From Pseudomonas sp. MM223 (GTDB lineage: Bacteria > Pseudomonadota > Gammaproteobacteria > Pseudomonadales > Pseudomonadaceae), in the NCBI GenBank assembly GCA_947090765.1, contig OX352322.1:6503001-6567000 (forward strand): a stretch of 64,000 nt of DNA, in the 5' to 3' direction. A program made the translations under genes and the position numbers. The notes under the pieces were generated by a model that was not told the origin of the DNA, ran no database searches, and saw only the letters and a program-made list of their open reading frames with translations. Every line of letters begins with the position of its first letter. Within the stretch, counting starts at the first letter, position 1. Below are positions 1-64,000 of this stretch, one piece after another.

Positions 1-17
1 CGGGGGCTTCGCCCCCG

Positions 18-98
18 ATCGCCGGCAAGCCAGCTCCCACAGGATCGCACCGCCCTCCAGGCCTGTGCAGTACCTGTGGGGGCTGGCTTGCCGGCGAT
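18..98. repeat. REP pair (inverted) downstream of gcvP
   Basis: Two inverted copies of the P. putida-type REP unit (core GCCGGCAAGCCAGCTCCCAC) face each other just past the gcvP stop codon. Such pairs can fold into a long hairpin and often sit between transcription units. The unit recurs at 3085, 21632, 25160 and 43532 in this window. Confidence 0.85.
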
Positions 99-113
99 GA
101 AGCCACACCGATC

Positions 114-2987
<2,874 letters not shown>

Positions 2988-3084
2988 GACGACGCTCTCT
3001 TCCTAGACCGGGTCTCATGGAGACTTATAAGTCTAGGAAGGATTGCCGATTCTGCGGGGAATCTTGCTTGGCAGTACCGGCCTC

Positions 3085-3167
3085 ATCGCCGGCAAGCCAG
3101 GCTCCCACAGGTTAATCACAGGCCCTAGGGCGCGCGCTATCTCTGTGGGAGCTGGCTTGCCGGCGAT
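3085..3167. repeat. REP pair between gcvH and gcvP
   Basis: An inverted pair of the GCCGGCAAGCCAGCTCCCAC-type REP units. The left copy reads AGCCAGGCTCCC, one G more than every other copy in the window (AGCCAGCTCCC). The same one-base change breaks fthC and ubiD. Confidence 0.85.
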
Positions 3168-3180
3168 GAAGCCAGAAGCC

Positions 3181-3564
3181 TTATTCGCCGATGGCGGCTT
3201 GGTAGCCAGCAGCATCCAGCAGCTTGTCCAGCTCGGCCGGGTTGCTTGGCTTCAGTTTGAAGATCCACGCGCCGTAAGGCTCTTCGTTGAGCTGTTCAGG
3301 GCTATCGGCCAGCTCTTCGTTGACCGCGATCACTTCGCCACCGATCGGGGCGTAGATGTCGGAAGCGGCCTTGACCGACTCGACCACACCGGCAGCGTCG
3401 CCGGCGGCGAATACCTTGCCGACTTCAGCCAGCTCGACGAACACGACGTCACCCAAGGCTTGCTGGGCGTGGTCGCTGATACCCACGGTCACACTGCCAT
3501 CGGCTTCCAGGCGAGCCCACTCGTGGCTTTCGGCAAAACGCAGGTCGGCGGGGATATTGCTCAT
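3181..3564 (-). CDS. gcvH: Glycine cleavage system H protein
   Basis: This small shuttle protein carries the aminomethyl intermediate between GcvP, GcvT and lipoamide dehydrogenase on a lipoyl arm. It is 127 aa, the normal length. The lipoylation motif is ESVKAASD, with Lys65 as the acceptor, preceded by GDAAGV. An AGGAATT ribosome site stands upstream of the ATG. It lies 51 bp downstream of gcvT on the same strand, as in gcvTHP operons. Confidence 0.97.
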
Positions 3565-3615
3565 GTCTTGAATTCCTCGATTGGCTCAGCGGTACGCCCG
3601 CCGGTTAAAAAATGT

Positions 3616-4698
3616 TCAGATCAGGATCTTGCCGTGGCGCACGAAGGTCGGTTTGACCACCCGCACCGGGTACCATTTACCGCGGATTTCCACCTCGGCC
3701 CGGTCACCGGTGGCCATGGGTACGCGCGCAAGGGCAATGGACTTGCTCAGCGTAGGAGAGAAACTACCACTGGTGATCTCCCCTTCGCCAATCCCGGCCA
3801 CACGCACCACCTGGTGGGCACGCAGCACACCGCGTTCTTCCAGCACCAGGCCGACCAGTTTTTCCTGCACACCCTGTTCGATTTCTGCCAGCAGGCCGGC
3901 GCGGCCGATGAAGTCGCGCTCGGCCGGCTCCCAAGCGATGCTCCAGCCCAGGTTGGAGGTCAGCGGTGTGTGGGTTTCATCGATATCCTGGCCGTACAGG
4001 TTCATGCCGGCTTCCAGGCGCAGGGTGTCGCGGGCGCCCAGGCCACTGGGGGCGATGCCGGCGCCGACCAGGTCGTTGAAGAAGGCTACGGCCTGCTCAC
4101 CCGGGAAGATGATCTCCAGGCCGTCTTCACCGGTATAGCCCGTGCGGGCAATGAACCAGTCGCCTTCGCTGACGCCCTCGAACGGACGCAACTCGCGGAT
4201 CAGTGCAGCGCGTGCAGGGCTGAGCAGGGCCGCGACCTTTTCGCGGGCATGCGGCCCCTGGATGGCGAGGATGGCAAGGTCAGGGCGTGGCTGGAAGTTC
4301 ACGGCGAAATCGGCCCGCTGCTGCTCTAACCAGTGAAGCACTTTGGCTCGGGTGGCGGCGTTGGTGACCAGGCGGTAGCCGTTTTCCATGCGGTAGACGA
4401 GCAAGTCGTCGATCACCCCGCCCTGCTCGTGGAGCAGCGGGCTGTACAGCGCCTTGCCGGTTTCGTCGAGGCGGGCCACGTCGTTGGCCAGCAGGCGCTG
4501 CAACCAGGCGGTGGCGCCACTGCCATCGACATCGACCACCGTCATGTGGGAAACATCGAAAACCCCGCAATCGCTGCGCACCTGGTGGTGCTCCTCGACC
4601 TGCGAGCCATAGTGCAGGGGCATATCCCAGCCACCGAAATCGACCGTTTTGGCGCCAAGCGCCAGGTGCAGGTCATACAAAAGCGTGCGCTGTCCCAT
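3616..4698 (-). CDS. gcvT: Aminomethyltransferase, T-protein of the glycine cleavage system
   Basis: The product releases ammonia from the H-protein-bound intermediate and moves the one-carbon unit to tetrahydrofolate. It is 360 aa, full length. Family motifs include the N-terminal [16 protein letters not shown], the folate-region DVSHM, and [12 protein letters not shown] strong AAGGAG lies 6 bases before the ATG. It is the first gene of the gcvT-gcvH-gcvP run. A TACAAT that could be a -10 box lies on the minus strand at 4792-4797. No glycine riboswitch aptamer was recognised in the 130 bases upstream. Confidence 0.96.
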
Positions 4699-4831
4699 GG
4701 GTTTCTCCTTCCGGGCGAGGCGAAGCGGCGGCGGTCGATGACGTTGGTCGTCGAGCTCTTGTTGTAAGGACCCGTCGCGCGAATGCCGCGCATTGTAGCC
4801 GCAAGGGCGCGGGCTGGCACCCTCAGTGACC

Positions 4832-6454
4832 TCAGTGACTGTGACCGGGTCGATGTGCCGAACGGCGGATCAGGCCGATGACCGGCAGCAGGCCCACCAG
4901 CACCAGCGTTAATGCGGGCAGCGAGGCACGTGCCCACTCACCCTCGCTGGTCATCTCGAACACCCGTACCGCCAAGGTGTCCCAGCCGAACGGTCGCATC
5001 AGCAAGGTGGCCGGCATTTCCTTGAGCACATCGACAAACACCAGCAGGGCAGCACTGAGGGCGCCGGGCACCAGCAGCGGCAGATACACCTTGAAAAACA
5101 ATCTTGGCCCGCTGACACCCAGGCTGCGGGAAGCCTCGGGCAGTGACGGGCGGATACGCTCCAGGCTGCTTTCCAGCGGCCCGTAGGCCACGGCGATAAA
5201 GCGCACCAGATAGGCCAGCAGCAAGGCCGCAAGGCTGCCCAGCAGCAGCGGTTTGCCTGCCCCGCCCAACCAGCTGGACAGCGGGATGACCAGGTGGTTA
5301 TCGAGGTAACTGAAGGCCAGCATGATCGACACCGCCAGCACCGAGCCGGGCAAGGCATAGCCCAGGTTGGCCAGGCCGACCCCGGCGCGGATACCACCCG
5401 TCGGTGCCTGCCGCCGGGCAAAGGCCAACACCAGCGCCACACTCACCGTGACCAGTGCCGCCATGCCGCCCAGGTACAGGGTGTGCAGTACCAGGCCGAC
5501 ATAGCGCTCGTCCAGGTCATGCCGGCCACGTTGCCAGAACCACGCCAGCAGTTGCAGCAGCGGGATGACGAAGGCACAGGCAAACACCAGCAGGCACCAG
5601 CCACTGGCCAGTAGCGCCTTGAGCCCGTGCAAGTGATACAACGCCTTTGCCCGCGGCCGCTCGTTGCCGCTGCGGCTGGCGCCCCGGGCACGGCGCTCGC
5701 CGTACAGCACCAGCATCACGGCCAGCAGCAACAGGCTGGCCAGCTGGGCCGCACTGGACAGGCTGAAGAAGCCGTACCAGGTCTTGTAGATGGCGGTGGT
5801 GAAGGTGTCGAAATTGAACACCGCCACCGCGCCGAAGTCGGCCAGGGTTTCCATCAGCGCCAGGGCAATACCGGCGCCTATCGCCGGCCGCGCCATTGGC
5901 AAAGCCACCCGCCAGAACGCTTGCAGGGGCGATAGCCCTAGCACCCGCGCCGCTTCCATCAGGCCTTTGCCCTGGGCCAGGAAGGCCGTGCGCGCCAGCA
6001 AGTAGACATAGGGGTAGAACACCAGCACCAGCACGATGATCACCCCGCCGGTGGAGCGCACCCGCGGCAGGCGCATGGGCCCGAACACCTCGCGCAGGGC
6101 GGTTTGTACCGGGCCGGCAAAGTCCAGCAGGCCGACGAAGACAAACGCCAGCACATAGGCCGGGATGGCAAACGGCAGCATCAACGCCCAGTCCAGCCAG
6201 CGCCGGCCGGGGAACTCGCACAGGCTGGTGAGCCAGGCGAGGCTGACGCCCAGCACGGTGACGCCAATACCTACGCCCACCACCAGCGTCACGGTATTGC
6301 CCAACAGGCGGCTCATCTGGGTGTCGAGCAGGTGCGACCAGATCTGCATATCGATCGGCTGCCAGGACAGCAGCAGGACGCTAAGGGGCAACAGCACCAG
6401 GGCGGCGATCAGGGAGACCGGGAGGTACCAGCGGCGTTGGGGGGTGTGGGGCAA
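4832..6454 (-). CDS. Iron(III)-type ABC transporter permease, two fused permease domains (FbpB/SfuB family)
   Basis: Inner-membrane permease of a ferric-ion type importer. The chain holds two binding-protein-dependent transport domains in tandem, each with about six membrane segments. EAA-type loops appear as [20 protein letters not shown] and [20 protein letters not shown], where the ATPase docks. The open frame runs upstream to 6517 but there enters a REP repeat. The likely start is therefore the TTG at 6454 (MPHTPQRRW), giving 540 aa. No ATPase gene is nearby. The binding protein is encoded just upstream on the same strand with a REP pair between them. Confidence 0.88.
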
Positions 6455-6494
6455 GGCTGAAATCTCGAGTGCGATGGCGACCGCTGCGCGGTCG

Positions 6495-6576
6495 TTCGCG
6501 GGTGAACCCGCTCCCACAGGGACTGCACAAGATACAAGTATTGTGCGATCCCTGTGGGAGCGGGTTCACCCGCGAA
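6495..6576. repeat. REP pair (second sequence family)
   Basis: Inverted copies of a second REP family (TTCGCGGGTGAACCCGCTCC) lie between the iron transporter binding-protein gene and its permease gene. The pair may act as an mRNA processing or attenuation site between the two. Confidence 0.82.
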
Positions 6577-6614
6577 GAGGCCCTGAAAGGCCCCGGAAGG
6601 ATAAAGCCTGGCGC

Positions 6615-7616
6615 TTAGTTGTAGCCAGCCCGATCCATCAAGCGAATGGCTTCAGCCTGGCGCTTGCCGGCAATCTCCACCGGAATGCTGTCAGCCTTGA
6701 AGCTGCCCCACGCCGCCACTTCCTCCGAAGGCTTGACCTTCGGGTTGGCCGGGAACTCCTGGTTGATGTCGGCGAACAGCTTCTGCGCCTCTTCACCGGT
6801 CATCCATTCCACCAGCTTTTTCGCCGCTTCCGGGTGAGGTGCATGCTTGGTCAGGCCAATACCCGACAGGTTCACGTGCACGCCACGGTCACCCTGGTTG
6901 GGCCAGAAGATCTTTACCGGCAGGTTCGGGTTCTGCTTGTGCAGGCGGCCGTAGTAGTAAGTGTTGACCACGCCCACGTCGCACTGGCCAGCCTCGATGG
7001 CCTGGATCACCGCGTTGTCGTCGGAGAACACGTCGGTGGACAGGTTGTTGACCCAGCCTTTGACGATTTGCTCGGTCTTCGCTTCGCCATGGGTCTCGAT
7101 CAGGGTGGCGGTGAGCGACTGGTTGTACACCTTCTTCGCGGTGCGCAGGCACAGGCGGCCTTCCCACTGTTTGTCAGCCAGGGCTTCGTAGGTGCTCAAC
7201 TCCTCGGGTTTGACCCGGTCGGTGGAGTAGATGATGGTGCGGGCGCGCAGGCTCAGGCCGGTCCAGTCATGGGACGAGGCGCGGTATTGCGACGGGATAT
7301 TCTGGTCGATGATGTCGGACTTGATAGGCTGCAGGATGCCCATCTGCTCGGCTTGCCACAGGTTGCCGGCATCGACGGTGAGCAGCAGGTCGGCCACGCC
7401 GTTGTCGCCCTCGGCCTTGATGCGCTGCATCAGCGGGGCTTCCTTGTCGGTGATGAACTTGATCTTGACCCCGGTCTTGGCGGTATAGGCATCGAACACC
7501 GGCTTGATCAGCTCGTCGATGCGCGAGGAGTACACCACCACTTCGTCCGCCGCTTGGGCAGTGCCGCCGAACAGGGTCAGGGCCAGGGCGGCCAGTAGGG
7601 GCTTGCGTGGCAACAT
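6615..7616 (-). CDS. Fe(III) ABC transporter periplasmic substrate-binding protein
   Basis: This periplasmic protein captures ferric iron for the permease encoded downstream. From the ATG at 7616 the product has 333 aa with a clear signal peptide ([22 protein letters not shown]). The mature part begins [20 protein letters not shown], as in FbpA/FutA proteins. The pair of tyrosines in NTYYYGRL is the typical ferric-ion ligand motif. The frame is open to 7679, but the internal ATG places the signal peptide correctly. A Fur box was not recognised upstream. Confidence 0.92.
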
Positions 7617-7707
7617 GTGAAGCACTCCTCGGATCGTTTGAGAGGTGCGAATGGTAGTGAATCCCATTTTACGGCTCATCTACCTAGCCGTTACCGGATG
7701 TTGCAGC

Positions 7708-7809
7708 GGGGGCCGCTTTGCGGCCTTTCGCGGCACAAGGCCGCTCCTACAGGGAACGCGATCTCCTGTAGGAGCGGCCTTGTGCCGCGAAAGGGCTGCG
7801 CAGCAGCCC
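7708..7809. repeat. REP pair (third sequence family)
   Basis: An inverted pair built on CCTTTCGCGGCACAAGGCCG, the third REP flavour of this genome. It fills the gap between the iron-binding protein gene and ubiI. Confidence 0.82.
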
Positions 7810-7817
7810 CAATAATC

Positions 7818-9041
7818 TCAAGCCTTGGCCAGTTCCGGCAGGTCCCCGGAAAGCCCCAACGCCTGGCGCACAAACACGGCCTTGGCCTCTGGCATCTGCT
7901 CCACCAGTTTCAACCCGCTGTTACGCAACCAGCGCAACGGCAGCGGGTTGGCCTGGAACAACCGCTCAAAGCCCTCCATTGCCGCCATCAGCGCCAGGTT
8001 GTGCGGCATGCGCCGCCGCTCGTAACGGCTCAACACCTTCACATCCGCCAACCGCTCACCGCGCTCGCAGGCATTGACCAGCACCTCGGCCAGCACCGCA
8101 GCATCCAAAAAGCCCAGGTTAACGCCCTGCCCGGCCAGCGGGTGAATGGTGTGCGCGGCATCGCCGATCAACGCCAGGCCTTCATCCACATAGCGCTTGG
8201 CGTGGCGCTGGCGCAGCGGCACGCACACCCGCGGGTCGGCCTGCAGCACGTCACCCAGGCGCCCTTCGAAGGCCCGCTCCAGGGCCTGCAGGAAGGCAGC
8301 TTCATCCAGCGCCATCAACTGCTCGGCATGCTCCGGGGTGGTCGACCACACAATCGAGCACCAATCCTGCTGGCCATCGCGGGTCAACGGCAGAAACGCC
8401 AACGGCCCTTCATCGGTGAAGCGTTGCCAGGCCGTGCCCTGGTGCCCGGCACTGCAGCGCACGCTGGTGACGATGGCATGGTGCAGGTAATCCCACTCGC
8501 GGGTTTCGCAACCGGCCAGGCGCCGCACGGCCGAGTTGGCGCCATCGGCAGCGATCACCAGCGGTGCGCGTAACTGCCGGCCATCCGCCAGGGTCAGCAA
8601 CCACTCGTCACCCGAGCGACGCAACTGCTCCAGCCGCGCGTTAGGCAACAGGCCGATGTCGCTGTCGTGCAGACGCTCCAGCAGGCCATCCTGCACCACC
8701 CGGTTCTCGACGATATGGCCAAGCACCTGGGCATGCACGCTGGCGGCCGAGAAATGAATCTGCCCGGTGCCGCTGCCATCCCACACATGCATGTCGGAAT
8801 ACGGCGTAGCACGTCGCTGGGCAATGCCGTCCCAGGCGCCGAGGCGCTCGAGGATGCGCTGGCTGGCCGCCGACAGCGCGCTGACACGGGGTTCGAAGGG
8901 GGCTTGGACGTCGAAGGGCTTGACCGTCAGCGGGCCACCATCGAGCAAGAGAATTTGCAAGCCACTGTGGCGCAACGCCAGGGCCAGTGCGCTGCCGACC
9001 ATACCGGCACCGACAATCAACAGATCTGCGCGCATTTCCAT
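7818..9041 (-). CDS. ubiI: UbiH/UbiI/VisC-family FAD-dependent ubiquinone hydroxylase (likely UbiI)
   Basis: This flavin monooxygenase hydroxylates the ring of a ubiquinone precursor. Features are the N-terminal dinucleotide fold DLLIVGAGMVGSALALALR, the central ADGANSAVR motif, and the second FAD motif LIGDAAHTIHPLAGQGVNLGF near residue 300. Length is 407 aa, normal. It is the last gene of a minus-strand run pepP-ubiH-DUF4442-ubiI. In Pseudomonas this second UbiH paralogue was annotated VisC and is usually assigned to the C5 step (UbiI). Which ring position it acts on is inferred from synteny, not from residues. Confidence 0.88.
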   Translation of the reverse strand: MEMRADLLIVGAGMVGSALALALRHSGLQILLLDGGPLTVKPFDVQAPFEPRVSALSAASQRILERLGAWDGIAQRRATPYSDMHVWDGSGTGQIHFSAASVHAQVLGHIVENRVVQDGLLERLHDSDIGLLPNARLEQLRRSGDEWLLTLADGRQLRAPLVIAADGANSAVRRLAGCETREWDYLHHAIVTSVRCSAGHQGTAWQRFTDEGPLAFLPLTRDGQQDWCSIVWSTTPEHAEQLMALDEAAFLQALERAFEGRLGDVLQADPRVCVPLRQRHAKRYVDEGLALIGDAAHTIHPLAGQGVNLGFLDAAVLAEVLVNACERGERLADVKVLSRYERRRMPHNLALMAAMEGFERLFQANPLPLRWLRNSGLKLVEQMPEAKAVFVRQALGLSGDLPELAKA

Positions 9042-9044
9042 GCC

Positions 9045-9527
9045 TTACGCCAGCCTCGCTTGCGGCTTGAGCCGCACGTATAGGGTTTTATCGACCCGCG
9101 CCACCAGCTCGCCGGCGCCATCGCGGATATCGACCTGCAAACGCGGCAGGCATTTCTTGCCGGTGGCGGTTTGCTGGCGGATGTCGTCCAGCAGCGCGTC
9201 ATCGACGTGGAATTCGGCGTACACCGGGCCTTTGCCCGGCGAGATGAAATCGATGCTGGCGGCCTTGTCCCAGACGATATAGTCGCGGCCCAACTGCTCG
9301 ATCAGCAGCAACATGTAGAACGGGTCGACCATCGAATACAGGCTGCCACCGAACTGGGTACCGACATAGTTGCGGTTCCAGCGGGTCAGCTTCATCGACA
9401 CCTTGACGCTGCGCAGGTCCGGGCTGATGGATTGCACGCGGATGCCCGCACCCAGGTACGGCGGGTAGAGGTTCAGCATCCAGCGCAACATACGCGCACG
9501 ACGTGCCAGTTTACGCGGGTTGCTCAT
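9045..9527 (-). CDS. DUF4442 hotdog-fold protein
   Basis: The product has 160 aa and belongs to the DUF4442 group, related to PaaI-like thioesterases. The segment RNYVGTQFGGSLYSMVDPFYMLLL corresponds to the central helix of a hotdog fold. No substrate is known to me. Its stop overlaps the ATG side of ubiH by four bases and it ends three bases before ubiI, so it is translated with the ubiquinone hydroxylases and may act on an acyl-CoA linked to membrane metabolism. Confidence 0.85.
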   Translation of the reverse strand: MSNPRKLARRARMLRWMLNLYPPYLGAGIRVQSISPDLRSVKVSMKLTRWNRNYVGTQFGGSLYSMVDPFYMLLLIEQLGRDYIVWDKAASIDFISPGKGPVYAEFHVDDALLDDIRQQTATGKKCLPRLQVDIRDGAGELVARVDKTLYVRLKPQARLA

Positions 9528-10723
9528 GCCTGCCCCCGCGGATCGGGGCGGGTGCCCAGGCCCATGGCCTGGCGGGCGAACCAGCTTTTGGCCGGCGGCA
9601 GCAGGTCAAGCCCGAGCAGGCCAAGGTTGCGCCCGGCGGCCAGCAACGGCTGGTTGCTGCCAAACAGGCGGGTAACCTGGTCGGAAAAGCCGATGGTCAT
9701 GGCCTGGTCCAGGCGCTGGCGCTGGGCGTAAGCCTGCAGCGTGGGCAGGTCGCCAGGCTGCTGCGGGCCGGCCAGCAACGCCTCGGCCAGCGACTGCACG
9801 TCGCGCAGCGACAGGTTGAAGCCCTGGCCGGCAATGGGGTGCAGGCTGTGCGCGGCATTGCCCAGTACCACCAGGTGTGGCCGCACCTGTTCCTGGGCCT
9901 CGATCAGCGACAGGGGGTAAAGGTGCCGTGCGCCCACTTGGCGCAACGCGCCCAGGCGATAGCCAAACACGCCTTGCAGCTCGCGCAGGAAACTGCGCTC
10001 GTCGATGTCGGCCAGGCGCCGCGCATCCATGCCCTGGCGGGTCCATACCAGCGCACAGCGGTTTTCCGGTAGCGGAAGCAAGGCCATGGGGCCTTCTTCG
10101 GTGAAGCGCTCGAACGCCTGGCCGCCGTGGGCCTCACCCGGGGTGATGTTGGCGATCAACGCGCTTTGCTGGTAAGGCGTGTGACGCACGTGTATGCCCA
10201 GTTGCTCGCGCAAGCCGGAACGGCCACCGTCGGCCAGTACCGCCAGGTCGCATTCCAGCTGGGTATCGTCATTCAAGCGCAGGCGGTAACCGCCTTCGAT
10301 CGCCTGCATCGCAGTCACTTCCGCCGGGCAGCGCCAGCTCACTACGTCACTGTCCAGCCCTTGCCACAGGCATTGGCCCAGCCAGGCGTTTTCCACCACG
10401 TAGCCCAGCGCCGGTACGCCCTCTTCCTGGGCATCCAGGCGGGTAGCGCCGAAACGGCCACGGTCGGACACGTGAATTTGCCGGATCGGCTCGGCGCGGC
10501 GGCCGATGGCTTGCCACAGGCCCTGCTGCTGGTAGATCTGCTGGGTGCCGAACGACAACGCCGAAGAGCGCGCATCGTAGCTGGGCTGGAAGCTGTCGCC
10601 GGGGGCGAACGGCTCGATCAGCAGGATCTTCCAGCCGCGCGCCTTGGCGCCGGCCTGCAGGGTCAACGCCAGGCTTGCGCCCACCAGACCACCGCCAATG
10701 ATCGCCAGGTTCACGCGGTTCAT
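9524..10723 (-). CDS. ubiH: 2-octaprenyl-6-methoxyphenol hydroxylase
   Basis: FAD monooxygenase of ubiquinone synthesis, 399 aa. The FAD-binding fold is NLAIIGGGLVGASLALTLQ at the N terminus, with ADGGRSGLREQLG in the middle and VLGNAAHSLHPIAGQGFNLSLRDV near residue 285. Those motifs define the UbiH/COQ6 family. It overlaps pepP upstream and the DUF4442 gene downstream by four bases each, giving tight translational coupling. The pepP-ubiH order is conserved in many gammaproteobacteria. Confidence 0.93.
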   Translation of the reverse strand: MNRVNLAIIGGGLVGASLALTLQAGAKARGWKILLIEPFAPGDSFQPSYDARSSALSFGTQQIYQQQGLWQAIGRRAEPIRQIHVSDRGRFGATRLDAQEEGVPALGYVVENAWLGQCLWQGLDSDVVSWRCPAEVTAMQAIEGGYRLRLNDDTQLECDLAVLADGGRSGLREQLGIHVRHTPYQQSALIANITPGEAHGGQAFERFTEEGPMALLPLPENRCALVWTRQGMDARRLADIDERSFLRELQGVFGYRLGALRQVGARHLYPLSLIEAQEQVRPHLVVLGNAAHSLHPIAGQGFNLSLRDVQSLAEALLAGPQQPGDLPTLQAYAQRQRLDQAMTIGFSDQVTRLFGSNQPLLAAGRNLGLLGLDLLPPAKSWFARQAMGLGTRPDPRGQA

Positions 10724-12054
10724 GCCGCGTCCTTGCGAGCGGCCTGCATCAGCGCCTCGATCTCGGCAACCGTGCGCGGCACGCCCGAAGTCAGGATTTC
10801 ACAACCTTGCCTGGTCACCACCACATCGTCCTCGATCCTTACACCAATGCCACGCCATTTTCTGGCCACGGCCTGATTGTCGGCGCCTATGTAGATGCCC
10901 GGCTCGACGGTCAGCGCCATGCCGGGCTCCAGCACCCGCCACTCGCCGCCCACCTTGTAATCGCCCACGTCGTGCACATCCATGCCCAGCCAATGCCCGG
11001 CACGGTGCATGTAGAAGGCGCGATAGGCCTCGCTGTCGATCAGCGCCTGCACCTCGCCAGTCAGCAGGCCCAGTTCCACCAGGCCTTCGGTAATCACCTT
11101 CACGGTCGCCTCGTGGGCGTGGTTCCAGTGCTTGCCTGGGGCGATTTCGGCAAACGCCGCGGCCTGTGCCTTGAGCACCAGCTCGTAGATGGCCTTCTGC
11201 TCGGGCGAAAACCGCCCGCTGACCGGGAAGGTGCGGGTGATGTCGCTGGCGTAGCAGTCGATTTCGCAACCGGCGTCGATCAGCACCAGGTCGCCATCCT
11301 TGAGCGGGGCGTCATTCTGCTGATAGTGCAGGATGCAGCCATTGCGCCCGGCCGCGACAATCGAGCCGTAGGCCGGCATCTTCGCGCCGCCCTTGCGGAA
11401 CTCGTAGTCCAGTTCGGCTTCCAGGCTGTATTCGTGCAGCCCGGCCCGGCAAGCCTGCATGGCCCGCACGTGCGCCCGCGCCGAGATAGCGGCGGCGGCA
11501 CGCATCACCTTCACTTCCGCTGCCGATTTATACAGGCGCATGTCGTGCAGCAGATGATCCAGGGCAACGAACTCGTTCGGCGGCTGCGCGCCCAGGCGCG
11601 CCTTGGAGCGGATCACGTTGATCCAGTCCATCAGCCGCCGGTCGAACTCGGGGTTGCTACCCATCGCGCTGTACACACGCTCGCGGCCCTCGATCAGCCC
11701 CGGCAAAATTTCGTCGATGTCGGTGATGGGGAAGGCATCGTCGGCGCCAAAATCGCGCACTGCGCCTTCCTGGCCGGCCCGCAGCCCGTCCCACAGCTCG
11801 CGCTCCGGGTTGCGCTCACGGCAGAACAACACGTATTCGCCATGTTCGCGCCCCGGGATCAGTGCAATGACCGCCTCGGGCTCCGGGAAGCCGCTGAGGT
11901 ACTGGAAGTCGCTGTCCTGGCGGTACACGTGCTCGACGTCGCGGTTGCGGATGGCAACGGCGGCGGCGGGCAGGATGGCGATGCTGTTGGGGACCATCTG
12001 CGCCATCAGCGCCTTGCGCCGACGGGCATACTCGGCCTTGGGAATGTGGCTCAT
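10720..12054 (-). CDS. pepP: Xaa-Pro aminopeptidase P
   Basis: Manganese aminopeptidase that removes N-terminal residues preceding proline. It is 444 aa, as usual. An N-terminal creatinase-like domain (EYARRRKALMAQM) is followed by the pita-bread metallopeptidase domain. Metal ligands are visible in LIDAGCEIDCYASDITRTFP (two Asp), HRAGHWLGMDVHDVG (His) and TVEPGIYI (Glu). It starts 21 bp after the YgfB gene on the same strand and overlaps ubiH by four bases. Confidence 0.95.
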   Translation of the reverse strand: MSHIPKAEYARRRKALMAQMVPNSIAILPAAAVAIRNRDVEHVYRQDSDFQYLSGFPEPEAVIALIPGREHGEYVLFCRERNPERELWDGLRAGQEGAVRDFGADDAFPITDIDEILPGLIEGRERVYSAMGSNPEFDRRLMDWINVIRSKARLGAQPPNEFVALDHLLHDMRLYKSAAEVKVMRAAAAISARAHVRAMQACRAGLHEYSLEAELDYEFRKGGAKMPAYGSIVAAGRNGCILHYQQNDAPLKDGDLVLIDAGCEIDCYASDITRTFPVSGRFSPEQKAIYELVLKAQAAAFAEIAPGKHWNHAHEATVKVITEGLVELGLLTGEVQALIDSEAYRAFYMHRAGHWLGMDVHDVGDYKVGGEWRVLEPGMALTVEPGIYIGADNQAVARKWRGIGVRIEDDVVVTRQGCEILTSGVPRTVAEIEALMQAARKDAA

Positions 12055-12075
12055 GGGCAGACTACCCCTGGTTGA

Positions 12076-12630
12076 TCAGTGCAGCGATGGCTTGGGCGCG
12101 GGTGCGGCCGGCTTGGCCAGCTCGGAGAACAGCAGCAGAGGCGCCACGCGCAGGTATTCCATGACTTCCATGTAGTCGCTCTCGCCGTCTTCGGACTCTT
12201 CGAGGGCTTCCTGTACCTGGGAAATGGCCACCAGGTCCTGCAGCACATCCTTGGCCTCGTCGGACAGGTCCTTGCCGCCGGCGTTCAGGCCGAAACCGGT
12301 AATGAAGCCTTGGCACCACTGGCCGAGCGCGGTGGCGCGGTCGCTCAGGGCGGCGTCGTCGGAAGGCAGCAGCAGGACGATGGCCATGTCGTCGCTGGTC
12401 AGCTCGCCCTTGACCATTTCCTGCAGGCCGATCAGGGCGTTGCGCACGGTGTCACCGGGCTCGTTTTCCAGCAGCTGGGCGGCATCGGCCAGCCAGGCAT
12501 CGGCGTCGAAGCCGGCGCCGGCGCAGCTGCGGCCGATCAGCAGGCCGTGCAGCTCGGCCGGGGTGACAGGATGACCATTGCTCGAGAGCAGCATGGCGAA
12601 GGCGATATAAGGCGATTGGGTATTGGGCAT
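12076..12630 (-). CDS. UPF0149/YgfB-family protein
   Basis: The product has 184 aa and is a full-length YgfB/YecA-like UPF0149 protein. Conserved parts are [21 protein letters not shown] text near the start and [11 protein letters not shown] in the middle. In Pseudomonas YgfB has been linked to control of beta-lactamase and cell-wall recycling genes, but that role cannot be read from sequence. It heads the minus-strand pepP-ubiH operon and is divergent from the zapA operon. Confidence 0.9.
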
Positions 12631-12775
12631 GGGCAGCTAGGCGCCAGACGGCGCAATGACTAGAATGGAGACCTTGTATCCTAGCACCGGCAGGCGCGCC
12701 AAGACCATCGGCACTGGCCGTCGCCGCCCAGGGAGAGGCATCATCGCCAGGAGACTCAACGACGGAGCGAATCGA

Positions 12776-12994
12776 GTGCAACCCACGCAAGAGAACGACC
12801 TTCAGGCACTGATGAGCCGATTCGAGTTGCTGATCGAACGCGTCGAGCAACTAAAACGGCAAAATGCACTCCTAGTAGCTCAGGAAAAATCCTGGCGCGA
12901 AGAGCGCGCCCACCTCATCGAAAAGAACGAGATCGCCAAGCGCAAGGTCGAGTCGATGATCTTACGCCTCAAGGCTCTGGAGCAAGACTCATGA
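12776..12994 (+). CDS. TIGR02449-family coiled-coil protein upstream of zapA
   Basis: A 72-aa protein that is nearly all coiled coil (ALMSRFELLIERVEQLKRQN and onward). It belongs to the small family always found before zapA and resembles ZapB in size and form. The start is a GTG at 12776, chosen because GGAG lies 8 bases upstream; the frame extends to 12656 but the extra part has no family likeness. It overlaps zapA by four bases (ATGA). A role with ZapA at the division ring is inferred from context. Confidence 0.85.
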   Translation: MQPTQENDLQALMSRFELLIERVEQLKRQNALLVAQEKSWREERAHLIEKNEIAKRKVESMILRLKALEQDS

Positions 12995-13311
12995 GTTCAA
13001 GCAATAGCGTCACCGTGCAGATCCTCGACAAGGAATACTCGATCATCTGCCCGCCGGAAGAGCGCAACAACCTGGTCAGCGCCGCGCGCTACCTGGACGG
13101 CAAGATGCGCGAGATCCGCAGCAGCGGCAAGGTGATTGGCGCCGACCGCATCGCAGTCATGGCGGCATTGAACATTACCCACGAAATGCTGCATCGCCAG
13201 GAAGAGCGCACCGATGCCCCGGTCAGCGGTACCAACCGTGAACAGGTGCGCGACCTGCTGGACCGGGTAGACAAGGCATTGTCCGACGACACGGATACCA
13301 AAATCGGCTGA
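12991..13311 (+). CDS. zapA: Cell division protein ZapA
   Basis: ZapA binds FtsZ and bundles its filaments at the septum. The 106-aa product has the family N terminus VTVQILDKEYSIICPPEERN, the AARYLDGKMREIR segment and a C-terminal coiled coil. Coupled to the preceding coiled-coil gene by an ATGA overlap and followed at once by 6S RNA, the classic zapA-ssrS-fthC order. Confidence 0.95.
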   Translation: MSSSNSVTVQILDKEYSIICPPEERNNLVSAARYLDGKMREIRSSGKVIGADRIAVMAALNITHEMLHRQEERTDAPVSGTNREQVRDLLDRVDKALSDDTDTKIG

Positions 13312-13328
13312 GATTGGTATACTGGCGC

Positions 13329-13507
13329 CACTCCCTGGTGGATGCGCCAGTCGGTTATGTCCCTGAGCCGATACGCACAACCACGGGGGTTGCACGCTGG
13401 GGCCGGTGTGCATGTCCGCCCGACGGAAAGCCTTAACGCCCCCTGCAATCTCCACCTTGAACTTTCGGGTTCAAGGGCTACACCGACAGCGGTCTAATCG
13501 GGGAGCC
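13329..13507 (+). ncRNA. ssrS: 6S RNA
   Basis: This RNA binds the sigma-70 RNA polymerase holoenzyme in stationary phase. It lies between zapA and fthC, its conserved site. A -10-like TATACT is at 13318-13323. The 5' part ACTCCCTGGTGG can pair with GGGGAG near the 3' end, and internal complementary arms (CACGGGGGTTGCACG, then CCCCCTGCAAT) can frame the open-promoter-like bubble. Ends are approximate by a few bases. Confidence 0.87.
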
Positions 13508-13516
13508 TGAATTTTC

Positions 13517-13547
13517 TTGCCCGCCCCTTCAGGCGGGCAATTCGTTT
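13517..13547 (+). terminator. Rho-independent terminator after 6S RNA
   Basis: A perfect 9-bp stem (TTGCCCGCC, then GGCGGGCAA) with a CCTTCA loop, followed by TTCGTTTT. It sits ten bases past the end of 6S RNA and before fthC. Confidence 0.75.
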
Positions 13548-13594
13548 TGGCCGACCCTCCAGTGTCGGCCAGCACGCCTGGGATTGCCCGTGCC

Positions 13595-14205
13595 ATGACC
13601 GAAACCGCGCCGCTTACCCGCCCCCAGGCTCCGTCGCCTGCTTCGCAATGCCCGCCGCGCCCTTACCCCTGCCCAGCAACGCCAGGCGACCCTTGGCCTG
13701 TACCGCCAGCTGGCGCAAAACCCGCTGTTCCGCCGCGCCCGGCACATTGCCTTGTACCTGCCCAACGACGGCGAAATCGACCCACGCCTGCTACTGCGCG
13801 AAGCCCAGCGCCGCGGTAAACGCACTTACCTGCCGGTGCTGCACGCCTGGCCGCGCACGCGCATGGTGTTCCAACGGTTCGAGCAGGGTGAAAAACTCAA
13901 GCCCAATCGCTTCCGTATCCCCGAGCCGGTTACTGATCGCAAGCGCCAGCGGCCGATCTGGGCGCTGGACCTGATCCTGCTGCCGCTGGTCGGTTTCGAT
14001 GAAGTGGGCGGGCGCCTGGGCATGGGCGGTGGCTTCTATGATCGCAGCCTGGCCTATCAGGGGCGGCGCAAGAGCCTGGAAAAAGCCTTTGCTGCTAGGG
14101 CTGGCGCATGAGTGCCAGAAGGTCGAGCGGCTGGCGCAGGCCAGCTGGGATGTACCACTGCAGGGGACGGTCTCGGACCGCGGCTGGTACCTGGCACCGC
14201 GTTGA
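13595..14205 (+). pseudogene. fthC: 5-formyltetrahydrofolate cyclo-ligase, broken by two single-base insertions
   Basis: The intact enzyme converts 5-formyl-THF to methenyl-THF with ATP. The reading frame starts MTETAPLTRPQ and then shifts. An extra G at 13627-13628 (CAGGCTC for CAGCTC) must be skipped to read LRRLLRNARRALTPAQQRQ and LYLPNDGEIDPRLLLREAQ. A second extra base at 14075-14076 (GAGCCTGG for GAGCTGG) must be skipped to read KKPLLLGLAHECQKVERLA to the stop at 14205. With both removed the product is about 202 aa and complete, including the GMGGGFYDRSL motif. The gene follows 6S RNA as in most gammaproteobacteria. Both breaks share the same local word, so sequence error is as likely as true decay. 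Confidence 0.85.
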
Positions 14206-14222
14206 GCGGCGCCAGCGGGGAA

Positions 14223-14375
14223 TCAACGTTGTGGCTGGCTGGCGTCGACCGGCATCTGGTAGGCGTTGTCCAGCTTGCGCTCCCAGAAACCCTGCGCATA
14301 ACCGGTAGTGACCACACCCAGGCCAAAAATGAACACCAGGATCCACAGCAGATCCGGCTTTTTGCGTTGATTCAT
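14223..14375 (-). CDS. Small single-span membrane protein, conserved in pseudomonads
   Basis: A 50-aa product (MNQRKKPDLLWILVFIFGLG...) with one membrane segment at about residues 10-28 and a short polar tail. The frame is open to 14438, but the internal ATG at 14375 begins the compact protein. It lies between fthC and the EVE gene. No function recognised; the basic N terminus suggests an N-in orientation. Confidence 0.65.
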   Translation of the reverse strand: MNQRKKPDLLWILVFIFGLGVVTTGYAQGFWERKLDNAYQMPVDASQPQR

Positions 14376-14554
14376 CGAAGATTGCCCCCCAGGCAAACTG
14401 TTCAGTGCTTGGCGATTTTCTGGGTATCGCCAGCGCATCGCGCTTTAAACGGGGCGCATTTTCCGACAACCTGCGTCCGCAAGCAAACCTTGACGCCAAC
14501 CGGCTGTCGGTTTCGTGCAACAGGTTATTTCAAACCTTTTCAGGAGCAGCATCC

Positions 14555-15004
14555 ATGGCCTACTGGCTGATGAAATCCGAGCCCGACGAGCTCTCCATCG
14601 AAGCCCTCGGCCGCCTGGGCGAAACGCGCTGGGACGGCGTGCGCAACTATCAGGCGCGTAATTTCCTGCGGGCCATGAACGTGGGTGACGAATTCTTCTT
14701 CTATCACTCCAGCTGCCCGCAACCGGGCATCGCCGGCATTGCCAGAATTACCCGTGCGGCTTACCCCGACCCCACCGCGCTTGACCCGCAAAGCCACTAC
14801 TACGATGCCAAGGCCACGGCCGACAAGAACCCCTGGAGCGCAGTGGATGTAGCCCATGTGCAAACCCTGCCACGGGTGCTGGAACTGGGCAGGCTGAAGC
14901 AGCAGTCCGGCCTGGCCGAGTTGCCGCTGGTGCAAAAGGGCAGCCGCCTGTCGGTGATGCCGGTGACACCCGAACAATGGGCGGTGATTGTCGCGTTACG
15001 TTGA
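14555..15004 (+). CDS. EVE domain-containing protein
   Basis: A 149-aa protein made of one EVE domain, a PUA-like fold that binds modified bases in nucleic acids. The start MAYWLMKSEPDELSIEAL and the motifs WDGVRNYQARNFLRAM and GDEFFFYHSS are diagnostic. The ATG at 14555 is preceded by CAGGAGCAGC. EVE proteins of this type sit near fthC in many gammaproteobacteria. Its target base is unknown. Confidence 0.92.
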   Translation: MAYWLMKSEPDELSIEALGRLGETRWDGVRNYQARNFLRAMNVGDEFFFYHSSCPQPGIAGIARITRAAYPDPTALDPQSHYYDAKATADKNPWSAVDVAHVQTLPRVLELGRLKQQSGLAELPLVQKGSRLSVMPVTPEQWAVIVALR

Positions 15005-15099
15005 AACAATGGCTAAGGTCAAGGGTTTGACCGATATCAACACGCCACGCATGGCCCCGCGCCATGATGTGGTGTGCAGAACCGCAAGGATGCAGAACG

Positions 15100-16059
15100 A
15101 TGAACCGATACGCCCCCAGAATCTTCGCCACCGCGCTGATCGCCCTGCTTGTTGCAGCCGGAGGGCTGGGGTACTGGAAGTCGCTCCACGATCAGCTGCC
15201 CGAAGGCCTGAGCATGGGTAACGGCCGCCTCGAAGCTACCGAAGTACAGATTGCCAGTAAAATCCCTGGCCGCCTGGCCGAAGTGCTGGTCGACGAAGGC
15301 GACAACGTCACCCGCGGCCAGCTGCTGGCACGCATCGACACCCGCACCATGGAAGCCCAGCGCACCCAGGCCGAAGCCGAAGTGCTGCGCGCCCGGGAAA
15401 ACTACGCCGCTGCCCAGGCCAGTGTGCAACTGCGTCAGAGCGAACTGTTGCTGGCCAGCCAGGAACTCAAGCGTGTACGCGAAATTTTCCAGCGCAAATA
15501 CGCCAGCCAGCAGTTGCTCGACCAGCAACAGGCACGCTTCGACACCGCCAACGCTGCCGTGGTCGCCGCCCGCGCCCAGCTGGCAGCAATCAAGGCCGCC
15601 ATCGGCGCCGCCGAAGCCCAAGTGGCCCAGCTCACCAGCGAAATCGACGACAGCAGCCTGCGTGCGCCCATCAACGGCATTATCCAGCTGCGCCTGGCCG
15701 AGCCCGGTGAAGTGCTGGGTGCCGGCGGCCGCGTGCTGATGCTGATCGACCCCAGCGACCAGTACATGAACCTGTACCTGCCGGCCTCCACCAGCGGCCA
15801 GCTGACCGTGGGCGACCAGGCGCGCATCGTGCTCGACGCACTGCCCGAACGCGCCTTGCCGGCCAAAATAGCCTTTGTCGCAGCCAAGGCCCAGTTCACC
15901 CCCAAACAGGTAGAAACCCGCGACGAGCGGCAAAAGCTGGTGTTTCGGGTCAAGCTGCGCCTGACCGACCCAGGCGCCGTGCCGCAGGCCAAACCGGGTA
16001 TGCCGGGCGCTGGCTATGTGCGCACGGCTGAGGTGGGCTGGCCGGCCAACCTGCAATGA
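15100..16059 (+). CDS. HlyD-family periplasmic adaptor subunit (YhiI-like)
   Basis: Membrane-fusion protein of a tripartite-type exporter. It is 319 aa with one N-terminal membrane anchor (IFATALIALLVAAGGLGYW). A first lipoyl half lies around KIPGRLAEVLVDEGDNVTRG, followed by a long helical hairpin rich in Ala, Gln and Arg (residues 80-180) and a barrel domain. The ATG at 15100 places the anchor at the very N terminus; the frame extends to 15064. It overlaps the next gene by four bases and forms an operon with the two ABC genes. Confidence 0.9.
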   Translation: MNRYAPRIFATALIALLVAAGGLGYWKSLHDQLPEGLSMGNGRLEATEVQIASKIPGRLAEVLVDEGDNVTRGQLLARIDTRTMEAQRTQAEAEVLRARENYAAAQASVQLRQSELLLASQELKRVREIFQRKYASQQLLDQQQARFDTANAAVVAARAQLAAIKAAIGAAEAQVAQLTSEIDDSSLRAPINGIIQLRLAEPGEVLGAGGRVLMLIDPSDQYMNLYLPASTSGQLTVGDQARIVLDALPERALPAKIAFVAAKAQFTPKQVETRDERQKLVFRVKLRLTDPGAVPQAKPGMPGAGYVRTAEVGWPANLQ

Positions 16060-18776
16060 ACGCCCCGGCACTGCTGGCCGAGGGCATCAGCCACCGCTAC
16101 GGCAACCTGGTGGCCCTGCACACCTTGGGTTTCAGCCTGCCTGCGGGCACCCGCTGCGCGCTTATTGGCCCTGACGGCGCCGGTAAATCGACCTTGCTGG
16201 GGTTGATCGCAGGCGTTAAACGCCTGCAACAGGGCGAACTTCAGGTGCTGGGTGGTTCGATCCGCCAGCGGCGCCATCGCGCGGCGCTATACCCGAAAGT
16301 GGCGTTCATGCCCCAGGGGCTGGGCAACAACCTGTACCCGGAGCTGTCGATCAGCGAGAACATCCGCTTTTTCGCCACCCTGTTCGGCCTGGGCCGCCGC
16401 GAGTGCGAACAGCGCATGGCCAACCTGCTACAGGCCACCGACCTGCAACGCTTTGCCGAGCGCCCGGCCGGCAAGCTGTCGGGTGGCATGAAGCAGAAAC
16501 TGGGGCTGTGCTGCGCGCTGATCCACGAGCCGGACCTGCTGATCCTCGACGAACCCACCACCGGCGTCGACCCACTGTCGCGGCGGCGCTTCTGGGAGCT
16601 GGTCGAGCAGGTGCGTGCACAGCGCCCGCAACTGACCCTGCTGGTGGCGACCGCCTACATGGAAGAGGCTGAACAATTCGAGCATTGCCTGATGCTCGAT
16701 GACGGCCGCCTGCTGGCCGCAGGCCCCAGCCACGAACTGGCCGCAGTCACCCCCAGCGGCAAGCTTGACGACGCCTTCACCCACTATCAGGGTGCGGGCA
16801 AGGCACAGCATCAACCCCTGAGCATCCCGCCGCGCCCGGCCATGGATGGCCCGGTCGCCATCGAGGCCCACGACCTGACCCTGCGTTTTGGTGACTTCAC
16901 AGCAGTCAACAAAGTCAGCTTCGCCATCGGCCGTGGCGAGATCTTCGGCTTCCTCGGGTCCAACGGCTGCGGCAAGACCACCACCATGAAAGTGCTCACC
17001 GGCCTGATGCCGGCCAGCGAGGGCAGCGCCAGCCTGCTGGGGCGCCCGGTGGACGCCAGTGACCTGGCCACGCGCAAGCGGGTCGGTTTCATGTCGCAGA
17101 GCTTTTCGTTGTATGGCGAGCTCAGCACCCGGCAAAACCTGGCCTTGCATGCTCGCCTGTTCGACCTGCCCAAGGCCGAGAGCGCCCAGCGCATCGATGA
17201 ACTGATCGAGCGCTTCGACCTCGCCGCTATTGCCGACCAACCGTCCGGTGCCCTGCCCCTTGGCCTGCGCCAGCGCCTGTCGCTGGCGGTGGCGGTGCTG
17301 CATCGCCCGGAAGTGTTGATTCTCGATGAACCGACCTCCGGCGTCGATCCGGCTGCCCGCGACGACTTCTGGCGCCTGTTGGTGGAACTGTCACGCGAAC
17401 AGGGCGTGACCATTTTCCTCTCCACCCATTTCATGAACGAAGCCCAGCGCTGCGACCGCATCTCGTTGATGCATGCCGGGCGGGTACTGGCCTGCGACAC
17501 ACCAGATGCCCTGCAGCGCCAGTACCAGGGCGACACCCTGGAGGACGCGTTCGTACGTTGCCTGGAACAAGCCCAGGAACTGGCGCCGCAAGCCACGGAT
17601 AACGCCGTGCTGGAGCAGGCAGCCACGACCGCCCCGCCATTGCGCCAGGGCTTCAGCCTGCGCCGGCTGCTGGCAGTCGCCAGCCGTGAGGGCAAGGAGC
17701 TGCTGCGCGACAAGGTGCGCCTGGCTTTTGCCTTGCTGGGCGCGCTGTTCATGATGGTGATCTTCGGCTATGGCATTTCGCTGGATGTGGAAAACCTGGC
17801 CTTCGCCGTGCACGACCAGGACCAGAGCCCGCAAAGCCGGGCCTACCTCGAAGCCTTCCGTGGCTCACGCTATTTTGCTGAACAGGCGCCGATTCGTGAC
17901 AGCCGCGAGATGCACCAGCGCCTGCAACGCTCGGAAATAAAACTGGCGCTGGAGATTCCGCCCGGTTTTGGCCGCGACCTGTACGCCGGGCGCCAACCGG
18001 TGGTGGCCGCCTGGCTCGACGGCGGCATGCCGTTCCGTGCAGAAACCAGCCGCAACTACGTGGAGGCCGTGCACCAGGCCAACCTTGAGCAACTGGCAAA
18101 GGCCAGCCCACAGCCGCAATCGCGCCAGGACCTGGTGCGCCTGGAAACGCGCTTTCGCTACAACCAGGACGTGGTCAGCGTGAATGCCATCGGCCCGGGT
18201 GTGATGGCGCTGATCCTGGCCTTCATCCCGGCCATGCTTACCGCGCTGGGCATTGTCCGCGAGAAGGAGCTCGGCTCCATCACCAACTTCTACGCCACAC
18301 CCCTCACCCGCCTGGAATTCTTGCTCGGCAAGCAGATGCCTTACCTGGCCGTGAGCCTGGTCAACCTGGCGCTGCTGGTGGCGATGAACCGCTGGCTGTT
18401 CGCCGTGCCGCTCAAGGGCAGCGTGCTGGCCCTGGCCTGTGGTGGTGTGGCCTACCTGCTGGCCACCACCAGCCTGGGCCTGTTGATCTCGGCCTTCACC
18501 CGTACCCAGATTGCGGCCATCCTGGGCACCATGATCATCACCAGCCTGCCGACCATCCAGTTTTCCGGGCTGATCGTGCCACGCTCGTCGTTGGACGGCG
18601 CAGCGGCAGTGATGGGCCAGCTGTTTCCGGCGGGCTACTTTCTCGATATCGCGGTTGGCACCTTCACCAAGGCGCTGGGGCTGCGTGAGCTGTGGCCGCA
18701 GTGCCTGATCCTGCTGGGCTTTTTTGCTGCGTTTACCGGCCTGAGCCTGGCCATGCTGAAAAAGCAGGAGGCCTGA
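16056..18776 (+). CDS. Fused ABC transporter: two ATPase domains plus ABC-2 permease (RbbA/YhiH-like)
   Basis: A 906-aa half-exporter. ATPase domain 1 has Walker A GPDGAGKST and signature LSGGMKQKLGL. ATPase domain 2 has Walker A GSNGCGKTTTMKVL and a degenerate signature (LPLGLRQRLSL). The C-terminal third (from about residue 540) is an ABC-2 permease with a large periplasmic loop and five more membrane spans. In E. coli the homologue is called RbbA for its ribosome association, but here, between HlyD and ABC-2 partners, export is the simpler reading. The substrate is unknown. Confidence 0.9.
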   Translation: MNAPALLAEGISHRYGNLVALHTLGFSLPAGTRCALIGPDGAGKSTLLGLIAGVKRLQQGELQVLGGSIRQRRHRAALYPKVAFMPQGLGNNLYPELSISENIRFFATLFGLGRRECEQRMANLLQATDLQRFAERPAGKLSGGMKQKLGLCCALIHEPDLLILDEPTTGVDPLSRRRFWELVEQVRAQRPQLTLLVATAYMEEAEQFEHCLMLDDGRLLAAGPSHELAAVTPSGKLDDAFTHYQGAGKAQHQPLSIPPRPAMDGPVAIEAHDLTLRFGDFTAVNKVSFAIGRGEIFGFLGSNGCGKTTTMKVLTGLMPASEGSASLLGRPVDASDLATRKRVGFMSQSFSLYGELSTRQNLALHARLFDLPKAESAQRIDELIERFDLAAIADQPSGALPLGLRQRLSLAVAVLHRPEVLILDEPTSGVDPAARDDFWRLLVELSREQGVTIFLSTHFMNEAQRCDRISLMHAGRVLACDTPDALQRQYQGDTLEDAFVRCLEQAQELAPQATDNAVLEQAATTAPPLRQGFSLRRLLAVASREGKELLRDKVRLAFALLGALFMMVIFGYGISLDVENLAFAVHDQDQSPQSRAYLEAFRGSRYFAEQAPIRDSREMHQRLQRSEIKLALEIPPGFGRDLYAGRQPVVAAWLDGGMPFRAETSRNYVEAVHQANLEQLAKASPQPQSRQDLVRLETRFRYNQDVVSVNAIGPGVMALILAFIPAMLTALGIVREKELGSITNFYATPLTRLEFLLGKQMPYLAVSLVNLALLVAMNRWLFAVPLKGSVLALACGGVAYLLATTSLGLLISAFTRTQIAAILGTMIITSLPTIQFSGLIVPRSSLDGAAAVMGQLFPAGYFLDIAVGTFTKALGLRELWPQCLILLGFFAAFTGLSLAMLKKQEA

Positions 18777-18777
18777 C

Positions 18778-19890
18778 ATGTCGCGCCTTAACCACACCCT
18801 GCGCCTGGGCCTGAAAGAACTGACCAGCCTGCGCCATGACAGCGTGCTGCTGCTGTTTTTGCTGTATGCCTTCAGCGTGGCGATCTACATGCCGGCAGCC
18901 GGCTCGGTGATCGGCGTACACAACGCCAGCGTCGCGGTGGTAGACGAAGACCGCAGCCTGCTGTCGCGCAAGCTGAGCGAAGCCCTGCAACCACCCGAGT
19001 TCCAGCCCGCCGTGGCGCTGGCCCCGGAGCACCTGGACCAGGTGATGGATAGCGGCCAGTACACCTTCGTGATCAATGTACCGGTGAACTTCCAAAGCGA
19101 CCTGCTGGCCGGGCGCTCACCAGAGTTGCAGATCAACGTCGACGCCACGGCCATGAGCCAGGCGTTCATGGGCGCCGGCTACATCGGCCGCATCTTCGAG
19201 CGTGAACTGCTCGACTACAGCCAGCATGGCAACGTGCAAAGCCCGGTGCTGATCAACCCCAAGGCGCTGTTCAACCCTAACCTTGAAGGGGGCTGGTTCC
19301 TGGCGGTGATCCAGATCGTCAACAACATCACCATCCTGGCGATCATCCTCACCGGCACTGCGCTGCTGCGCGAGCGTGAGCATGGCACCCTCGACCACTT
19401 GCTGGTGCTGCCGCTCACCGCACTGGAAATCATGCTGGCAAAGATCGGCAGCAACGCGCTGGTGGTGGTGATCTGCACGTGGGTTTCGCTGGTGGTGGTG
19501 GTGAGGGGCGCACTGGGCGTGCCACTGTCCGGCTCGATGGGGCTGTTCCTGGCCGTGACGGCGCTTTACCTGTTCGCCAGTACCGCGCTGGGCATCTTCC
19601 TCGCCACCCTGGCACGCTCGACGCCACAGTTCGGCCTGCTGGCGATACCGGTGATCATCCCGATGCTGCTGTTGTCAGGCGGCAGCACACCGCTGGACAG
19701 CATGCCGCAGTGGTTGCAATGGGTGATGCAGGGGTCACCGTCGACACACTTTGTCAGCCTGGGCACTGCGATCCTGTTCCGGGATGCCGGGTGGGCGGTG
19801 GTGTGGCCGGATATCCTGGCGCTGGGCCTGATCGGCCTGGTGTTCTTCAGCGTGGCACTGGCGCGGTTTCGCCGTAGCCTGGCGTCCTGA
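18778..19890 (+). CDS. ABC-2 type transporter permease (YhhJ-like)
   Basis: A 370-aa membrane protein with the ABC-2 layout: one N-terminal span, a periplasmic domain of about 140 residues, then five spans. The motif LREREHGTLDHLLVLPLTALEIMLAKI, between spans two and three, marks the cytoplasmic coupling helix. It starts one base after the stop of the fused ATPase gene, so the three genes form one translation-linked exporter operon. Confidence 0.9.
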   Translation: MSRLNHTLRLGLKELTSLRHDSVLLLFLLYAFSVAIYMPAAGSVIGVHNASVAVVDEDRSLLSRKLSEALQPPEFQPAVALAPEHLDQVMDSGQYTFVINVPVNFQSDLLAGRSPELQINVDATAMSQAFMGAGYIGRIFERELLDYSQHGNVQSPVLINPKALFNPNLEGGWFLAVIQIVNNITILAIILTGTALLREREHGTLDHLLVLPLTALEIMLAKIGSNALVVVICTWVSLVVVVRGALGVPLSGSMGLFLAVTALYLFASTALGIFLATLARSTPQFGLLAIPVIIPMLLLSGGSTPLDSMPQWLQWVMQGSPSTHFVSLGTAILFRDAGWAVVWPDILALGLIGLVFFSVALARFRRSLAS

Positions 19891-19914
19891 TGCTTGTTCA
19901 GGCTCTGCGAGAAA

Positions 19915-20033
19915 CTGTAGGAGCGGCCTTGTGCCGCGAAAGGGCCGCCAAGCGGCCCCCGGAGTCAGCTACACCGCATAATTTGCCGGGGCTGCTCTGC
20001 AGCCCTTTCGCGGCACAAGGCCGCTCCTACAGG
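19915..20033. repeat. REP pair
   Basis: Inverted copies of the CCTTTCGCGGCACAAGGCCG family lie between the convergent exporter operon and fliL-like gene. The convergent setting suggests a two-way terminator. Confidence 0.82.
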
Positions 20034-20058
20034 AACCGCGCCAGCTCGAAAAGCCGGG

Positions 20059-20463
20059 TTATTGCACGATAAGGTTGTTGAACAGCAAGTCTTCGACGAT
20101 CGGCTTGCCCTCTTCCGCCTCCAGCACCTGTTGCACCTGCTTCAGCGCCTCTTGGCGAAGGTGTTCCTTGGCTTCGACGTTGCTCATGCTGTCCACCGTC
20201 TGCTGGGTGAACAGGGCCACCAGCTGGTTGCGGATCAGCGGTTCGTGGTGCTGCACCGCCTTGGCCGCTTCGTCACCGGTCACGCGCAGGGCCACGTCGG
20301 CCTTGTACACGCGCAGCCGCGGGCCGCCGTCGAGGGCATAGTTGCCGACAAAGGGCGGGCTCAGGCTGATGTAGGCGACCTTGGGCGCCCCTTCCTTGGC
20401 TTCTTCGGCCATGGCTGCAGCCGGCATCAGCAGCGCCAGTACCATCAAGATCCACGCTTTCAC
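20059..20463 (-). CDS. FliL-like flagellar basal body-associated protein
   Basis: A 134-aa secreted or membrane-anchored protein with a hydrophobic N terminus (MKAWILMVLALLMPAAAMA). The body has FliL family text: KVAYISLSPPFVGNY, then LRVYKADVALRV, then LIRNQLVALFTQQ. The start is a GTG at 20463 with GAGGAG upstream; the frame extends to 20520 but lacks a site there. It stands alone, not in a flagellar operon, and its short N-terminal segment could be a cleaved signal peptide rather than an anchor. Confidence 0.85.
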   Translation of the reverse strand: MKAWILMVLALLMPAAAMAEEAKEGAPKVAYISLSPPFVGNYALDGGPRLRVYKADVALRVTGDEAAKAVQHHEPLIRNQLVALFTQQTVDSMSNVEAKEHLRQEALKQVQQVLEAEEGKPIVEDLLFNNLIVQ

Positions 20464-20620
20464 GAATTCGCTCCTCAATACAGTTGGCGCCAGCTTACCC
20501 AGCACGCCGCTCAAACCCAAGCCCGGGCTTATGCCGGCCCATCAGGGCGGGCCATGCTCGTTGACCCGGCAAACGGCCCTCCTACACTTATCGGCCACTA
20601 CCCGCAAAGGAATAGCCCCG

Positions 20621-21598
20621 ATGAAAGCTGTGTTGTGCAAAACCCTGGGTCCGGCGCGTGATCTGGTACTGGAAGACGTGGCCAGCCCGCAGCCGAAAAA
20701 AAACGAGATCCTGCTGGATGTGCAGGCCGCCGGTGTCAACTTCCCCGACACCCTGATCATCGAAGGTAAATACCAGTTCCAGCCACCGCTGCCGTTCTCA
20801 CCAGGCGGTGAAGCAGCGGGCGTGGTGGCCGCAGTCGGGGAAAAAGCCGGCGCGTTCAAGGTCGGCGACCGGGTCATGGCACTCACCGGCTGGGGCGCGT
20901 TCGCCGAGCAGGTGGCAGTGCCGTTCTACAACGTGCTGCCGATCCCGGCGAACATGGACTTCACCACTGCTGCCGCCTTCGGCATGACCTATGGCACGTC
21001 CATGCACGCCTTGCGTCAGCGCGGGCAGTTGCAAGCAGGCGAAACATTACTGGTGCTGGGTGCTTCCGGTGGAGTCGGGCTGGCGGCGGTGGAAATCGGC
21101 AAGGCCATGGGTGCACGGGTGATCGCGGCAGCCAGCAGCGCCGAAAAACTGGCCGTGGCCAAGGCGGCCGGGGCAGATGAGCTGATTGACTACAGCCAGG
21201 CCAGCCTGCGCGAAGAAATCAAGCGCCTGACCGGCGGCCAGGGTGTGGACGTGATCTATGACCCGGTCGGCGGCGAGCTGTTCGAGCAGGCAGTGCGCGG
21301 GCTGGCCTGGAACGGCCGGCTGCTGGTGGTAGGTTTCGCCAGCGGCAGCATCCCACAGCTGGCGGCCAACCTGGTGCTGCTCAAGGGCGCGGCGGTACTG
21401 GGGGTGTTCTGGGGCGCGTTCGCACAGCGCCAACCGCAAGACAATGCGGCCAACTTCAGGCAGCTGTTTGCCTGGCATGCCGAGGGCAAGGTGAAACCGC
21501 TGGTGTCGCAGACTTATCCACTGGCCGAGGCCGGGGCTGCCATCGAGAAGCTGGGGCAGCGGCAGGCTGTGGGTAAGTTGGTGGTGCTGGCCAGGTAA
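20621..21598 (+). CDS. NADPH:quinone oxidoreductase-like, medium-chain reductase family
   Basis: A 325-aa zinc-free medium-chain dehydrogenase/reductase. The start MKAVLCKTLGPARDLVLED is typical. The NADPH-binding fold is VLGASGGVGLAAVEIGKAMGA near residue 147, and the GGQGVDVIYDPVGGE motif follows. The zinc-ligand cysteines of alcohol dehydrogenases are absent. The likely reaction is reduction of quinones or enones with NADPH; the natural substrate is unknown. Single gene with a REP pair downstream. Confidence 0.9.
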   Translation: MKAVLCKTLGPARDLVLEDVASPQPKKNEILLDVQAAGVNFPDTLIIEGKYQFQPPLPFSPGGEAAGVVAAVGEKAGAFKVGDRVMALTGWGAFAEQVAVPFYNVLPIPANMDFTTAAAFGMTYGTSMHALRQRGQLQAGETLLVLGASGGVGLAAVEIGKAMGARVIAAASSAEKLAVAKAAGADELIDYSQASLREEIKRLTGGQGVDVIYDPVGGELFEQAVRGLAWNGRLLVVGFASGSIPQLAANLVLLKGAAVLGVFWGAFAQRQPQDNAANFRQLFAWHAEGKVKPLVSQTYPLAEAGAAIEKLGQRQAVGKLVVLAR

Positions 21599-21631
21599 AA
21601 TTTGAAGTATTTGTTTGCCTGCAAAGGCCTC

Positions 21632-21712
21632 ATCGCCGGCAAGCCAGCTCCCACAGGACACCACAGGTCTCAAAGACAGCGCAGTACATGTGGGAGCTGG
21701 CTTGCCGGCGAT
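21632..21712. repeat. REP pair
   Basis: Inverted GCCGGCAAGCCAGCTCCCAC-family units between the convergent oxidoreductase and chaC genes. Confidence 0.85.
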
Positions 21713-21730
21713 AGGGCCCTCACAGCCGGA

Positions 21731-22381
21731 TCAAACTTCCCGCAGGTTGTGGCACCGCCGGAACCGCGCCTCCAGGTTGCGATCGGGCATCTGGTGGCTG
21801 CGTAAGGCATTCAACGTCTGCTCGACATAGTCCCGCGTGGTGCCATAGCGCCCCTTGGCACTGGCCAGGATCTGGCTGAGCAGCGTGTCCGGCAGGTTCC
21901 CGGCATAACACGGCAAATGACGCTCAAGCACAAAGCCCAAGGCCTGCACCTTGCTGCCATCGCCCAGCCGGCAGCTTAACCAGTGCGGCCGGTAGGCCGG
22001 GTACGGCATCTCCCGTTGCCACAGGGCCATCAACGAGTCATCCAGGCTGCTTTCATCCAGCCGATAGGCAAAACCGCTGCAGGAGCCGCCCCGGTCCAGA
22101 CCAAACACCAGCCCAGGGGTCTCCGGGGTGCCACGGTGCTCGTGCGACCACAAGTACAAGCCCCGGTGATAACCATGCACCCGCGCGCGCTGGCGTTCTA
22201 CCGAACTGCACTCCGGGCGCCAGATCAAGGAACCATAAGCGAACAGCCACACGGGCCCGCCCTGATGCCGAGACATGGTCGTCTTCATCGAGTTGAACAA
22301 CTGGTCGCGAGTATGTTGCTGACCGAAGTCGAGTGCCGGTGGATATGAAACTTCCCAGGACATACTTTCAAGTGCCGACAT
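21731..22381 (-). CDS. Gamma-glutamylcyclotransferase, ChaC family
   Basis: ChaC-type enzymes cleave glutathione to 5-oxoproline and Cys-Gly. The 216-aa product has the substrate loop WLFAYGSLIWRPEC, the glycine-rich YGSL motif and the catalytic-acid region YRLDESSLDDSLMALWQRE. The start is uncertain: the ATG at 22381 gives the longest form, while internal ATGs at 22363, 22288 and 22276 would remove up to 35 non-conserved residues before SRHQGGPVWLFAYGS. No clear ribosome site decides it. Confidence 0.88.
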   Translation of the reverse strand: MSALESMSWEVSYPPALDFGQQHTRDQLFNSMKTTMSRHQGGPVWLFAYGSLIWRPECSSVERQRARVHGYHRGLYLWSHEHRGTPETPGLVFGLDRGGSCSGFAYRLDESSLDDSLMALWQREMPYPAYRPHWLSCRLGDGSKVQALGFVLERHLPCYAGNLPDTLLSQILASAKGRYGTTRDYVEQTLNALRSHQMPDRNLEARFRRCHNLREV

Positions 22382-22576
22382 AAGCTGCCGCCATTATCCC
22401 TGTGAACTACGGACGTAGCGAGATTCGAATATGATAAGACCCCAAACCTCTGTAGCAGGGGCCCTTGCAGTAACCATAGGCCAGAATTACAGAAATACTC
22501 AAGCCCTCGCGCCAGAGTTTCATGCGCGGTTCCGACGACTGGGAAGTACTGTTTCAGCAACCGAGAAAGTTATTGG

Positions 22577-22605
22577 CCAAGGCGGTAACAATTACCGCCT
22601 TATAC
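22577..22605. other. Inverted repeat downstream of the ubiD-reductase operon
   Basis: GGCGGTAA and TTACCGCC form a hairpin about 30 bases past the reductase stop. There is no run of T on the minus strand after it, so it is a weak terminator candidate or an mRNA-stabilising hairpin. Confidence 0.35.
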
Positions 22606-22627
22606 CCACACTTTCAAACTTCGGTTA

Positions 22628-23596
22628 TTAACCGCGTGGCGCGTAGGCAAACACATCTGCACGCATGCGGTGTGCATCCATGCCGGCTTCGACCAGGGCG
22701 TCGAGGGTGGCATAGATCATGTTCGGTGAACCGCTGGCATACACATGCACGGTATTGAGGTCGGCGATGTCCTCGCAGACCGCTTCATGCAGCATGCCGC
22801 AGCGGCCCTCCCAGCCGCACAGGTCGCTGACAACCTGATGCAGGAACAGGTTGGGCAGGCGCTGCCATTCGTCCCAGTGCTCGATCTGGTAGAAGTCTTC
22901 GGGCCGGCGCACGCCCCAGTACAGGTGCACCGGGTGTTTGAAGCCGTTGGCGCGGCAATGCTCCAGCAGGCTGTGCATCTGGCCCATGCCGGTGCCGGCG
23001 GCAATCAGCACCAGCGGCCCGTCGGGCAACTCGGCCAGGTGGGTGTCGCCAAACGGCATTTCGATACGTGCCAAGCCGTCACGCTTCAGCTGGTCGATCA
23101 GTTGCAATGCACTGGGCTCTCGCGCCAGTACATGCAGCTCCAGCTCACGCCCGGCGTGGGGGGCGGAGGCCAGCGAGAACGCTGCCGGCTTGCCGCCCGC
23201 ACGCTCGATCATCAGGTACTGCCCGGCGTGGTAGCGCAGTGGCTTGCCGGCTGGCGCACGCAGGCGCACCCGCCAGACGTCGCCACCAACGTCGATGCAT
23301 TCAGTGACGCTGCACGCCAGCTTGCGCACCGGCAGCTCGCCCAAGGCGAGCACACCATCCCAGAGCAACACACAGTCCTCCAGCGGTTCGGCAATGCAGG
23401 TGAACAGCTCGCCATGGTCGCGGACTTCGCCGTCCTGGCGTACCCGCCCTTCGACCAACAACGCGGCGCAGACATGGCAATTACCATTGCGGCAGCTATT
23501 CGGGCAGTCATAGCCCAACCGCCGCGCTCCATCCAGGATCCGTTCCCCGGGTTCGAGCGCCAGCACCGCCCCGGACGGCTGCAACGTTACCTGCAT
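22628..23596 (-). CDS. Ferredoxin-NAD(P)H flavin reductase (CDP-6-deoxyglucoseen reductase-like)
   Basis: A 322-aa oxidoreductase with an N-terminal plant-type 2Fe-2S domain ([13 protein letters not shown], with the fourth Cys in FTCIAEP). An FAD domain follows ([22 protein letters not shown]), then an NAD(P) domain ([18 protein letters not shown]). Such chains pass electrons from NAD(P)H to an oxygenase or other partner. The ATG at 23596 shares its A with the true TGA stop of ubiD (TGATG). As written, a one-base insertion in ubiD joins the two genes into one frame of 811 aa. The partner enzyme is unknown. Confidence 0.87.
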
Positions 23597-25063
23597 CAAT
23601 CTATTCCCAACTGATCCCACAGGCTCATCGATACGGCGGGTGACGGCTTCGTCCTTGACGATGACCCGTCCCCATTCGCGTGTAGTCTCGCCCGGCCACT
23701 TGTGCGTGGCGTCCAGGCCCATCTTCGACCCCAACCCCGATACCGGCGACGCGAAGTCCAGGTAGTCGATCGGCGTGTTGTCGATCATCACCGTATCACG
23801 CTTGGGGTCCATGCGCGTGGTGATGGCCCAGATCACATCGTTCCAGTCACGGGCGTTGATATCGTCATCGGTAACAATAACGAACTTGGTGTACATGAAC
23901 TGTCGCAGGAACGACCACACACCCAGCATCACGCGCTTGGCGTGGCCCGGGTACTGCTTTTTCATGGTCACCACCGCCATGCGGTACGAGCAGCCTTCCG
24001 GCGGCAGGTAGAAGTCGGTGATTTCCGGGAATTGCTTCTGCAGGATTGGCACGAACACTTCGTTCAGCGCCACACCCAGAATCGCCGGCTCATCTGGCGG
24101 CCGGCCGGTGTAGGTGCTGTGGTAGATCGGCTTCATTCGGTGGGTGATGCGCTCGACGGTGAACACCGGGAAGCTGTCCACTTCGTTGTAGTAGCCGGTG
24201 TGGTCGCCATACGGGCCTTCCGGGGCCATTTCGCCCGGGTGAATCACACCTTCCAGGATGATTTCGGCGGTGGCCGGTACCTGCAGGTTGCTGCCACGGC
24301 ACTTGACCAGCTCGGTGCGATTGCCGCGCAGCAGGCCGGCGAAGGCATATTCGGAGAGGGTGTCCGGCACCGGGGTCACGGCGCCCAGGATGGTCGCCGG
24401 GTCAGCACCCAGGGCCACGGCAACCGGGAACGGCTGGCCGGGGTGCTTCTCGCACCACTCTCGGTAGTCGAGGGCGCCGCCACGGTGGCTCAGCCAGCGC
24501 ATGATGACCTTGTTGCGACCGATCACCTGCTGGCGATAGATGCCCAGGTTCTGGCGGTCCTTGTTCGGGCCACGGGTAACGGTAAGGCCCCAGGTGATCA
24601 GCGGCGCCACGTCGCCTGGCCAGCAGTGCTGGATCGGCAGCGCGCCGAGGTCGACATCGTCACCCTCGACCACCACTTCCTGGCACACCGCGTCCTTGAC
24701 CACTTTTGGCGCCATCGACACGACCTTCTTGAAGATCGGCAGCTTGGACCAGGCATCCTTCAGGCCCTTTGGTGGCTCGGGCTCCTTGAGGAAGGCCAGC
24801 AGCTTGCCGATCTCACGCAGTTCGTCGACCGACTCGGCGCCCATGCCCATGGCCACACGCTCTGGCGTGCCGAACAGGTTACCGAGTACCGGAATATCGA
24901 AGCCGGTGGGCTTTTCGAACAGCAACGCCGGGCCCTTGGCACGCAAGGTGCGGTCGCATACCTCGGTCATTTCCAGGACTGGGGAGATCGGAACCTGGAT
25001 GCGCTTGAGTTCGCCGCGCTGCTCCAGGCCACGAATGAAGTCGCGCAAGTCGCGATACTGCAT
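23596..25063 (-). pseudogene. ubiD: UbiD, 4-hydroxy-3-polyprenylbenzoate decarboxylase, with a terminal one-base insertion
   Basis: UbiD decarboxylates the ubiquinone precursor with prenylated FMN. From the ATG at 25063 ([20 protein letters not shown]) almost all of the chain is intact, including [20 protein letters not shown] and the [20 protein letters not shown] region. Near the end an extra base at 23622-23623 (GAGCCTG for GAGCTG on the coding strand) turns the family ending ELWDQLGID into [10 protein letters not shown] and removes the stop. With the base removed the protein is 488 aa, the standard length. As written it is fused to the downstream reductase. Only the last eight or so residues change, so activity could survive. 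The break matches the word seen in fthC, so sequence error is likely. Confidence 0.85.
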
Positions 25064-25142
25064 GCATGAGCCTCGTGTTGGCCGTATCGGTCGGGGGTGC
25101 AGAGTGTAGCGCCGTTCGGCATTCAATAGCCAAAAATGACTT

Positions 25143-25260
25143 GGGGCCGCTTCGCGCCCCATCGCCGGCAAGCCAGCTCCCACAGATTCGGCACAAGCTT
25201 TGAGAGCGGTGCAGTACCTGTGGGAGCTGGCTTGCCGGCGATGGGCTGCGAAGCAGCCCC
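25143..25260. repeat. REP pair between rho and ubiD
   Basis: Inverted GCCGGCAAGCCAGCTCCCAC-family units flanked by short GGGGC(T/C)GC arms that are also complementary. Together they can form one long hairpin. Confidence 0.85.
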
Positions 25261-25282
25261 AATCAATCCCGACTTGAAACGC

Positions 25283-26542
<1,260 letters not shown>

Positions 26543-26739
26543 AAGGGGAGTGACGTAATCATGTAAGAAGGGAGAATTAAGCTTCTGGCTTAATGAGGCC
26601 GCGCCGCTAGATGGCGACAGGATCGCGTACTGATTCGAATTAGGGATGCTTCGGCGACGGCACGTAGAGGGCACTGGAAAAGCAGTGCGAGGCCGAATGT
26701 AACACTTGCTTTTTTCTGCGTCTAGTGCTCTGAAAAAGA

Positions 26740-26766
26740 AAAACCCCGCATTTGCGGGGCTTTTTC
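26740..26766 (-). terminator. Rho-independent terminator of trxA
   Basis: Read on the minus strand: GCCCCGCAAATGCGGGG followed by TTTTTCTTTTT, a strong intrinsic terminator three bases past the trxA stop. It separates trxA from rho. Confidence 0.88.
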
Positions 26767-26769
26767 ACA

Positions 26770-27099
26770 TCACAGGTGGGCGTCGAGGAACGCGGCCAGC
26801 TGCGACTTGGACAAGGCGCCAACCTTGGTGGCTTCGACGTTGCCGTTCTTGAACAGCATCAGCGTCGGGATACCACGCACGCCGTGCTTGGCCGGGGTTT
26901 CCTGGTTCTCGTCGATGTTCAGCTTGGCGACGGTCAGCTTGCCCTTGTAGGTTTCGGCGATGTCGTCCAGTACTGGAGCGATCATCTTGCATGGACCGCA
27001 CCATTCAGCCCAGTAGTCAACCAGTACCGCGCCTTCGGCCTTCAGTACATCGGCTTCGAAGGAGGCGTCGTTGACGTGTTTGATCAGATCGCTGCTCAT
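26770..27099 (-). CDS. trxA: Thioredoxin 1
   Basis: Cytoplasmic disulfide reductase of 109 aa. The active site WCGPC is at residues 33-37 and the cis-Pro loop is GIPTLMLF. The ATG at 27099 (MSSDLIKHV) has GGAGAT upstream; the extra N-terminal frame to 27123 is not conserved. Divergent from ppx. Confidence 0.97.
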
Positions 27100-27352
27100 G
27101 GATATCTCCAGGGTCGTAAGCAAAAAACGTTGCCCATCATAGCCGCACCCGCCGCCTACAGGAAGCCACGCACGATTGAGTGTAACTATAGTTGTGCAAG
27201 ACGCCGCGAATCGAAACTGTCACACAGCCGTCATAGAATCGAATGGCACATTGCCTTGCATCAAGGCCAGCACATCGGCTGCGTGTCACGCGTTGGCGAC
27301 AGCCTGCTATCGTGGCACGATTGCCGGGTTAACGACCGAGAACAACCAGATC

Positions 27353-28855
27353 ATGCCGCATACCATCGCGAAGAACCTGTCCCTGATCGCCGCCATCGAC
27401 CTTGGCTCCAACAGTTTTCACATGGTCGTGGCCAAGGCCCACCATACAGAAATCCGCATTCTCGAGCGGCTCGGCGAGAAGGTTCAGCTTGCCGCCGGCA
27501 TCGACGAAGAGCGCAAGCTCAGTGAAGAAGCAATGGAACGGGGCCTGGATTGCCTCAAGCGCTTTTCCCAGCTGATCAACGGCATGCCGGCAGGCTCCGT
27601 GCGTATCGTCGGTACCAACGCCTTGCGCGAAGCGCGCAACCGTAACGAATTCATCCAGCGCGCCGAAGCCATCCTCGGCCACCCGGTAGAGGTCATCTCC
27701 GGACGTGAAGAAGCGCGCCTGATCTACCTGGGCGTGTCGCACACCCTGGCCGATACCCCGGGCAAGCGCCTGGTGGCCGACATCGGCGGCGGCAGTACCG
27801 AGTTCATCATCGGCCAGCGCTTCGAGCCACTGCTGCGCGAAAGCCTGCAGATGGGCTGCGTCAGCTTCACCCAGCGCTACTTCCGCGACGGCAAGATTAC
27901 CCCGGCCCGCTACGCCCAGGCCTACACGGCCGCGCGCCTGGAGCTGATGAGCATCGAGCATGCCCTGCATCGCCTGACCTGGGACGAGGCCATAGGCTCG
28001 TCCGGCACCATCCGCGCCATCGGCGCCGCCATCAAGGCCGGTGGCCTGGGCAATGGTGAGGTCAACGCCGAAGGCCTGGCCTGGGTCAAGCGCAAGCTGT
28101 TCAAGCTGGGTGAGGTCGACAAGATCGACTTCGACGGCATCAAGCCGGACCGCCGCACCATCTTCCCGGCGGGCATGGCCATTCTCGAAGCAATCTTCGA
28201 CGCGCTGGAACTGCAGCGCATGGACCACTGTGACGGCGCCCTGCGCGAAGGCGTGCTATTCGACCTGCTTGGCCGCCACCATCACGAAGACGTGCGTGAG
28301 CGCACCCTCAATTCGTTGATGGAGCGCTACCACGTGGACCAGGGCCAGGCTGCGCGCGTGGAACGCAAGGCACTGCATGCCTTCGACCAAGTGGCCGATG
28401 CCTGGGGGCTGAAAGACGGAAATTGGCGCGATCTGCTGGGCTGGGCGGCAAAAGTGCACGAAATCGGCCTCGATATCGCCCACTATCACTACCACAAGCA
28501 CGGCGCCTACCTGATCGAGCACTCTGACCTGTCGGGCTTCTCCCGCGAGGACCAACAGATGATGGCCTTGCTGGTGCGCGGCCACCGCCGCAACATCCCC
28601 AAGGACAAGTTTGCCGAGCTGGGTGATGAAGGGGTCAAGCTACTGCGCCTGTGCGTACTGCTGCGCTTCGCCATTCTGTTCCACCACATCCGCGGCAATC
28701 AGCAGATGCCGAAGGTAGAGCTCAAGGCTGGCGATGACAGCCTCGATGTCGCCTTCCCTGAAGGCTGGCTGGAGCAGAACCAGCTGACCCAGGCCGACTT
28801 CGCCAACGAGGCGGAGTGGCTGGCCCGGGTCGGCTTCGTCCTCAGCGTACGTTGA
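27353..28855 (+). CDS. ppx: Exopolyphosphatase
   Basis: Ppx removes terminal phosphate from polyphosphate and can also hydrolyse pppGpp. The 500-aa chain has the ASKHA-type phosphate loops [15 protein letters not shown] near residue 13 and [14 protein letters not shown] near 145, and a C-terminal HD-like helical domain. The ATG at 27353 ([16 protein letters not shown]) fits the family; the frame extends to 27176 without a ribosome site. It converges on ppk with a 14-bp overlap of the two coding ends. Confidence 0.95.
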
Positions 28856-31097
28856 GGACCGGGTTGCTCAGGCGCTCCAGCAGGGTCGCCTGGGCACTGC
28901 GCGGGTTCTGGTTGCCGGTCGGGGTGCTGCGCACGTAGCGCCCGTCTGGCTGCAAGGTCCAGGCGTGGGTGTTGTCGGTCAGGTAGCTTTCCAGCTCCTT
29001 CTTCACCCGCAGCAACAGCTTTTTGCCTTCCACCGGGAAGCAGGTCTCGACGCGCTTGTCGAGGTTGCGTTCCATCCAGTCGGCACTGGACAGGTAGATC
29101 TGCTCCTCACCGCCATTGAGGAAGTAGAACACCCGGGTGTGCTCCAGGAAGCGGCCGATGATCGAGCGCACCTGGATATTGTGTGAAACCCCCGGAATGC
29201 CTGGGCGCAGGCAGCACATGCCGCGCACCACCAGGTCGATTTTCACACCCGACTGGCTCGCCTTGTACAACGCTTTGATGACTTTGGCGTCGGTCAGCGA
29301 GTTGAACTTGGCAATGATGTGCGCCGGCTTGCCTTCCAGGGCGAACTGGGTTTCGCGCGCAATCATGTCGAGCATGCCCTTCTTCAGGGTGAACGGCGCA
29401 TGCAGCAGCTTTTTCATGCGCAGCGTCTTGCCCATGCCGATCAGCTGGCTAAACAGCTTGCCGACGTCTTCGGTGAGGGCGTCGTCAGAGGTCAGCAAGC
29501 TGTAGTCGGTGTACAGGCGGGCGTTGCCGGCGTGGTAGTTGCCGGTGCCAAGGTGCGCATAGCGCACGATCTCGCCCTGTTCGCGGCGCAGGATCAGCAT
29601 CATCTTGGCGTGGGTCTTGAAGCCGACCACACCGTAGATCACCACTGCACCGGCTGCTTGCAGGCGGCTGGCCATCTGCAGGTTGGATTCTTCGTCGAAG
29701 CGCGCACGCAACTCGATCACCGCGGTGACCTCCTTGCCGTTACGCGCCGCGTCCACCAGGGCATCGACGATTTCCGAGTTGGCCCCGGAACGGTACAGGG
29801 TCTGGCGCACGGCAAGCACGTGCGGGTCCTTGGCGGCCTGGCGCAGCAGGTCGACCACCGGAGTGAAGGACTCGAACGGGTGCATCAGCAGGATGTCCTG
29901 CTTGCTGATCACGCTGAAAATGTTGTCGGCGTTCACCAGCAGCTTGGGGATTGCCGGGGTGAACGGCGTGTACTGAAGCTCCGGGTGGCTGTCCAGGCCG
30001 GTAATGCTGAACAGGCGGGTGAGGTTGACCGGGCCATTGACCTGGTACAGCTCGCTTTCGCTGAGGCTGAACTGCTTGAGCAGGTAGTCCGACAGGTGTT
30101 TAGGGCAGGTGTCGGCTACTTCCAGGCGCACGGCATCGCCGTAACGGCGCGAGAACAGCTCGCCGCGCAGGGCGCGGGCCAGGTCATCGACTTCTTCGGA
30201 GTCCAGCGCCAGGTCGGCGTTACGGGTCAGGCGGAACTGGTAGCAGCCCTTCACCTTCATGCCCTGGAACAGGTCGTCGGCGTGCGCATGGATCATCGAC
30301 GACAGGAACACGTAGTTGGCACCCGGGCCGCCGACCTCTTCAGGCACGCGGATGACCCGTGGCAGCAGGCGTGGGGCCGGGATGATCGCAAGGCCCGAGT
30401 CGCGGCCAAAGGCATCAACCCCTTCCAGCTCAACGATGAAGTTGAGGCTCTTGTTCACCAGCAGCGGGAACGGGTGGGTCGGGTCGAGGCCGATCGGGGT
30501 AATGATCGGGGCAATTTCGTCGCGGAAATAGCGGCGCACCCAGGTCTTGAGTTTGGGCGTCCAGTAACGGCGGCGAATAAAGCGGATCTGGTGCTTTTCA
30601 AGCTCTGGCAACAGCACGTCATTGAGGATCGCGTACTGGCGCTCTACCTCGATGTGCACCAGCTCGCTGATGCGCGCCAATGCCTGGTGCGGCTGCAGGC
30701 CGTCGGCACCGGCCTGTTCGCGGGCGAAGTTGATCTGCTTCTTCAGGCCGGCGACGCGGATCTCGAAGAACTCGTCGAGGTTGCTGGAGAAGATCAACAG
30801 GAACTTGAGGCGTTCGAGCAGGGGGTAGTTCTCGTCCAGGGCCTGTTCCAGCACGCGGATGTTGAACTGCAGCTGCGAGAGTTCGCGATGAATGTACAGG
30901 CTGCTGTCGTCCAGGCCAGGGACGGTGATTGCAGGGACCGGAGCGGCTGCGGGCGCAGCAGCCACAGGCTCGGCCACCTCGGCTTCCACGGGCTCGGGCT
31001 CGGGCACCGGCGGCAGGTCTGGCGGGGTCTGCACCATCTCTTCTGGGAGCTCCTGGGCATCCTTGATCGCGACAGGGGTAAGCACTTCATTATTCAT
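28842..31097 (-). CDS. ppk: Polyphosphate kinase 1
   Basis: PPK1 makes polyphosphate from ATP. At 751 aa it has a slightly long N terminus rich in Pro, Val and Glu (residues 15-55), then the core starting [22 protein letters not shown]. The phospho-histidine is in the motif [15 protein letters not shown], and a second conserved site lies in [12 protein letters not shown]. The start at 31097 ([13 protein letters not shown]) is the only one that keeps the frame with a plausible leader; a later start would not affect the catalytic part. Confidence 0.95.
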
Positions 31098-31310
31098 CTG
31101 GCGTTCCTGAGGACGTTAACGCCCTATCATCAATTGAGCGGCAAGATAAGCGCCCATTATGACGCCTGTGTTACACACCAGGGCAAGCCATGGCGCGTGG
31201 CCTCTGGCATTGTCTGTGTAGGAATTGTTCACGTCGAGACACATTTGGACACTTTCACGAATGCGCGCGAAGGGGTAGGCTGCGCGTTCATTTCGCCAGC
31301 ACCTCAGAAA

Positions 31311-31955
31311 ATGCTTCAACAATTCCTGCAGGATTTCGGCTACTTTGCCCTTTTTCTAGGCACCTTCTTCGAAGGCGAGACCATCCTGGTGCTTGCGGGT
31401 TTCCTTGCGTTCCGTGGTTACATGGACATCAAGCTGGTGTGCCTGGTGGCGTTCCTCGGCAGTTATGCCGGCGACCAGCTGTGGTACTTCATGGGCCGCC
31501 GCCACGGGCGCAGGATCCTGGCGCGCAAACCACGCTGGCAAGCCATGGGTGACCGGGCGCTGGACCACATCCGCCGCCACCCCGACATCTGGGTGCTGAG
31601 CTTCCGCTTCGTCTATGGCCTGCGTACGGTCATGCCGGTGGCCATTGGCCTGTCGGGCTACCCGCCGCGCCGCTACCTGCTGCTCAATGGTATTGGCGCA
31701 GCCATCTGGGCAATAGCCCTGGGCGCGGCCGCGTATCACTTCGGCGCCATCCTCGAAGGCCTGCTGGGCAACGTGAAGCGTTACGAGCTATGGGTGCTCG
31801 GTGGCCTGCTGGGGCTCGGCGCCCTGCTGTGGCTGCGCCGGCGCTTCCGTACCTTGCGCGCGGAGCGCAAGGCGGCGGACCAGGCCCAGGCCCCAAAGGC
31901 TGAGCAGGCTGTAGACCACGAGCAGGGCCCAGGCCAGCGGCGCGACCACCGCTAG
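31311..31955 (+). CDS. DedA-family inner membrane protein
   Basis: The 214-aa protein has the SNARE-associated/DedA core: FLGTFFEGETILVLAGFLAFRGY, then GSYAGDQLWYFMGRRHG, then SFRFVYGLRTVMPVAIGLSGYP, with about five membrane segments. DedA proteins are undecaprenyl-phosphate or lipid flippases/scramblases. The tail (residues 180-214) is polar, variable and runs 168 bp into the end of the desaturase gene on the other strand. Confidence 0.9.
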   Translation: MLQQFLQDFGYFALFLGTFFEGETILVLAGFLAFRGYMDIKLVCLVAFLGSYAGDQLWYFMGRRHGRRILARKPRWQAMGDRALDHIRRHPDIWVLSFRFVYGLRTVMPVAIGLSGYPPRRYLLLNGIGAAIWAIALGAAAYHFGAILEGLLGNVKRYELWVLGGLLGLGALLWLRRRFRTLRAERKAADQAQAPKAEQAVDHEQGPGQRRDHR

Positions 31956-33083
31956 GCCCAGTGCGCCGGCCAAGTACAGCGCCGGCGAATTTACCACCAG
32001 CCGCGCCAGCTCCAGGCGCGCAGCCCAGGGCCGGTTCTCCAGCAGCCCGCCCAGTACGAACAGCCCAAACGCCATCAGCGACCAGCCGAGCACCAGCGCG
32101 GCGGCCGGCACGCGCTCGGCGACGTCCATCAGGTAGCTACCCAAGGCCACATAAACCACGAACTGCGCCGCCACATAGGCTTGTTGCGGGCGGCCCAAGG
32201 CAATCTCGAACTTGCGAAACGCCGCCAGGTCCTGTTTGGCCTGCGGGTAGCGTGCGGCCACATCGGCCGGCCGCCAGCCGGTGGGCATGAACCAGATGCG
32301 CAGCTTGTCCCACAGGCTGGCAGCACGCCGGGCGTCGTGCCAGAGCTGGGCATAGAACTGCAGGTTGGCCCACAACGGGTTCCAGCTGGCCAGCGGTGTG
32401 GTTACCCCGAACACCACAGGCTCAGCCGGGTCTTCCTCTTTGAAGGTGCCGAACAGACGGTCCCAGAGAATGAACACGCCGCCATAATTGCGATCCAAGT
32501 AAGCAGGGTTTTGCGCATGGTGGACGCGATGGTTGGATGGCGTGATCAACACCCACTCAAGCCAGCCAAGCTTGGGGATGTGCCGGGTATGCACCCAGAA
32601 CTGGTACAGCAGGTTGAGCGATGCCACGGTGATGAACACCAGTGGCGGCACGCCCAGCAGCGCCAGCGGCAGGTAGAAGACCCACGAGAAGATGAACCCG
32701 CTGCTGGTCTGACGCAGCGCAGTGGTGAGGTTGTATTCCTCGCTCTGGTGGTGCACCGAATGCGCGGCCCACAGCACGTTACGCTCATGGCCCAGGCGGT
32801 GCAGCCAGTAATAGCAGAAGTCGTAAAGGATGAAGGCCAGCAGCCACACCCACCAGGCCTCGGACGGCAGGCGCACCAGCGCCAGGTGTTCGTATGCCAG
32901 GGCATAAGTCACCAGCCCGACGCCTTTGGTCAACAACCCGGTACTGGTCGACAACGCGCCGGTACTCAGGCTGTTGATCGAATCGGCCAGGGTAAAGTTG
33001 CGCTGGCCACGCACACGGTCGGCCACCAGTTCCACGGCGATCAGCACGAAGAAGAACGGCACGGCCAGCAGTATCAGGTCCAT
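31788..33083 (-). CDS. Sterol desaturase / fatty acid hydroxylase family protein
   Basis: A 431-aa membrane di-iron enzyme. Histidine clusters HRLGHE, HSVHHQSEEYN and NHRVHHAQN lie between membrane segments in the N-terminal half and mark the fatty-acid hydroxylase superfamily. The C-terminal 150 residues add further membrane helices. The substrate may be a lipid, but it is not shown by the sequence. Its last 56 codons overlap the dedA tail in antiparallel orientation. Confidence 0.88.
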   Translation of the reverse strand: MDLILLAVPFFFVLIAVELVADRVRGQRNFTLADSINSLSTGALSTSTGLLTKGVGLVTYALAYEHLALVRLPSEAWWVWLLAFILYDFCYYWLHRLGHERNVLWAAHSVHHQSEEYNLTTALRQTSSGFIFSWVFYLPLALLGVPPLVFITVASLNLLYQFWVHTRHIPKLGWLEWVLITPSNHRVHHAQNPAYLDRNYGGVFILWDRLFGTFKEEDPAEPVVFGVTTPLASWNPLWANLQFYAQLWHDARRAASLWDKLRIWFMPTGWRPADVAARYPQAKQDLAAFRKFEIALGRPQQAYVAAQFVVYVALGSYLMDVAERVPAAALVLGWSLMAFGLFVLGGLLENRPWAARLELARLVVNSPALYLAGALGLAVVAPLAWALLVVYSLLSLWGLGLVRRLALRAQGTEAPAQPQQGAEPQQATEHP

Positions 33084-33195
33084 GGGTACGGCCTCAGGCG
33101 GTATCCCTCAAGATTAGGCTGCGCCCGCAGCAACCCCTATGGCGACATCTGCCAAACTAGAGGACATTTAGCGCCTCGACACTGGAGTAATGAGC

Positions 33196-33855
33196 ATGAC
33201 CAAAAAAGTAGCGGTGATTCTTTCCGGCTGTGGCGTGTATGACGGCGCCGAAATCCACGAAAGCGTGATCACCCTGCTGCGCCTCGACCAGCGCGGTGCG
33301 CAGGTGCAGTGCTTCGCGCCGAACATTGCGCAGATGCATGTCATCAACCACCTGACCGGCGAAGAAATGCCCGAGTCGCGCAATGTGCTGGTGGAGTCGG
33401 CACGCATTGCCCGCGGCGAGGTCAAGGACATCCGCGAAGCCAATGCCGAAGACTTCGATGCGCTGATCGTACCGGGCGGTTTCGGGGCGGCGAAAAACCT
33501 GTCCAACTTCGCCGTGGAAGGCGCCAATTGCAGCATCAACCCGGACGTGCTGGCCCTGGCCGAAGCCTTCGCCGACGCCTGCAAGCCAGTTGGCCTGATC
33601 TGCATCTCGCCGGCACTGGCCGCAAAAATCTACGGGCCGGGTGTGGTCTGCACCATCGGTACCGACGCGGGTACTGCGGCGGCCGTGGTGAAAATGGGCG
33701 GCACCCATGAAGAATGCGACGTGCACGATATTGTCGAAGACACCCAGCGCAAGCTGGTGACTACCCCGGCCTACATGGAGGCCAAGTCCATCAGCGAAGC
33801 GGCTGGCGGGATCTACAAGCTGGTGGATCGGGTGCTGGAACTGACGCACGAATAG
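33196..33855 (+). CDS. elbB: Isoprenoid biosynthesis glyoxalase ElbB
   Basis: ElbB is a DJ-1/PfpI-superfamily protein with glyoxalase activity, first linked to isoprenoid synthesis. The product starts MTKKVAVILSGCGVYDGAEIHESV and keeps the nucleophile-elbow region LICISPALAAKIYG, where Cys is the expected catalytic residue, and the Glu in AEIHES. The ATG at 33196 follows GGAGTAATGAGC; an ATG six bases earlier (33190) is also possible. Length 219 aa. Confidence 0.92.
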   Translation: MTKKVAVILSGCGVYDGAEIHESVITLLRLDQRGAQVQCFAPNIAQMHVINHLTGEEMPESRNVLVESARIARGEVKDIREANAEDFDALIVPGGFGAAKNLSNFAVEGANCSINPDVLALAEAFADACKPVGLICISPALAAKIYGPGVVCTIGTDAGTAAAVVKMGGTHEECDVHDIVEDTQRKLVTTPAYMEAKSISEAAGGIYKLVDRVLELTHE

Positions 33856-33867
33856 ATTGCTGCCCCC

Positions 33868-34000
33868 CTGTAGGAGCGGCCTTGTGCCGCGAAAGGGCCG
33901 CAAAGCGGCCCCGGCAATTTATGCGGCGAAGCTGAAATCCTGGGGCCGCGCTGCGGCCCTTTCCGACCGGTCCGGCGCCCCGGCAAGGCCGCTCCCACAG
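33868..34000. repeat. REP pair, diverged right arm
   Basis: A CGGCACAAGGCCG-family unit at the left pairs with a diverged unit at the right (GGCAAGGCCGCTCCCACAG), between convergent elbB and the YaiI gene. Confidence 0.75.
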
Positions 34001-34016
34001 AAGACCGCATTGCACT

Positions 34017-34469
34017 TCAGGGCTTGGACAGCCGGGCAATGATGCGGTCCAGCGCATTGGCAAACGCCTGCTTGTCGCGCTCGCCATAGGCCGCCTGCCC
34101 TCCCCCCACCTGGCCTTGCTCACGCAGGTCGGTAAACAGGTTGCGCGCCGCCAGGCGGTCGCCCATGTTGCGCTCATCGAATTCGCGCCCGCGCGGGTCC
34201 AGCACTGTCACGCCCTTTTTCACCAGGCGGTCAGCCAGCGGCACATCGCTGCAGATCACCAGTTCGCCGGGCACGGCGTGTTCGACCAGGTAGTCGTCAG
34301 CCGCGTCCATGCCGCTGGGTACCACGATCAGGCGCACGAGCGCGAACGCCGGCTTGGCCACGGCCTGGCCCGCCACCATCACCACCTCGAACTTGCGCTT
34401 GAGGGCGAACTTGACGATCAGATCCTTGGCCGCCTTGGGGCAGGCATCGGCATCGATCCATACACGCAT
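34017..34469 (-). CDS. YaiI/YqxD family protein (UPF0178, DUF188)
   Basis: A 150-aa protein starting MRVWIDADACPKAAKDLIVKFA, the signature of the UPF0178 family, which has a PIN-like nuclease-type fold. Acidic residues in DADA, CSDVPLAD and LDPRGREFDE could form a metal site. The frame is open to 34505, but the ATG at 34469 begins the conserved domain. Function unknown; commonly found between elbB and cyaA in P. putida. Confidence 0.9.
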   Translation of the reverse strand: MRVWIDADACPKAAKDLIVKFALKRKFEVVMVAGQAVAKPAFALVRLIVVPSGMDAADDYLVEHAVPGELVICSDVPLADRLVKKGVTVLDPRGREFDERNMGDRLAARNLFTDLREQGQVGGGQAAYGERDKQAFANALDRIIARLSKP

Positions 34470-34636
34470 CAGGAATTCTCTTCGTGAAATCAGTGCGCCC
34501 ATCATGCCTGAAGCGCAACGAAAGCTGGAGCAGGCAAGCGCTGGAAAAATGGCGCCAAAAAATCAAATTGGCGCTTATCCGACCCCGCCACTCAGGCTAA
34601 ACTCGCCACAGCTTCACTGGCCTGCCCGAGCGCGCA

Positions 34637-37492
34637 ATGAACCACCCTCACGAAATCCGCCCTGACCTGGACGAAGGCATCGACCGCAAGGTCCTGGCGA
34701 CATTGCGTGCGCGCTTCCTGCAGTTGAACCAGGGGCGGCTGCAGCGGGCAATGGAAGGCCTGTCGACACGCCAGCAACAGGTGCTGACGCTGCTGCCGCT
34801 ACTGTTTCACGTGAACCACCCGCTGTTGCCGGGTTACGTCTCGGGTAGCACACCTGCGGGCGTGTCGGGCTACGAGCCAGGCGCCGAGCTGGTGGTCGAG
34901 GCCCAGCGCCTGGCCCGCTCGTTCAGCTACAAGGCCCGCCATGGCAACCCGCCACGCCCGATCCACGGCCTGTTCCTGATGGGCAGCCTGGGCTCGCTGG
35001 CCCAGGCCGAGCACAGCGACATGGACCTGTGGGTGTGCCATGCGCCAGGCCTGCACGCTCAACAGCTGGAAGAGCTGCGCCGCAAGTGCCAATTGCTGGA
35101 GGACTGGGCGGCAAGCCTGGGCGCCGAGGCGCACTTCTTCCTGATCGACACACAAGGCTTTGCCCAGGGCCAGCGCGACGGCCAGCTGGGCTCCGACGAC
35201 TGCGGCACCACCCAGCACTACCTGTTGCTGGACGAGTTCTACCGCACCACCCTCTGGCTGGCCGGGCGCACACCCCTGTGGTGGCTGGTACCCGTCTACC
35301 AGGAACACAATTACCACGCCTACACCCAGACCCTGCTGACCAAACGCTTTATCCGCAATCAGGACGCCCTCGACCTCGGCAACCTGGCGCACATTCCGCC
35401 CGGCGAATTCGTCGGTGCCGGCCTGTGGCAACTGTTCAAGGGCATCGATTCGCCCTACAAGTCGCTACTCAAGCTGCTGCTGACCGAAGCCTACGCCAGT
35501 GAACACCCCGCCGTGCGGTGCCTGAGCCTGGACTACAAGCAGGCGGTGTTCGCCAACCAGCTCGACCTCGACGAGCTGGACCCGTATGTGATGGTGTACC
35601 GACGCATCGAACGTTACCTGCTGCAACGTGGCGAGCCCGTGCGCCTGGAACTGGTAAGGCGCAGCCTGTACCTGAAGGTGAACAAGAAACTCAGCGACCA
35701 GGGCCGCGCCAATGGCTGGCAGCGCCGGCTGTTGCAGCGCCTGGCAGACGAGTGGGGTTGGGACGAGCGCCAACTGGCCCTGCTGGACAGCCGCAGCCAA
35801 TGGAAAGTGCAGCAAGTCGCTGTCGAGCGCCGCGAACTGGTGGCCGAGCTGAACCATAGCTACCGCTTCCTCAGCCAGTTCGCCAGCACCCAGAGCGCCA
35901 GCAGCCGCGCCGACCAGCGCGACCTCAATGTGCTGGGCCGGCGCCTGTATGCAGCCTTTGAGCGCCGCGCCGGCAAGGTCGAGGTGATCAACCCCGGCAT
36001 TGCCCCTGACCTTGCCGAAGGCACCCTGACCCTGGTTCAGGCGCCCAACCGCAAGGAGCCCGGCAGCCACCACTGGGAGCTGTACAGCGGCAACCTGAGC
36101 ACCCACGAGGTGGAGCACTTCAGCCCGATAAAACGCTGCCGCGAGCTGCTCGAACTGCTGGCCTGGGCCCACCGCAACGGCGTAATCGACAGCAGCACAC
36201 GCGTGGCGCTGCACCCGGGTGTCAGCGATCTTGGTGAGCTCGAGCTGTTCAACCTGATGGGTTGCCTGCAGCAAAGCATTCCCCTGCCCTTGCCGATCGT
36301 CAGCGAAGTGCGCCTGCTACAGCCCAGCGTTGCCGATGAGGTGTTGTTGCTGGTCAACGTCGCCATCGACCCGCTGCGCCATCATCGCGACCTGAACATC
36401 CTGATGACCACCGAGCGCACTGACTCGTTGAGCTACGCAGGCGTGCGCGAGAACCTGGTGCTGACCCTGGACCAGGTCACCCTGAATAGCTGGAACGAGG
36501 TGCTGGTCCAGCGCTACGACGGTGAGCACGCACTGGTACGCTGCCTGCGCGACTTCCTCAACAGCCCTGTGCTGCACGGCCACCGTCCCCGGGTGCGGGT
36601 GCGCTGCTTTTGCCAGAGCCGCGCGCAGGCCATCAGCCAGCGCGTGGAGGAAATTTTCGACACCGTGCAGCTGCTGCTGGACCAGGGCTTGAACCACCGC
36701 TACCTGCTTCAGGTGGCCCAGCACACCCATGTGCTGGAGCTGCTGGCCGGACATGTCGGCCTGGCCACCCTGGCCGAGCACGAGGCGCTGCTGGCCCACC
36801 TTGGCGAAGAGCGTAGCGCCTACAGCCCGCTTTACCTGGATAGCAACGCCCTGCAGGACCACGACCTGCGCCTGGTGCTGGAGCAGGGTCGCCCCGCTTG
36901 CATCCAGGTGTTTTACCGCCTGCAAGGTGGCTGGGCCGAGTTGTATGTGCTGGATGAATACAACGCCCTGTGGCAGCAACGCCTGCCCCTGCATGACGAA
37001 GCCCACCTGCTGCTGCCACTGCAACGGTTCCTGCGCTCGGTGGTGATGCGCCGGGATGCCAGGCTGCCCCTGGATACCCAGCGCGCCGCGTCACTCGACA
37101 TCCATTACGCGCAACTGTTGCCCTCCGGTGCGGGCAAGGCGCGTAGCATCGAGCCGCGCCAGGCCCCGGCCGAGGGCAGCGACCAGCCGTACTATGAAGT
37201 GCAGGCCATCATCCAGGCCGGTGTGGCGGGTGCGGCGCATGTGACGCTGTATTGCGACCAGCAAGAGTTTTCCGAGCTGGAGCATGGTGGGCAGCTGTAT
37301 GCGGTGGTAGCCAGGCAGATCATCGGGCAACGGCGCGGTGCCGGACAGTACCGGTGCTACATCACCGACCTGGATTTGTCCGAGTTGCTGGATGACCGGC
37401 TAGGGGCGACGCAGGTGTACCTGAGCTACAAGCGGGTGCTGGAGCAGGCGTTGAATGAGGGGTTGGAGCAGGTTTTGGCGGAAGGATCCTGA
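34637..37492 (+). CDS. cyaA: Class I adenylate cyclase
   Basis: The enzyme makes cyclic AMP for CRP/Vfr-type regulation. At 951 aa it has the class I layout: catalytic N-terminal half, regulatory C-terminal half. The nucleotidyltransferase motif is GSLGSLAQAEHSDMDLWVC around residue 115, with the two Asp as metal ligands. Downstream text TRFIRNQDALDLGN-like and WELYSGNLSTHEVEHFSPIK is typical of the family. Single gene followed by a REP pair. Confidence 0.95.
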   Translation: MNHPHEIRPDLDEGIDRKVLATLRARFLQLNQGRLQRAMEGLSTRQQQVLTLLPLLFHVNHPLLPGYVSGSTPAGVSGYEPGAELVVEAQRLARSFSYKARHGNPPRPIHGLFLMGSLGSLAQAEHSDMDLWVCHAPGLHAQQLEELRRKCQLLEDWAASLGAEAHFFLIDTQGFAQGQRDGQLGSDDCGTTQHYLLLDEFYRTTLWLAGRTPLWWLVPVYQEHNYHAYTQTLLTKRFIRNQDALDLGNLAHIPPGEFVGAGLWQLFKGIDSPYKSLLKLLLTEAYASEHPAVRCLSLDYKQAVFANQLDLDELDPYVMVYRRIERYLLQRGEPVRLELVRRSLYLKVNKKLSDQGRANGWQRRLLQRLADEWGWDERQLALLDSRSQWKVQQVAVERRELVAELNHSYRFLSQFASTQSASSRADQRDLNVLGRRLYAAFERRAGKVEVINPGIAPDLAEGTLTLVQAPNRKEPGSHHWELYSGNLSTHEVEHFSPIKRCRELLELLAWAHRNGVIDSSTRVALHPGVSDLGELELFNLMGCLQQSIPLPLPIVSEVRLLQPSVADEVLLLVNVAIDPLRHHRDLNILMTTERTDSLSYAGVRENLVLTLDQVTLNSWNEVLVQRYDGEHALVRCLRDFLNSPVLHGHRPRVRVRCFCQSRAQAISQRVEEIFDTVQLLLDQGLNHRYLLQVAQHTHVLELLAGHVGLATLAEHEALLAHLGEERSAYSPLYLDSNALQDHDLRLVLEQGRPACIQVFYRLQGGWAELYVLDEYNALWQQRLPLHDEAHLLLPLQRFLRSVVMRRDARLPLDTQRAASLDIHYAQLLPSGAGKARSIEPRQAPAEGSDQPYYEVQAIIQAGVAGAAHVTLYCDQQEFSELEHGGQLYAVVARQIIGQRRGAGQYRCYITDLDLSELLDDRLGATQVYLSYKRVLEQALNEGLEQVLAEGS

Positions 37493-37561
37493 ATTCGCAG
37501 CACAAGGCTGCTCCTACATGGGACCGCATCCCTCTGTAGGAGCAGCCTTGTGCTGCGAATG
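37493..37561. repeat. REP-like inverted pair
   Basis: ATTCGCAGCACAAGGCTGCTCC and its near-exact complement, separated by about 20 bases, between convergent cyaA and rnk. It is a variant of the GCGGCACAAGGCCGCTCC family. Confidence 0.75.
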
Positions 37562-37586
37562 GGCCACGCCGCGGCCCCCATGGCCC

Positions 37587-37997
37587 TTACAGGTCGAAAT
37601 CGCCCGCCGCTTCCGGCTGGTATTCCACTTCAAGCAGCTTCAGCTTGAGGGTCTTGCCCCCCGGTGCCGGCCAGTCGATCTGCTCGCCCACCGACAGCCC
37701 CAGCAAGGCGCAGCCGATCGGTGCCAGGACCGAGACCTTGCCTTCCGGCCCGGCATCCTTCGGATAAACCAACGTCAGGTGGTAGTCCTTGCCGCTGGCT
37801 TCCTCGCGGCAGTGCACGCGCGAGTTCATGGTCACCACGCCCGCCGGCACTTCCTCGTGACCGACCACCTGCTCGGCGCGGTCCAGCTCGGCCTGCAGGG
37901 CGAGCACACCCGGCGTACTCTCGTCGAGGCTGTCGATAAGACGCTCCAGACGCTGTACGTCCAATCGGGTGAGGATGAGGGAAGGCTTGGTGCTCAT
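37587..37997 (-). CDS. rnk: Nucleoside diphosphate kinase regulator Rnk
   Basis: A 136-aa GreA/GreB-related protein that binds RNA polymerase. It has the short N-terminal coiled coil of Rnk (LDVQRLERLIDSLDE to ELDRAEQVV) and the GreA-type C-terminal domain ending GCALLGLSVGEQIDWPAPGG. The length separates it from true Gre factors (about 158 aa). Confidence 0.92.
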   Translation of the reverse strand: MSTKPSLILTRLDVQRLERLIDSLDESTPGVLALQAELDRAEQVVGHEEVPAGVVTMNSRVHCREEASGKDYHLTLVYPKDAGPEGKVSVLAPIGCALLGLSVGEQIDWPAPGGKTLKLKLLEVEYQPEAAGDFDL

Positions 37998-38047
37998 GAT
38001 CCAGTCAGACTCCTTTGAACAGGCGATTTTCGTCGTGCAGATAAAGC

Positions 38048-38074
38048 AAAACCCCGCCCAAGGGCGGGGTTTGT
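38048..38074 (-). terminator. Intrinsic terminator of the cyaY-DUF1289 unit
   Basis: On the minus strand ACCCCGCCCTTGGGCGGGGTTTTGCTTTAT: a 9-bp GC stem followed by a T-rich tail. It lies downstream of the DUF1289 gene and upstream of rnk. Confidence 0.85.
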
Positions 38075-38143
38075 GAATGCTTTCGCGTCACCGACGCAGA
38101 ACCTGACACTACCACAGCCGGGCAAATACTCAAGCCCCTGCCA

Positions 38144-38368
38144 TCAGTGTGCCTTAGCCTGGTCGCGCAGGGACTGGGCCTCGCGGCAGATCTGCCGACG
38201 CCGTTCGTCATCGGCTGAGCGCCATTCGCGAATGTGCTCCACATGCCGGTGGCAGCCGGTGCACACCCGCTGTTCGTCCAGCCGACAAACGCTGATGCAC
38301 GGCGATGGCACGGCGGGGCTGACATTGCTGTAAAGCGGCTTGGGTGGCCGGGCCTGGGCGCTGCTCAT
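38144..38368 (-). CDS. DUF1289 family protein
   Basis: A 74-aa protein with the DUF1289 signature PSPCISVCRLDEQRVCTGC, whose cysteines could bind a metal or an iron-sulfur cluster. The ATG at 38368 (MSSAQARPPKP) lies one base before the cyaY stop on the same strand, so it is co-transcribed with frataxin. A link to iron handling is inferred from that neighbour. Confidence 0.87.
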   Translation of the reverse strand: MSSAQARPPKPLYSNVSPAVPSPCISVCRLDEQRVCTGCHRHVEHIREWRSADDERRRQICREAQSLRDQAKAH

Positions 38369-38369
38369 G

Positions 38370-38702
38370 TCAGATCTCGTCGAAGTCCAGCTTCTCGCCG
38401 GCCCGCTCCCAGACGATGCGCTCGAGCATTTCGCCCAGCAGCTCTTCGCTCTTCTCGCACACCCACTTCTTGCTCTCTTCGTCGTAGTCGAAGTGGAAAC
38501 CACCGGAACGGTCGGCCAGCCACAGCTGGCGCAGCGGCTCCTGGCGGCTGAAGATCAGCTGGGCGCCACCTTCGAACTTGACGGTGAGGACACCGGCGGA
38601 GTTCTCCATGTCCAGGTCCATGCCGCTCTCGTCGAACAGGTCTTCCAGGGCCTGTTGGGTCGCGTCGACCAGATCATGGAAACGCGCTTCACTCAAACTC
38701 AT
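38370..38702 (-). CDS. cyaY: Frataxin-like iron-sulfur assembly regulator CyaY
   Basis: CyaY binds iron and tunes the IscS desulfurase. The product is 110 aa with the acidic helix LSEARFHDLVDATQQALEDLFDE and the strand motif GGFHFDYDEESKKWVCEKS. The frame is open far upstream to 39128, through the lptM gene on the other strand, but the conserved ATG is at 38702. Confidence 0.93.
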   Translation of the reverse strand: MSLSEARFHDLVDATQQALEDLFDESGMDLDMENSAGVLTVKFEGGAQLIFSRQEPLRQLWLADRSGGFHFDYDEESKKWVCEKSEELLGEMLERIVWERAGEKLDFDEI

Positions 38703-38892
38703 TGCAGGAACCTCGAAATTGGCTGCGTTACAGGCAAGCCGGGCAAGATACGGGCGCTGGGCGCCGAATGCAAAGATTAGCCATTGGAGGCAGTAAGAAT
38801 AGCCCGCCCGGCGGACCGGCCCTTGCATAGGCAAGCCGCCGGTCGCTCGGTATACTCGGGCGCAATACTGCATTTTTCTAAGGATTTCACCC

Positions 38893-39105
38893 ATGAAGCG
38901 CCTGATTTCCTCCTTCGCGGCGCTGGTCGCTGTTGCCTGCCTCGTTTCTGCCTGCGGCCAGAAAGGCCCGCTGTATCTGCCCGAAGACGGCGATAACGGT
39001 AAAGCGCACAAGGCGCACCAGCACCAGCCAAAAGCCAAGCCGGCCCCGGTACAAGAGCAGCAGCCCGAGCTGCAGTCCGAGCCCGAGCAGTCGCCTGCGC
39101 AGTAA
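38893..39105 (+). CDS. lptM: Small LptM/YifL-type lipoprotein upstream of lysA
   Basis: A 70-aa lipoprotein. The signal peptide ends in LVSAC, with Cys20 as the lipidated residue, followed by GQKGPLYLPED, the LptM/YifL signature. LptM helps mature the LptD translocon in E. coli. The C-terminal tail is rich in Lys, Pro, Gln and Glu. It lies nine bases before lysA, its usual place. Confidence 0.88.
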   Translation: MKRLISSFAALVAVACLVSACGQKGPLYLPEDGDNGKAHKAHQHQPKAKPAPVQEQQPELQSEPEQSPAQ

Positions 39106-39114
39106 GGAAACCAG

Positions 39115-40362
39115 ATGAACGCTTTCAACTACCGCGACGGTCAGCTGTTCGCGGAGGGGGTGGCCCTGTCGGCCATCGCCGAACGTTTCGGCACCCCCAC
39201 CTACGTGTATTCGCGCGCTCACATCGAGGCCCAGTACCGCAGCTACGCCGACGCCCTGCAAGGCACCGAGCACCTGGTGTGCTTTGCGGTCAAGGCCAAC
39301 TCCAACCTGGGTGTGCTGAACGTACTGGCACGCCTGGGCGCAGGTTTCGACATTGTCTCCGGCGGTGAGCTGGAGCGCGTGCTGGCCGCTGGCGGGCGCG
39401 CCGACCGCGTGGTGTTCTCCGGCGTCGGCAAAACCCGTGAGGACATGCGCCGCGCCCTGGAAGTGGGTGTGCACTGCTTCAACGTCGAATCCACCGACGA
39501 ACTGGAGCGCCTGCAAGTCGTGGCCGCCGAAATGGGCAAGGTTGCCCCGGTGTCGCTGCGGGTCAACCCGGACGTTGACGCCGGCACCCACCCGTACATC
39601 TCCACGGGCCTTAAAGAAAACAAGTTCGGCATCGCCATCGCCGACGCCGAGGCCATCTACGTGCGTGCCGCGCAGCTGCCAAACCTGGAAGTGGTTGGCG
39701 TCGACTGCCACATCGGCTCGCAGCTGACCACCGTGGAGCCGTTCCTCGATGCCCTCGACCGCCTGCTTGACCTAGTCGATCGCCTCGCCGACTGCGGCAT
39801 CCACCTGCGCCACCTGGACCTGGGTGGCGGCGTTGGCGTGCGCTACCGCGACGAAGAGCCGCCGCTGGTGGCTGACTACATCAAGGCTATCCGCGAGCGC
39901 GTAGGCAAGCGCGACCTGGCCCTGGTGTTCGAGCCAGGCCGCTACATCGTGGCCAACGCCGGCGTGCTGCTGACCCGCGTGGAATACCTCAAGCACACCG
40001 AACACAAAGACTTCGCCATCATCGATGCGGCGATGAACGACCTGATTCGCCCGGCCCTTTACCAGGCCTGGATGGGTGTCAGCGCGGTCATCCCACGCGA
40101 GGGCGAAGGCCGTGCCTACGACCTGGTCGGCCCGATCTGCGAGACCGGCGACTTCCTCGGCAAGGACCGTGTGCTGAACCTGGCCGAAGGCGACCTGCTG
40201 GCCGTGCAGTCCGCGGGCGCCTATGGTTTTGTCATGAGCTCCAACTACAACACCCGTGGCCGTTGCGCTGAAATCCTGGTCGACGGCGACCAGGCGTTCG
40301 AAGTACGCCGCCGCGAGACCATCGCCGAACTGTACGCTGGCGAAAGCCTGCTGCCGGAGTAA
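39115..40362 (+). CDS. lysA: Diaminopimelate decarboxylase
   Basis: The last step of lysine synthesis. The 415-aa fold-III PLP enzyme binds PLP at Lys60 ([10 protein letters not shown]). Phosphate-binding GGGVG appears in [11 protein letters not shown], the substrate motif [11 protein letters not shown] near residue 275 and [11 protein letters not shown] near 345, with that Cys completing the active site of the dimer. First biosynthetic gene in the lptM-lysA-dapF-DUF484-xerC-HAD operon. Confidence 0.97.
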
Positions 40363-40366
40363 GCCC

Positions 40367-41197
40367 ATGCTGCTGCGTTTTACCAAGATGCATGGCCTGG
40401 GCAACGACTTCATGGTCCTCGACCTGGTCAGCCAGCACGCGCATATCCAGCCCAAGCACGCCAAGCAATGGGGCGACCGCCATACCGGTATCGGCTTCGA
40501 CCAGTTGCTGATCGTCGAGGCACCGAACAACCCGGAAGTGGACTTCCGCTACCGCATCTTCAACGCCGACGGCTCCGAAGTGGAGCAGTGCGGCAACGGT
40601 GCGCGCTGCTTCGCCCGCTTCGTGCTGGACAAGCGCCTGACCGCGAAAAAGCGCATCCGCGTGGAAACCAAAAGCGGCATCATCGTGCTGGACGTGCAGA
40701 ACGACGGCCAGGTGAGTGTCGACATGGGCCCTCCGCGCTTCATCCCTGCCGATATTCCCTTCGTCGCTGACGAGCAGGCGCTGAACTACCCACTGGAAGT
40801 CGACGGCCAGCTGCATTCCATTGCCGCCGTGTCCATGGGTAACCCGCATGCCGTGCTGCGCGTCGACGATGTGCATACTGCCCCCGTGCATGAGCTGGGC
40901 CCGAAGATCGAAAACCACCCGCGCTTCCCGCAGCGGGTGAATGCCGGCTTCCTCCAGGTCATCGACCGCCACCGCGCCAACCTGCGCGTGTGGGAACGCG
41001 GCGCGGGCGAAACCCAGGCCTGCGGCACCGGTGCTTGCGCCGCGGCCGTGGCAGCAATCAGCCAAGGCTGGATGGACTCCCCGGTGTCCCTCGACCTGCC
41101 CGGTGGCCGCCTGCACATCGAATGGGCCGGCCCCGGCAAGCCCGTGTTGATGACCGGCCCGGCCGTACGCGTCTACGAAGGACAGGTTCGTCTCTAA
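40367..41197 (+). CDS. dapF: Diaminopimelate epimerase
   Basis: Interconverts LL- and meso-diaminopimelate for lysine and peptidoglycan. The 276-aa product has both catalytic cysteines: Cys75 in [13 protein letters not shown] and the second in [12 protein letters not shown] near residue 219. The ATG at 40367 follows lysA by four bases; the open frame upstream lies inside lysA. Confidence 0.97.
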
Positions 41198-41210
41198 GCG
41201 AGTAACCGCC

Positions 41211-41921
41211 ATGACCGATCAGCCTCAGGTTGTACCCCAGCAGTCCGCCGAGCTCGATGCCGAAGCGGTGGTCGCCTACCTGCGCGCCCACCCTACCTTC
41301 TTCGCCGAGCACGACGAACTGTTGATCGAACAGCGTATTCCGCATCAGCGTGGCGACAGCGTGTCGCTGGTGGAACGCCAGCTCAAGCTATTGCGCGACC
41401 GTAACATCGAGATGCGCCATCGCCTGTCACAACTGATGGACGTGGCCCGCGACAACGACCGGCTGTTCGACAAGACCCGACGGCTGATCCTCGACCTGCT
41501 CGATGCCGGCACCCTGGAAGAAGTGGTGATGGCGGTCGAAGACAGCCTGCGCCAGGAATTCCAGGTGCCCTTCGTCAGCCTCATCCTGTTTGGCGACAAC
41601 GTTGCGCCGGTGGGGCGCTGGGTCAGCAACGCCGAGGCCCAGCAGGCCATCGGCGCCCTGCTGGGCGGCGGCAAGACGGTCAGTGGCAACTTGCGTGAGC
41701 ATGAGCTGGCCTTCCTGTTTGGTGAAGAACAGCGCCGCGAAGTGGGCTCCAGCGCCGTGGCCACCCTCGAATACCAAGGGCTGCACGGCGTGCTGGCGAT
41801 CGGCAGCCGCGACCCGCAACACTACAAGAGCAGCGTCGGCACCCTGTTCCTCGGTTACATCGCCGAAGTGCTCGGCCGCGTTGTACCGCGCGTTACCCAG
41901 ACCCTGCGCTCGGTACGCTGA
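41211..41921 (+). CDS. DUF484 family protein (GAF-like)
   Basis: A 236-aa protein of the DUF484 family, always found between dapF and xerC. The N-terminal part has [20 protein letters not shown], followed by a coiled-coil segment ([20 protein letters not shown]) and a GAF-like domain. Its function is not established. Its stop overlaps the xerC ATG by one base. Confidence 0.92.
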
Positions 41922-42820
41922 TGGAACGCCAGCTGGAGGCTTATTGCGCACACTTGCGCAACGAGCGCCAGGTGTCGGAGCACACCTTGCTGGGCTACCG
42001 TCGCGACCTGGACAAGGTCATCACCTACTGCAAGGAGCACGGCATTGCCAGTTGGCAGGCGCTGCAGATCCAACAGCTGCGCCAGCTGATCGCCCGCCTG
42101 CACCACCATGGCCAGTCCTCGCGCAGCCTGGCGCGGCTGCTGTCGGCGGTGCGCGGCCTGTACCGCTACCTCAACCGCGAAGGCCTGTGCCAGCACGACC
42201 CGGCTACTGGCCTGAGCGCGCCCAAAGGTGAGCGCAGGTTACCCAAGGTGCTGGACACCGACCGCGCCCTGCAATTGCTCGATGGCGGCGTCGACGACGA
42301 CTTCATCGCCCGCCGTGACCAGGCGATCCTTGAACTGTTCTACTCGTCGGGCCTGCGCCTGTCCGAGCTGACCAACCTCGACCTCGATCACATCGACCTC
42401 GCCGCCGGCCTGGTGCAGGTACTGGGCAAAGGGGGCAAGGCCCGCGTGCTGCCGGTTGGCCGCAAGGCCCGCGAAGCGCTGCAGGCCTGGTACCGCTTGC
42501 GTGGCATCGGCAACCCGCGTGACCGCGCGGTGTTCATCACCCGCCAGGGCAACCGCATCAGCCCACGGGCTGTGCGGCAACGGGTAAAGGCAGCGGGTGA
42601 GCGCGAGCTGGGCCAGCACCTGCACCCGCACATGCTTCGCCATTCCTTCGCCAGCCATGTGCTGGAATCGTCCCAGGACCTGCGTGCAGTGCAGGAAATG
42701 CTCGGCCATGCCGACATCAGCACCACGCAAATCTACACCCACCTGGACTTCCAGCACCTGGCCGCGGTGTACGACAGCGCCCACCCTCGGGCCAAACGCA
42801 GCAAAGGCACAGACTCATGA
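41921..42820 (+). CDS. xerC: Tyrosine recombinase XerC
   Basis: XerC and XerD resolve chromosome dimers at dif. The 299-aa chain has the N-terminal core-binding domain and the catalytic set: Arg in [13 protein letters not shown], HxxR in [12 protein letters not shown], His in [14 protein letters not shown] and the nucleophile Tyr in IYTHLD. The N terminus [21 protein letters not shown] is XerC rather than XerD. It overlaps the HAD gene by four bases. Confidence 0.95.
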
Positions 42821-43512
42821 GCATCAAGCTGATCACATTCGACCTCGACGACACCCTGTGGGACACCGCGCCGGTCATCGCCAGCGCAGAAGTCGTGCTG
42901 CGTGACTGGCTCGAAGCCAACGCCCCGATTCTGGGCGGCGTACCGGTGGAGCACCTGTTTGCCATCCGCGAGCGCCTGGTACAGGCCGAGCCCGGCCTCA
43001 AGCACCGCATCAGCGCCCTGCGCAGGCGGGTGCTGTTCCATGCCCTGGAAGAGGTGGGTTACAGCGAGAAGCAAGCGCAGGCGCTGGCCAACGAAGGCTT
43101 TGAAGTGTTCCTGCATGCTCGCCACCAAGTGGAGATCTTCCCCGAGGTGCAGCCAGTGCTGGAGATCTTGCGCCATCACTACACCTTGGGCGTGGTCACC
43201 AACGGCAATGCCGATGTGAGCCGGTTGGGGCTGGCGGACTACTTCCGCTTTGCCCTGTGCGCCGAGGACCTCGGCATCGGCAAGCCGGACCCGGCACCCT
43301 TCCTGGAAGCCCTGCGCCGCGGCGAGGCCCACGCCAGCGCGGCGGTACACATTGGCGACCACCCCGGCGATGACATCGCCGGCGCCCAGCGCGCCGGGCT
43401 GCGGGCGGTGTGGTTCAACCCCCAGGGCAAGGCCTGGACCGGTGAGCAGGCACCAGATGCCGAGATCCAGCGCCTGTCGCAGTTACCTGACGTGCTAGCG
43501 CGCTGGCGCTGA
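42817..43512 (+). CDS. HAD-family hydrolase (YigB-like)
   Basis: A 231-aa phosphatase of the haloacid dehalogenase superfamily. Motif I is [10 protein letters not shown] at the N terminus, motif II VVTNGN, motif III Lys in IGKPDPAPF, and motif [20 protein letters not shown]. The helical cap between motifs I and II is type C1. YigB, the counterpart after xerC in E. coli, is an FMN/sugar phosphatase; the same role is inferred here. Confidence 0.92.
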
Positions 43513-43515
43513 CAG

Positions 43516-43620
43516 GGGCCGCTGCGCGCCCCATCGCCGGCAAGCCAGCTCCCACAGGGATCGTGCGCACCCCACGGCCTGTAGAGATCCTGTGGGAGCG
43601 GGTTCACCCGCGAAGAGGCC
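43516..43620. repeat. Hybrid REP pair (two families)
   Basis: The left arm is of the GCCGGCAAGCCAGCTCCCAC family and the right arm is the complement of the TTCGCGGGTGAACCCGCTCC family. Only the inner CTCCCACAG/CTGTGGGAG parts are complementary, so the pair looks like a recombination between two REP families. Confidence 0.75.
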
Positions 43621-43646
43621 TGCACAGGCAGCACAAATCTGACAAG

Positions 43647-43674
43647 CACAAAAAAGCCCGCAGCGACGGCGGGC
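43647..43674. repeat. Left copy of a 28-bp direct repeat (terminator hairpin)
   Basis: The 28 bases from CACAAAAAAGCCCGCAGCG to GGCGGGC are identical to 44847-44874, exactly 1200 bases away. It contains the stem GCCCGC/GCGGGC and the A-run needed for a minus-strand terminator, so it terminates the unknown membrane-protein gene that ends at 43683. Confidence 0.85.
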
Positions 43675-43682
43675 CATTTTGC

Positions 43683-44072
43683 TCAACCGCCAGCAACCCT
43701 GCGATGCATGCTTTGGCGACGCAGCAACCACATCAACGTGCCCCCTTTGATTAACTCTGAAATCACGATCAAGCCGAGCATCAACCACGGGTTATAGCCA
43801 GGTGCCAAGCTGGCCCAGACCAACAGCACCGACATAGACGGCACAGCGAACAGCAACCGCCAAGGCATTTGCGCCAGACCAACATAGATTCCCGCCTTCC
43901 GAGCGCCCAGCAAGAGCGCAGCACTGAAAATGATCGAGGCCTGCAGCACCACGTTCAGCGCCATCAGCACTATGGTGAGCCAGCCTTGCTCGCTCCAAAT
44001 GCCCCACATGTTCTGTAGGTCTGTAACCACAGGAAAATGCCCGCCCTCTGCTTTTCGTCCTCCGGGCATCAT
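43683..44072 (-). CDS. Unknown small membrane protein, three predicted spans
   Basis: Not recognised. The product is 129 aa; the first 20 residues are polar and the ATG at residue 22 (MWGIWSEQGW) is an alternative start. Three hydrophobic segments follow (TIVLMALNVVLQASIIFSAA; LLFAVPSMSVLLVWASLA; WLMLGLIVISELI) and a basic C-terminal tail. It overlaps the upstream unknown gene by four bases, so the two are made together. Small membrane partners coded right after a soluble gene are often immunity proteins, which is only a guess here. Confidence 0.65.
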   Translation of the reverse strand: MMPGGRKAEGGHFPVVTDLQNMWGIWSEQGWLTIVLMALNVVLQASIIFSAALLLGARKAGIYVGLAQMPWRLLFAVPSMSVLLVWASLAPGYNPWLMLGLIVISELIKGGTLMWLLRRQSMHRRVAGG

Positions 44073-44743
44073 TTCTTTTCTCGGTGTTCGTAGGCTTCAA
44101 AAGGAAGAACGGGTTGCCAATGCCAGGATTTCCCACTGATTTGCCATTTATCTTCTCCCTCGAAGTACCGTTGAGTGATACCCCGTATTTCGCCATAGCG
44201 ATGAATGACGGATCGCGATGCCAAATGATCATCGTGGCTATCAAGTGGAACCCATTGCTGGGTCACGATTCGAAGGGTGTTGTCATAATCCTTTCCTTCC
44301 GAACCGAAGAGACGACCCTCGTCACCCAGCGAGCCAAGACGGTTCTGCAGAATGGCGAATGTGTTTTTCAAACCGTCATAATCGATGTCGATAGTGCGCC
44401 ACTTACCAGGGCCACGTTCGTTTTCAGCGTGCCTGTTGATCTGCCCAGACATAGGGAAGCATTGCGCCGCACCTAAGTGGCCATCCAGCCTCATGGGCTT
44501 GAATGGTTGGCTGGTCAAAAACAGCCACCTGCCGTCTCTAATCTCTTTTAGCACCACTTCGAGATCTCGCTCAGAGAGCTGTCGCCCGAGAGTGATGCCG
44601 CAATCTCTCAAAAACTCTGTCCTACCCTGCAAACATCCCCAGTTTGTGAGAGCACGCTTTACTTTCCACTCAGCAAAAAAAGGGTCTTCCACCTTGGGGA
44701 AGTCTTCCTTGCGAAGGTCACGACGACGAACCAGTTTGTCCAT
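44069..44743 (-). CDS. Unknown soluble protein, possible effector partner
   Basis: Not recognised. A 224-aa hydrophilic protein with no signal peptide and no membrane segment, rich in Trp, His, Asp and Arg in its second half (ESQ-free; WRTIDIDYDGLKNTF; SHDDHLASRSVIHRYGEIRG; KWQISGKSWHWQPVLPFE). It starts with ATG after GGGGGATTT and is followed by a four-base overlap with the membrane-protein gene. Base composition is more AT-rich than the neighbours. The pair sits between two copies of the same terminator, which suggests insertion as a unit. Confidence 0.6.
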   Translation of the reverse strand: MDKLVRRRDLRKEDFPKVEDPFFAEWKVKRALTNWGCLQGRTEFLRDCGITLGRQLSERDLEVVLKEIRDGRWLFLTSQPFKPMRLDGHLGAAQCFPMSGQINRHAENERGPGKWRTIDIDYDGLKNTFAILQNRLGSLGDEGRLFGSEGKDYDNTLRIVTQQWVPLDSHDDHLASRSVIHRYGEIRGITQRYFEGEDKWQISGKSWHWQPVLPFEAYEHREKK

Positions 44744-44846
44744 AAATCCCCCAGGCTTGAAGGATGATGCTTGCCTGGTGGAGCAAATCTGATCTAGCAG
44801 ATACTTCCTCTTTTCTTGTGGGAAATTTCTCTATTTTCTCAGCGCC

Positions 44847-44880
44847 CACAAAAAAGCCCGCAGCGACGGCGGGCTTTTTT
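44847..44880 (-). terminator. Intrinsic terminator of sutA; right copy of the 28-bp direct repeat
   Basis: On the minus strand GCCCGCCGTCGCTGCGGGC followed by TTTTTTGTG. It lies about 13 bases past the sutA stop. The first 28 plus-strand bases repeat at 43647-43674. Confidence 0.88.
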
Positions 44881-44892
44881 GCGTTAAGCCAC

Positions 44893-45222
44893 TCAGATAG
44901 GGCGGCTGCCGTACTTGTTGTCCGGCTTCTTGGGCGGGTCGGCGACCACGTTGGCCTCGACTTCCTGCACCTTGCCACCGCGCGAAAGGAATTCTTCCAT
45001 CGCCTTGGCCAGGGCATCACGCTCTTTCTGCTTGGCTTCCATGCTCGGCATCTCGTCTACCGAGACCGCCGCCTTGGATTTGCCCTTGGCAGCGGATGCC
45101 GGGCTGCTGTCGTCGTCGCCAGCGTCTTCCACGCCGTCATCAGCCGCCGCTTCGAGGCCTTCATCGCCCTCGTCTTCGTCGCCTACTTCGAGGTCATCAT
45201 TTTCCAGATCGTCGTCGCTCAT
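44893..45222 (-). CDS. sutA: RNA polymerase-associated regulator SutA
   Basis: SutA binds RNA polymerase and supports transcription in slow-growing Pseudomonas. The 109-aa product has the expected form: an acidic disordered N terminus (DDDLENDDLEVGDEDEGDEG), a central helix (EAKQKERDALAKAMEEFLSRGGKVQE) and the conserved tail NVVADPPKKPDNKYGSRPI. It is a single gene with its own terminator. Confidence 0.93.
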   Translation of the reverse strand: MSDDDLENDDLEVGDEDEGDEGLEAAADDGVEDAGDDDSSPASAAKGKSKAAVSVDEMPSMEAKQKERDALAKAMEEFLSRGGKVQEVEANVVADPPKKPDNKYGSRPI

Positions 45223-45610
45223 GTTCTACCTCATGACTTGCGAAAAGCAGGTTAGTTATAGACCAGTGCAGCCGTAGACCGGCAGCCACCAGTGAAAATT
45301 CAACTGGCCGTGGGTTAGGCCACTGCCCTTGGGTCGGCGCTCCTGATGGGAGGCGGCACCCAGCAGGCCCTGCTCCTGGCAGGACCTGACAAATCCATTT
45401 AGCCCCTGCTGGCCACACGCTATTGGCAAGCCTAGCAAAGGCTGACGAAGTGTGTGGACTCCACGTCAAACACCCTTCGGCGCGCATTCTAGCGCGCCCG
45501 TGGAAAAAGCAAAGCTCCATAAACGCCCTACGACTTGTAAGTTTTTTACCTACGTCGCGAACGTGTCGAATAAACCGTTTGCCGAGCGCGAAATGCTGAA
45601 AATCTGGCAA
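45223..45610. other. Intergenic region upstream of sutA
   Basis: About 390 bases between sutA and the amtB terminator. A minus-strand frame (45197-45634) runs through it but has no ribosome site, no recognisable family and a composition unlike protein, so I do not call it. The sutA promoter must lie here; no confident -35/-10 pair was picked out. Confidence 0.5.
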
Positions 45611-45640
45611 AAAAATGCCCGGCAAGCCGGGCAAGTTTTT
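45611..45640 (-). terminator. Intrinsic terminator of glnK-amtB
   Basis: On the minus strand GCCCGGCTTGCCGGGC followed by ATTTTTTTGCC, about 20 bases after the amtB stop. Confidence 0.88.
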
Positions 45641-45652
45641 ACCGCGTCGCAG

Positions 45653-46984
45653 TTACAGGTTGTAGCCGCGTTCGTTGTGCTGAGCCAGGTCGAGGCCGAC
45701 CGACTCTTCTTCTTCGTTGACCCGCAGGCCCATCACCACATCCAGCACCTTGAGGATCACGTAGGTAACGATGGCGGTGTAGACCACGGTGAAAATCACG
45801 CCTTTGGCCTGGATCCAGACTTGCATGCCGATGTCGGTGACAGTGCCGAAGCCGCCCAGGGCCGGGGCCGCGAACACGCCGGTGAGGATGGCACCGATAA
45901 TGCCGCCGATACCGTGCACACCAAAGGCATCCAGCGAATCGTCATAGCCCAGCTTGCGCTTGAGGGTAGTGGCGCAGAAGTAGCAGATCACACCCGAGGC
46001 CAGGCCGATCACCAAGGCGCCCATCGGGCCCACGGTACCTGCAGCCGGGGTAATGGCGACCAGGCCGGCAACCACACCCGAAGCGATGCCCAGGGCGCTG
46101 GGTTTGCCATGACCGATCCACTCGGCGAACATCCAGCCCAACGCTGCAGCAGCGGTGGCGATCTGGGTGACCAGCATGGCCATGCCAGCGGTGCCGTTGG
46201 CGGCGGCGGCAGAGCCTGCGTTGAAGCCGAACCAGCCGATCCACAGCATGGCGGCGCCCATCAGGGTGTAACCCAGGTTGTGCGGGGCCATCGGGGTGGT
46301 CGGGTAGCCTTTGCGCTTGCCCAGCACCAGGCAGCAGACCAGGCCTGCGATACCGGCGTTGATGTGCACCACGGTGCCGCCAGCGAAGTCCAGCACGCCC
46401 CAGTCCCACATCAGTGCACCGTCACCGCTCCACACCATGTGCGCGATCGGCGCATACACCAGGGTGAACCAGATACCCATGAACACCAGCATCGCGGAGA
46501 ACTTCATGCGCTCGGCGAAGGCACCCACGATCAGTGCCGGGGTGATGATGGCGAAGGTCATCTGGAAGGTGATGAATACCGCTTCAGGGAACAGTGCGGT
46601 GGCCGACGTCAGGTTCTCGGGCGTGACGCCGCTGAGGAAGGCCTTGGAGAAGCCGCCGACGAAGGAGTTGAAGTTGAGCACGCCTTTTTCCATACCGGTG
46701 GTATCGAAGGCCATGCTGTAGCCGTAGACGACCCAGAGAATGCTCATCAGGCCGGTGATCGCAAAGCACTGCATCATCACCGACAGCACGTTCTTGGAAC
46801 GCACCATGCCGCCATAGAACAGGGCCAGGCCCGGGATAGTCATGAACAGCACCAGCGCCGTTGCAGTCAGCATCCAGGCAGTGTCGCCGGAGTTCAGCGC
46901 TGGGGCAGCTTCCTCTGCCAGGGCAAGCCCGGGCATTACGAGGGACAATAGGGCTCCTAGCCCTGCGATCTTACGCAGAGTCAT
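45653..46984 (-). CDS. amtB: Ammonium transporter AmtB
   Basis: Trimeric inner-membrane ammonium channel. The 443-aa chain starts with a signal peptide-like segment (MTLRKIAGLGALLSLVMPGLALA), then eleven membrane spans. The pore twin histidines are in GGTVVHINAGIAG and DAFGVHGIGGIIGA. It lies about 50 bases after glnK, the PII protein that plugs it. Confidence 0.96.
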   Translation of the reverse strand: MTLRKIAGLGALLSLVMPGLALAEEAAPALNSGDTAWMLTATALVLFMTIPGLALFYGGMVRSKNVLSVMMQCFAITGLMSILWVVYGYSMAFDTTGMEKGVLNFNSFVGGFSKAFLSGVTPENLTSATALFPEAVFITFQMTFAIITPALIVGAFAERMKFSAMLVFMGIWFTLVYAPIAHMVWSGDGALMWDWGVLDFAGGTVVHINAGIAGLVCCLVLGKRKGYPTTPMAPHNLGYTLMGAAMLWIGWFGFNAGSAAAANGTAGMAMLVTQIATAAAALGWMFAEWIGHGKPSALGIASGVVAGLVAITPAAGTVGPMGALVIGLASGVICYFCATTLKRKLGYDDSLDAFGVHGIGGIIGAILTGVFAAPALGGFGTVTDIGMQVWIQAKGVIFTVVYTAIVTYVILKVLDVVMGLRVNEEEESVGLDLAQHNERGYNL

Positions 46985-47031
46985 GTTGTTTTCTCCTGGG
47001 GCGTTGGGTTTGGTGAGGCTTTTTTTGCTGC

Positions 47032-47574
<543 letters not shown>

Positions 47575-47619
47575 TTATGTGAAACAGTCGGGATTGGCCA
47601 GTCGCCAGCATGTAAAACA

Positions 47620-47636
47620 TGCACAGTTTCGGTGCG
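47620..47636. promoter_or_regulatory. NtrC-type enhancer site
   Basis: TGCACAGTTTCGGTGCG fits the dyad TGCAC-N7-GTGCA with one end mismatch. It lies about 75 bases upstream of the sigma-54 -24 element, a usual enhancer distance. An adjacent dyad GCATGTAAAACATGC overlaps its left edge. Confidence 0.6.
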
Positions 47637-47742
47637 CGCCGGTGGGGCGCATTGCGCGAAAAACGTGCAGCGGCATGAGTCCAGGCGGCGTTATTGCCCG
47701 TGCTACACTGCCGGCCATTTCTCAGTTTCAATGGACAGCCCC

Positions 47743-48006
47743 ATGCTTGCGCCCAAAGCCCTTCTCGATGCCCTGAGCGACCAGGCCTCGCGCCTGTTCA
47801 GCAACGATACTGCCCAGCCCCGTGCAGAACTGGAGAGCCAGTTCAAGGTGCTGATGCAAGGTGCCTTCAGCAAGCTGGACCTGGTCAGCCGTGACGAATT
47901 CGACAGCCAGATGGTCGTGCTGGCGCGCACCCGCGCGCGCCTTGAGGCCTTGGAAAAACAAGTAGCCGAGCTGGAAGCACGCATGGCGCCCGACGCGCAA
48001 GAATAA
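47743..48006 (+). CDS. ubiK: Ubiquinone biosynthesis accessory factor UbiK
   Basis: A small BMFP-domain protein that helps the soluble Ubi complex. The 87-aa product has the amphipathic N-terminal helix (LLDALSDQASRLF) and a long C-terminal coiled coil (RARLEALEKQVAELEARM) used for trimer formation. Start chosen at 47743 (MLAPKALLDAL); an in-frame ATG at 47731 would add MDSP. Confidence 0.88.
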   Translation: MLAPKALLDALSDQASRLFSNDTAQPRAELESQFKVLMQGAFSKLDLVSRDEFDSQMVVLARTRARLEALEKQVAELEARMAPDAQE

Positions 48007-48030
48007 CAACCGATACACGGAGCGTTTCCC

Positions 48031-48459
48031 ATGAAAGTCAGCGCACGCAATGTTTTTGAAGGCAAAGTCACCAACGTTCAGCCTGGCGCGGTCAATGCCG
48101 AAGTCGAGCTGACCCTTGGCGGCGGTGAAAAACTGGTGGCGGTGGTCACCATGGCCAGCCTGCAAAACCTCAACATCAAGGTCGACAAAGACGCCGTTGC
48201 GCTGGTCAAGGCGCCGTGGGTGGTGCTGCTGACCGACGCTGCCGGCTACAAGCTGTCGGCCCGTAACGCACTGGAAGGCGAAGTGGTACGGGTGGGAGAT
48301 GGTGCCGTGAATGCCGAAGTGGTGCTGAAGCTGGCCGGCGGCACCGAGGTTTTTGCCATCGTGACCCGCGAAGCCGTGCAGGAGCTGGGCCTGGCAAAGG
48401 GCGTGAAAGCGACTGCGCTGATCAAGGCCTCGCACATCATCCTCGGCGCCAAACCCTGA
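48031..48459 (+). CDS. TOBE-domain molybdopterin/oxyanion-binding protein (Mop-like, tandem)
   Basis: A 142-aa protein made of two TOBE/Mop repeats. Repeat 1 is SARNVFEGKVTNVQPGAVNAEVEL and repeat 2 SARNALEGEVVRVGDGAVNAEVVL, each followed by VTxxxVQ/S-type and SHIILG-type ends. Such molbindins store molybdate or tungstate in the cytoplasm. RBS CGGAG lies upstream. Single gene downstream of ubiK. Confidence 0.9.
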   Translation: MKVSARNVFEGKVTNVQPGAVNAEVELTLGGGEKLVAVVTMASLQNLNIKVDKDAVALVKAPWVVLLTDAAGYKLSARNALEGEVVRVGDGAVNAEVVLKLAGGTEVFAIVTREAVQELGLAKGVKATALIKASHIILGAKP

Positions 48460-48474
48460 GCGCTTGAAGGTTAA

Positions 48475-48506
48475 CCTGTGGGAGCGGGCATGCCCGCTCC
48501 CACAGG
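48475..48506. repeat. Perfect 32-bp palindrome (single REP unit)
   Basis: Both halves of CCTGTGGGAGCGGGCA are present with no loop bases. It is a REP-derived hairpin between two convergent genes and may act as a terminator for both; no T-run follows on either side. Confidence 0.7.
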
Positions 48507-48522
48507 GATTCGAGCAAGCCTG

Positions 48523-50537
48523 CTAGCTCGCGCAGAGCTGTTTCGGCGGCAACTCGCTTGCATGCAAGGTGCCGCGAAACAGCGCCGCCCCACACTGGGT
48601 AACCAGGGTCTTGACCCGGTTGTGCGAGTTGAGGATCTCGGCCTGGATGTCTTCGATGGCCGAATCCCCCGGCTGCAAGGTCACCGCACGGTTGGCCCAT
48701 TCGATGGCAGCAAAACGGCTCTGCTTGCGGGTGCCGCGCCCCTGCATCCAGGCCAACCCCAGTTCGGCGCTGGCGCGCCCGGCAACCCACGGGTCCGGGT
48801 GCTCGACCAGGCTCAACAGGTAGGCGACCGCCTCGGCCCGCTCCTGCGCTTCGCCAAACTGGCGTAAAAGAATCCCCAGGTGCAAGCGCGCGCGGGCATT
48901 GGTCTGCGGATTACCCAATGCGTCGACCAGCAAGCGCCTGACGGCCAGCATGGCGCTTCGCTCATTCAGGTCCTCATCACCATCCATGCGCAGGCACGCG
49001 AGGTTGTACTTGGCCTGCCTGCTGCCCGCCTCCACCGCACGCTGCAACCAATACTCAGCCGCCTCGTCATCCAGATAGTGCGCCGGGGTGTTGCCCAGGC
49101 CACCGCTGTGCAACTCGTACAGGCCAAGGGCTGCCCCCGACAGGCTCAGCTCGGCACAGCGCTCATACAGGTAACAGGCCACCTCATGCCGGTTGGCAGC
49201 CCACAGCAGCCGCGCCACGGCGAGCACCTCGAAGCCTGGCGCCTGGCCCGCGCGCTGGCGCGTCACCGCCATCTGCGACCACAGCCTTGCCTGCTCGGCC
49301 GAACGTGGCAGCCCCCACAGGCCGAAGCGATGCCCGGCAGCACGCATTGCACAGGCGCCAGCATGCGAGCGGCCTTCACACAGGCGCTCGATGGCGGTGC
49401 GCAACAGTTGTTGTTCATCTGCCATGCCATCGCGCAGTATCAACCCGACCAAACAGCGAAACGGCTCGCCCATGGCAGCGATGGCGCCATGATCAGCGTT
49501 GCATGCCAAACTCGCGGCGAAATCGCGCATACCGCCGGCATGGTCTTGCAAGGCACTGCTGCGCAGCGTGCCTCGCCAAGCCAGTACGACCGCACTTTCC
49601 CTTGGCCTTAGCGGGCGTTGCAACCAGTCATCAAACAGCTGCTGCCACTCGGCAACGGCCTGCAACTGCTCGGCATGTGGCAGCGTCAGCCGTTCTTCCA
49701 CGGCCATCCAGCGCAACGCATTGCGCAGCGCTTCGTCCCACGCCTCGCACAACGGCCCATTGGCCAACAGCCCAACGCATCGAAGCTGGCGCCCCAACGA
49801 GGCAGCAGGTACACGGCGAGGGCCTGAATCGCTTCAAAGCAACCTGGGCGGGCCACCAGCGCATGGCGCAGCCAGTAATAGCGTGGTGCTTCATTTTCAT
49901 GATCGACCCGCCTGCTCAGGCACGCTGGCAACGCTTGAGGCAGCTCGGCCAAGGGCAGCAGCCCGTGCTTCACCAGTAACGGCGCCGCGGCTTCCTGCAC
50001 TTCTACATCGGCATGGGCACTGGGCCTGTAGCGCGCAGGTTGCCCCTGAAACAGTTCGATCAACCAGCCAGGCTCACGCAGCTGCGCACTGATCCGCAGC
50101 ATGCCAATGGCCGCTGCCACAGGTTGCGCAGAGCGGTCCATTGCGCGCAACAGGTGCGCGGTCGCGGTTTCACATATTTGCTCGACGGCCAGCAAGCGTG
50201 CAGCGTTGCGTTGGCCAGCACTCTGCACCTGGCAGGCCCGGTGGAAGCAGTGCATACCCATTACCACCTGTGGGTGGTAAGCCTTGGGGCAGGCGTCAAC
50301 CCAGGCTTTGAGCACTTGGCTCAGGGCCCTGTCACTTTGGTTTTCCAGGTCGACCAGCATGTGCCCTTCGATGGCCGCCAGGTAGGCCGGAAACTCGCCG
50401 GGCGGGGCTTGGCGCCATTGCGCCTCAAGGCTGTCGAAAAAGCGGGTGAGTTCTATGAATGAATTGGCCTGCACCAGTTCGCGGATGACCTGGCGCGTGC
50501 GAGTGAGCGTTTGCACGGCGCAATACCTCAAGTCCAT
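48523..50537 (-). pseudogene. DUF4034/SEL1-repeat protein gene split by a one-base deletion
   Basis: The first part (50537 down to about 49765) reads MDLRYCAVQTLTRTRQVIRE to YLLPRWGASFDALG. The rest (to 48523) continues LLANGPLCEAWDEALRNALRWMAVEERL in the next frame, with SEL1-like repeats (AALGLYELHSGGLGNTPAHYL; AVEAGSRQAKYNLACLRMDG; AELGLAWMQGRGTRKQ). The frames join if one base is restored at about 49765, where CAGCCC would be CAGGCCC on the plus strand. The joined protein is about 670 aa. SEL1 repeats bind partner proteins; the role is unknown. The start could be 50558 (MARIFFQMDL). Sequence error cannot be excluded. Confidence 0.75.
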
Positions 50538-50772
50538 TTGAAAGAAGATGCGTGCCATCCCATGGCAACGGCATTTGCCCAACAACACTAAGCCATAGCG
50601 GGCACCTGCGCAAAGTTTATTGGATCCATTTTTTGCCATATTTTGTGAATTCACAGGGAAAAAACCTGCCCTGTAAAACCAGGACGCACACTTGTTGCGC
50701 CAGCCGTGGCAACCCTCGCTATCCTTGACCGAGCCGCAGGAAGCGGCCCTTTTCAGCGACAACGGAGCGTCC

Positions 50773-51416
50773 ATGTCCCTAGCCCTCGTCCACAGCCGCG
50801 CCCAAGTGGGTGTGCAGGCACCGGCAGTCAGCGTCGAAACCCACCTGGCCAACGGCCTGCCCCATCTCACACTGGTCGGCCTGCCAGAAACCACGGTCAA
50901 GGAAAGCAAGGACCGGGTACGCAGTGCCATCGTCAACTCCGGCCTGAACTACCCGCAGCGGCGCATTACCCAGAACCTCGCCCCCGCCGACCTGCCCAAG
51001 GATGGCGGGCGCTACGACCTGGCCATTGCCCTGGGCATCCTTGCCGCCGACGGCCAGGTGCCAGCGGCCAGCCTCGCCGAAGTCGAGTGCCTGGGTGAAC
51101 TGGCGTTGTCGGGCAAATTGCGAGCGGTGCAAGGCGTGTTACCGGCGGCCCTGGCGGCACGCGAGGCGGGCCGGGCGCTGGTGGTGCCGCGGGAAAATGC
51201 CGAGGAAGCCAGCCTTGCCGGCGGGCTGGTGGTGTATGCGGTGGGGCACCTGCTGGAGCTGGTCGCCCACCTGAACGGCCAGGTGCCACTGCCGCCCTAC
51301 GCGGCCAATGGTTTGATCCTGCAGCAACGCCCGTACCCCGACCTGAGCGAGGTGCAGGGCCAACTGGCGGCCAAACGTGCCCTGATGCTGGCAGCGGCAG
51401 GGGCGCACAACCTGTT
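50773..51416 (+). pseudogene. comM: comM, 5' part, interrupted by an integrated element
   Basis: ComM is a hexameric MCM-like helicase that promotes branch migration in natural transformation. This part covers residues 1-214: MSLALVHSRAQVGVQAPAVSVE, then the Lon-like region HLTLVGLPETTVKESKDRVRSAI, to AAGAHNL. The gene then breaks at CCTGTT and 11.3 kb of other DNA follows. The 3' part resumes in frame at 62731. As it stands translation ends at 51426 after two foreign codons, leaving no ATPase domain. Confidence 0.95.
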
Positions 51417-51437
51417 TAGGTTGTAAAACAATACACC
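51411..51437. other. attL, left junction of the comM element
   Basis: The comM sequence CCTGTT (51411-51416) is followed by TAGGT and the arm TGTAAAACAATACACC (51422-51437). That arm is an imperfect inverted copy of the arm at the right end (12 of 16 positions). The common TT at 51415-51416 is the predicted crossover dinucleotide. Confidence 0.8.
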
Positions 51438-51624
51438 CACACCTCAAAAACGCTATTCGTCAGTTCGGCGGCTAGCAGCTGCCCTCCCTGTGACTTAGCT
51501 AGGTAGGTGTAGATCCCGCTGCCAGGAGCTGCGTAAAATGCCTAAATGCCGCCTGATTTCTTACCCATGGCATACACACCTACGGCAGGACAGATCAGGC
51601 CGCCTACAAGGGAACGCAGCAGGG

Positions 51625-52711
51625 ATGGAAGACAAAGCATTTTGGCGAAACGAGCGCATAGCTTTTTTAGCGCTTACAACAGTGACCGGTATAGGTTTTT
51701 GGTCACTTCACAAAATCGCGCAAACAAACTATGGGTTTAAAGAGACGCTGAGGGCGCCGGGAGCTCGTAGGAGTCGAAAAGCTCCTTACTGCTGCTGGCT
51801 ATGACGGCGAATCTGGCCAGGAATTGTTGTGGGCGGAAGGCATCGCGTTGGCTAGAACCCTCACGAGTCTTGGCGTGCGGCTAGTCTTCAAGAACGAAGC
51901 AGAATTTCCAACACGGCTGAGGGCCATCCCTGATGCGCCCGAATGGATATTTATCCAGGGTGCACCGGATAATCTCAGCAAGCCTTCCGTCGCAATCGTA
52001 GGTACACGAAAACCGTCGGAAGATGGCCTGTTTTTGACGCAGTACGTGTTAGCAGTCTTAGCTGGGATAGGATGCGTTACTGTTAGCGGCCTCGCGCTAG
52101 GTATTGACCAAACAGCCCATGTTTCATCAATCCGGTATGCATTACCTACAGTTGCAGTGCTTGGTACAGGAATTTTGCAGAACTACCCGAGGGGCTCAAA
52201 TGAGCTGAGGGAGCAAATCCTTAAAGCGGGCGGCAGCATCGTTTCTGAATACCTACCAAATCAATCCTACAGCGGCGAGAATTTTGTTCGCCGCAATAGG
52301 TTGCAAGCAGCGCTGTGCGACGTACTTATACCCACAGAGTGGAGTATAAAAAGTGGTACCGCCCATACCGTAAAATATGCCAACAAGTATGAAAAACGAA
52401 TAATAAATGTGTGCTTACCTGGCACCCGAGGATCGCGGCCGGAGATCCCTTTTTCTGCTGCTGAGTATCGCGCGGCATGGTTTGAAGTACCGACGCGAAC
52501 GGAAGCGCTAATCATGTTTTTGAAGTCTGAATTGCTGGGCAATGCGGAAAGCAGGCCGGAGGTTGCGGATAACAATCACCAGGCCGTGGGCACGGATAAA
52601 GAAACACTAGAGCCCGCGTCGCAGCTAGAGCAGTCAGATCACGAAGTACAGCCGGAACAGGTGGCCGCCCCCGAAGAGACGGGAAGCCCAAGTCAACTAC
52701 CCCTAATTTGA
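51625..52711 (+). pseudogene. DprA/Smf-like (SLOG) protein gene with a one-base insertion
   Basis: The N-terminal part MEDKAFWRNERIAFLALTTV reads from the ATG at 51625 to a frame break at 51759-51761 (GGGAGCTC, one G too many). The next frame continues ELVGVEKLLTAAGYDGESGQ and runs to 52711, about 361 aa in all. The Rossmann-like SLOG core is clear: PSVAIVGTRKPSEDG, VSGLALGIDQTAH, AVLGTGILQNYPRGSNELRE, GGSIVSEYLP and FVRRNRLQAALCD. The tail (from about residue 290) is Gln/Glu-rich. SLOG/DprA proteins bind single strands or nucleotides. It is translated just before the HAD-PRTase gene. If the insertion is real, the open remainder starts at the TTG at 51824 or later and still contains the SLOG core. 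Confidence 0.85.
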
Positions 52712-52728
52712 CAGGGAGCGCAGTAAGG

Positions 52729-53862
52729 ATGCTAATTTTAACCACTTCCCCGGCTGCCATAACTCGTAATGGCCAGCCAGCCAAAGATATCATCCAAGGC
52801 ATGATCCGCATCGCTGCCAACGGCAACCTGGTCGGTGTCATTTCTAATCACGCTAAACCTGCATGGTTCGATCAAGAATTTGCAGGCTCAAAAGTGGCTT
52901 TTATCCCGACAGAGGCCAGGCAGAACGGCGAAGTCATCAGAAACATCGCAAAAGAATGCAAGGTTAAACCGCACGACATTTTAGTCCTTGCAGTAAAAGC
53001 AGAAGACTTACAGATGGCTAAAAATGGGCGTGCTGTGTTGGTAGCTGCAGGGTGGTCAAATGGCCCTCAAATTAAGGGCCTTGGGCTAAAAGTTGGGTCA
53101 GTGCAGGAGCTGGAGGAGCTGATCGCGCTCACTAATGGCTGGAATGGCAAATGGTGGTTCGAGGGGGCGGGCAAGACATACGCAGTCCATGCGCTCGTAG
53201 ATTTATCGACAATGCATAAGGGCATTACACAACAAGTATTTGCTCAAAAGCTTACGTCTACGGTAAAAAATGGTGGTGCACGTCTCGCTGCGCTGTTGGC
53301 GGTAACGGCCCGATCTCTGCTTATTAACAACATCGACCAAGCTCCGGACTTGCTGTGGGGTGTGTTCCCTTCCTCTGGTAACACCGCAGGAAATGATGAG
53401 GTTCTGACTGATTTTACGCACCGCTTACGCACAACTACGTCAAGGGTGCGATTTGCCAAAGTTGGAGAGCCTCTTTTTATTAGGCATACCGCATCGGTAA
53501 AACGCTCAGCAAATAAAGGTGGCGACCGAACCGACCCATCCGATCAGATCAAAACACTCCATCTAAATCCCTTTTACAAGGGAAAGATCAATGGTCGCAA
53601 TGTAATTATTATTGACGACTGCACAACTTACGGTGTGTCATTCGGCGTCGCCGCTGCATTTTTGCTGAAAGCAGGCGCAAACTCTGTGCATGGCATTGCG
53701 TTAGGAAAGTTTGGAAACCAGCTGTCCAGTTACGACATAACAATTAACAGCGACCCATTTAGCCCGGTAGCTGCGAACGGTTTCACAAACGGAAATCTAA
53801 TTCGGTTCCCTGGAGACACTGACAATACTGCTCAACAGGTACTTCAAGCGTTGATACCATGA
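52729..53862 (+). CDS. HAD-like / phosphoribosyltransferase fusion protein
   Basis: A 377-aa protein. Residues 1-125 look like a HAD-type Rossmann domain (LILTTSPAAITRNG; LVGVISNHAKPAWFD; DILVLAVKAEDLQMAKNGRA). The C-terminal half is a type I phosphoribosyltransferase with the PRPP loop NVIIIDDCTTYGVSFGVAAAFLLKAGA near residue 290. The ATG at 52729 lies 18 bases after the dprA-like stop, with GGGAG upstream; an earlier TTG at 52708 would overlap dprA. Such a protein could make or break a nucleotide ligand sensed by the SLOG partner. That is inference from domain pairing. Confidence 0.85.
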   Translation: MLILTTSPAAITRNGQPAKDIIQGMIRIAANGNLVGVISNHAKPAWFDQEFAGSKVAFIPTEARQNGEVIRNIAKECKVKPHDILVLAVKAEDLQMAKNGRAVLVAAGWSNGPQIKGLGLKVGSVQELEELIALTNGWNGKWWFEGAGKTYAVHALVDLSTMHKGITQQVFAQKLTSTVKNGGARLAALLAVTARSLLINNIDQAPDLLWGVFPSSGNTAGNDEVLTDFTHRLRTTTSRVRFAKVGEPLFIRHTASVKRSANKGGDRTDPSDQIKTLHLNPFYKGKINGRNVIIIDDCTTYGVSFGVAAAFLLKAGANSVHGIALGKFGNQLSSYDITINSDPFSPVAANGFTNGNLIRFPGDTDNTAQQVLQALIP

Positions 53863-53924
53863 GCACAGTAAACGACTTAGCAAGCTGGTGACCACTCTCA
53901 AGGTGGTTACTTAGCCGGGCAAAG

Positions 53925-53955
53925 GGCTCGGGCGAAGCATTGCTTCGCCTGCCCT
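53925..53955. terminator. Hairpin after the cargo operon
   Basis: GGCGAAGCATTGCTTCGCC forms an eight-base stem about 70 bases past the PRTase stop. No T-run follows, so termination is uncertain. Confidence 0.35.
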
Positions 53956-54254
53956 GCCCCTACCCCTGCTCGTGCGGAGCGAAGCGAGCATTCGCCGCAG
54001 GCGGGTACTGTTGCTCTTGATCCTCAAAAAAACAGCGACACTATAAGAGCTCAGTCCCTAAGCCCGGAGGGGCTTGGGGGCTGGCTCTGGCCTGCCACTC
54101 AAGAAACAACTCTTTGCCAAACCTCTGCTTTTATCATGCAGGTCTAACCTGGCTTTTGATTTTCGCGATTAGAAATAGATTAGTGGGTTTTGCGCAACCT
54201 GACTTTCGGCCATGTATTTCAAGGGTTTCTGTCAGCATCGGAAGTGGCCGCTCA

Positions 54255-54358
54255 GGAGTTCTATGCCCTCTCGGCAGGGGCTCTATGCCCCCTTCCCAGG
54301 AGCTCTATGCCCCATAGCAGGGGTTCCATGCCCCATTTTTACAGGGGTTCTATGCCCC
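54255..54358. repeat. Iteron array, likely replication origin
   Basis: Five copies of a 15-bp repeat, consensus GGRGYTCYATGCCCC, start at 54255, 54277, 54299, 54320 and 54344. Steps are 22, 22, 21 and 24 bases, so they lie on one face of the helix. They sit downstream of the TrfA-like gene, next to its 3' end. Together with that gene this looks like a plasmid vegetative origin. The neighbourhood 53863-54663 otherwise holds no gene, apart from an HTH remnant. Confidence 0.75.
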
Positions 54359-54452
54359 CTATTACATGGGCATTACTTGGAAAATCTCAGTGCTTATGCC
54401 AGTACCGCTGACAATCTCTCCAGGGAAACTTGAGAACCGGAAGGTCGAGACT

Positions 54453-54690
54453 TCAGTTTTCCATCACTAAATTCCTCGGCAAATTCGCCCACAAGGCCAA
54501 GGGAGGAGAGCTGGGCAAGCTCCGATGCAATTTCGTGCAGACGCGATCAGTTGACACGCTCGAACGTAGCCCGGCAGCAAGCACTAAGAGCGTTATCGGC
54601 TCTACGTTGAGCACCTTGGCCACTGCTTCAAGGGTCTCCAAGGTACCTTGTTTTGAGCTTTTATTAATCCGGCACCTTTGCGTTCAAATG
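54453..54690 (-). pseudogene. Remnant of an XRE-type helix-turn-helix regulator
   Basis: On the minus strand, directly after and overlapping the rep stop, a frame reads SSKQGTLETLEAVAKVLNVEPITLLVLAAGL, the end of a Cro/C1 helix-turn-helix domain. The N-terminal half is missing (a stop lies upstream in frame). The rest continues about 35 residues to 54453. It is likely a truncated regulator left by recombination at the rep end. Confidence 0.5.
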
Positions 54691-55551
54691 ACGCTGCTGA
54701 GCGCGAGAGGGTGGCCGATCCATCGTGACAAGTCCCTTATCGTTGATCTCTCCTTTCCAGCCGATGGCGGCATGCATCAATGCAAATGCTTTTCTCACAT
54801 CCTTCCTGAAATCAGTAACGTTTTTTGACCTACTACCACACAGCTTATGAATTGTTGCGACCTTCAAAGGGTAAGCTTTTGCATGGGTCGAATAAAAACC
54901 ATGTAGCCATTGGGCTAGTGGGTGGCCTTTCAAGGCTAGTCTTTCATTAAGCTCAACCATCGTCCACATGCCGTCGCCATACAGCTTGACAATATTTGGA
55001 TTCATTACAACGCAATAACGACCAGTATTTTCGTCATGCAGATACTCACTAATAAGATGACCTGCATAATTTATTCTGCCGTCCTGCACTTCAAGCATTC
55101 CGCCAAGCAATCTTTTAAATGAGTCCTTGAGCCAGTCCCTTTGTGACTTCCCTGTTTCTCGACCGATTGCTTTAAGAAAAGGGTGTGACGAAATCTCAAG
55201 ACTAAGACCGAGGCTTGTAGTTCGCGACAAGTGCAAGCATTGCTCCCATACGTCCAGATCCGCTTGATCCAGTTGAGGCCCGCTATAAACCATTGTTACA
55301 CCCTGGAGGGTCTCAATGTTCGTAGCTAAATGAATAGTACGTTGCCCTCTACCAACAGCACTAAACAAGGCACTTCGCAGGATTGAGTTTGGTACACCAC
55401 GGGATGCATCCGGCCACTTTACAAGAGTCGCTGCATCACCCTTACGGAAGCCCATAAGAACATCATGCATGGCGCTTTTGAGCATCTGCTCGTAAGATAT
55501 TTTTTGAGAGCTCTCCTTAATCCTCTCTAGAACATAATTATCATCACTCAT
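54664..55551 (-). CDS. TrfA-like plasmid replication initiator
   Basis: A 295-aa protein of the TrfA family, which binds iterons and opens the origin. Family features are RGVPNSILRSALFSAVGRG near residue 55, followed by MVYSGPQLDQADLDVWEQCLHL and the winged-helix parts LDEXLALKGHPLAQWLHGFYSTH-like. Start chosen at the ATG at 55551 (MSDDNYVLERIKES); a GTG nine bases earlier is in frame. It overlaps a short upstream gene by eight bases. Iterons lie downstream. The family name fits the whole length; the partner DnaA boxes were not searched. Confidence 0.82.
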   Translation of the reverse strand: MSDDNYVLERIKESSQKISYEQMLKSAMHDVLMGFRKGDAATLVKWPDASRGVPNSILRSALFSAVGRGQRTIHLATNIETLQGVTMVYSGPQLDQADLDVWEQCLHLSRTTSLGLSLEISSHPFLKAIGRETGKSQRDWLKDSFKRLLGGMLEVQDGRINYAGHLISEYLHDENTGRYCVVMNPNIVKLYGDGMWTMVELNERLALKGHPLAQWLHGFYSTHAKAYPLKVATIHKLCGSRSKNVTDFRKDVRKAFALMHAAIGWKGEINDKGLVTMDRPPSRAQQRHLNAKVPD

Positions 55552-55723
55552 TAGCGCCACCGCATCTGCGCCTAATTCCGCTCAGCAACTTGTCAATCAT
55601 AATTGACTCATCACTTGTAAGCCAAAGCGTCCTTTGTCTATAGCCATTTGCTCGCATGCGAGCGGCATATTCAGCTTGCCTAGTCTTACCAGGATTAGCT
55701 TTATTTACAACTGAATCTTTCAT
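55544..55723 (-). CDS. Small ribbon-helix-helix-like protein upstream of rep
   Basis: A 59-aa ORF (MKDSVVNKANPGKTRQAEYA to RRRCGGANE). The middle YRQRTLWLTSDESIMIDKLLSGI has the strand-helix-helix form of short plasmid copy-control or antitoxin-like regulators. It overlaps the rep start by eight bases, giving translational coupling. It could repress rep. The function is inferred from size, form and place. Confidence 0.6.
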   Translation of the reverse strand: MKDSVVNKANPGKTRQAEYAARMRANGYRQRTLWLTSDESIMIDKLLSGIRRRCGGANE

Positions 55724-55873
55724 ATCGCACCCAATAATTCATTTCTGCCCATAGATTACAAGTGAGTTAGCAGTGACGCAATTGATATTTTTTAGGTGAA
55801 CTGTCAGAGTTAACTGTTAGGGTTGAATTTACTGGTGTTTTGGAACAAAAAAAATTTCGCTTTGACTCAATAG

Positions 55874-57496
55874 CTACCGCCCTCCAGGTTCGTAGCCCTC
55901 CCCGCTTGGGTCGTGGCCGTTGCGCTTCCAGGACGGTAGTCGCTGTTGCCGCGCTCGATCTTCCCTGTCCCTTTCAGTCTGGTCTTTTTGCTCCTGGATC
56001 ACTGCAGCCTGGCTAGCAGCCACTGCAGCAGCTTGGATCATATGTTTGCGCTCACATTCCAGGGCCAGATCGCGCTGCTGTGTCAACTCTGCAGCTTTCA
56101 CTGTGTCCTGGTGCAGCTGCGTGCGCGTATAAGCGCGGCCAGGACGACCGATATCAACACCTGTGCTGATCCCAAACGCTGCCTTGAAGATAACGCCAAC
56201 CCGCTCGGCCAGTATCGCATCCGATTTAGTTGTGGCTGTAGGAGTGCTCCAAAGTCTTTTTGATGCGGCCTGAGCCCGCTGCATCTCTTTATGTAGTTGC
56301 TGTTTAAATTGGTTTTGAAAAAATCTAATAACGGGGTCGTCCGTATCTATTGTCGACAAATCACCAACATCGACACCGATACCAACATCAGCAATGGCAG
56401 ACTTATAATCTCCTATATGAGCACTATGACTACTAGCAAAATTAGCAGCAGCAGACTTGACGCCAGGAAGATCGTCAGCGCTATCTTCAAATTCCTTATG
56501 TACTGCAATGAGTTTTTTAAACTCTGATCCAAGTTCGTGTTCCAACTCGTCAAATCTGATATCACTCCCTGCAATCTCTTGATCTCCCGATTCCTTGCTA
56601 TTATGGCGTCGTTGCGTTTCTTGAGTTCTGACCGCCATAACATCTTTGAATCTTTGCTCAATTGATCCTGCATGAGTTCTTGTTTTTTCATGAACCTGGC
56701 TTTCGCTAATTCCTTTTGCTCCGAAGTAAGCCTTGTCATAGATGTCGCCTTTTAGTCTGATGGCTTTTTTATCGTCACCGAATTTAACCGATAAATAATC
56801 ATCGCCATTTCTTGTTATTTTTCCGCCAAGCTCAACAAGGAAGCTCTGTATATCTTCTCGGCAAGTTATATGTCCGGAGTCGACTAAATCACAAACTAAA
56901 CCATGTATTTCTTTTTTTGTGGCGGTTTCTTTATCAAAACCAGAAATTTTTAAATCTCTTGCTACTGCTGGATCACGCGGATTAGTCAACCCAAACGTAT
57001 TACAAGCATGATCTATATATGAGTCATTTTCTTGGATAAAATCTGAATTATTACCCTTCCCTCTTTTACCATTGTAATTAGGTGGAAAAGGGTTTCTATA
57101 CTTACCACTTCCCAGGTGGACACGCGGCAACATGTAATGTATTTCGAGCCGCCCCGTATGCGTATGCTCAATTGCCAGAAACTGCCTAGAATTTTCAGGA
57201 ACACCGGCAAAAGCAAAATCTTTGAAGTCTTGCAATATCTGGTCTTTTAATTCTGGATTCGCTGCAATTTTTGCGGTTTCCTCCAGGTTAAAGCTCAGAA
57301 CTCCCGTTGTGTACTGGTTTTTAAAGTCCAGACTATCGCAAATGAACTTTATGGCCTGCGGATCACCCTCAAGTATTACAGGTGCAGGGTCACGCGGCCT
57401 CCACTCCTCTAATTCCTTGTCGAAATATGTGTCGCCAAGGAAATAATCAATTGCCTTGCCTGCGCCTGTTGTCCACTTCGACAGCCCGTTTATCAT
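55874..57496 (-). CDS. MbeA/MOB-P-like relaxase
   Basis: A 540-aa mobilization nuclease resembling ColE1 MbeA. The N-terminal third has GAGKAIDYFLGDTYFDKELEE, QYTTGVLSFNLEETAKIA and the nuclease core FLAIEHTHTGRLEIHYMLPRVHLGSGK, where the EHTHTG/H residues fit the HEN-type metal site. The conserved DAIRLKGDIYDKAYF is at residues 240-255. The C-terminal 300 residues are helical and charged. It overlaps mobC by four bases. One internal gene (56413-56739) is read in another frame. Codon use is AT-richer than the genome. Confidence 0.82.
   Translation of the reverse strand: MINGLSKWTTGAGKAIDYFLGDTYFDKELEEWRPRDPAPVILEGDPQAIKFICDSLDFKNQYTTGVLSFNLEETAKIAANPELKDQILQDFKDFAFAGVPENSRQFLAIEHTHTGRLEIHYMLPRVHLGSGKYRNPFPPNYNGKRGKGNNSDFIQENDSYIDHACNTFGLTNPRDPAVARDLKISGFDKETATKKEIHGLVCDLVDSGHITCREDIQSFLVELGGKITRNGDDYLSVKFGDDKKAIRLKGDIYDKAYFGAKGISESQVHEKTRTHAGSIEQRFKDVMAVRTQETQRRHNSKESGDQEIAGSDIRFDELEHELGSEFKKLIAVHKEFEDSADDLPGVKSAAANFASSHSAHIGDYKSAIADVGIGVDVGDLSTIDTDDPVIRFFQNQFKQQLHKEMQRAQAASKRLWSTPTATTKSDAILAERVGVIFKAAFGISTGVDIGRPGRAYTRTQLHQDTVKAAELTQQRDLALECERKHMIQAAAVAASQAAVIQEQKDQTERDREDRARQQRLPSWKRNGHDPSGEGYEPGGR
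56413..56739 (-). CDS. Overprinted coiled-coil membrane protein inside the relaxase gene (MbeB-like position)
   Basis: A 108-aa frame completely inside the relaxase gene, same strand, shifted. It begins MTRLTSEQKELAKARFMKKQ, is charged and helical for about 80 residues, then ends in one strong membrane segment (IALTIFLASSLLLLILLVVI). AAGG lies eight bases upstream of its ATG. ColE1-type plasmids also code small mobilization proteins (MbeB, MbeD) inside mbeA in other frames, which supports it. Homology to those proteins is not clear by eye. Confidence 0.6.
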   Translation of the reverse strand: MTRLTSEQKELAKARFMKKQELMQDQLSKDSKMLWRSELKKRNDAIIARNREIKRLQGVISDLTSWNTNLDQSLKNSLQYIRNLKIALTIFLASSLLLLILLVVIVLI

Positions 57497-57849
57497 TTGG
57501 CAAGCCTCCTGCGGCGCTGGAGCTTTTCTGCGGCCTGGACGATCTTATATACGTCTTGCCTTATTTCGGCCAGCTTGTGCAGTATTGGAGCCGCTAGCGC
57601 ATTATCTTTGTATGTATTGGCATACTTGCTAATCATGTTTAAATCGTTATTGATACGACCAAAATACGCAATCAGCTGTCTGAATTCCTCGCGTAGACTT
57701 TCCTTGGCCTCCACCACTGGCTTTTTATCGAGCAATGCAACTAGGAATTGAGAATTTGTCAACCCCGCTTCCCTTGCATGTTTGTTAAATTTTTCCCGCT
57801 GCTTAGTAGTTACAGTGGCGTTTATTTGTACTGATTTGATTACATCCAC
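57493..57849 (-). CDS. MobC-like mobilization accessory protein
   Basis: A 118-aa protein with an N-terminal ribbon-helix-helix-like part (KSVQINATVTTKQREKFNKH; TNSQFLVALLDKK) and the MobC C-terminal helix motif FGRINNDLNMISKYANTYKD. MobC proteins melt DNA near the nick site and help the relaxase. It is the first gene of the mobilization pair and overlaps the relaxase ATG. Confidence 0.8.
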   Translation of the reverse strand: MDVIKSVQINATVTTKQREKFNKHAREAGLTNSQFLVALLDKKPVVEAKESLREEFRQLIAYFGRINNDLNMISKYANTYKDNALAAPILHKLAEIRQDVYKIVQAAEKLQRRRRLAK

Positions 57850-57873
57850 GGGTTTTCCCTTCTTCTTATATTC

Positions 57874-57893
57874 CCCCGGCCAGGCCGGGGGTA
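57874..57893. other. Inverted repeat upstream of mobC
   Basis: CCCCCGGCCAGGCCGGGGG forms an eight-base GC stem with a three-base loop between mobC and the next unknown gene. It could be a terminator of the 120-aa gene (minus strand, no clear T-run) or part of oriT. Confidence 0.4.
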
Positions 57894-57910
57894 GTGAGGC
57901 GTTAAAAGCG

Positions 57911-58273
57911 TTACAGCTGCACCTGGTTGGTCAGCACCGCCAGGAGCTCGCCCACGTCAGGGGAAAAATTGAGCTCACGAACCTCAGCACCTGCGGGGTC
58001 GTCTTTAAGGTGATCGTACCGGTAAAAAGCCCCGGCAGACGCCTCCTTGGCGTTGTTGAAATAATCAAATACCTCAAGCGGTAGCTGCGTCGAATCGCGA
58101 TCAGTCGGCTCGTATGCGAGCGCAATGCGATGGCTCAAGTCATCCACAAAAAATCGCTCTTGGTCGTCGTTCGTCATTTTATCCGTCACTTCTTCGATCA
58201 GGGCAAAAAGGGCATTGCCGTGTTTGTTGTGCAAATTGCAAAACTCTCTTACCAAATCAAATGAGTATTCCAT
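57911..58273 (-). CDS. Unknown protein of the comM element
   Basis: Not recognised. A 120-aa acidic protein (MEYSFDLVREFCNLHNKHGN; FVDDLSHRIALAYEPTDRD). The start at 58273 is chosen because AAGAGG lies nine bases upstream; the frame extends to 58297. It precedes mobC on the same strand and may be a mobilization or anti-restriction type accessory gene. No membrane segment or catalytic motif is seen. Confidence 0.6.
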   Translation of the reverse strand: MEYSFDLVREFCNLHNKHGNALFALIEEVTDKMTNDDQERFFVDDLSHRIALAYEPTDRDSTQLPLEVFDYFNNAKEASAGAFYRYDHLKDDPAGAEVRELNFSPDVGELLAVLTNQVQL

Positions 58274-58302
58274 TGGTATCCTCTTAAATACGGTCAAGGG
58301 GT

Positions 58303-58339
58303 CTGGGGGAACCCCAGTGGGTCAAGGGCGAAGCCCTTG
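58303..58339. other. Twin hairpins, candidate oriT
   Basis: Two adjacent hairpins: CTGGGG-GAA-CCCCAG (58303-58317) and CAAGGGC-GAA-GCCCTTG (58323-58339). Both have a GAA loop. They lie upstream of the mob operon. Hairpins of this sort are common at oriT, but the nick sequence was not identified. Confidence 0.45.
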
Positions 58340-58481
58340 CAAGGCAAGCAAAAGTCCGGAGGACTATTGCTTGAGGAGCCTTGTTCGCTTTATTACGCGC
58401 ATGGAGGAAAGCGAATTTCAAGTTGTTTTCTATCTAGCTGCAGAGATATGATGATTGGAAATAAAAATAAAGAGGCCCATT

Positions 58482-58851
58482 GTGAGTCAATCCAAGATAG
58501 CGATTTGCTTGATTTGCTGGGCCTTCACAAAAAAAGCGATGGCTGTTGATGGAGTGATTGTTAAGGATCAGGCAGACTTGATGCAGAGTATTTATGCGAA
58601 AATCAGTCGTGCGGCGGAGGCAATCAAGGAATTTACAGTTGAAAATGCAAAGCTAGGCGCCATGAGTACGGCTGCAGAACAGGAAGTCGAATCAATCAAT
58701 CAACAACGGGTTTGCAAACACAGTTGCTCGACTCGATAAAGGTCATGAAGAGAGACAGAACCTGGAGCAGCTGGAGCGAGTACAAACGGCAAAGGATGTT
58801 TGCGACACTATTAATTTTTCGTCAGGCCTTGCGAAGTCATCCTGCGCATAG
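58482..58851 (+). pseudogene. Exported protein broken by a 4-bp tandem repeat
   Basis: A GTG at 58482 (AAAGAGG seven bases before) starts a protein with a signal peptide (VSQSKIAICLICWAFTKKAMA), then VDGVIVKDQADLMQSIYAKI and a helical region. At about 58688-58700 ATCA is repeated three times; with two copies the frame would continue NNGFANTVARLDKGHEERQN to SGLAKSSCA at 58851 (about 121 aa). With three copies it stops at 58739 after unrelated residues. The domain is not recognised; the helical secreted form recalls conjugation-linked pilus-tip proteins, but weakly. Confidence 0.6.
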
Positions 58852-58960
58852 GTTGGTCAGGTAGAAGAGTTGTCAAGGGATCGGACGCAACGAAATTAAG
58901 TGATCCCAAATCCGCTGCTTCACACGACAAACAATAGATCACAATAATAAGAGTTTATAG

Positions 58961-59416
58961 ATGAGCAACGTCATTAGATTAACCCAAGACCAGAAGGTAT
59001 TGTTTGCAAAGTTATTTGAGGAACATGGCGATAGCTATGAACTAAATAATAGCGAGAAACTAAATGCCATGCTGGAAGAGTACGCGAGTAGTTTCGATAG
59101 CTTACCGAGAGGTGATGAGTATGTTTTGATCTCCAAAACAGAGATTCACCCACAAGTTTGGAAAGCCCTGGAGAAATCCGGAGTTAGTCGTGGAGTAGAG
59201 AACTTTGATAATGGGGACGAAGATCCGGAATATCGAAAGTCCATGAAAGTTGAGAAAAACCTGTTTGAGGCGCTGATTGCACTCCTATCTGCGCTGCTGG
59301 AAATGCTAACAAACGCTCTTACCGGACGGCACGGTGCTGCTCCAGGTGCAGACGCTGGGGGCCGCGAGACTCGCAGGCGTCCGCGTGTCGACAACGACAG
59401 CGGATATCAACCCTGA
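58961..59416 (+). CDS. Unknown protein of the comM element
   Basis: Not recognised. A 151-aa protein with an acidic N-terminal domain (MSNVIRLTQDQKVLFAKLFEEH; FDSLPRGDEYVLISKTEI) and one hydrophobic helix near residues 103-120 (LFEALIALLSALLEMLTNAL), then an Arg/Gly-rich tail that reads like the neighbouring GC-rich DNA. It may end in a different place in relatives. No neighbour suggests a task. Confidence 0.55.
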   Translation: MSNVIRLTQDQKVLFAKLFEEHGDSYELNNSEKLNAMLEEYASSFDSLPRGDEYVLISKTEIHPQVWKALEKSGVSRGVENFDNGDEDPEYRKSMKVEKNLFEALIALLSALLEMLTNALTGRHGAAPGADAGGRETRRRPRVDNDSGYQP

Positions 59417-59499
59417 CAGCGCACGGATCGCGCCCTGAGCGCATAGCGTAGCCGCCGCCAGCCTTTCGGCGGCGACGAAATGTCGAACTCAGATCTCTG

Positions 59500-59520
59500 C
59501 CCGATCTTGCCGGGCTTTTA
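59500..59520 (+). terminator. Terminator-like hairpin
   Basis: GCCCGATCTTGCCGGGC then TTTT, about 85 bases past the 151-aa gene. A short stem, so only moderate. Confidence 0.45.
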
Positions 59521-59650
59521 CTACCTCGGCGAACACCACCATGCCATGTGAGGCATGATCCGAAAAATCGCAGTCCGACGTCAGGATTGGAAGAAAAAAG
59601 GAAGGTATCAATAAGAAATTTTGGGGCCTCTTGCCCCTTTATCGCTGTGA

Positions 59651-60055
59651 TTATGCCTTCGGCCTGGCATAACCAGCTTTACGCAGCGCACGCCGGGTAG
59701 CGTCCAGTTCCGCCCACAATTCGTTGGCATGCTCCGCTGTAAACTCCTTTGCAACCTCCTGTTCTCCAAACACTTCCCGGAACCCCGAGAGAGCAAGGGC
59801 GGTACTACGCATGCGATAGATCTTATGAGACAACTCCCTGGCCCCTTGCTCATCCTCATGCTCGCGTTTACGAGCTGCGAGCCAATCTACAAGCTGTTTA
59901 AGCTCGGACTCGGTCAGAATTTTCTCTGCGGCATCAGGCAAGGCTAGATCTTTTAGCGGAAAGCTACAGACCATCTTTTCCACGCCGCGTTTTTTCTGCT
60001 GATCGTATGTCGTGCGTATTAACTGATACGAAGTTTTAAGCTTGCGAATCTGCAT
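59651..60055 (-). CDS. Unknown helical protein downstream of the operator-like repeats
   Basis: Not recognised. A 134-aa, highly charged, mostly helical protein (MQIRKLKTSYQLIRTTYDQQ; ELKQLVDWLAARKREHEDEQ; LWAELDATRRALRKAGYARP). It could bind DNA or RNA, judging by basic ends. Its ATG is next to a set of palindromic repeats (60101-60273), so it may be controlled by, or bind, those sites. The ORF is distinct in frame from neighbours. Confidence 0.6.
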   Translation of the reverse strand: MQIRKLKTSYQLIRTTYDQQKKRGVEKMVCSFPLKDLALPDAAEKILTESELKQLVDWLAARKREHEDEQGARELSHKIYRMRSTALALSGFREVFGEQEVAKEFTAEHANELWAELDATRRALRKAGYARPKA

Positions 60056-60100
60056 ACTTCAATGCCCCCAAGACAGAACACATAAAAGCATGATACTTAT

Positions 60101-60273
60101 CATACCGATAGATTTCAACATATTTTATATCGGCATACGTATTTTAATTTCAGATTCATCTATCGGTATACCGATAGATAGAAAGCGATTTGAATACAGG
60201 CATACCGATAGATTACACAGCATGAATATATCGGCATACCGATGGATTTTCAGAGTAGTCTATTCGGTATGCC
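60101..60273. repeat. Cluster of CGGYATACCG operator-like repeats
   Basis: Six copies or half-copies of (T)ATCGGCATACCGATAG: CATACCGATAGAT at 60101 and 60201 (100 bases apart), TATCGGCATACG at 60128, a perfect 22-bp palindrome of ATCTATCGGTA at 60158-60179, ATATCGGCATACCGATGGAT at 60228 and TATTCGGTATGCC at 60261. They lie just upstream of the 134-aa gene. They look like binding sites of a dimeric regulator or of a partition protein. Confidence 0.75.
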
Positions 60274-60299
60274 AAGTGGTACGCATAACCACCTTGAGA

Positions 60300-60870
60300 G
60301 GCTGCTGACAGTCAGTGGGCAAAGCCCGCTGGCGGGCAGTTGCCGGGCTGGCCGCCCAGGCCGATGGCTCATGTGTCCAAGCTAAATACAGCGTTAAAGC
60401 AGTCGCATGAGGTAGCTCTGCCCAAGCATGGACAAGGGCTCGGCCACCGCAATTCCAATAGCTGCGCGCAATAAAACAGGAAGGTGGTAAATGGTCGCTT
60501 CAAGCTCGTGTCGGCACGAGCTAGCTATCAGTCCGAAGCCGGCGTAAGGAACTGCATCTGTGGAGTTATTTGGAGACCTTGGAACGCTTCTGCAATTGCA
60601 CTGGTGCTAAACAGCTGACTATTCAGCTTTAAGAACGAGCTACGCCACATGACTGCACCAAACCAAGACACGACCGTCACAATTCCCGCTCCTTGCGAGC
60701 ATAAATACGCTTTTATGTCTCAACAGTAAGTCTCACCGCCAGATGTGAACGGCGAAAGAACTATTGTGGTGCACAAGCAATGCTTTGTTTGCGGCCATGG
60801 CAATTGGTTTAGAGACTGCTGATACCTACCAACCCAGGAAAGCTCTGGACTGGATATTTATGCGATAATC
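60300..60870. other. Gene-poor stretch of the comM element
   Basis: About 570 bases with no coding region that I can support. A 36-codon frame from about 60365 has no ribosome site or likeness and is not called. The stretch contains short GC-rich inverted repeats near 60320-60360, which may be a terminator, nothing else that I recognise. Confidence 0.5.
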
Positions 60871-60873
60871 TTG

Positions 60874-60912
60874 CCGCCCTGGTTCATTCCTGGGCGGCTT
60901 TTCCTTTTATAG
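60874..60912 (+). terminator. Intrinsic terminator, plus strand
   Basis: GCCGCCC and GGGCGGC form a seven-base stem with a 12-base loop, followed by TTTTCCTTTT. It lies about 55 bases beyond the recombinase stop on the opposite strand, so it would end rightward transcripts before they enter the recombinase gene antisense. Confidence 0.6.
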
Positions 60913-60968
60913 GGTTCAGCTAGTTATAAAGCAGCTGGATGGCTGCCCCAAGGCCCGGGAGCGAACTT

Positions 60969-62684
60969 CTAGAGCTTCATAGGCTTGCCTCTGTTCGCAA
61001 CCATTTTGTCGATCCGAGCCTGTTCTTTTACCAGTTCAAGCGTCGTGAAGTAACGTAAAACCATAGCCGCGTGCATTTTGGCAAACACTGCGTCGTCACC
61101 TTGCTTTCGCAATAGTTCGGTCAACTCAGCAGTATAGGGATAATAGTCAATCTTTTCGTTTGTCTGTTTCATCACAAACGTAAGAGCGGCGTCCACTTCG
61201 ACGGAATAACACACAATGTTTTCCTGCCGTTCGATTAGCACCTTTACTTTAAGTGCTTTGAGAAGATAATTAGCTCTTGCACGACCTTCAAAGCTTACCA
61301 GGTCAAGCTTTGCAAAAAAATCTTCCTTATTTAAGATTTTCTCGCGCTGAGCATCTCGCTTAAGTTCATCTTTTTTATGCTTTAATTCTTTAAGCTCCTG
61401 ATCAACCCGCAAAGCGGCTTGCATTACAAAGTTAGGCAGATCACCACCAACATCCAATAACTGGGCCTCGATCTCAGCTTGACGCTTATTTAACATATCC
61501 AGGCGAAGATCAGTTTTTGCAATTTCCTTCTGGATTTGGGCTTGCGAATCCTGGACAAGACTTAGGCTGTCAACTTTAGCCAAGACCTCCTTAAAAGCGC
61601 TCTCAGAGCTTGCAAGCTGCACAATTTTATTTGTACAACGACCCTTGGCGCTTCCATAGCACCTCAGGTATTTCCCGCCCTTAGGTAGCTGGCCCTTGTT
61701 AACCAAGTGCATAGATTCACCACAAAGTGCACATTTAGCTAAGCCTTGCCACACGTTAAAATTTGCAGCTGTCTTTGTCGCTTTGGATACATTGCGCGTA
61801 GTGCGTGCGGACTGCGCCTGGAAAAATAAATCCTCACTGATTACGACTGGGTAAAAATCCGTTACGGGCTCACCAAGTGCCTCACGAATTCCGTCAACCA
61901 GGCCAGTCGGCTGGTATTCACCTAAAAGAGCACGATTAGAAAGAATTTTTCCCGTCGAGCTACTACCCCACGCGCCGCTTACATTTCGATTTTCAGATCC
62001 AAAAATCGGCACATTATTAGCATTAAGAATCCTGGCAATTGCGCGATGGCCATGCCCTGCCACTGCAAGATCGAAAATCTGTTTAATAACTTCGACCCTG
62101 CCAGGGACTACAACATACTTGTCACCTTCAAGTTTTAACCAGTAAGGGCATGCTCGTCCCAGGGGTTTTTTTGTTTCGCGAGCATCATTTTGTTTTTGCT
62201 TCCATGCTTTACTTACCCGTTCACCTTTAAGGCTTGATTCGCTGTGCGCGCGGCTCATTTGGAACACGCCAGCCATGATATCCAGTGCTTCAAAGTCTGA
62301 AGTGTAGAGCTTATTTTCCGAAACCGAATAAATATTGATACCTTTGTTTAAAATATCAATAAAGCGTGGCAATGCAGCTCTTACATGCTCACGACTCAAT
62401 CTATCCAGGCTTTCGATTATTAAAATTGATCCCGGTTTAATAGCTCCATCTTCAACGTATTTTAAAAAACGCCTGAGCTGACCATCATCGCTTAAGTGTT
62501 TACCTTTGTAAGCTGACCTACCCTTATCAAAGAATAGGTAGTCTTCGTTTTTTACAAGCTCCAAGCCGTTCTGCATGCAGTACGTTTCGGCCGCTGCACG
62601 CTGTCGACGGTAGCTATCCCCCTTCGCTTGCTCAGGCGTAGAAAAGCGGATGTAGCTGTATGCCTGGATGCGCTGGCTAGACAT
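60969..62684 (-). CDS. Large serine recombinase (integrase of the comM element)
   Basis: A 571-aa site-specific recombinase. The resolvase domain has the catalytic motif YIRFSTPEQAKGDS with Ser15 as nucleophile, then RSAYKG, and IIESLDRLSREHVRAALPRF with the active-site arginines. A recombinase domain follows (GRACPYWLKLEGDKYVVVPG to GEYQPTG), a zinc ribbon with CALCGE and LRCYGSAKGRC, and a coiled coil (about residues 380-450). It is the last gene before the right junction, coded leftward from 62684, 40 bases from attR. It is expected to insert and, with a helper factor, excise the element. Confidence 0.93.
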   Translation of the reverse strand: MSSQRIQAYSYIRFSTPEQAKGDSYRRQRAAAETYCMQNGLELVKNEDYLFFDKGRSAYKGKHLSDDGQLRRFLKYVEDGAIKPGSILIIESLDRLSREHVRAALPRFIDILNKGINIYSVSENKLYTSDFEALDIMAGVFQMSRAHSESSLKGERVSKAWKQKQNDARETKKPLGRACPYWLKLEGDKYVVVPGRVEVIKQIFDLAVAGHGHRAIARILNANNVPIFGSENRNVSGAWGSSSTGKILSNRALLGEYQPTGLVDGIREALGEPVTDFYPVVISEDLFFQAQSARTTRNVSKATKTAANFNVWQGLAKCALCGESMHLVNKGQLPKGGKYLRCYGSAKGRCTNKIVQLASSESAFKEVLAKVDSLSLVQDSQAQIQKEIAKTDLRLDMLNKRQAEIEAQLLDVGGDLPNFVMQAALRVDQELKELKHKKDELKRDAQREKILNKEDFFAKLDLVSFEGRARANYLLKALKVKVLIERQENIVCYSVEVDAALTFVMKQTNEKIDYYPYTAELTELLRKQGDDAVFAKMHAAMVLRYFTTLELVKEQARIDKMVANRGKPMKL

Positions 62685-62707
62685 TGCGGCCTCAAAGATA
62701 CGTGGTA

Positions 62708-62732
62708 GGTGTAATGTACCACAGCCTGTTGT
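62708..62732. other. attR, right junction of the comM element
   Basis: The arm GGTGTAATGTACCACA (62708-62723) is followed by G and CCTGTT (62725-62730), then comM resumes (GTTCACCGGG). The arm is an imperfect inverted copy of the left arm TGTAAAACAATACACC. The TT at 62729-62730 is shared with attL. Confidence 0.8.
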
Positions 62733-63577
62733 TCACCGGGCCACCCGGCACCGGCAAGACCTTGCTCGCCAGCCGCCTGCCTGGCCTGCTGCCACCGCTG
62801 GACGAGCACGAGGCGCTGGAAGTGGCGGCCATCCAGTCGGTCAGCGGGCATACACCGCTAAGCAGTTGGCCGCAGCGACCGTTTCGCCACCCCCACCACT
62901 CCGCATCCGGTCCGGCGTTGGTCGGTGGCAGCAGCCGGCCGCAACCGGGCGAAATCACCCTCGCCCACCATGGCGTGCTGTTTCTCGATGAGCTGCCAGA
63001 GTTTGAGCGGCGCGTGCTGGAGGTGCTGCGCGAGCCACTGGAATCGGGCGAAATCGTGATTGCCCGGGCCCGCGACAAGGTGCGCTTTCCCGCGCGCTTT
63101 CAGCTGGTAGCGGCGATGAACCCGTGCCCTTGCGGCTACCTGGGCGACCCAACTGGCCGCTGCCGCTGCAGCACCGAGCAGATCGGGCGGTACCGCAACA
63201 AGTTGTCCGGGCCGCTGCTGGATCGCATCGACCTGCACCTGACCGTGGCCCGCGAGAGCACCACGCTGAACAACCAGCCGTGCGGTGAAACCAGTGCCGA
63301 TGTGGCGGCCAAGGTGGCACGGGCGCGTGAGGTACAGCAGCGCCGCCAAGGGTGTGTGAATGCGTTTCTCGACCTTGAGGGGTTGCGTCGCCATTGCCGG
63401 CTGGCAGCAGCGGACCAGGCATGGCTGGAGGGGGCTTGCGAGCGGTTGACCTTGTCGTTGCGGGCGGCGCACCGGTTATTGAAAGTGGCGCGGACCTTGG
63501 CAGACCTGGAAGGGTGCGAGGCGATTGGCCGGCCGCATCTGGCCGAGGCCCTGCAGTACCGGCCGGGGAGCAGTTAG
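62731..63577 (+). pseudogene. comM: comM, 3' part, after the integrated element
   Basis: Resumes the comM frame with LLFTGPPGTGKTLLASRLPG, the Walker A of the AAA+ domain, and continues through FLDELPEFERRVLEVLREPL (Walker B) and MNPCPCGYLGDPTGRC (Cys region) to the normal end. The frame as read from upstream begins in the element (62684, MRPQRYVVGVMYH...), so a truncated, unlikely functional protein of up to 297 aa could be made. Joined to the 5' part it gives 496 aa. Confidence 0.95.
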
Positions 63578-63580
63578 ATT

Positions 63581-63703
63581 GCCGGGGCTGCTTTGCAGCC
63601 CTTTCGCGACACAAGGCCGCTCCTACAACGAATCGCGATGCAACAGAGAAATGCGATCACCTGTAGGAGCGGCCTTGTGTCGCGAAAGGCCGCAAAGCGG
63701 CCC
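63581..63703. repeat. REP pair
   Basis: Inverted copies of the CTTTCGCGACACAAGGCCGC unit (a one-base variant of the third REP family) between convergent comM and the DoxX gene. Confidence 0.82.
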
Positions 63704-63712
63704 CAAAATCCA

Positions 63713-64000
63713 TCAAGCAAGCCGATTTCGCCAGAACATACCGGAAACCGAATACGCCCCAGGCCCGGTCAATGCCAGCCCGCCATAAAGCACCACCAGC
63801 AACCAGGCAAACTGCCCCTGCTCCAGCGTCCAGTCCGGATGCACTACCGCCAGGGCCACCAGCAACACTGCCAGCACCGGCAGGCAAGCCAGACGCGCTG
63901 CAATCCCAAGCAACAGCAACAGCGGGCAAACCACCTCGGCAAATACCGCCAGCCCCAGGGTCAATGGCGCACCCAGCCCAAAAGGGTCTTCAATGGTCTG
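63713..64000 (-). CDS. DoxX-family membrane protein (partial, start beyond the window)
   Basis: The C-terminal 95 residues of a DoxX/SURF4-type membrane protein. Three hydrophobic helices are visible (LAVFAEVVCPLLLLLGIAAR; LPVLAVLLVALAVVH; GQFAWLLVVLYGGLALTG) and a polar end SVSGMFWRNRLA. The frame continues past base 64000. Function uncertain; often in redox or small-thiol stress contexts. Confidence 0.8.
   Translation of the reverse strand, partial: QTIEDPFGLGAPLTLGLAVFAEVVCPLLLLLGIAARLACLPVLAVLLVALAVVHPDWTLEQGQFAWLLVVLYGGLALTGPGAYSVSGMFWRNRLA

Follow-up and report, generated by a model that had tools for sequence, protein, structure and literature searches.

A probable integrative and mobilizable plasmid-like element inserted in comM of Pseudomonas sp. 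MM223 by its own large serine recombinase

We take the gene that Durrant and co-workers call 'magnesium chelatase/ATP-dependent protease' to be the one that codes for ComM/YifB. This gene is the target of 12.4% of predicted site-specific large serine recombinases (LSRs), and passages of the same study report that LSR targets are not enriched in anti-phage defence genes or in their vicinity (Durrant et al. 2022, PMC10083194). LSR targeting of a comM-type gene is also described in Wolbachia phage WO (PMC9203015). The earlier note on this DNA had regarded tyrosine or Tn7-like machinery as usual in comM and a serine recombinase there as unusual; this view is not supported, given how frequently this type of gene is a target of LSRs (PMC10083194), also in Wolbachia phage WO (PMC9203015). 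The Acinetobacter elements in comM (AbaR and other islands) are Tn7-like and often carry defence systems, according to part of PMC11472951, and the serine-recombinase integrative and mobilizable elements (IMEs) named in sections of a review come from Firmicutes (PMC5704250). Here, we describe an element of 11,314 bp located inside comM of Pseudomonas sp. MM223. All coordinates refer to the window, i.e., the whole stretch of 64,000 nucleotides that was analysed. Since related integrases land in comM in many bacteria, the element exemplifies an already known kind, and the new detail is the occurrence of two orientations in comM together with a flip of the central dinucleotide.

The element occupies positions 51417..62730. 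The 5′ part of comM (yifB), codons 1 to about 214, is found at 50773..51416, and the 3′ part, which begins just before the Walker A motif, at 62731..63577, both on the plus strand. When base 51416 is joined to base 62731, a single comM frame of 496 codons is obtained. The intact relative G265, whose ComM protein was the top-scoring intact one (98% identity), is identical to the joined frame over 42 bases around the joint and reads continuously across it. The precise insertion into comM that had been claimed is thus confirmed. The G+C content is 0.480 in the element and 0.625 in the nearby flanks. A comM search of the MM223 genome did not reveal a second copy. Among 298 Pseudomonas genomes, comM matches were obtained in 296: a single one at E < 1e-240 in 241 genomes, two or three in 51, and one short match in four. 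Based on these 241 genomes, comM is usually uninterrupted in Pseudomonas. A Mu/TnsB-like ORF was noticed beside Pseudomonas comM codon about 283, which is not the codon occupied here.

The LSR gene, an open frame for 571 aa on the minus strand (60969..62684), adjoins attR. Its product contains all three expected domains (Pfam Resolvase, Recombinase, and the zinc ribbon Zn_ribbon_recom) and matches a PHROG integrase (6e-68). The domain matches and the position beside attR support the view that the element has an LSR of its own. The core CCTGTT is present in attL (51411..51416, plus strand) and again in attR (62725..62730). The LSR-distal attP arm, TAGGTTGTAAAACAATACACCCAC (51417..51440, plus strand), pairs with the reverse complement of the LSR-proximal arm, which together with the core forms attR (62701..62730, plus strand). 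These arms are near-palindromic: one agrees with the reverse complement of the other at 19 of 30 positions, and 1 of 20,000 shuffles was equally good. A comparison with the sister element of G014 narrows the likely exchange point to the last two core bases, TT (51415-51416). As befits an IME, the element has its own integrase with defined att sites.

The replication module consists of a TrfA-type replication initiator (Rep) gene on the minus strand (54664..55560; Pfam TrfA, 1e-11) and five 22-nt iterons (54253..54363, plus strand), the copies of which are 68-100% alike. Matches to Rep were found in 644 plasmid records, every one below 60% identity, and homologues from a separate search carry the names TrfA or RepC-type. 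A TrfA-family initiator with iterons is the hallmark of a TrfA-type replicon, and the module is predicted to be one. The Pfam match, the plasmid homologues, and the repeats agree with the initiator and iterons announced in the earlier note.

All parts of the mobilization module lie on the minus strand. The MbeA-like relaxase gene (55874..57496) has plasmid relatives. Its product matched the NCBIfam MbeA model at 4.9e-23, with 82 bits where the model's cut-off is 500, and is therefore a distant relative only; the match to Pfam Relaxase (E 0.033) was also below the cut-off of that family. An ORF nested in this gene in another frame (56413..56739) codes for a protein with a hydrophobic C-terminus and no convincing Pfam match; judging from its position and sequence only, it is possibly a mobB-like gene. 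The mobC gene (57493..57849; Pfam NikA-like, 3.7e-8) is 42% identical to the mobC region of plasmids pPSEST01 and pA54BH1. It is separated by a 128-aa ORF without a family match (57911..58297) from a candidate oriT (58297..58390). The latter is conserved upstream of mobC in both plasmids, with 80% identity to pPSEST01 (E 1.7e-17) and 77% to pA54BH1 (E 8.8e-14). In the oriT search, no convincing site was seen for a ColE1 nic motif. Of the ColE1-like relaxase operon proposed previously, mobC is supported by its family match, and the relaxase by the distant MbeA match and its plasmid relatives. More generally, Rep, relaxase, mobC, and oriT are similar to those of free plasmids, which is in line with the suggested plasmid-like parts and mobilizable character. 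A Pfam scan of 10 window proteins gave no T4SS family, and nothing in the MM223 genome matched the coupling-protein family PF02534, so it has no resident helper of that family. Solved structures contained no sequence match to the LSR, the relaxase, or Rep.

The two-gene cargo at the attL end can now be named ShosTA owing to family matches. The adjacent genes code for a DprA-like antitoxin (ShosA) and a phosphoribosyltransferase-type toxin (ShosT), as is typical of this system, and all lie on the plus strand. The main piece of shosA (51824..52711) matched PADLOC ShosA (4.8e-78) and Pfam DNA_processg_A (9.6e-55) and is 62% identical to ShosA of G014. Its N-terminal piece (51625..51801) is in a frame of its own and shares 56% identity with residues 1-45 of the G014 protein, which is intact. 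The shosT gene (52708..53862; PADLOC ShosT, 1.6e-46) may start at 52729, as homologues of 377 aa suggest. Unsplit ShosA copies of 348 and 351 aa are present in the sister elements of G014 and G343 at the same comM site, and the frameshift that splits the gene over two frames in the window is either partial decay or a sequencing error. ShosTA is predicted to act as cargo for addiction and/or phage defence; in this element it is probably impaired by the frameshift. The rest of the element contains a 151-aa ORF (58961..59416, plus strand), whose weak relative in G211 (27%) was not recovered in a later cross-element comparison, and a 134-aa ORF (59651..60055, minus strand) with only weak family matches. 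We guess that the latter is a regulator or a directionality factor. Palindromic repeats of the ATCTATCGGTATACCGATAGAT type are located upstream of it (60101..60273).

A plasmid search gave no near match to the whole element, and its circular form was not found in the plasmids or viral contigs searched. The LSR had relatives at E <= 1e-40 on nine plasmid records (top identity 36.9%) and 15 relatives on viral contigs (37% at the highest over a long stretch); a degenerate attP pattern had no match in the viral contigs. The lack of a free form in these collections, the shosA frameshift, and the interruption of the G014 LSR gene, which by ORF reading is in two pieces with a transposase-like ORF between them, would suit an immobile relic, that is, a former LSR element that is now fixed and whose cargo is decaying. 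We consider this rather unlikely, as the frames of LSR, Rep, relaxase, and mobC are open and both att halves can be recognised. That the element is a prophage or phage satellite is far less credible and would be very surprising. LSRs are common phage integrases, the PHROG match is of that kind, and an LSR relative (43%) is present on an unannotated 12.7-kb scaffold deposited as phage, where a tape-measure-type match was also obtained. However, no structural or packaging match was seen among the window proteins scanned (10 with Pfam, six in a PHROG-type scan), and Rep, relaxase, and oriT match plasmids. A phage origin via the scaffold was rejected, as its LSR sits at ychJ.

We conclude that the element is, with high probability, an IME, in effect an integrative plasmid, that was put in comM by its own LSR. 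Its target, boundaries, and gene content, as well as the recurrence of the LSR lineage at this codon, are read from the DNA sequence. Integration would proceed by LSR-mediated joining of attP, with its near-palindromic arms around TT, to the comM attB, CACAACCTG-TT-GTTCACC. With a putative directionality factor, the LSR would excise an 11,314-bp circle, which the TrfA-type Rep could replicate from the iterons. For transfer, the relaxase with MobC would nick the candidate oriT, and the channel would come from a conjugative element elsewhere. As long as the element is in place, comM remains broken. Points against this reading are the failure to find a circle in the plasmids and viral contigs searched, the lack of a PF02534 match in the MM223 genome, relaxase scores below both cut-offs, a candidate oriT based on its conservation in two plasmids, the frameshift in shosA, and the different modules of the 12 comM relatives.

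Related elements were sought in automatically drawn genus and family samples (398 and 298 genomes, overlapping). The LSR family was carried by 20 sampled Pseudomonadaceae genomes, including MM223; the element is at the same comM codon in 13 and at ychJ in seven. Other genomes with comM split there by a related recombinase, for which the earlier note had suggested a search, are therefore at hand in 12 of the 19 other carriers. The LSRs of these 12 are 45-67% identical to the window LSR and are accompanied by similar att arms. The dinucleotide is identical in attL and attR in 12 of the 13 elements. Both orientations occur, even among closely related LSRs, and the central dinucleotide switches with the orientation. 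A scan of genome contigs with the window LSR alone gave no confirmed relatives, and a profile scan with the LSR alignment gave 370. In the best 80 of these 370, which were examined, the comM edge near the LSR was at codons 191-226 in 44 and at codons 6-36 in seven; in the other 29 the LSR was not flanked by a comM edge, and three of these 29 had a comM half farther off. The window comM was the sole query, so distant comM genes may be missed in this survey. The window split point falls in the shared range of codons about 212-216.

The modules of these elements vary. A small serine resolvase is found in each of the 12 comM relatives; three resolvase queries gave no match in the window element. 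Rep, relaxase, and mobC of the window were found in none of the 12. A Phage_GPA-type Rep is present in G014, G069, G211, and G619, with a MOBV relaxase in three of them (G014, G069, G619). A Zn-finger protein of about 468-518 aa (G183, G269, G024, G343) was considered as another Rep, and this was not adopted because the better of two matched plasmid records (6 kb) has a different annotated Rep. In a pooled family scan (95 ORFs chosen from 128 in 20 complete elements; first 25 families listed), one ORF matched Pfam Relaxase. PADLOC, applied to a selection of ORFs from the 13 comM elements, recognised defence genes in eight. The absence of the window modules from the relatives and the other Rep and relaxase types there could also mean separate origins: an LSR element that had adapted to comM beforehand would have captured a plasmid or fused with one. 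We find this improbable, since LSR and Rep homologues recur on equal-length records (three cases, one a 6.4-Mb record of Pseudomonas sp. G5(2012), in 26 LSR and 17 Rep rows hand-picked from 120 listed matches each), and the single LSR, Rep, and Mob between attL and attR read as one replicon.

Beyond the IME itself, we tentatively propose that comM codon about 214 may long have served as a docking site for a plasmid-like Proteobacteria LSR lineage that swaps replication, mobilization, and single defence modules. As the near-palindromic attP leaves orientation to the two central bases, this lineage would have repeatedly flipped its direction, and loss of comM may protect the element from removal by transformation. 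The comparison connects comM, which is very commonly targeted by LSRs, with small plasmid-like elements that form a coherent set and swap replication, transfer, and defence parts. Related elements in opposite orientations are natural pairs for studying how serine integrases set direction, and the comM elements offer a way to test whether mobile elements benefit from breaking comM.

Among known systems, the LSR elements of Durrant et al. are alike in the site-specific LSR and the type of target gene; the passages concerned contain neither this element nor its rep, mob, cargo, or two orientations (PMC10083194). The 12 Pseudomonadaceae elements share a homologous LSR and the site, and those of G014 and G343 also ShosTA, but differ in the modules described above. 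Plasmids pPSEST01 (S. stutzeri RCH2) and pA54BH1 (Pseudomonas sp. ANT_H54B) resemble the element in the relaxase (46% and 42% over about 305 aa), mobC, and candidate oriT, whereas they are circular, have annotated ParG partition genes, and show no match to the window LSR or Rep. The plasmid Rep that ranked first (51% over 244 aa) is that of the 8-kb Azotobacter chroococcum HR1 plasmid NZ_CP066314, which has no annotated relaxase and no match to the window LSR, relaxase, or mobC. SGI1, BcenGI2, and GISul2, as presented in parts of the review, are likewise integrated mobilizable elements with a plasmid-type replication gene, but differ in their recombinases or sites and in other modules (PMC5704250). 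Disruption of comM is common to the element and to AbaR-type islands, as covered in part of PMC11472951, with Tn7-like machinery in the islands and an LSR in the window.

In the genome containing the window (6.73 Mb, 2 contigs), comM (yifB) is interrupted by an 11,314-bp element at 51417..62730, with a G+C content of 0.480 compared with 0.625 in the nearby flanks. The earlier note had proposed a precise insertion, and this was confirmed: when base 51416 was joined to 62731, a single 496-codon comM/yifB frame was obtained. An intact comM was also present in a relative, and the top-scoring one (98% protein identity) was identical across 42 bases spanning the joint. The comM matches in the own genome were the two halves only. 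A search with the window comM matched 296 of 298 Pseudomonas genomes; by hand count of the table, 241 of these had a single match with E below 1e-240, 51 had two or three matches, and 4 had one short match. The element is real and precisely bounded, and its integration site and anatomy are established from the sequence.

The leftmost genes of the element are a shosA/shosT pair (DprA-like and phosphoribosyltransferase proteins), recognised by PADLOC (ShosA 4.8e-78, ShosT 1.6e-46). The window shosA is broken into two frames: residues 1-45 align in one frame with ShosA from a sister element, and the remainder aligns in another. In G014 and G343 the gene is unsplit and encodes 348 and 351 aa. To the right lie five iterons of 22 nt and then a TrfA-type Rep, assigned by family match and plasmid relatives, which had matches in 644 plasmid records (the top-ranked at 51% identity). 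The MbeA-like relaxase is distant from the MbeA model and has relatives on plasmids, and MobC is NikA-like by family match. The segment 58297-58390, upstream of mobC, matches the corresponding position in the plasmids pPSEST01 and pA54BH1 at 80% and 77% identity, respectively, and was taken as a candidate oriT. ORFs without an assigned role lie between the mob genes and the region of the large serine recombinase (LSR; 60969..62684, minus strand), a family match whose gene start adjoins attR. Palindromic repeats at 60101-60273 sit upstream of a 134-aa ORF and could be an operator, a partition site or a second origin. Five further LSR matches, 26-38% identical, were seen in the own genome (G000:C1 at 2.04, 2.06, 3.63 and 4.86 Mb).

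Carriers of the LSR were counted at E <= 1e-80. It was present in 15 of 398 genomes of the genus sample, the window counted, and in 7 of 298 of the family-wide sample, the window and G014 counted, or in 20 genomes of both samples combined. The earlier note had proposed looking for comM split at this place with the same recombinase in other genomes, and a related recombinase was found at the same codon: 13 of the 20 fall in this class, including the window (G000, G014, G024, G032, G067, G069, G183, G211, G269, G343, G499, G619 and G633). G499 belongs to another genus than the remaining ones, and in G211 the comM halves are on separate contigs. The end of ychJ is occupied in 7 of 20 genomes, as called from the flanking codons for G045, G150, G282 (with Pfam YchJ checked), G306 and G368, and by tblastn for G482 and G546, the last with ychJ at the LSR-distal end. 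MT836130, a scaffold deposited as phage, is likewise at the ychJ end. Seven ychJ-labelled rows, MT836130 included and G546 not, form one group in the tree with support of 100/99. Among the best 80 of 370 relatives in named genomes, the comM edge near the LSR was at codons 191-226 in 44, spanning alpha-, beta-, gamma- and delta-type proteobacteria; in 29 the LSR had no neighbouring comM, and in 7 it was at another comM codon.

Other interruptions of comM were also seen. LSRs of the wider family lie near codon 31-36, not 214 (loci L144, L145, L159, L170). In sampled Pseudomonas (G025, G029, G084, G121, G190 and others), comM is also split near codons 60-85, 120, 283, 302, 320 and 350, in some cases with the parts on separate contigs of a draft assembly. 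The split at codon ~283 has a Mu/TnsB-like ORF next to its edge (G029), the one at ~320 an ORF read as LSR-like (G052), and the one at ~350 a phage-integrase-family ORF (G057). The codon occupied by the window element is also used by another, distantly related LSR lineage (30-32% identity) at L069 (G171) and L071 (G168), with att arms unlike those of the window and with Abi_2 and DarT/NADAR-type genes. At L074 (G252), comM is intact, and an additional comM 3' half lies ~4 kb beyond it; the edge of this half is att-like in a similar way, and an IetS match lies between the two.

The attL and attR of the window have CCTGTT in common. As read here, the two ends in G014 differ around this position save for CT, which locates the inferred exchange dinucleotide there; the window has TT at this position. 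By the same reading, the dinucleotide is the same in attL and attR (CT or TT) in 12 of 13 comM elements, the exception being G619 (CT on one side, TT on the other). The attP arms of the window form an inverted repeat matching at 19 of 30 positions, and 1 of 20000 shuffles was as good.

The LSR start faces the comM 3' half in 7 of 13 elements (G000, G014, G069, G211, G619, G633, G499) and the 5' half in 6 (G183, G269, G067, G032, G024, G343). On the tree, the two labels require 3 and 4 changes, only one each being forced by well-supported branches. In the 44 cases from the best 80 of 370 relatives, the orientations number 27 and 17, 3'-facing first; the labels require 17 and 11 changes, of which 15 and 9 are forced, shifts to other targets included. 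Elements L110 (P. kairouanensis) and L112 (Pseudomonas sp. P7548) share 84% identity across 2.6 kb and 77% across another 2.5 kb, yet are inserted in opposite directions. In serine integrases, the central dinucleotide determines direction. Relative to the LSR gene, it was read as CT in one of this pair and AG in the other, which fits this rule.

A small serine resolvase was found by tblastn with three queries in all 12 comM relatives, and the same queries gave none in the window element. The Rep, relaxase and mobC of the window had no match in any of the 12. Some relatives carry a Phage_GPA-type Rep (G014, G069, G211, G619) and some a MOBV relaxase (G014, G069, G619). Defence cargo, scored on hand-selected ORFs of the 13 comM elements, was recognised in 8: ShosTA (G000, G014, G343), a retron-type RT (G067, G069), Mrr-type (G183), HindIII-type restriction-modification (G619) and PDC-S49 (G633). 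The elements of G183, G269, G024 and G343 share a zinc-finger protein of ~468-518 aa without a Pfam match, and no Rep was recognised in them. Homologues of the window LSR and Rep are found on records of equal length in 3 cases among hand-picked rows, one being the same named genome; the TrfA version therefore probably represents a separate small lineage.

The window element is best read as an integrative mobilizable plasmid-like element, and we infer that it could excise, replicate, be transferred and provide defence. Counting against this reading, no circular form was found in the plasmid and viral-contig collections searched, the coupling-protein family PF02534 had no match in the own genome, the relaxase is distant from curated models, and shosA is frameshifted. 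Of most interest are the orientation flips and the way modules are swapped.

The sources used for comparison include Durrant 2022 (PMC10083194), Croucher 2016 (PMC4774983), Mazzamurro 2024 (PMC11472951) and Rousset 2022 (PMC9122126). In these and two other papers, the magnesium chelatase/comM gene type is the target of 12.4% of predicted site-specific LSRs, whose targets are enriched for competence genes with no enrichment within or near anti-phage defence genes (PMC10083194); phage WO inserts at a magnesium chelatase gene (PMC9203015); comM insertions are listed, P. syringae among them (PMC4774983); A. baumannii comM elements carry defence systems (PMC11472951); a DprA and phosphoribosyltransferase pair gives protection from T7 and lambda (PMC9122126); and IMEs with replication genes are named (PMC5704250, a review). 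Among the literature matches listed for comM combined with a serine recombinase, with defence or with integration, no title was about the window element. The broader comM/LSR pattern is partly published. The window element is of a known sort, and its module set was not found in the 12 comM relatives.
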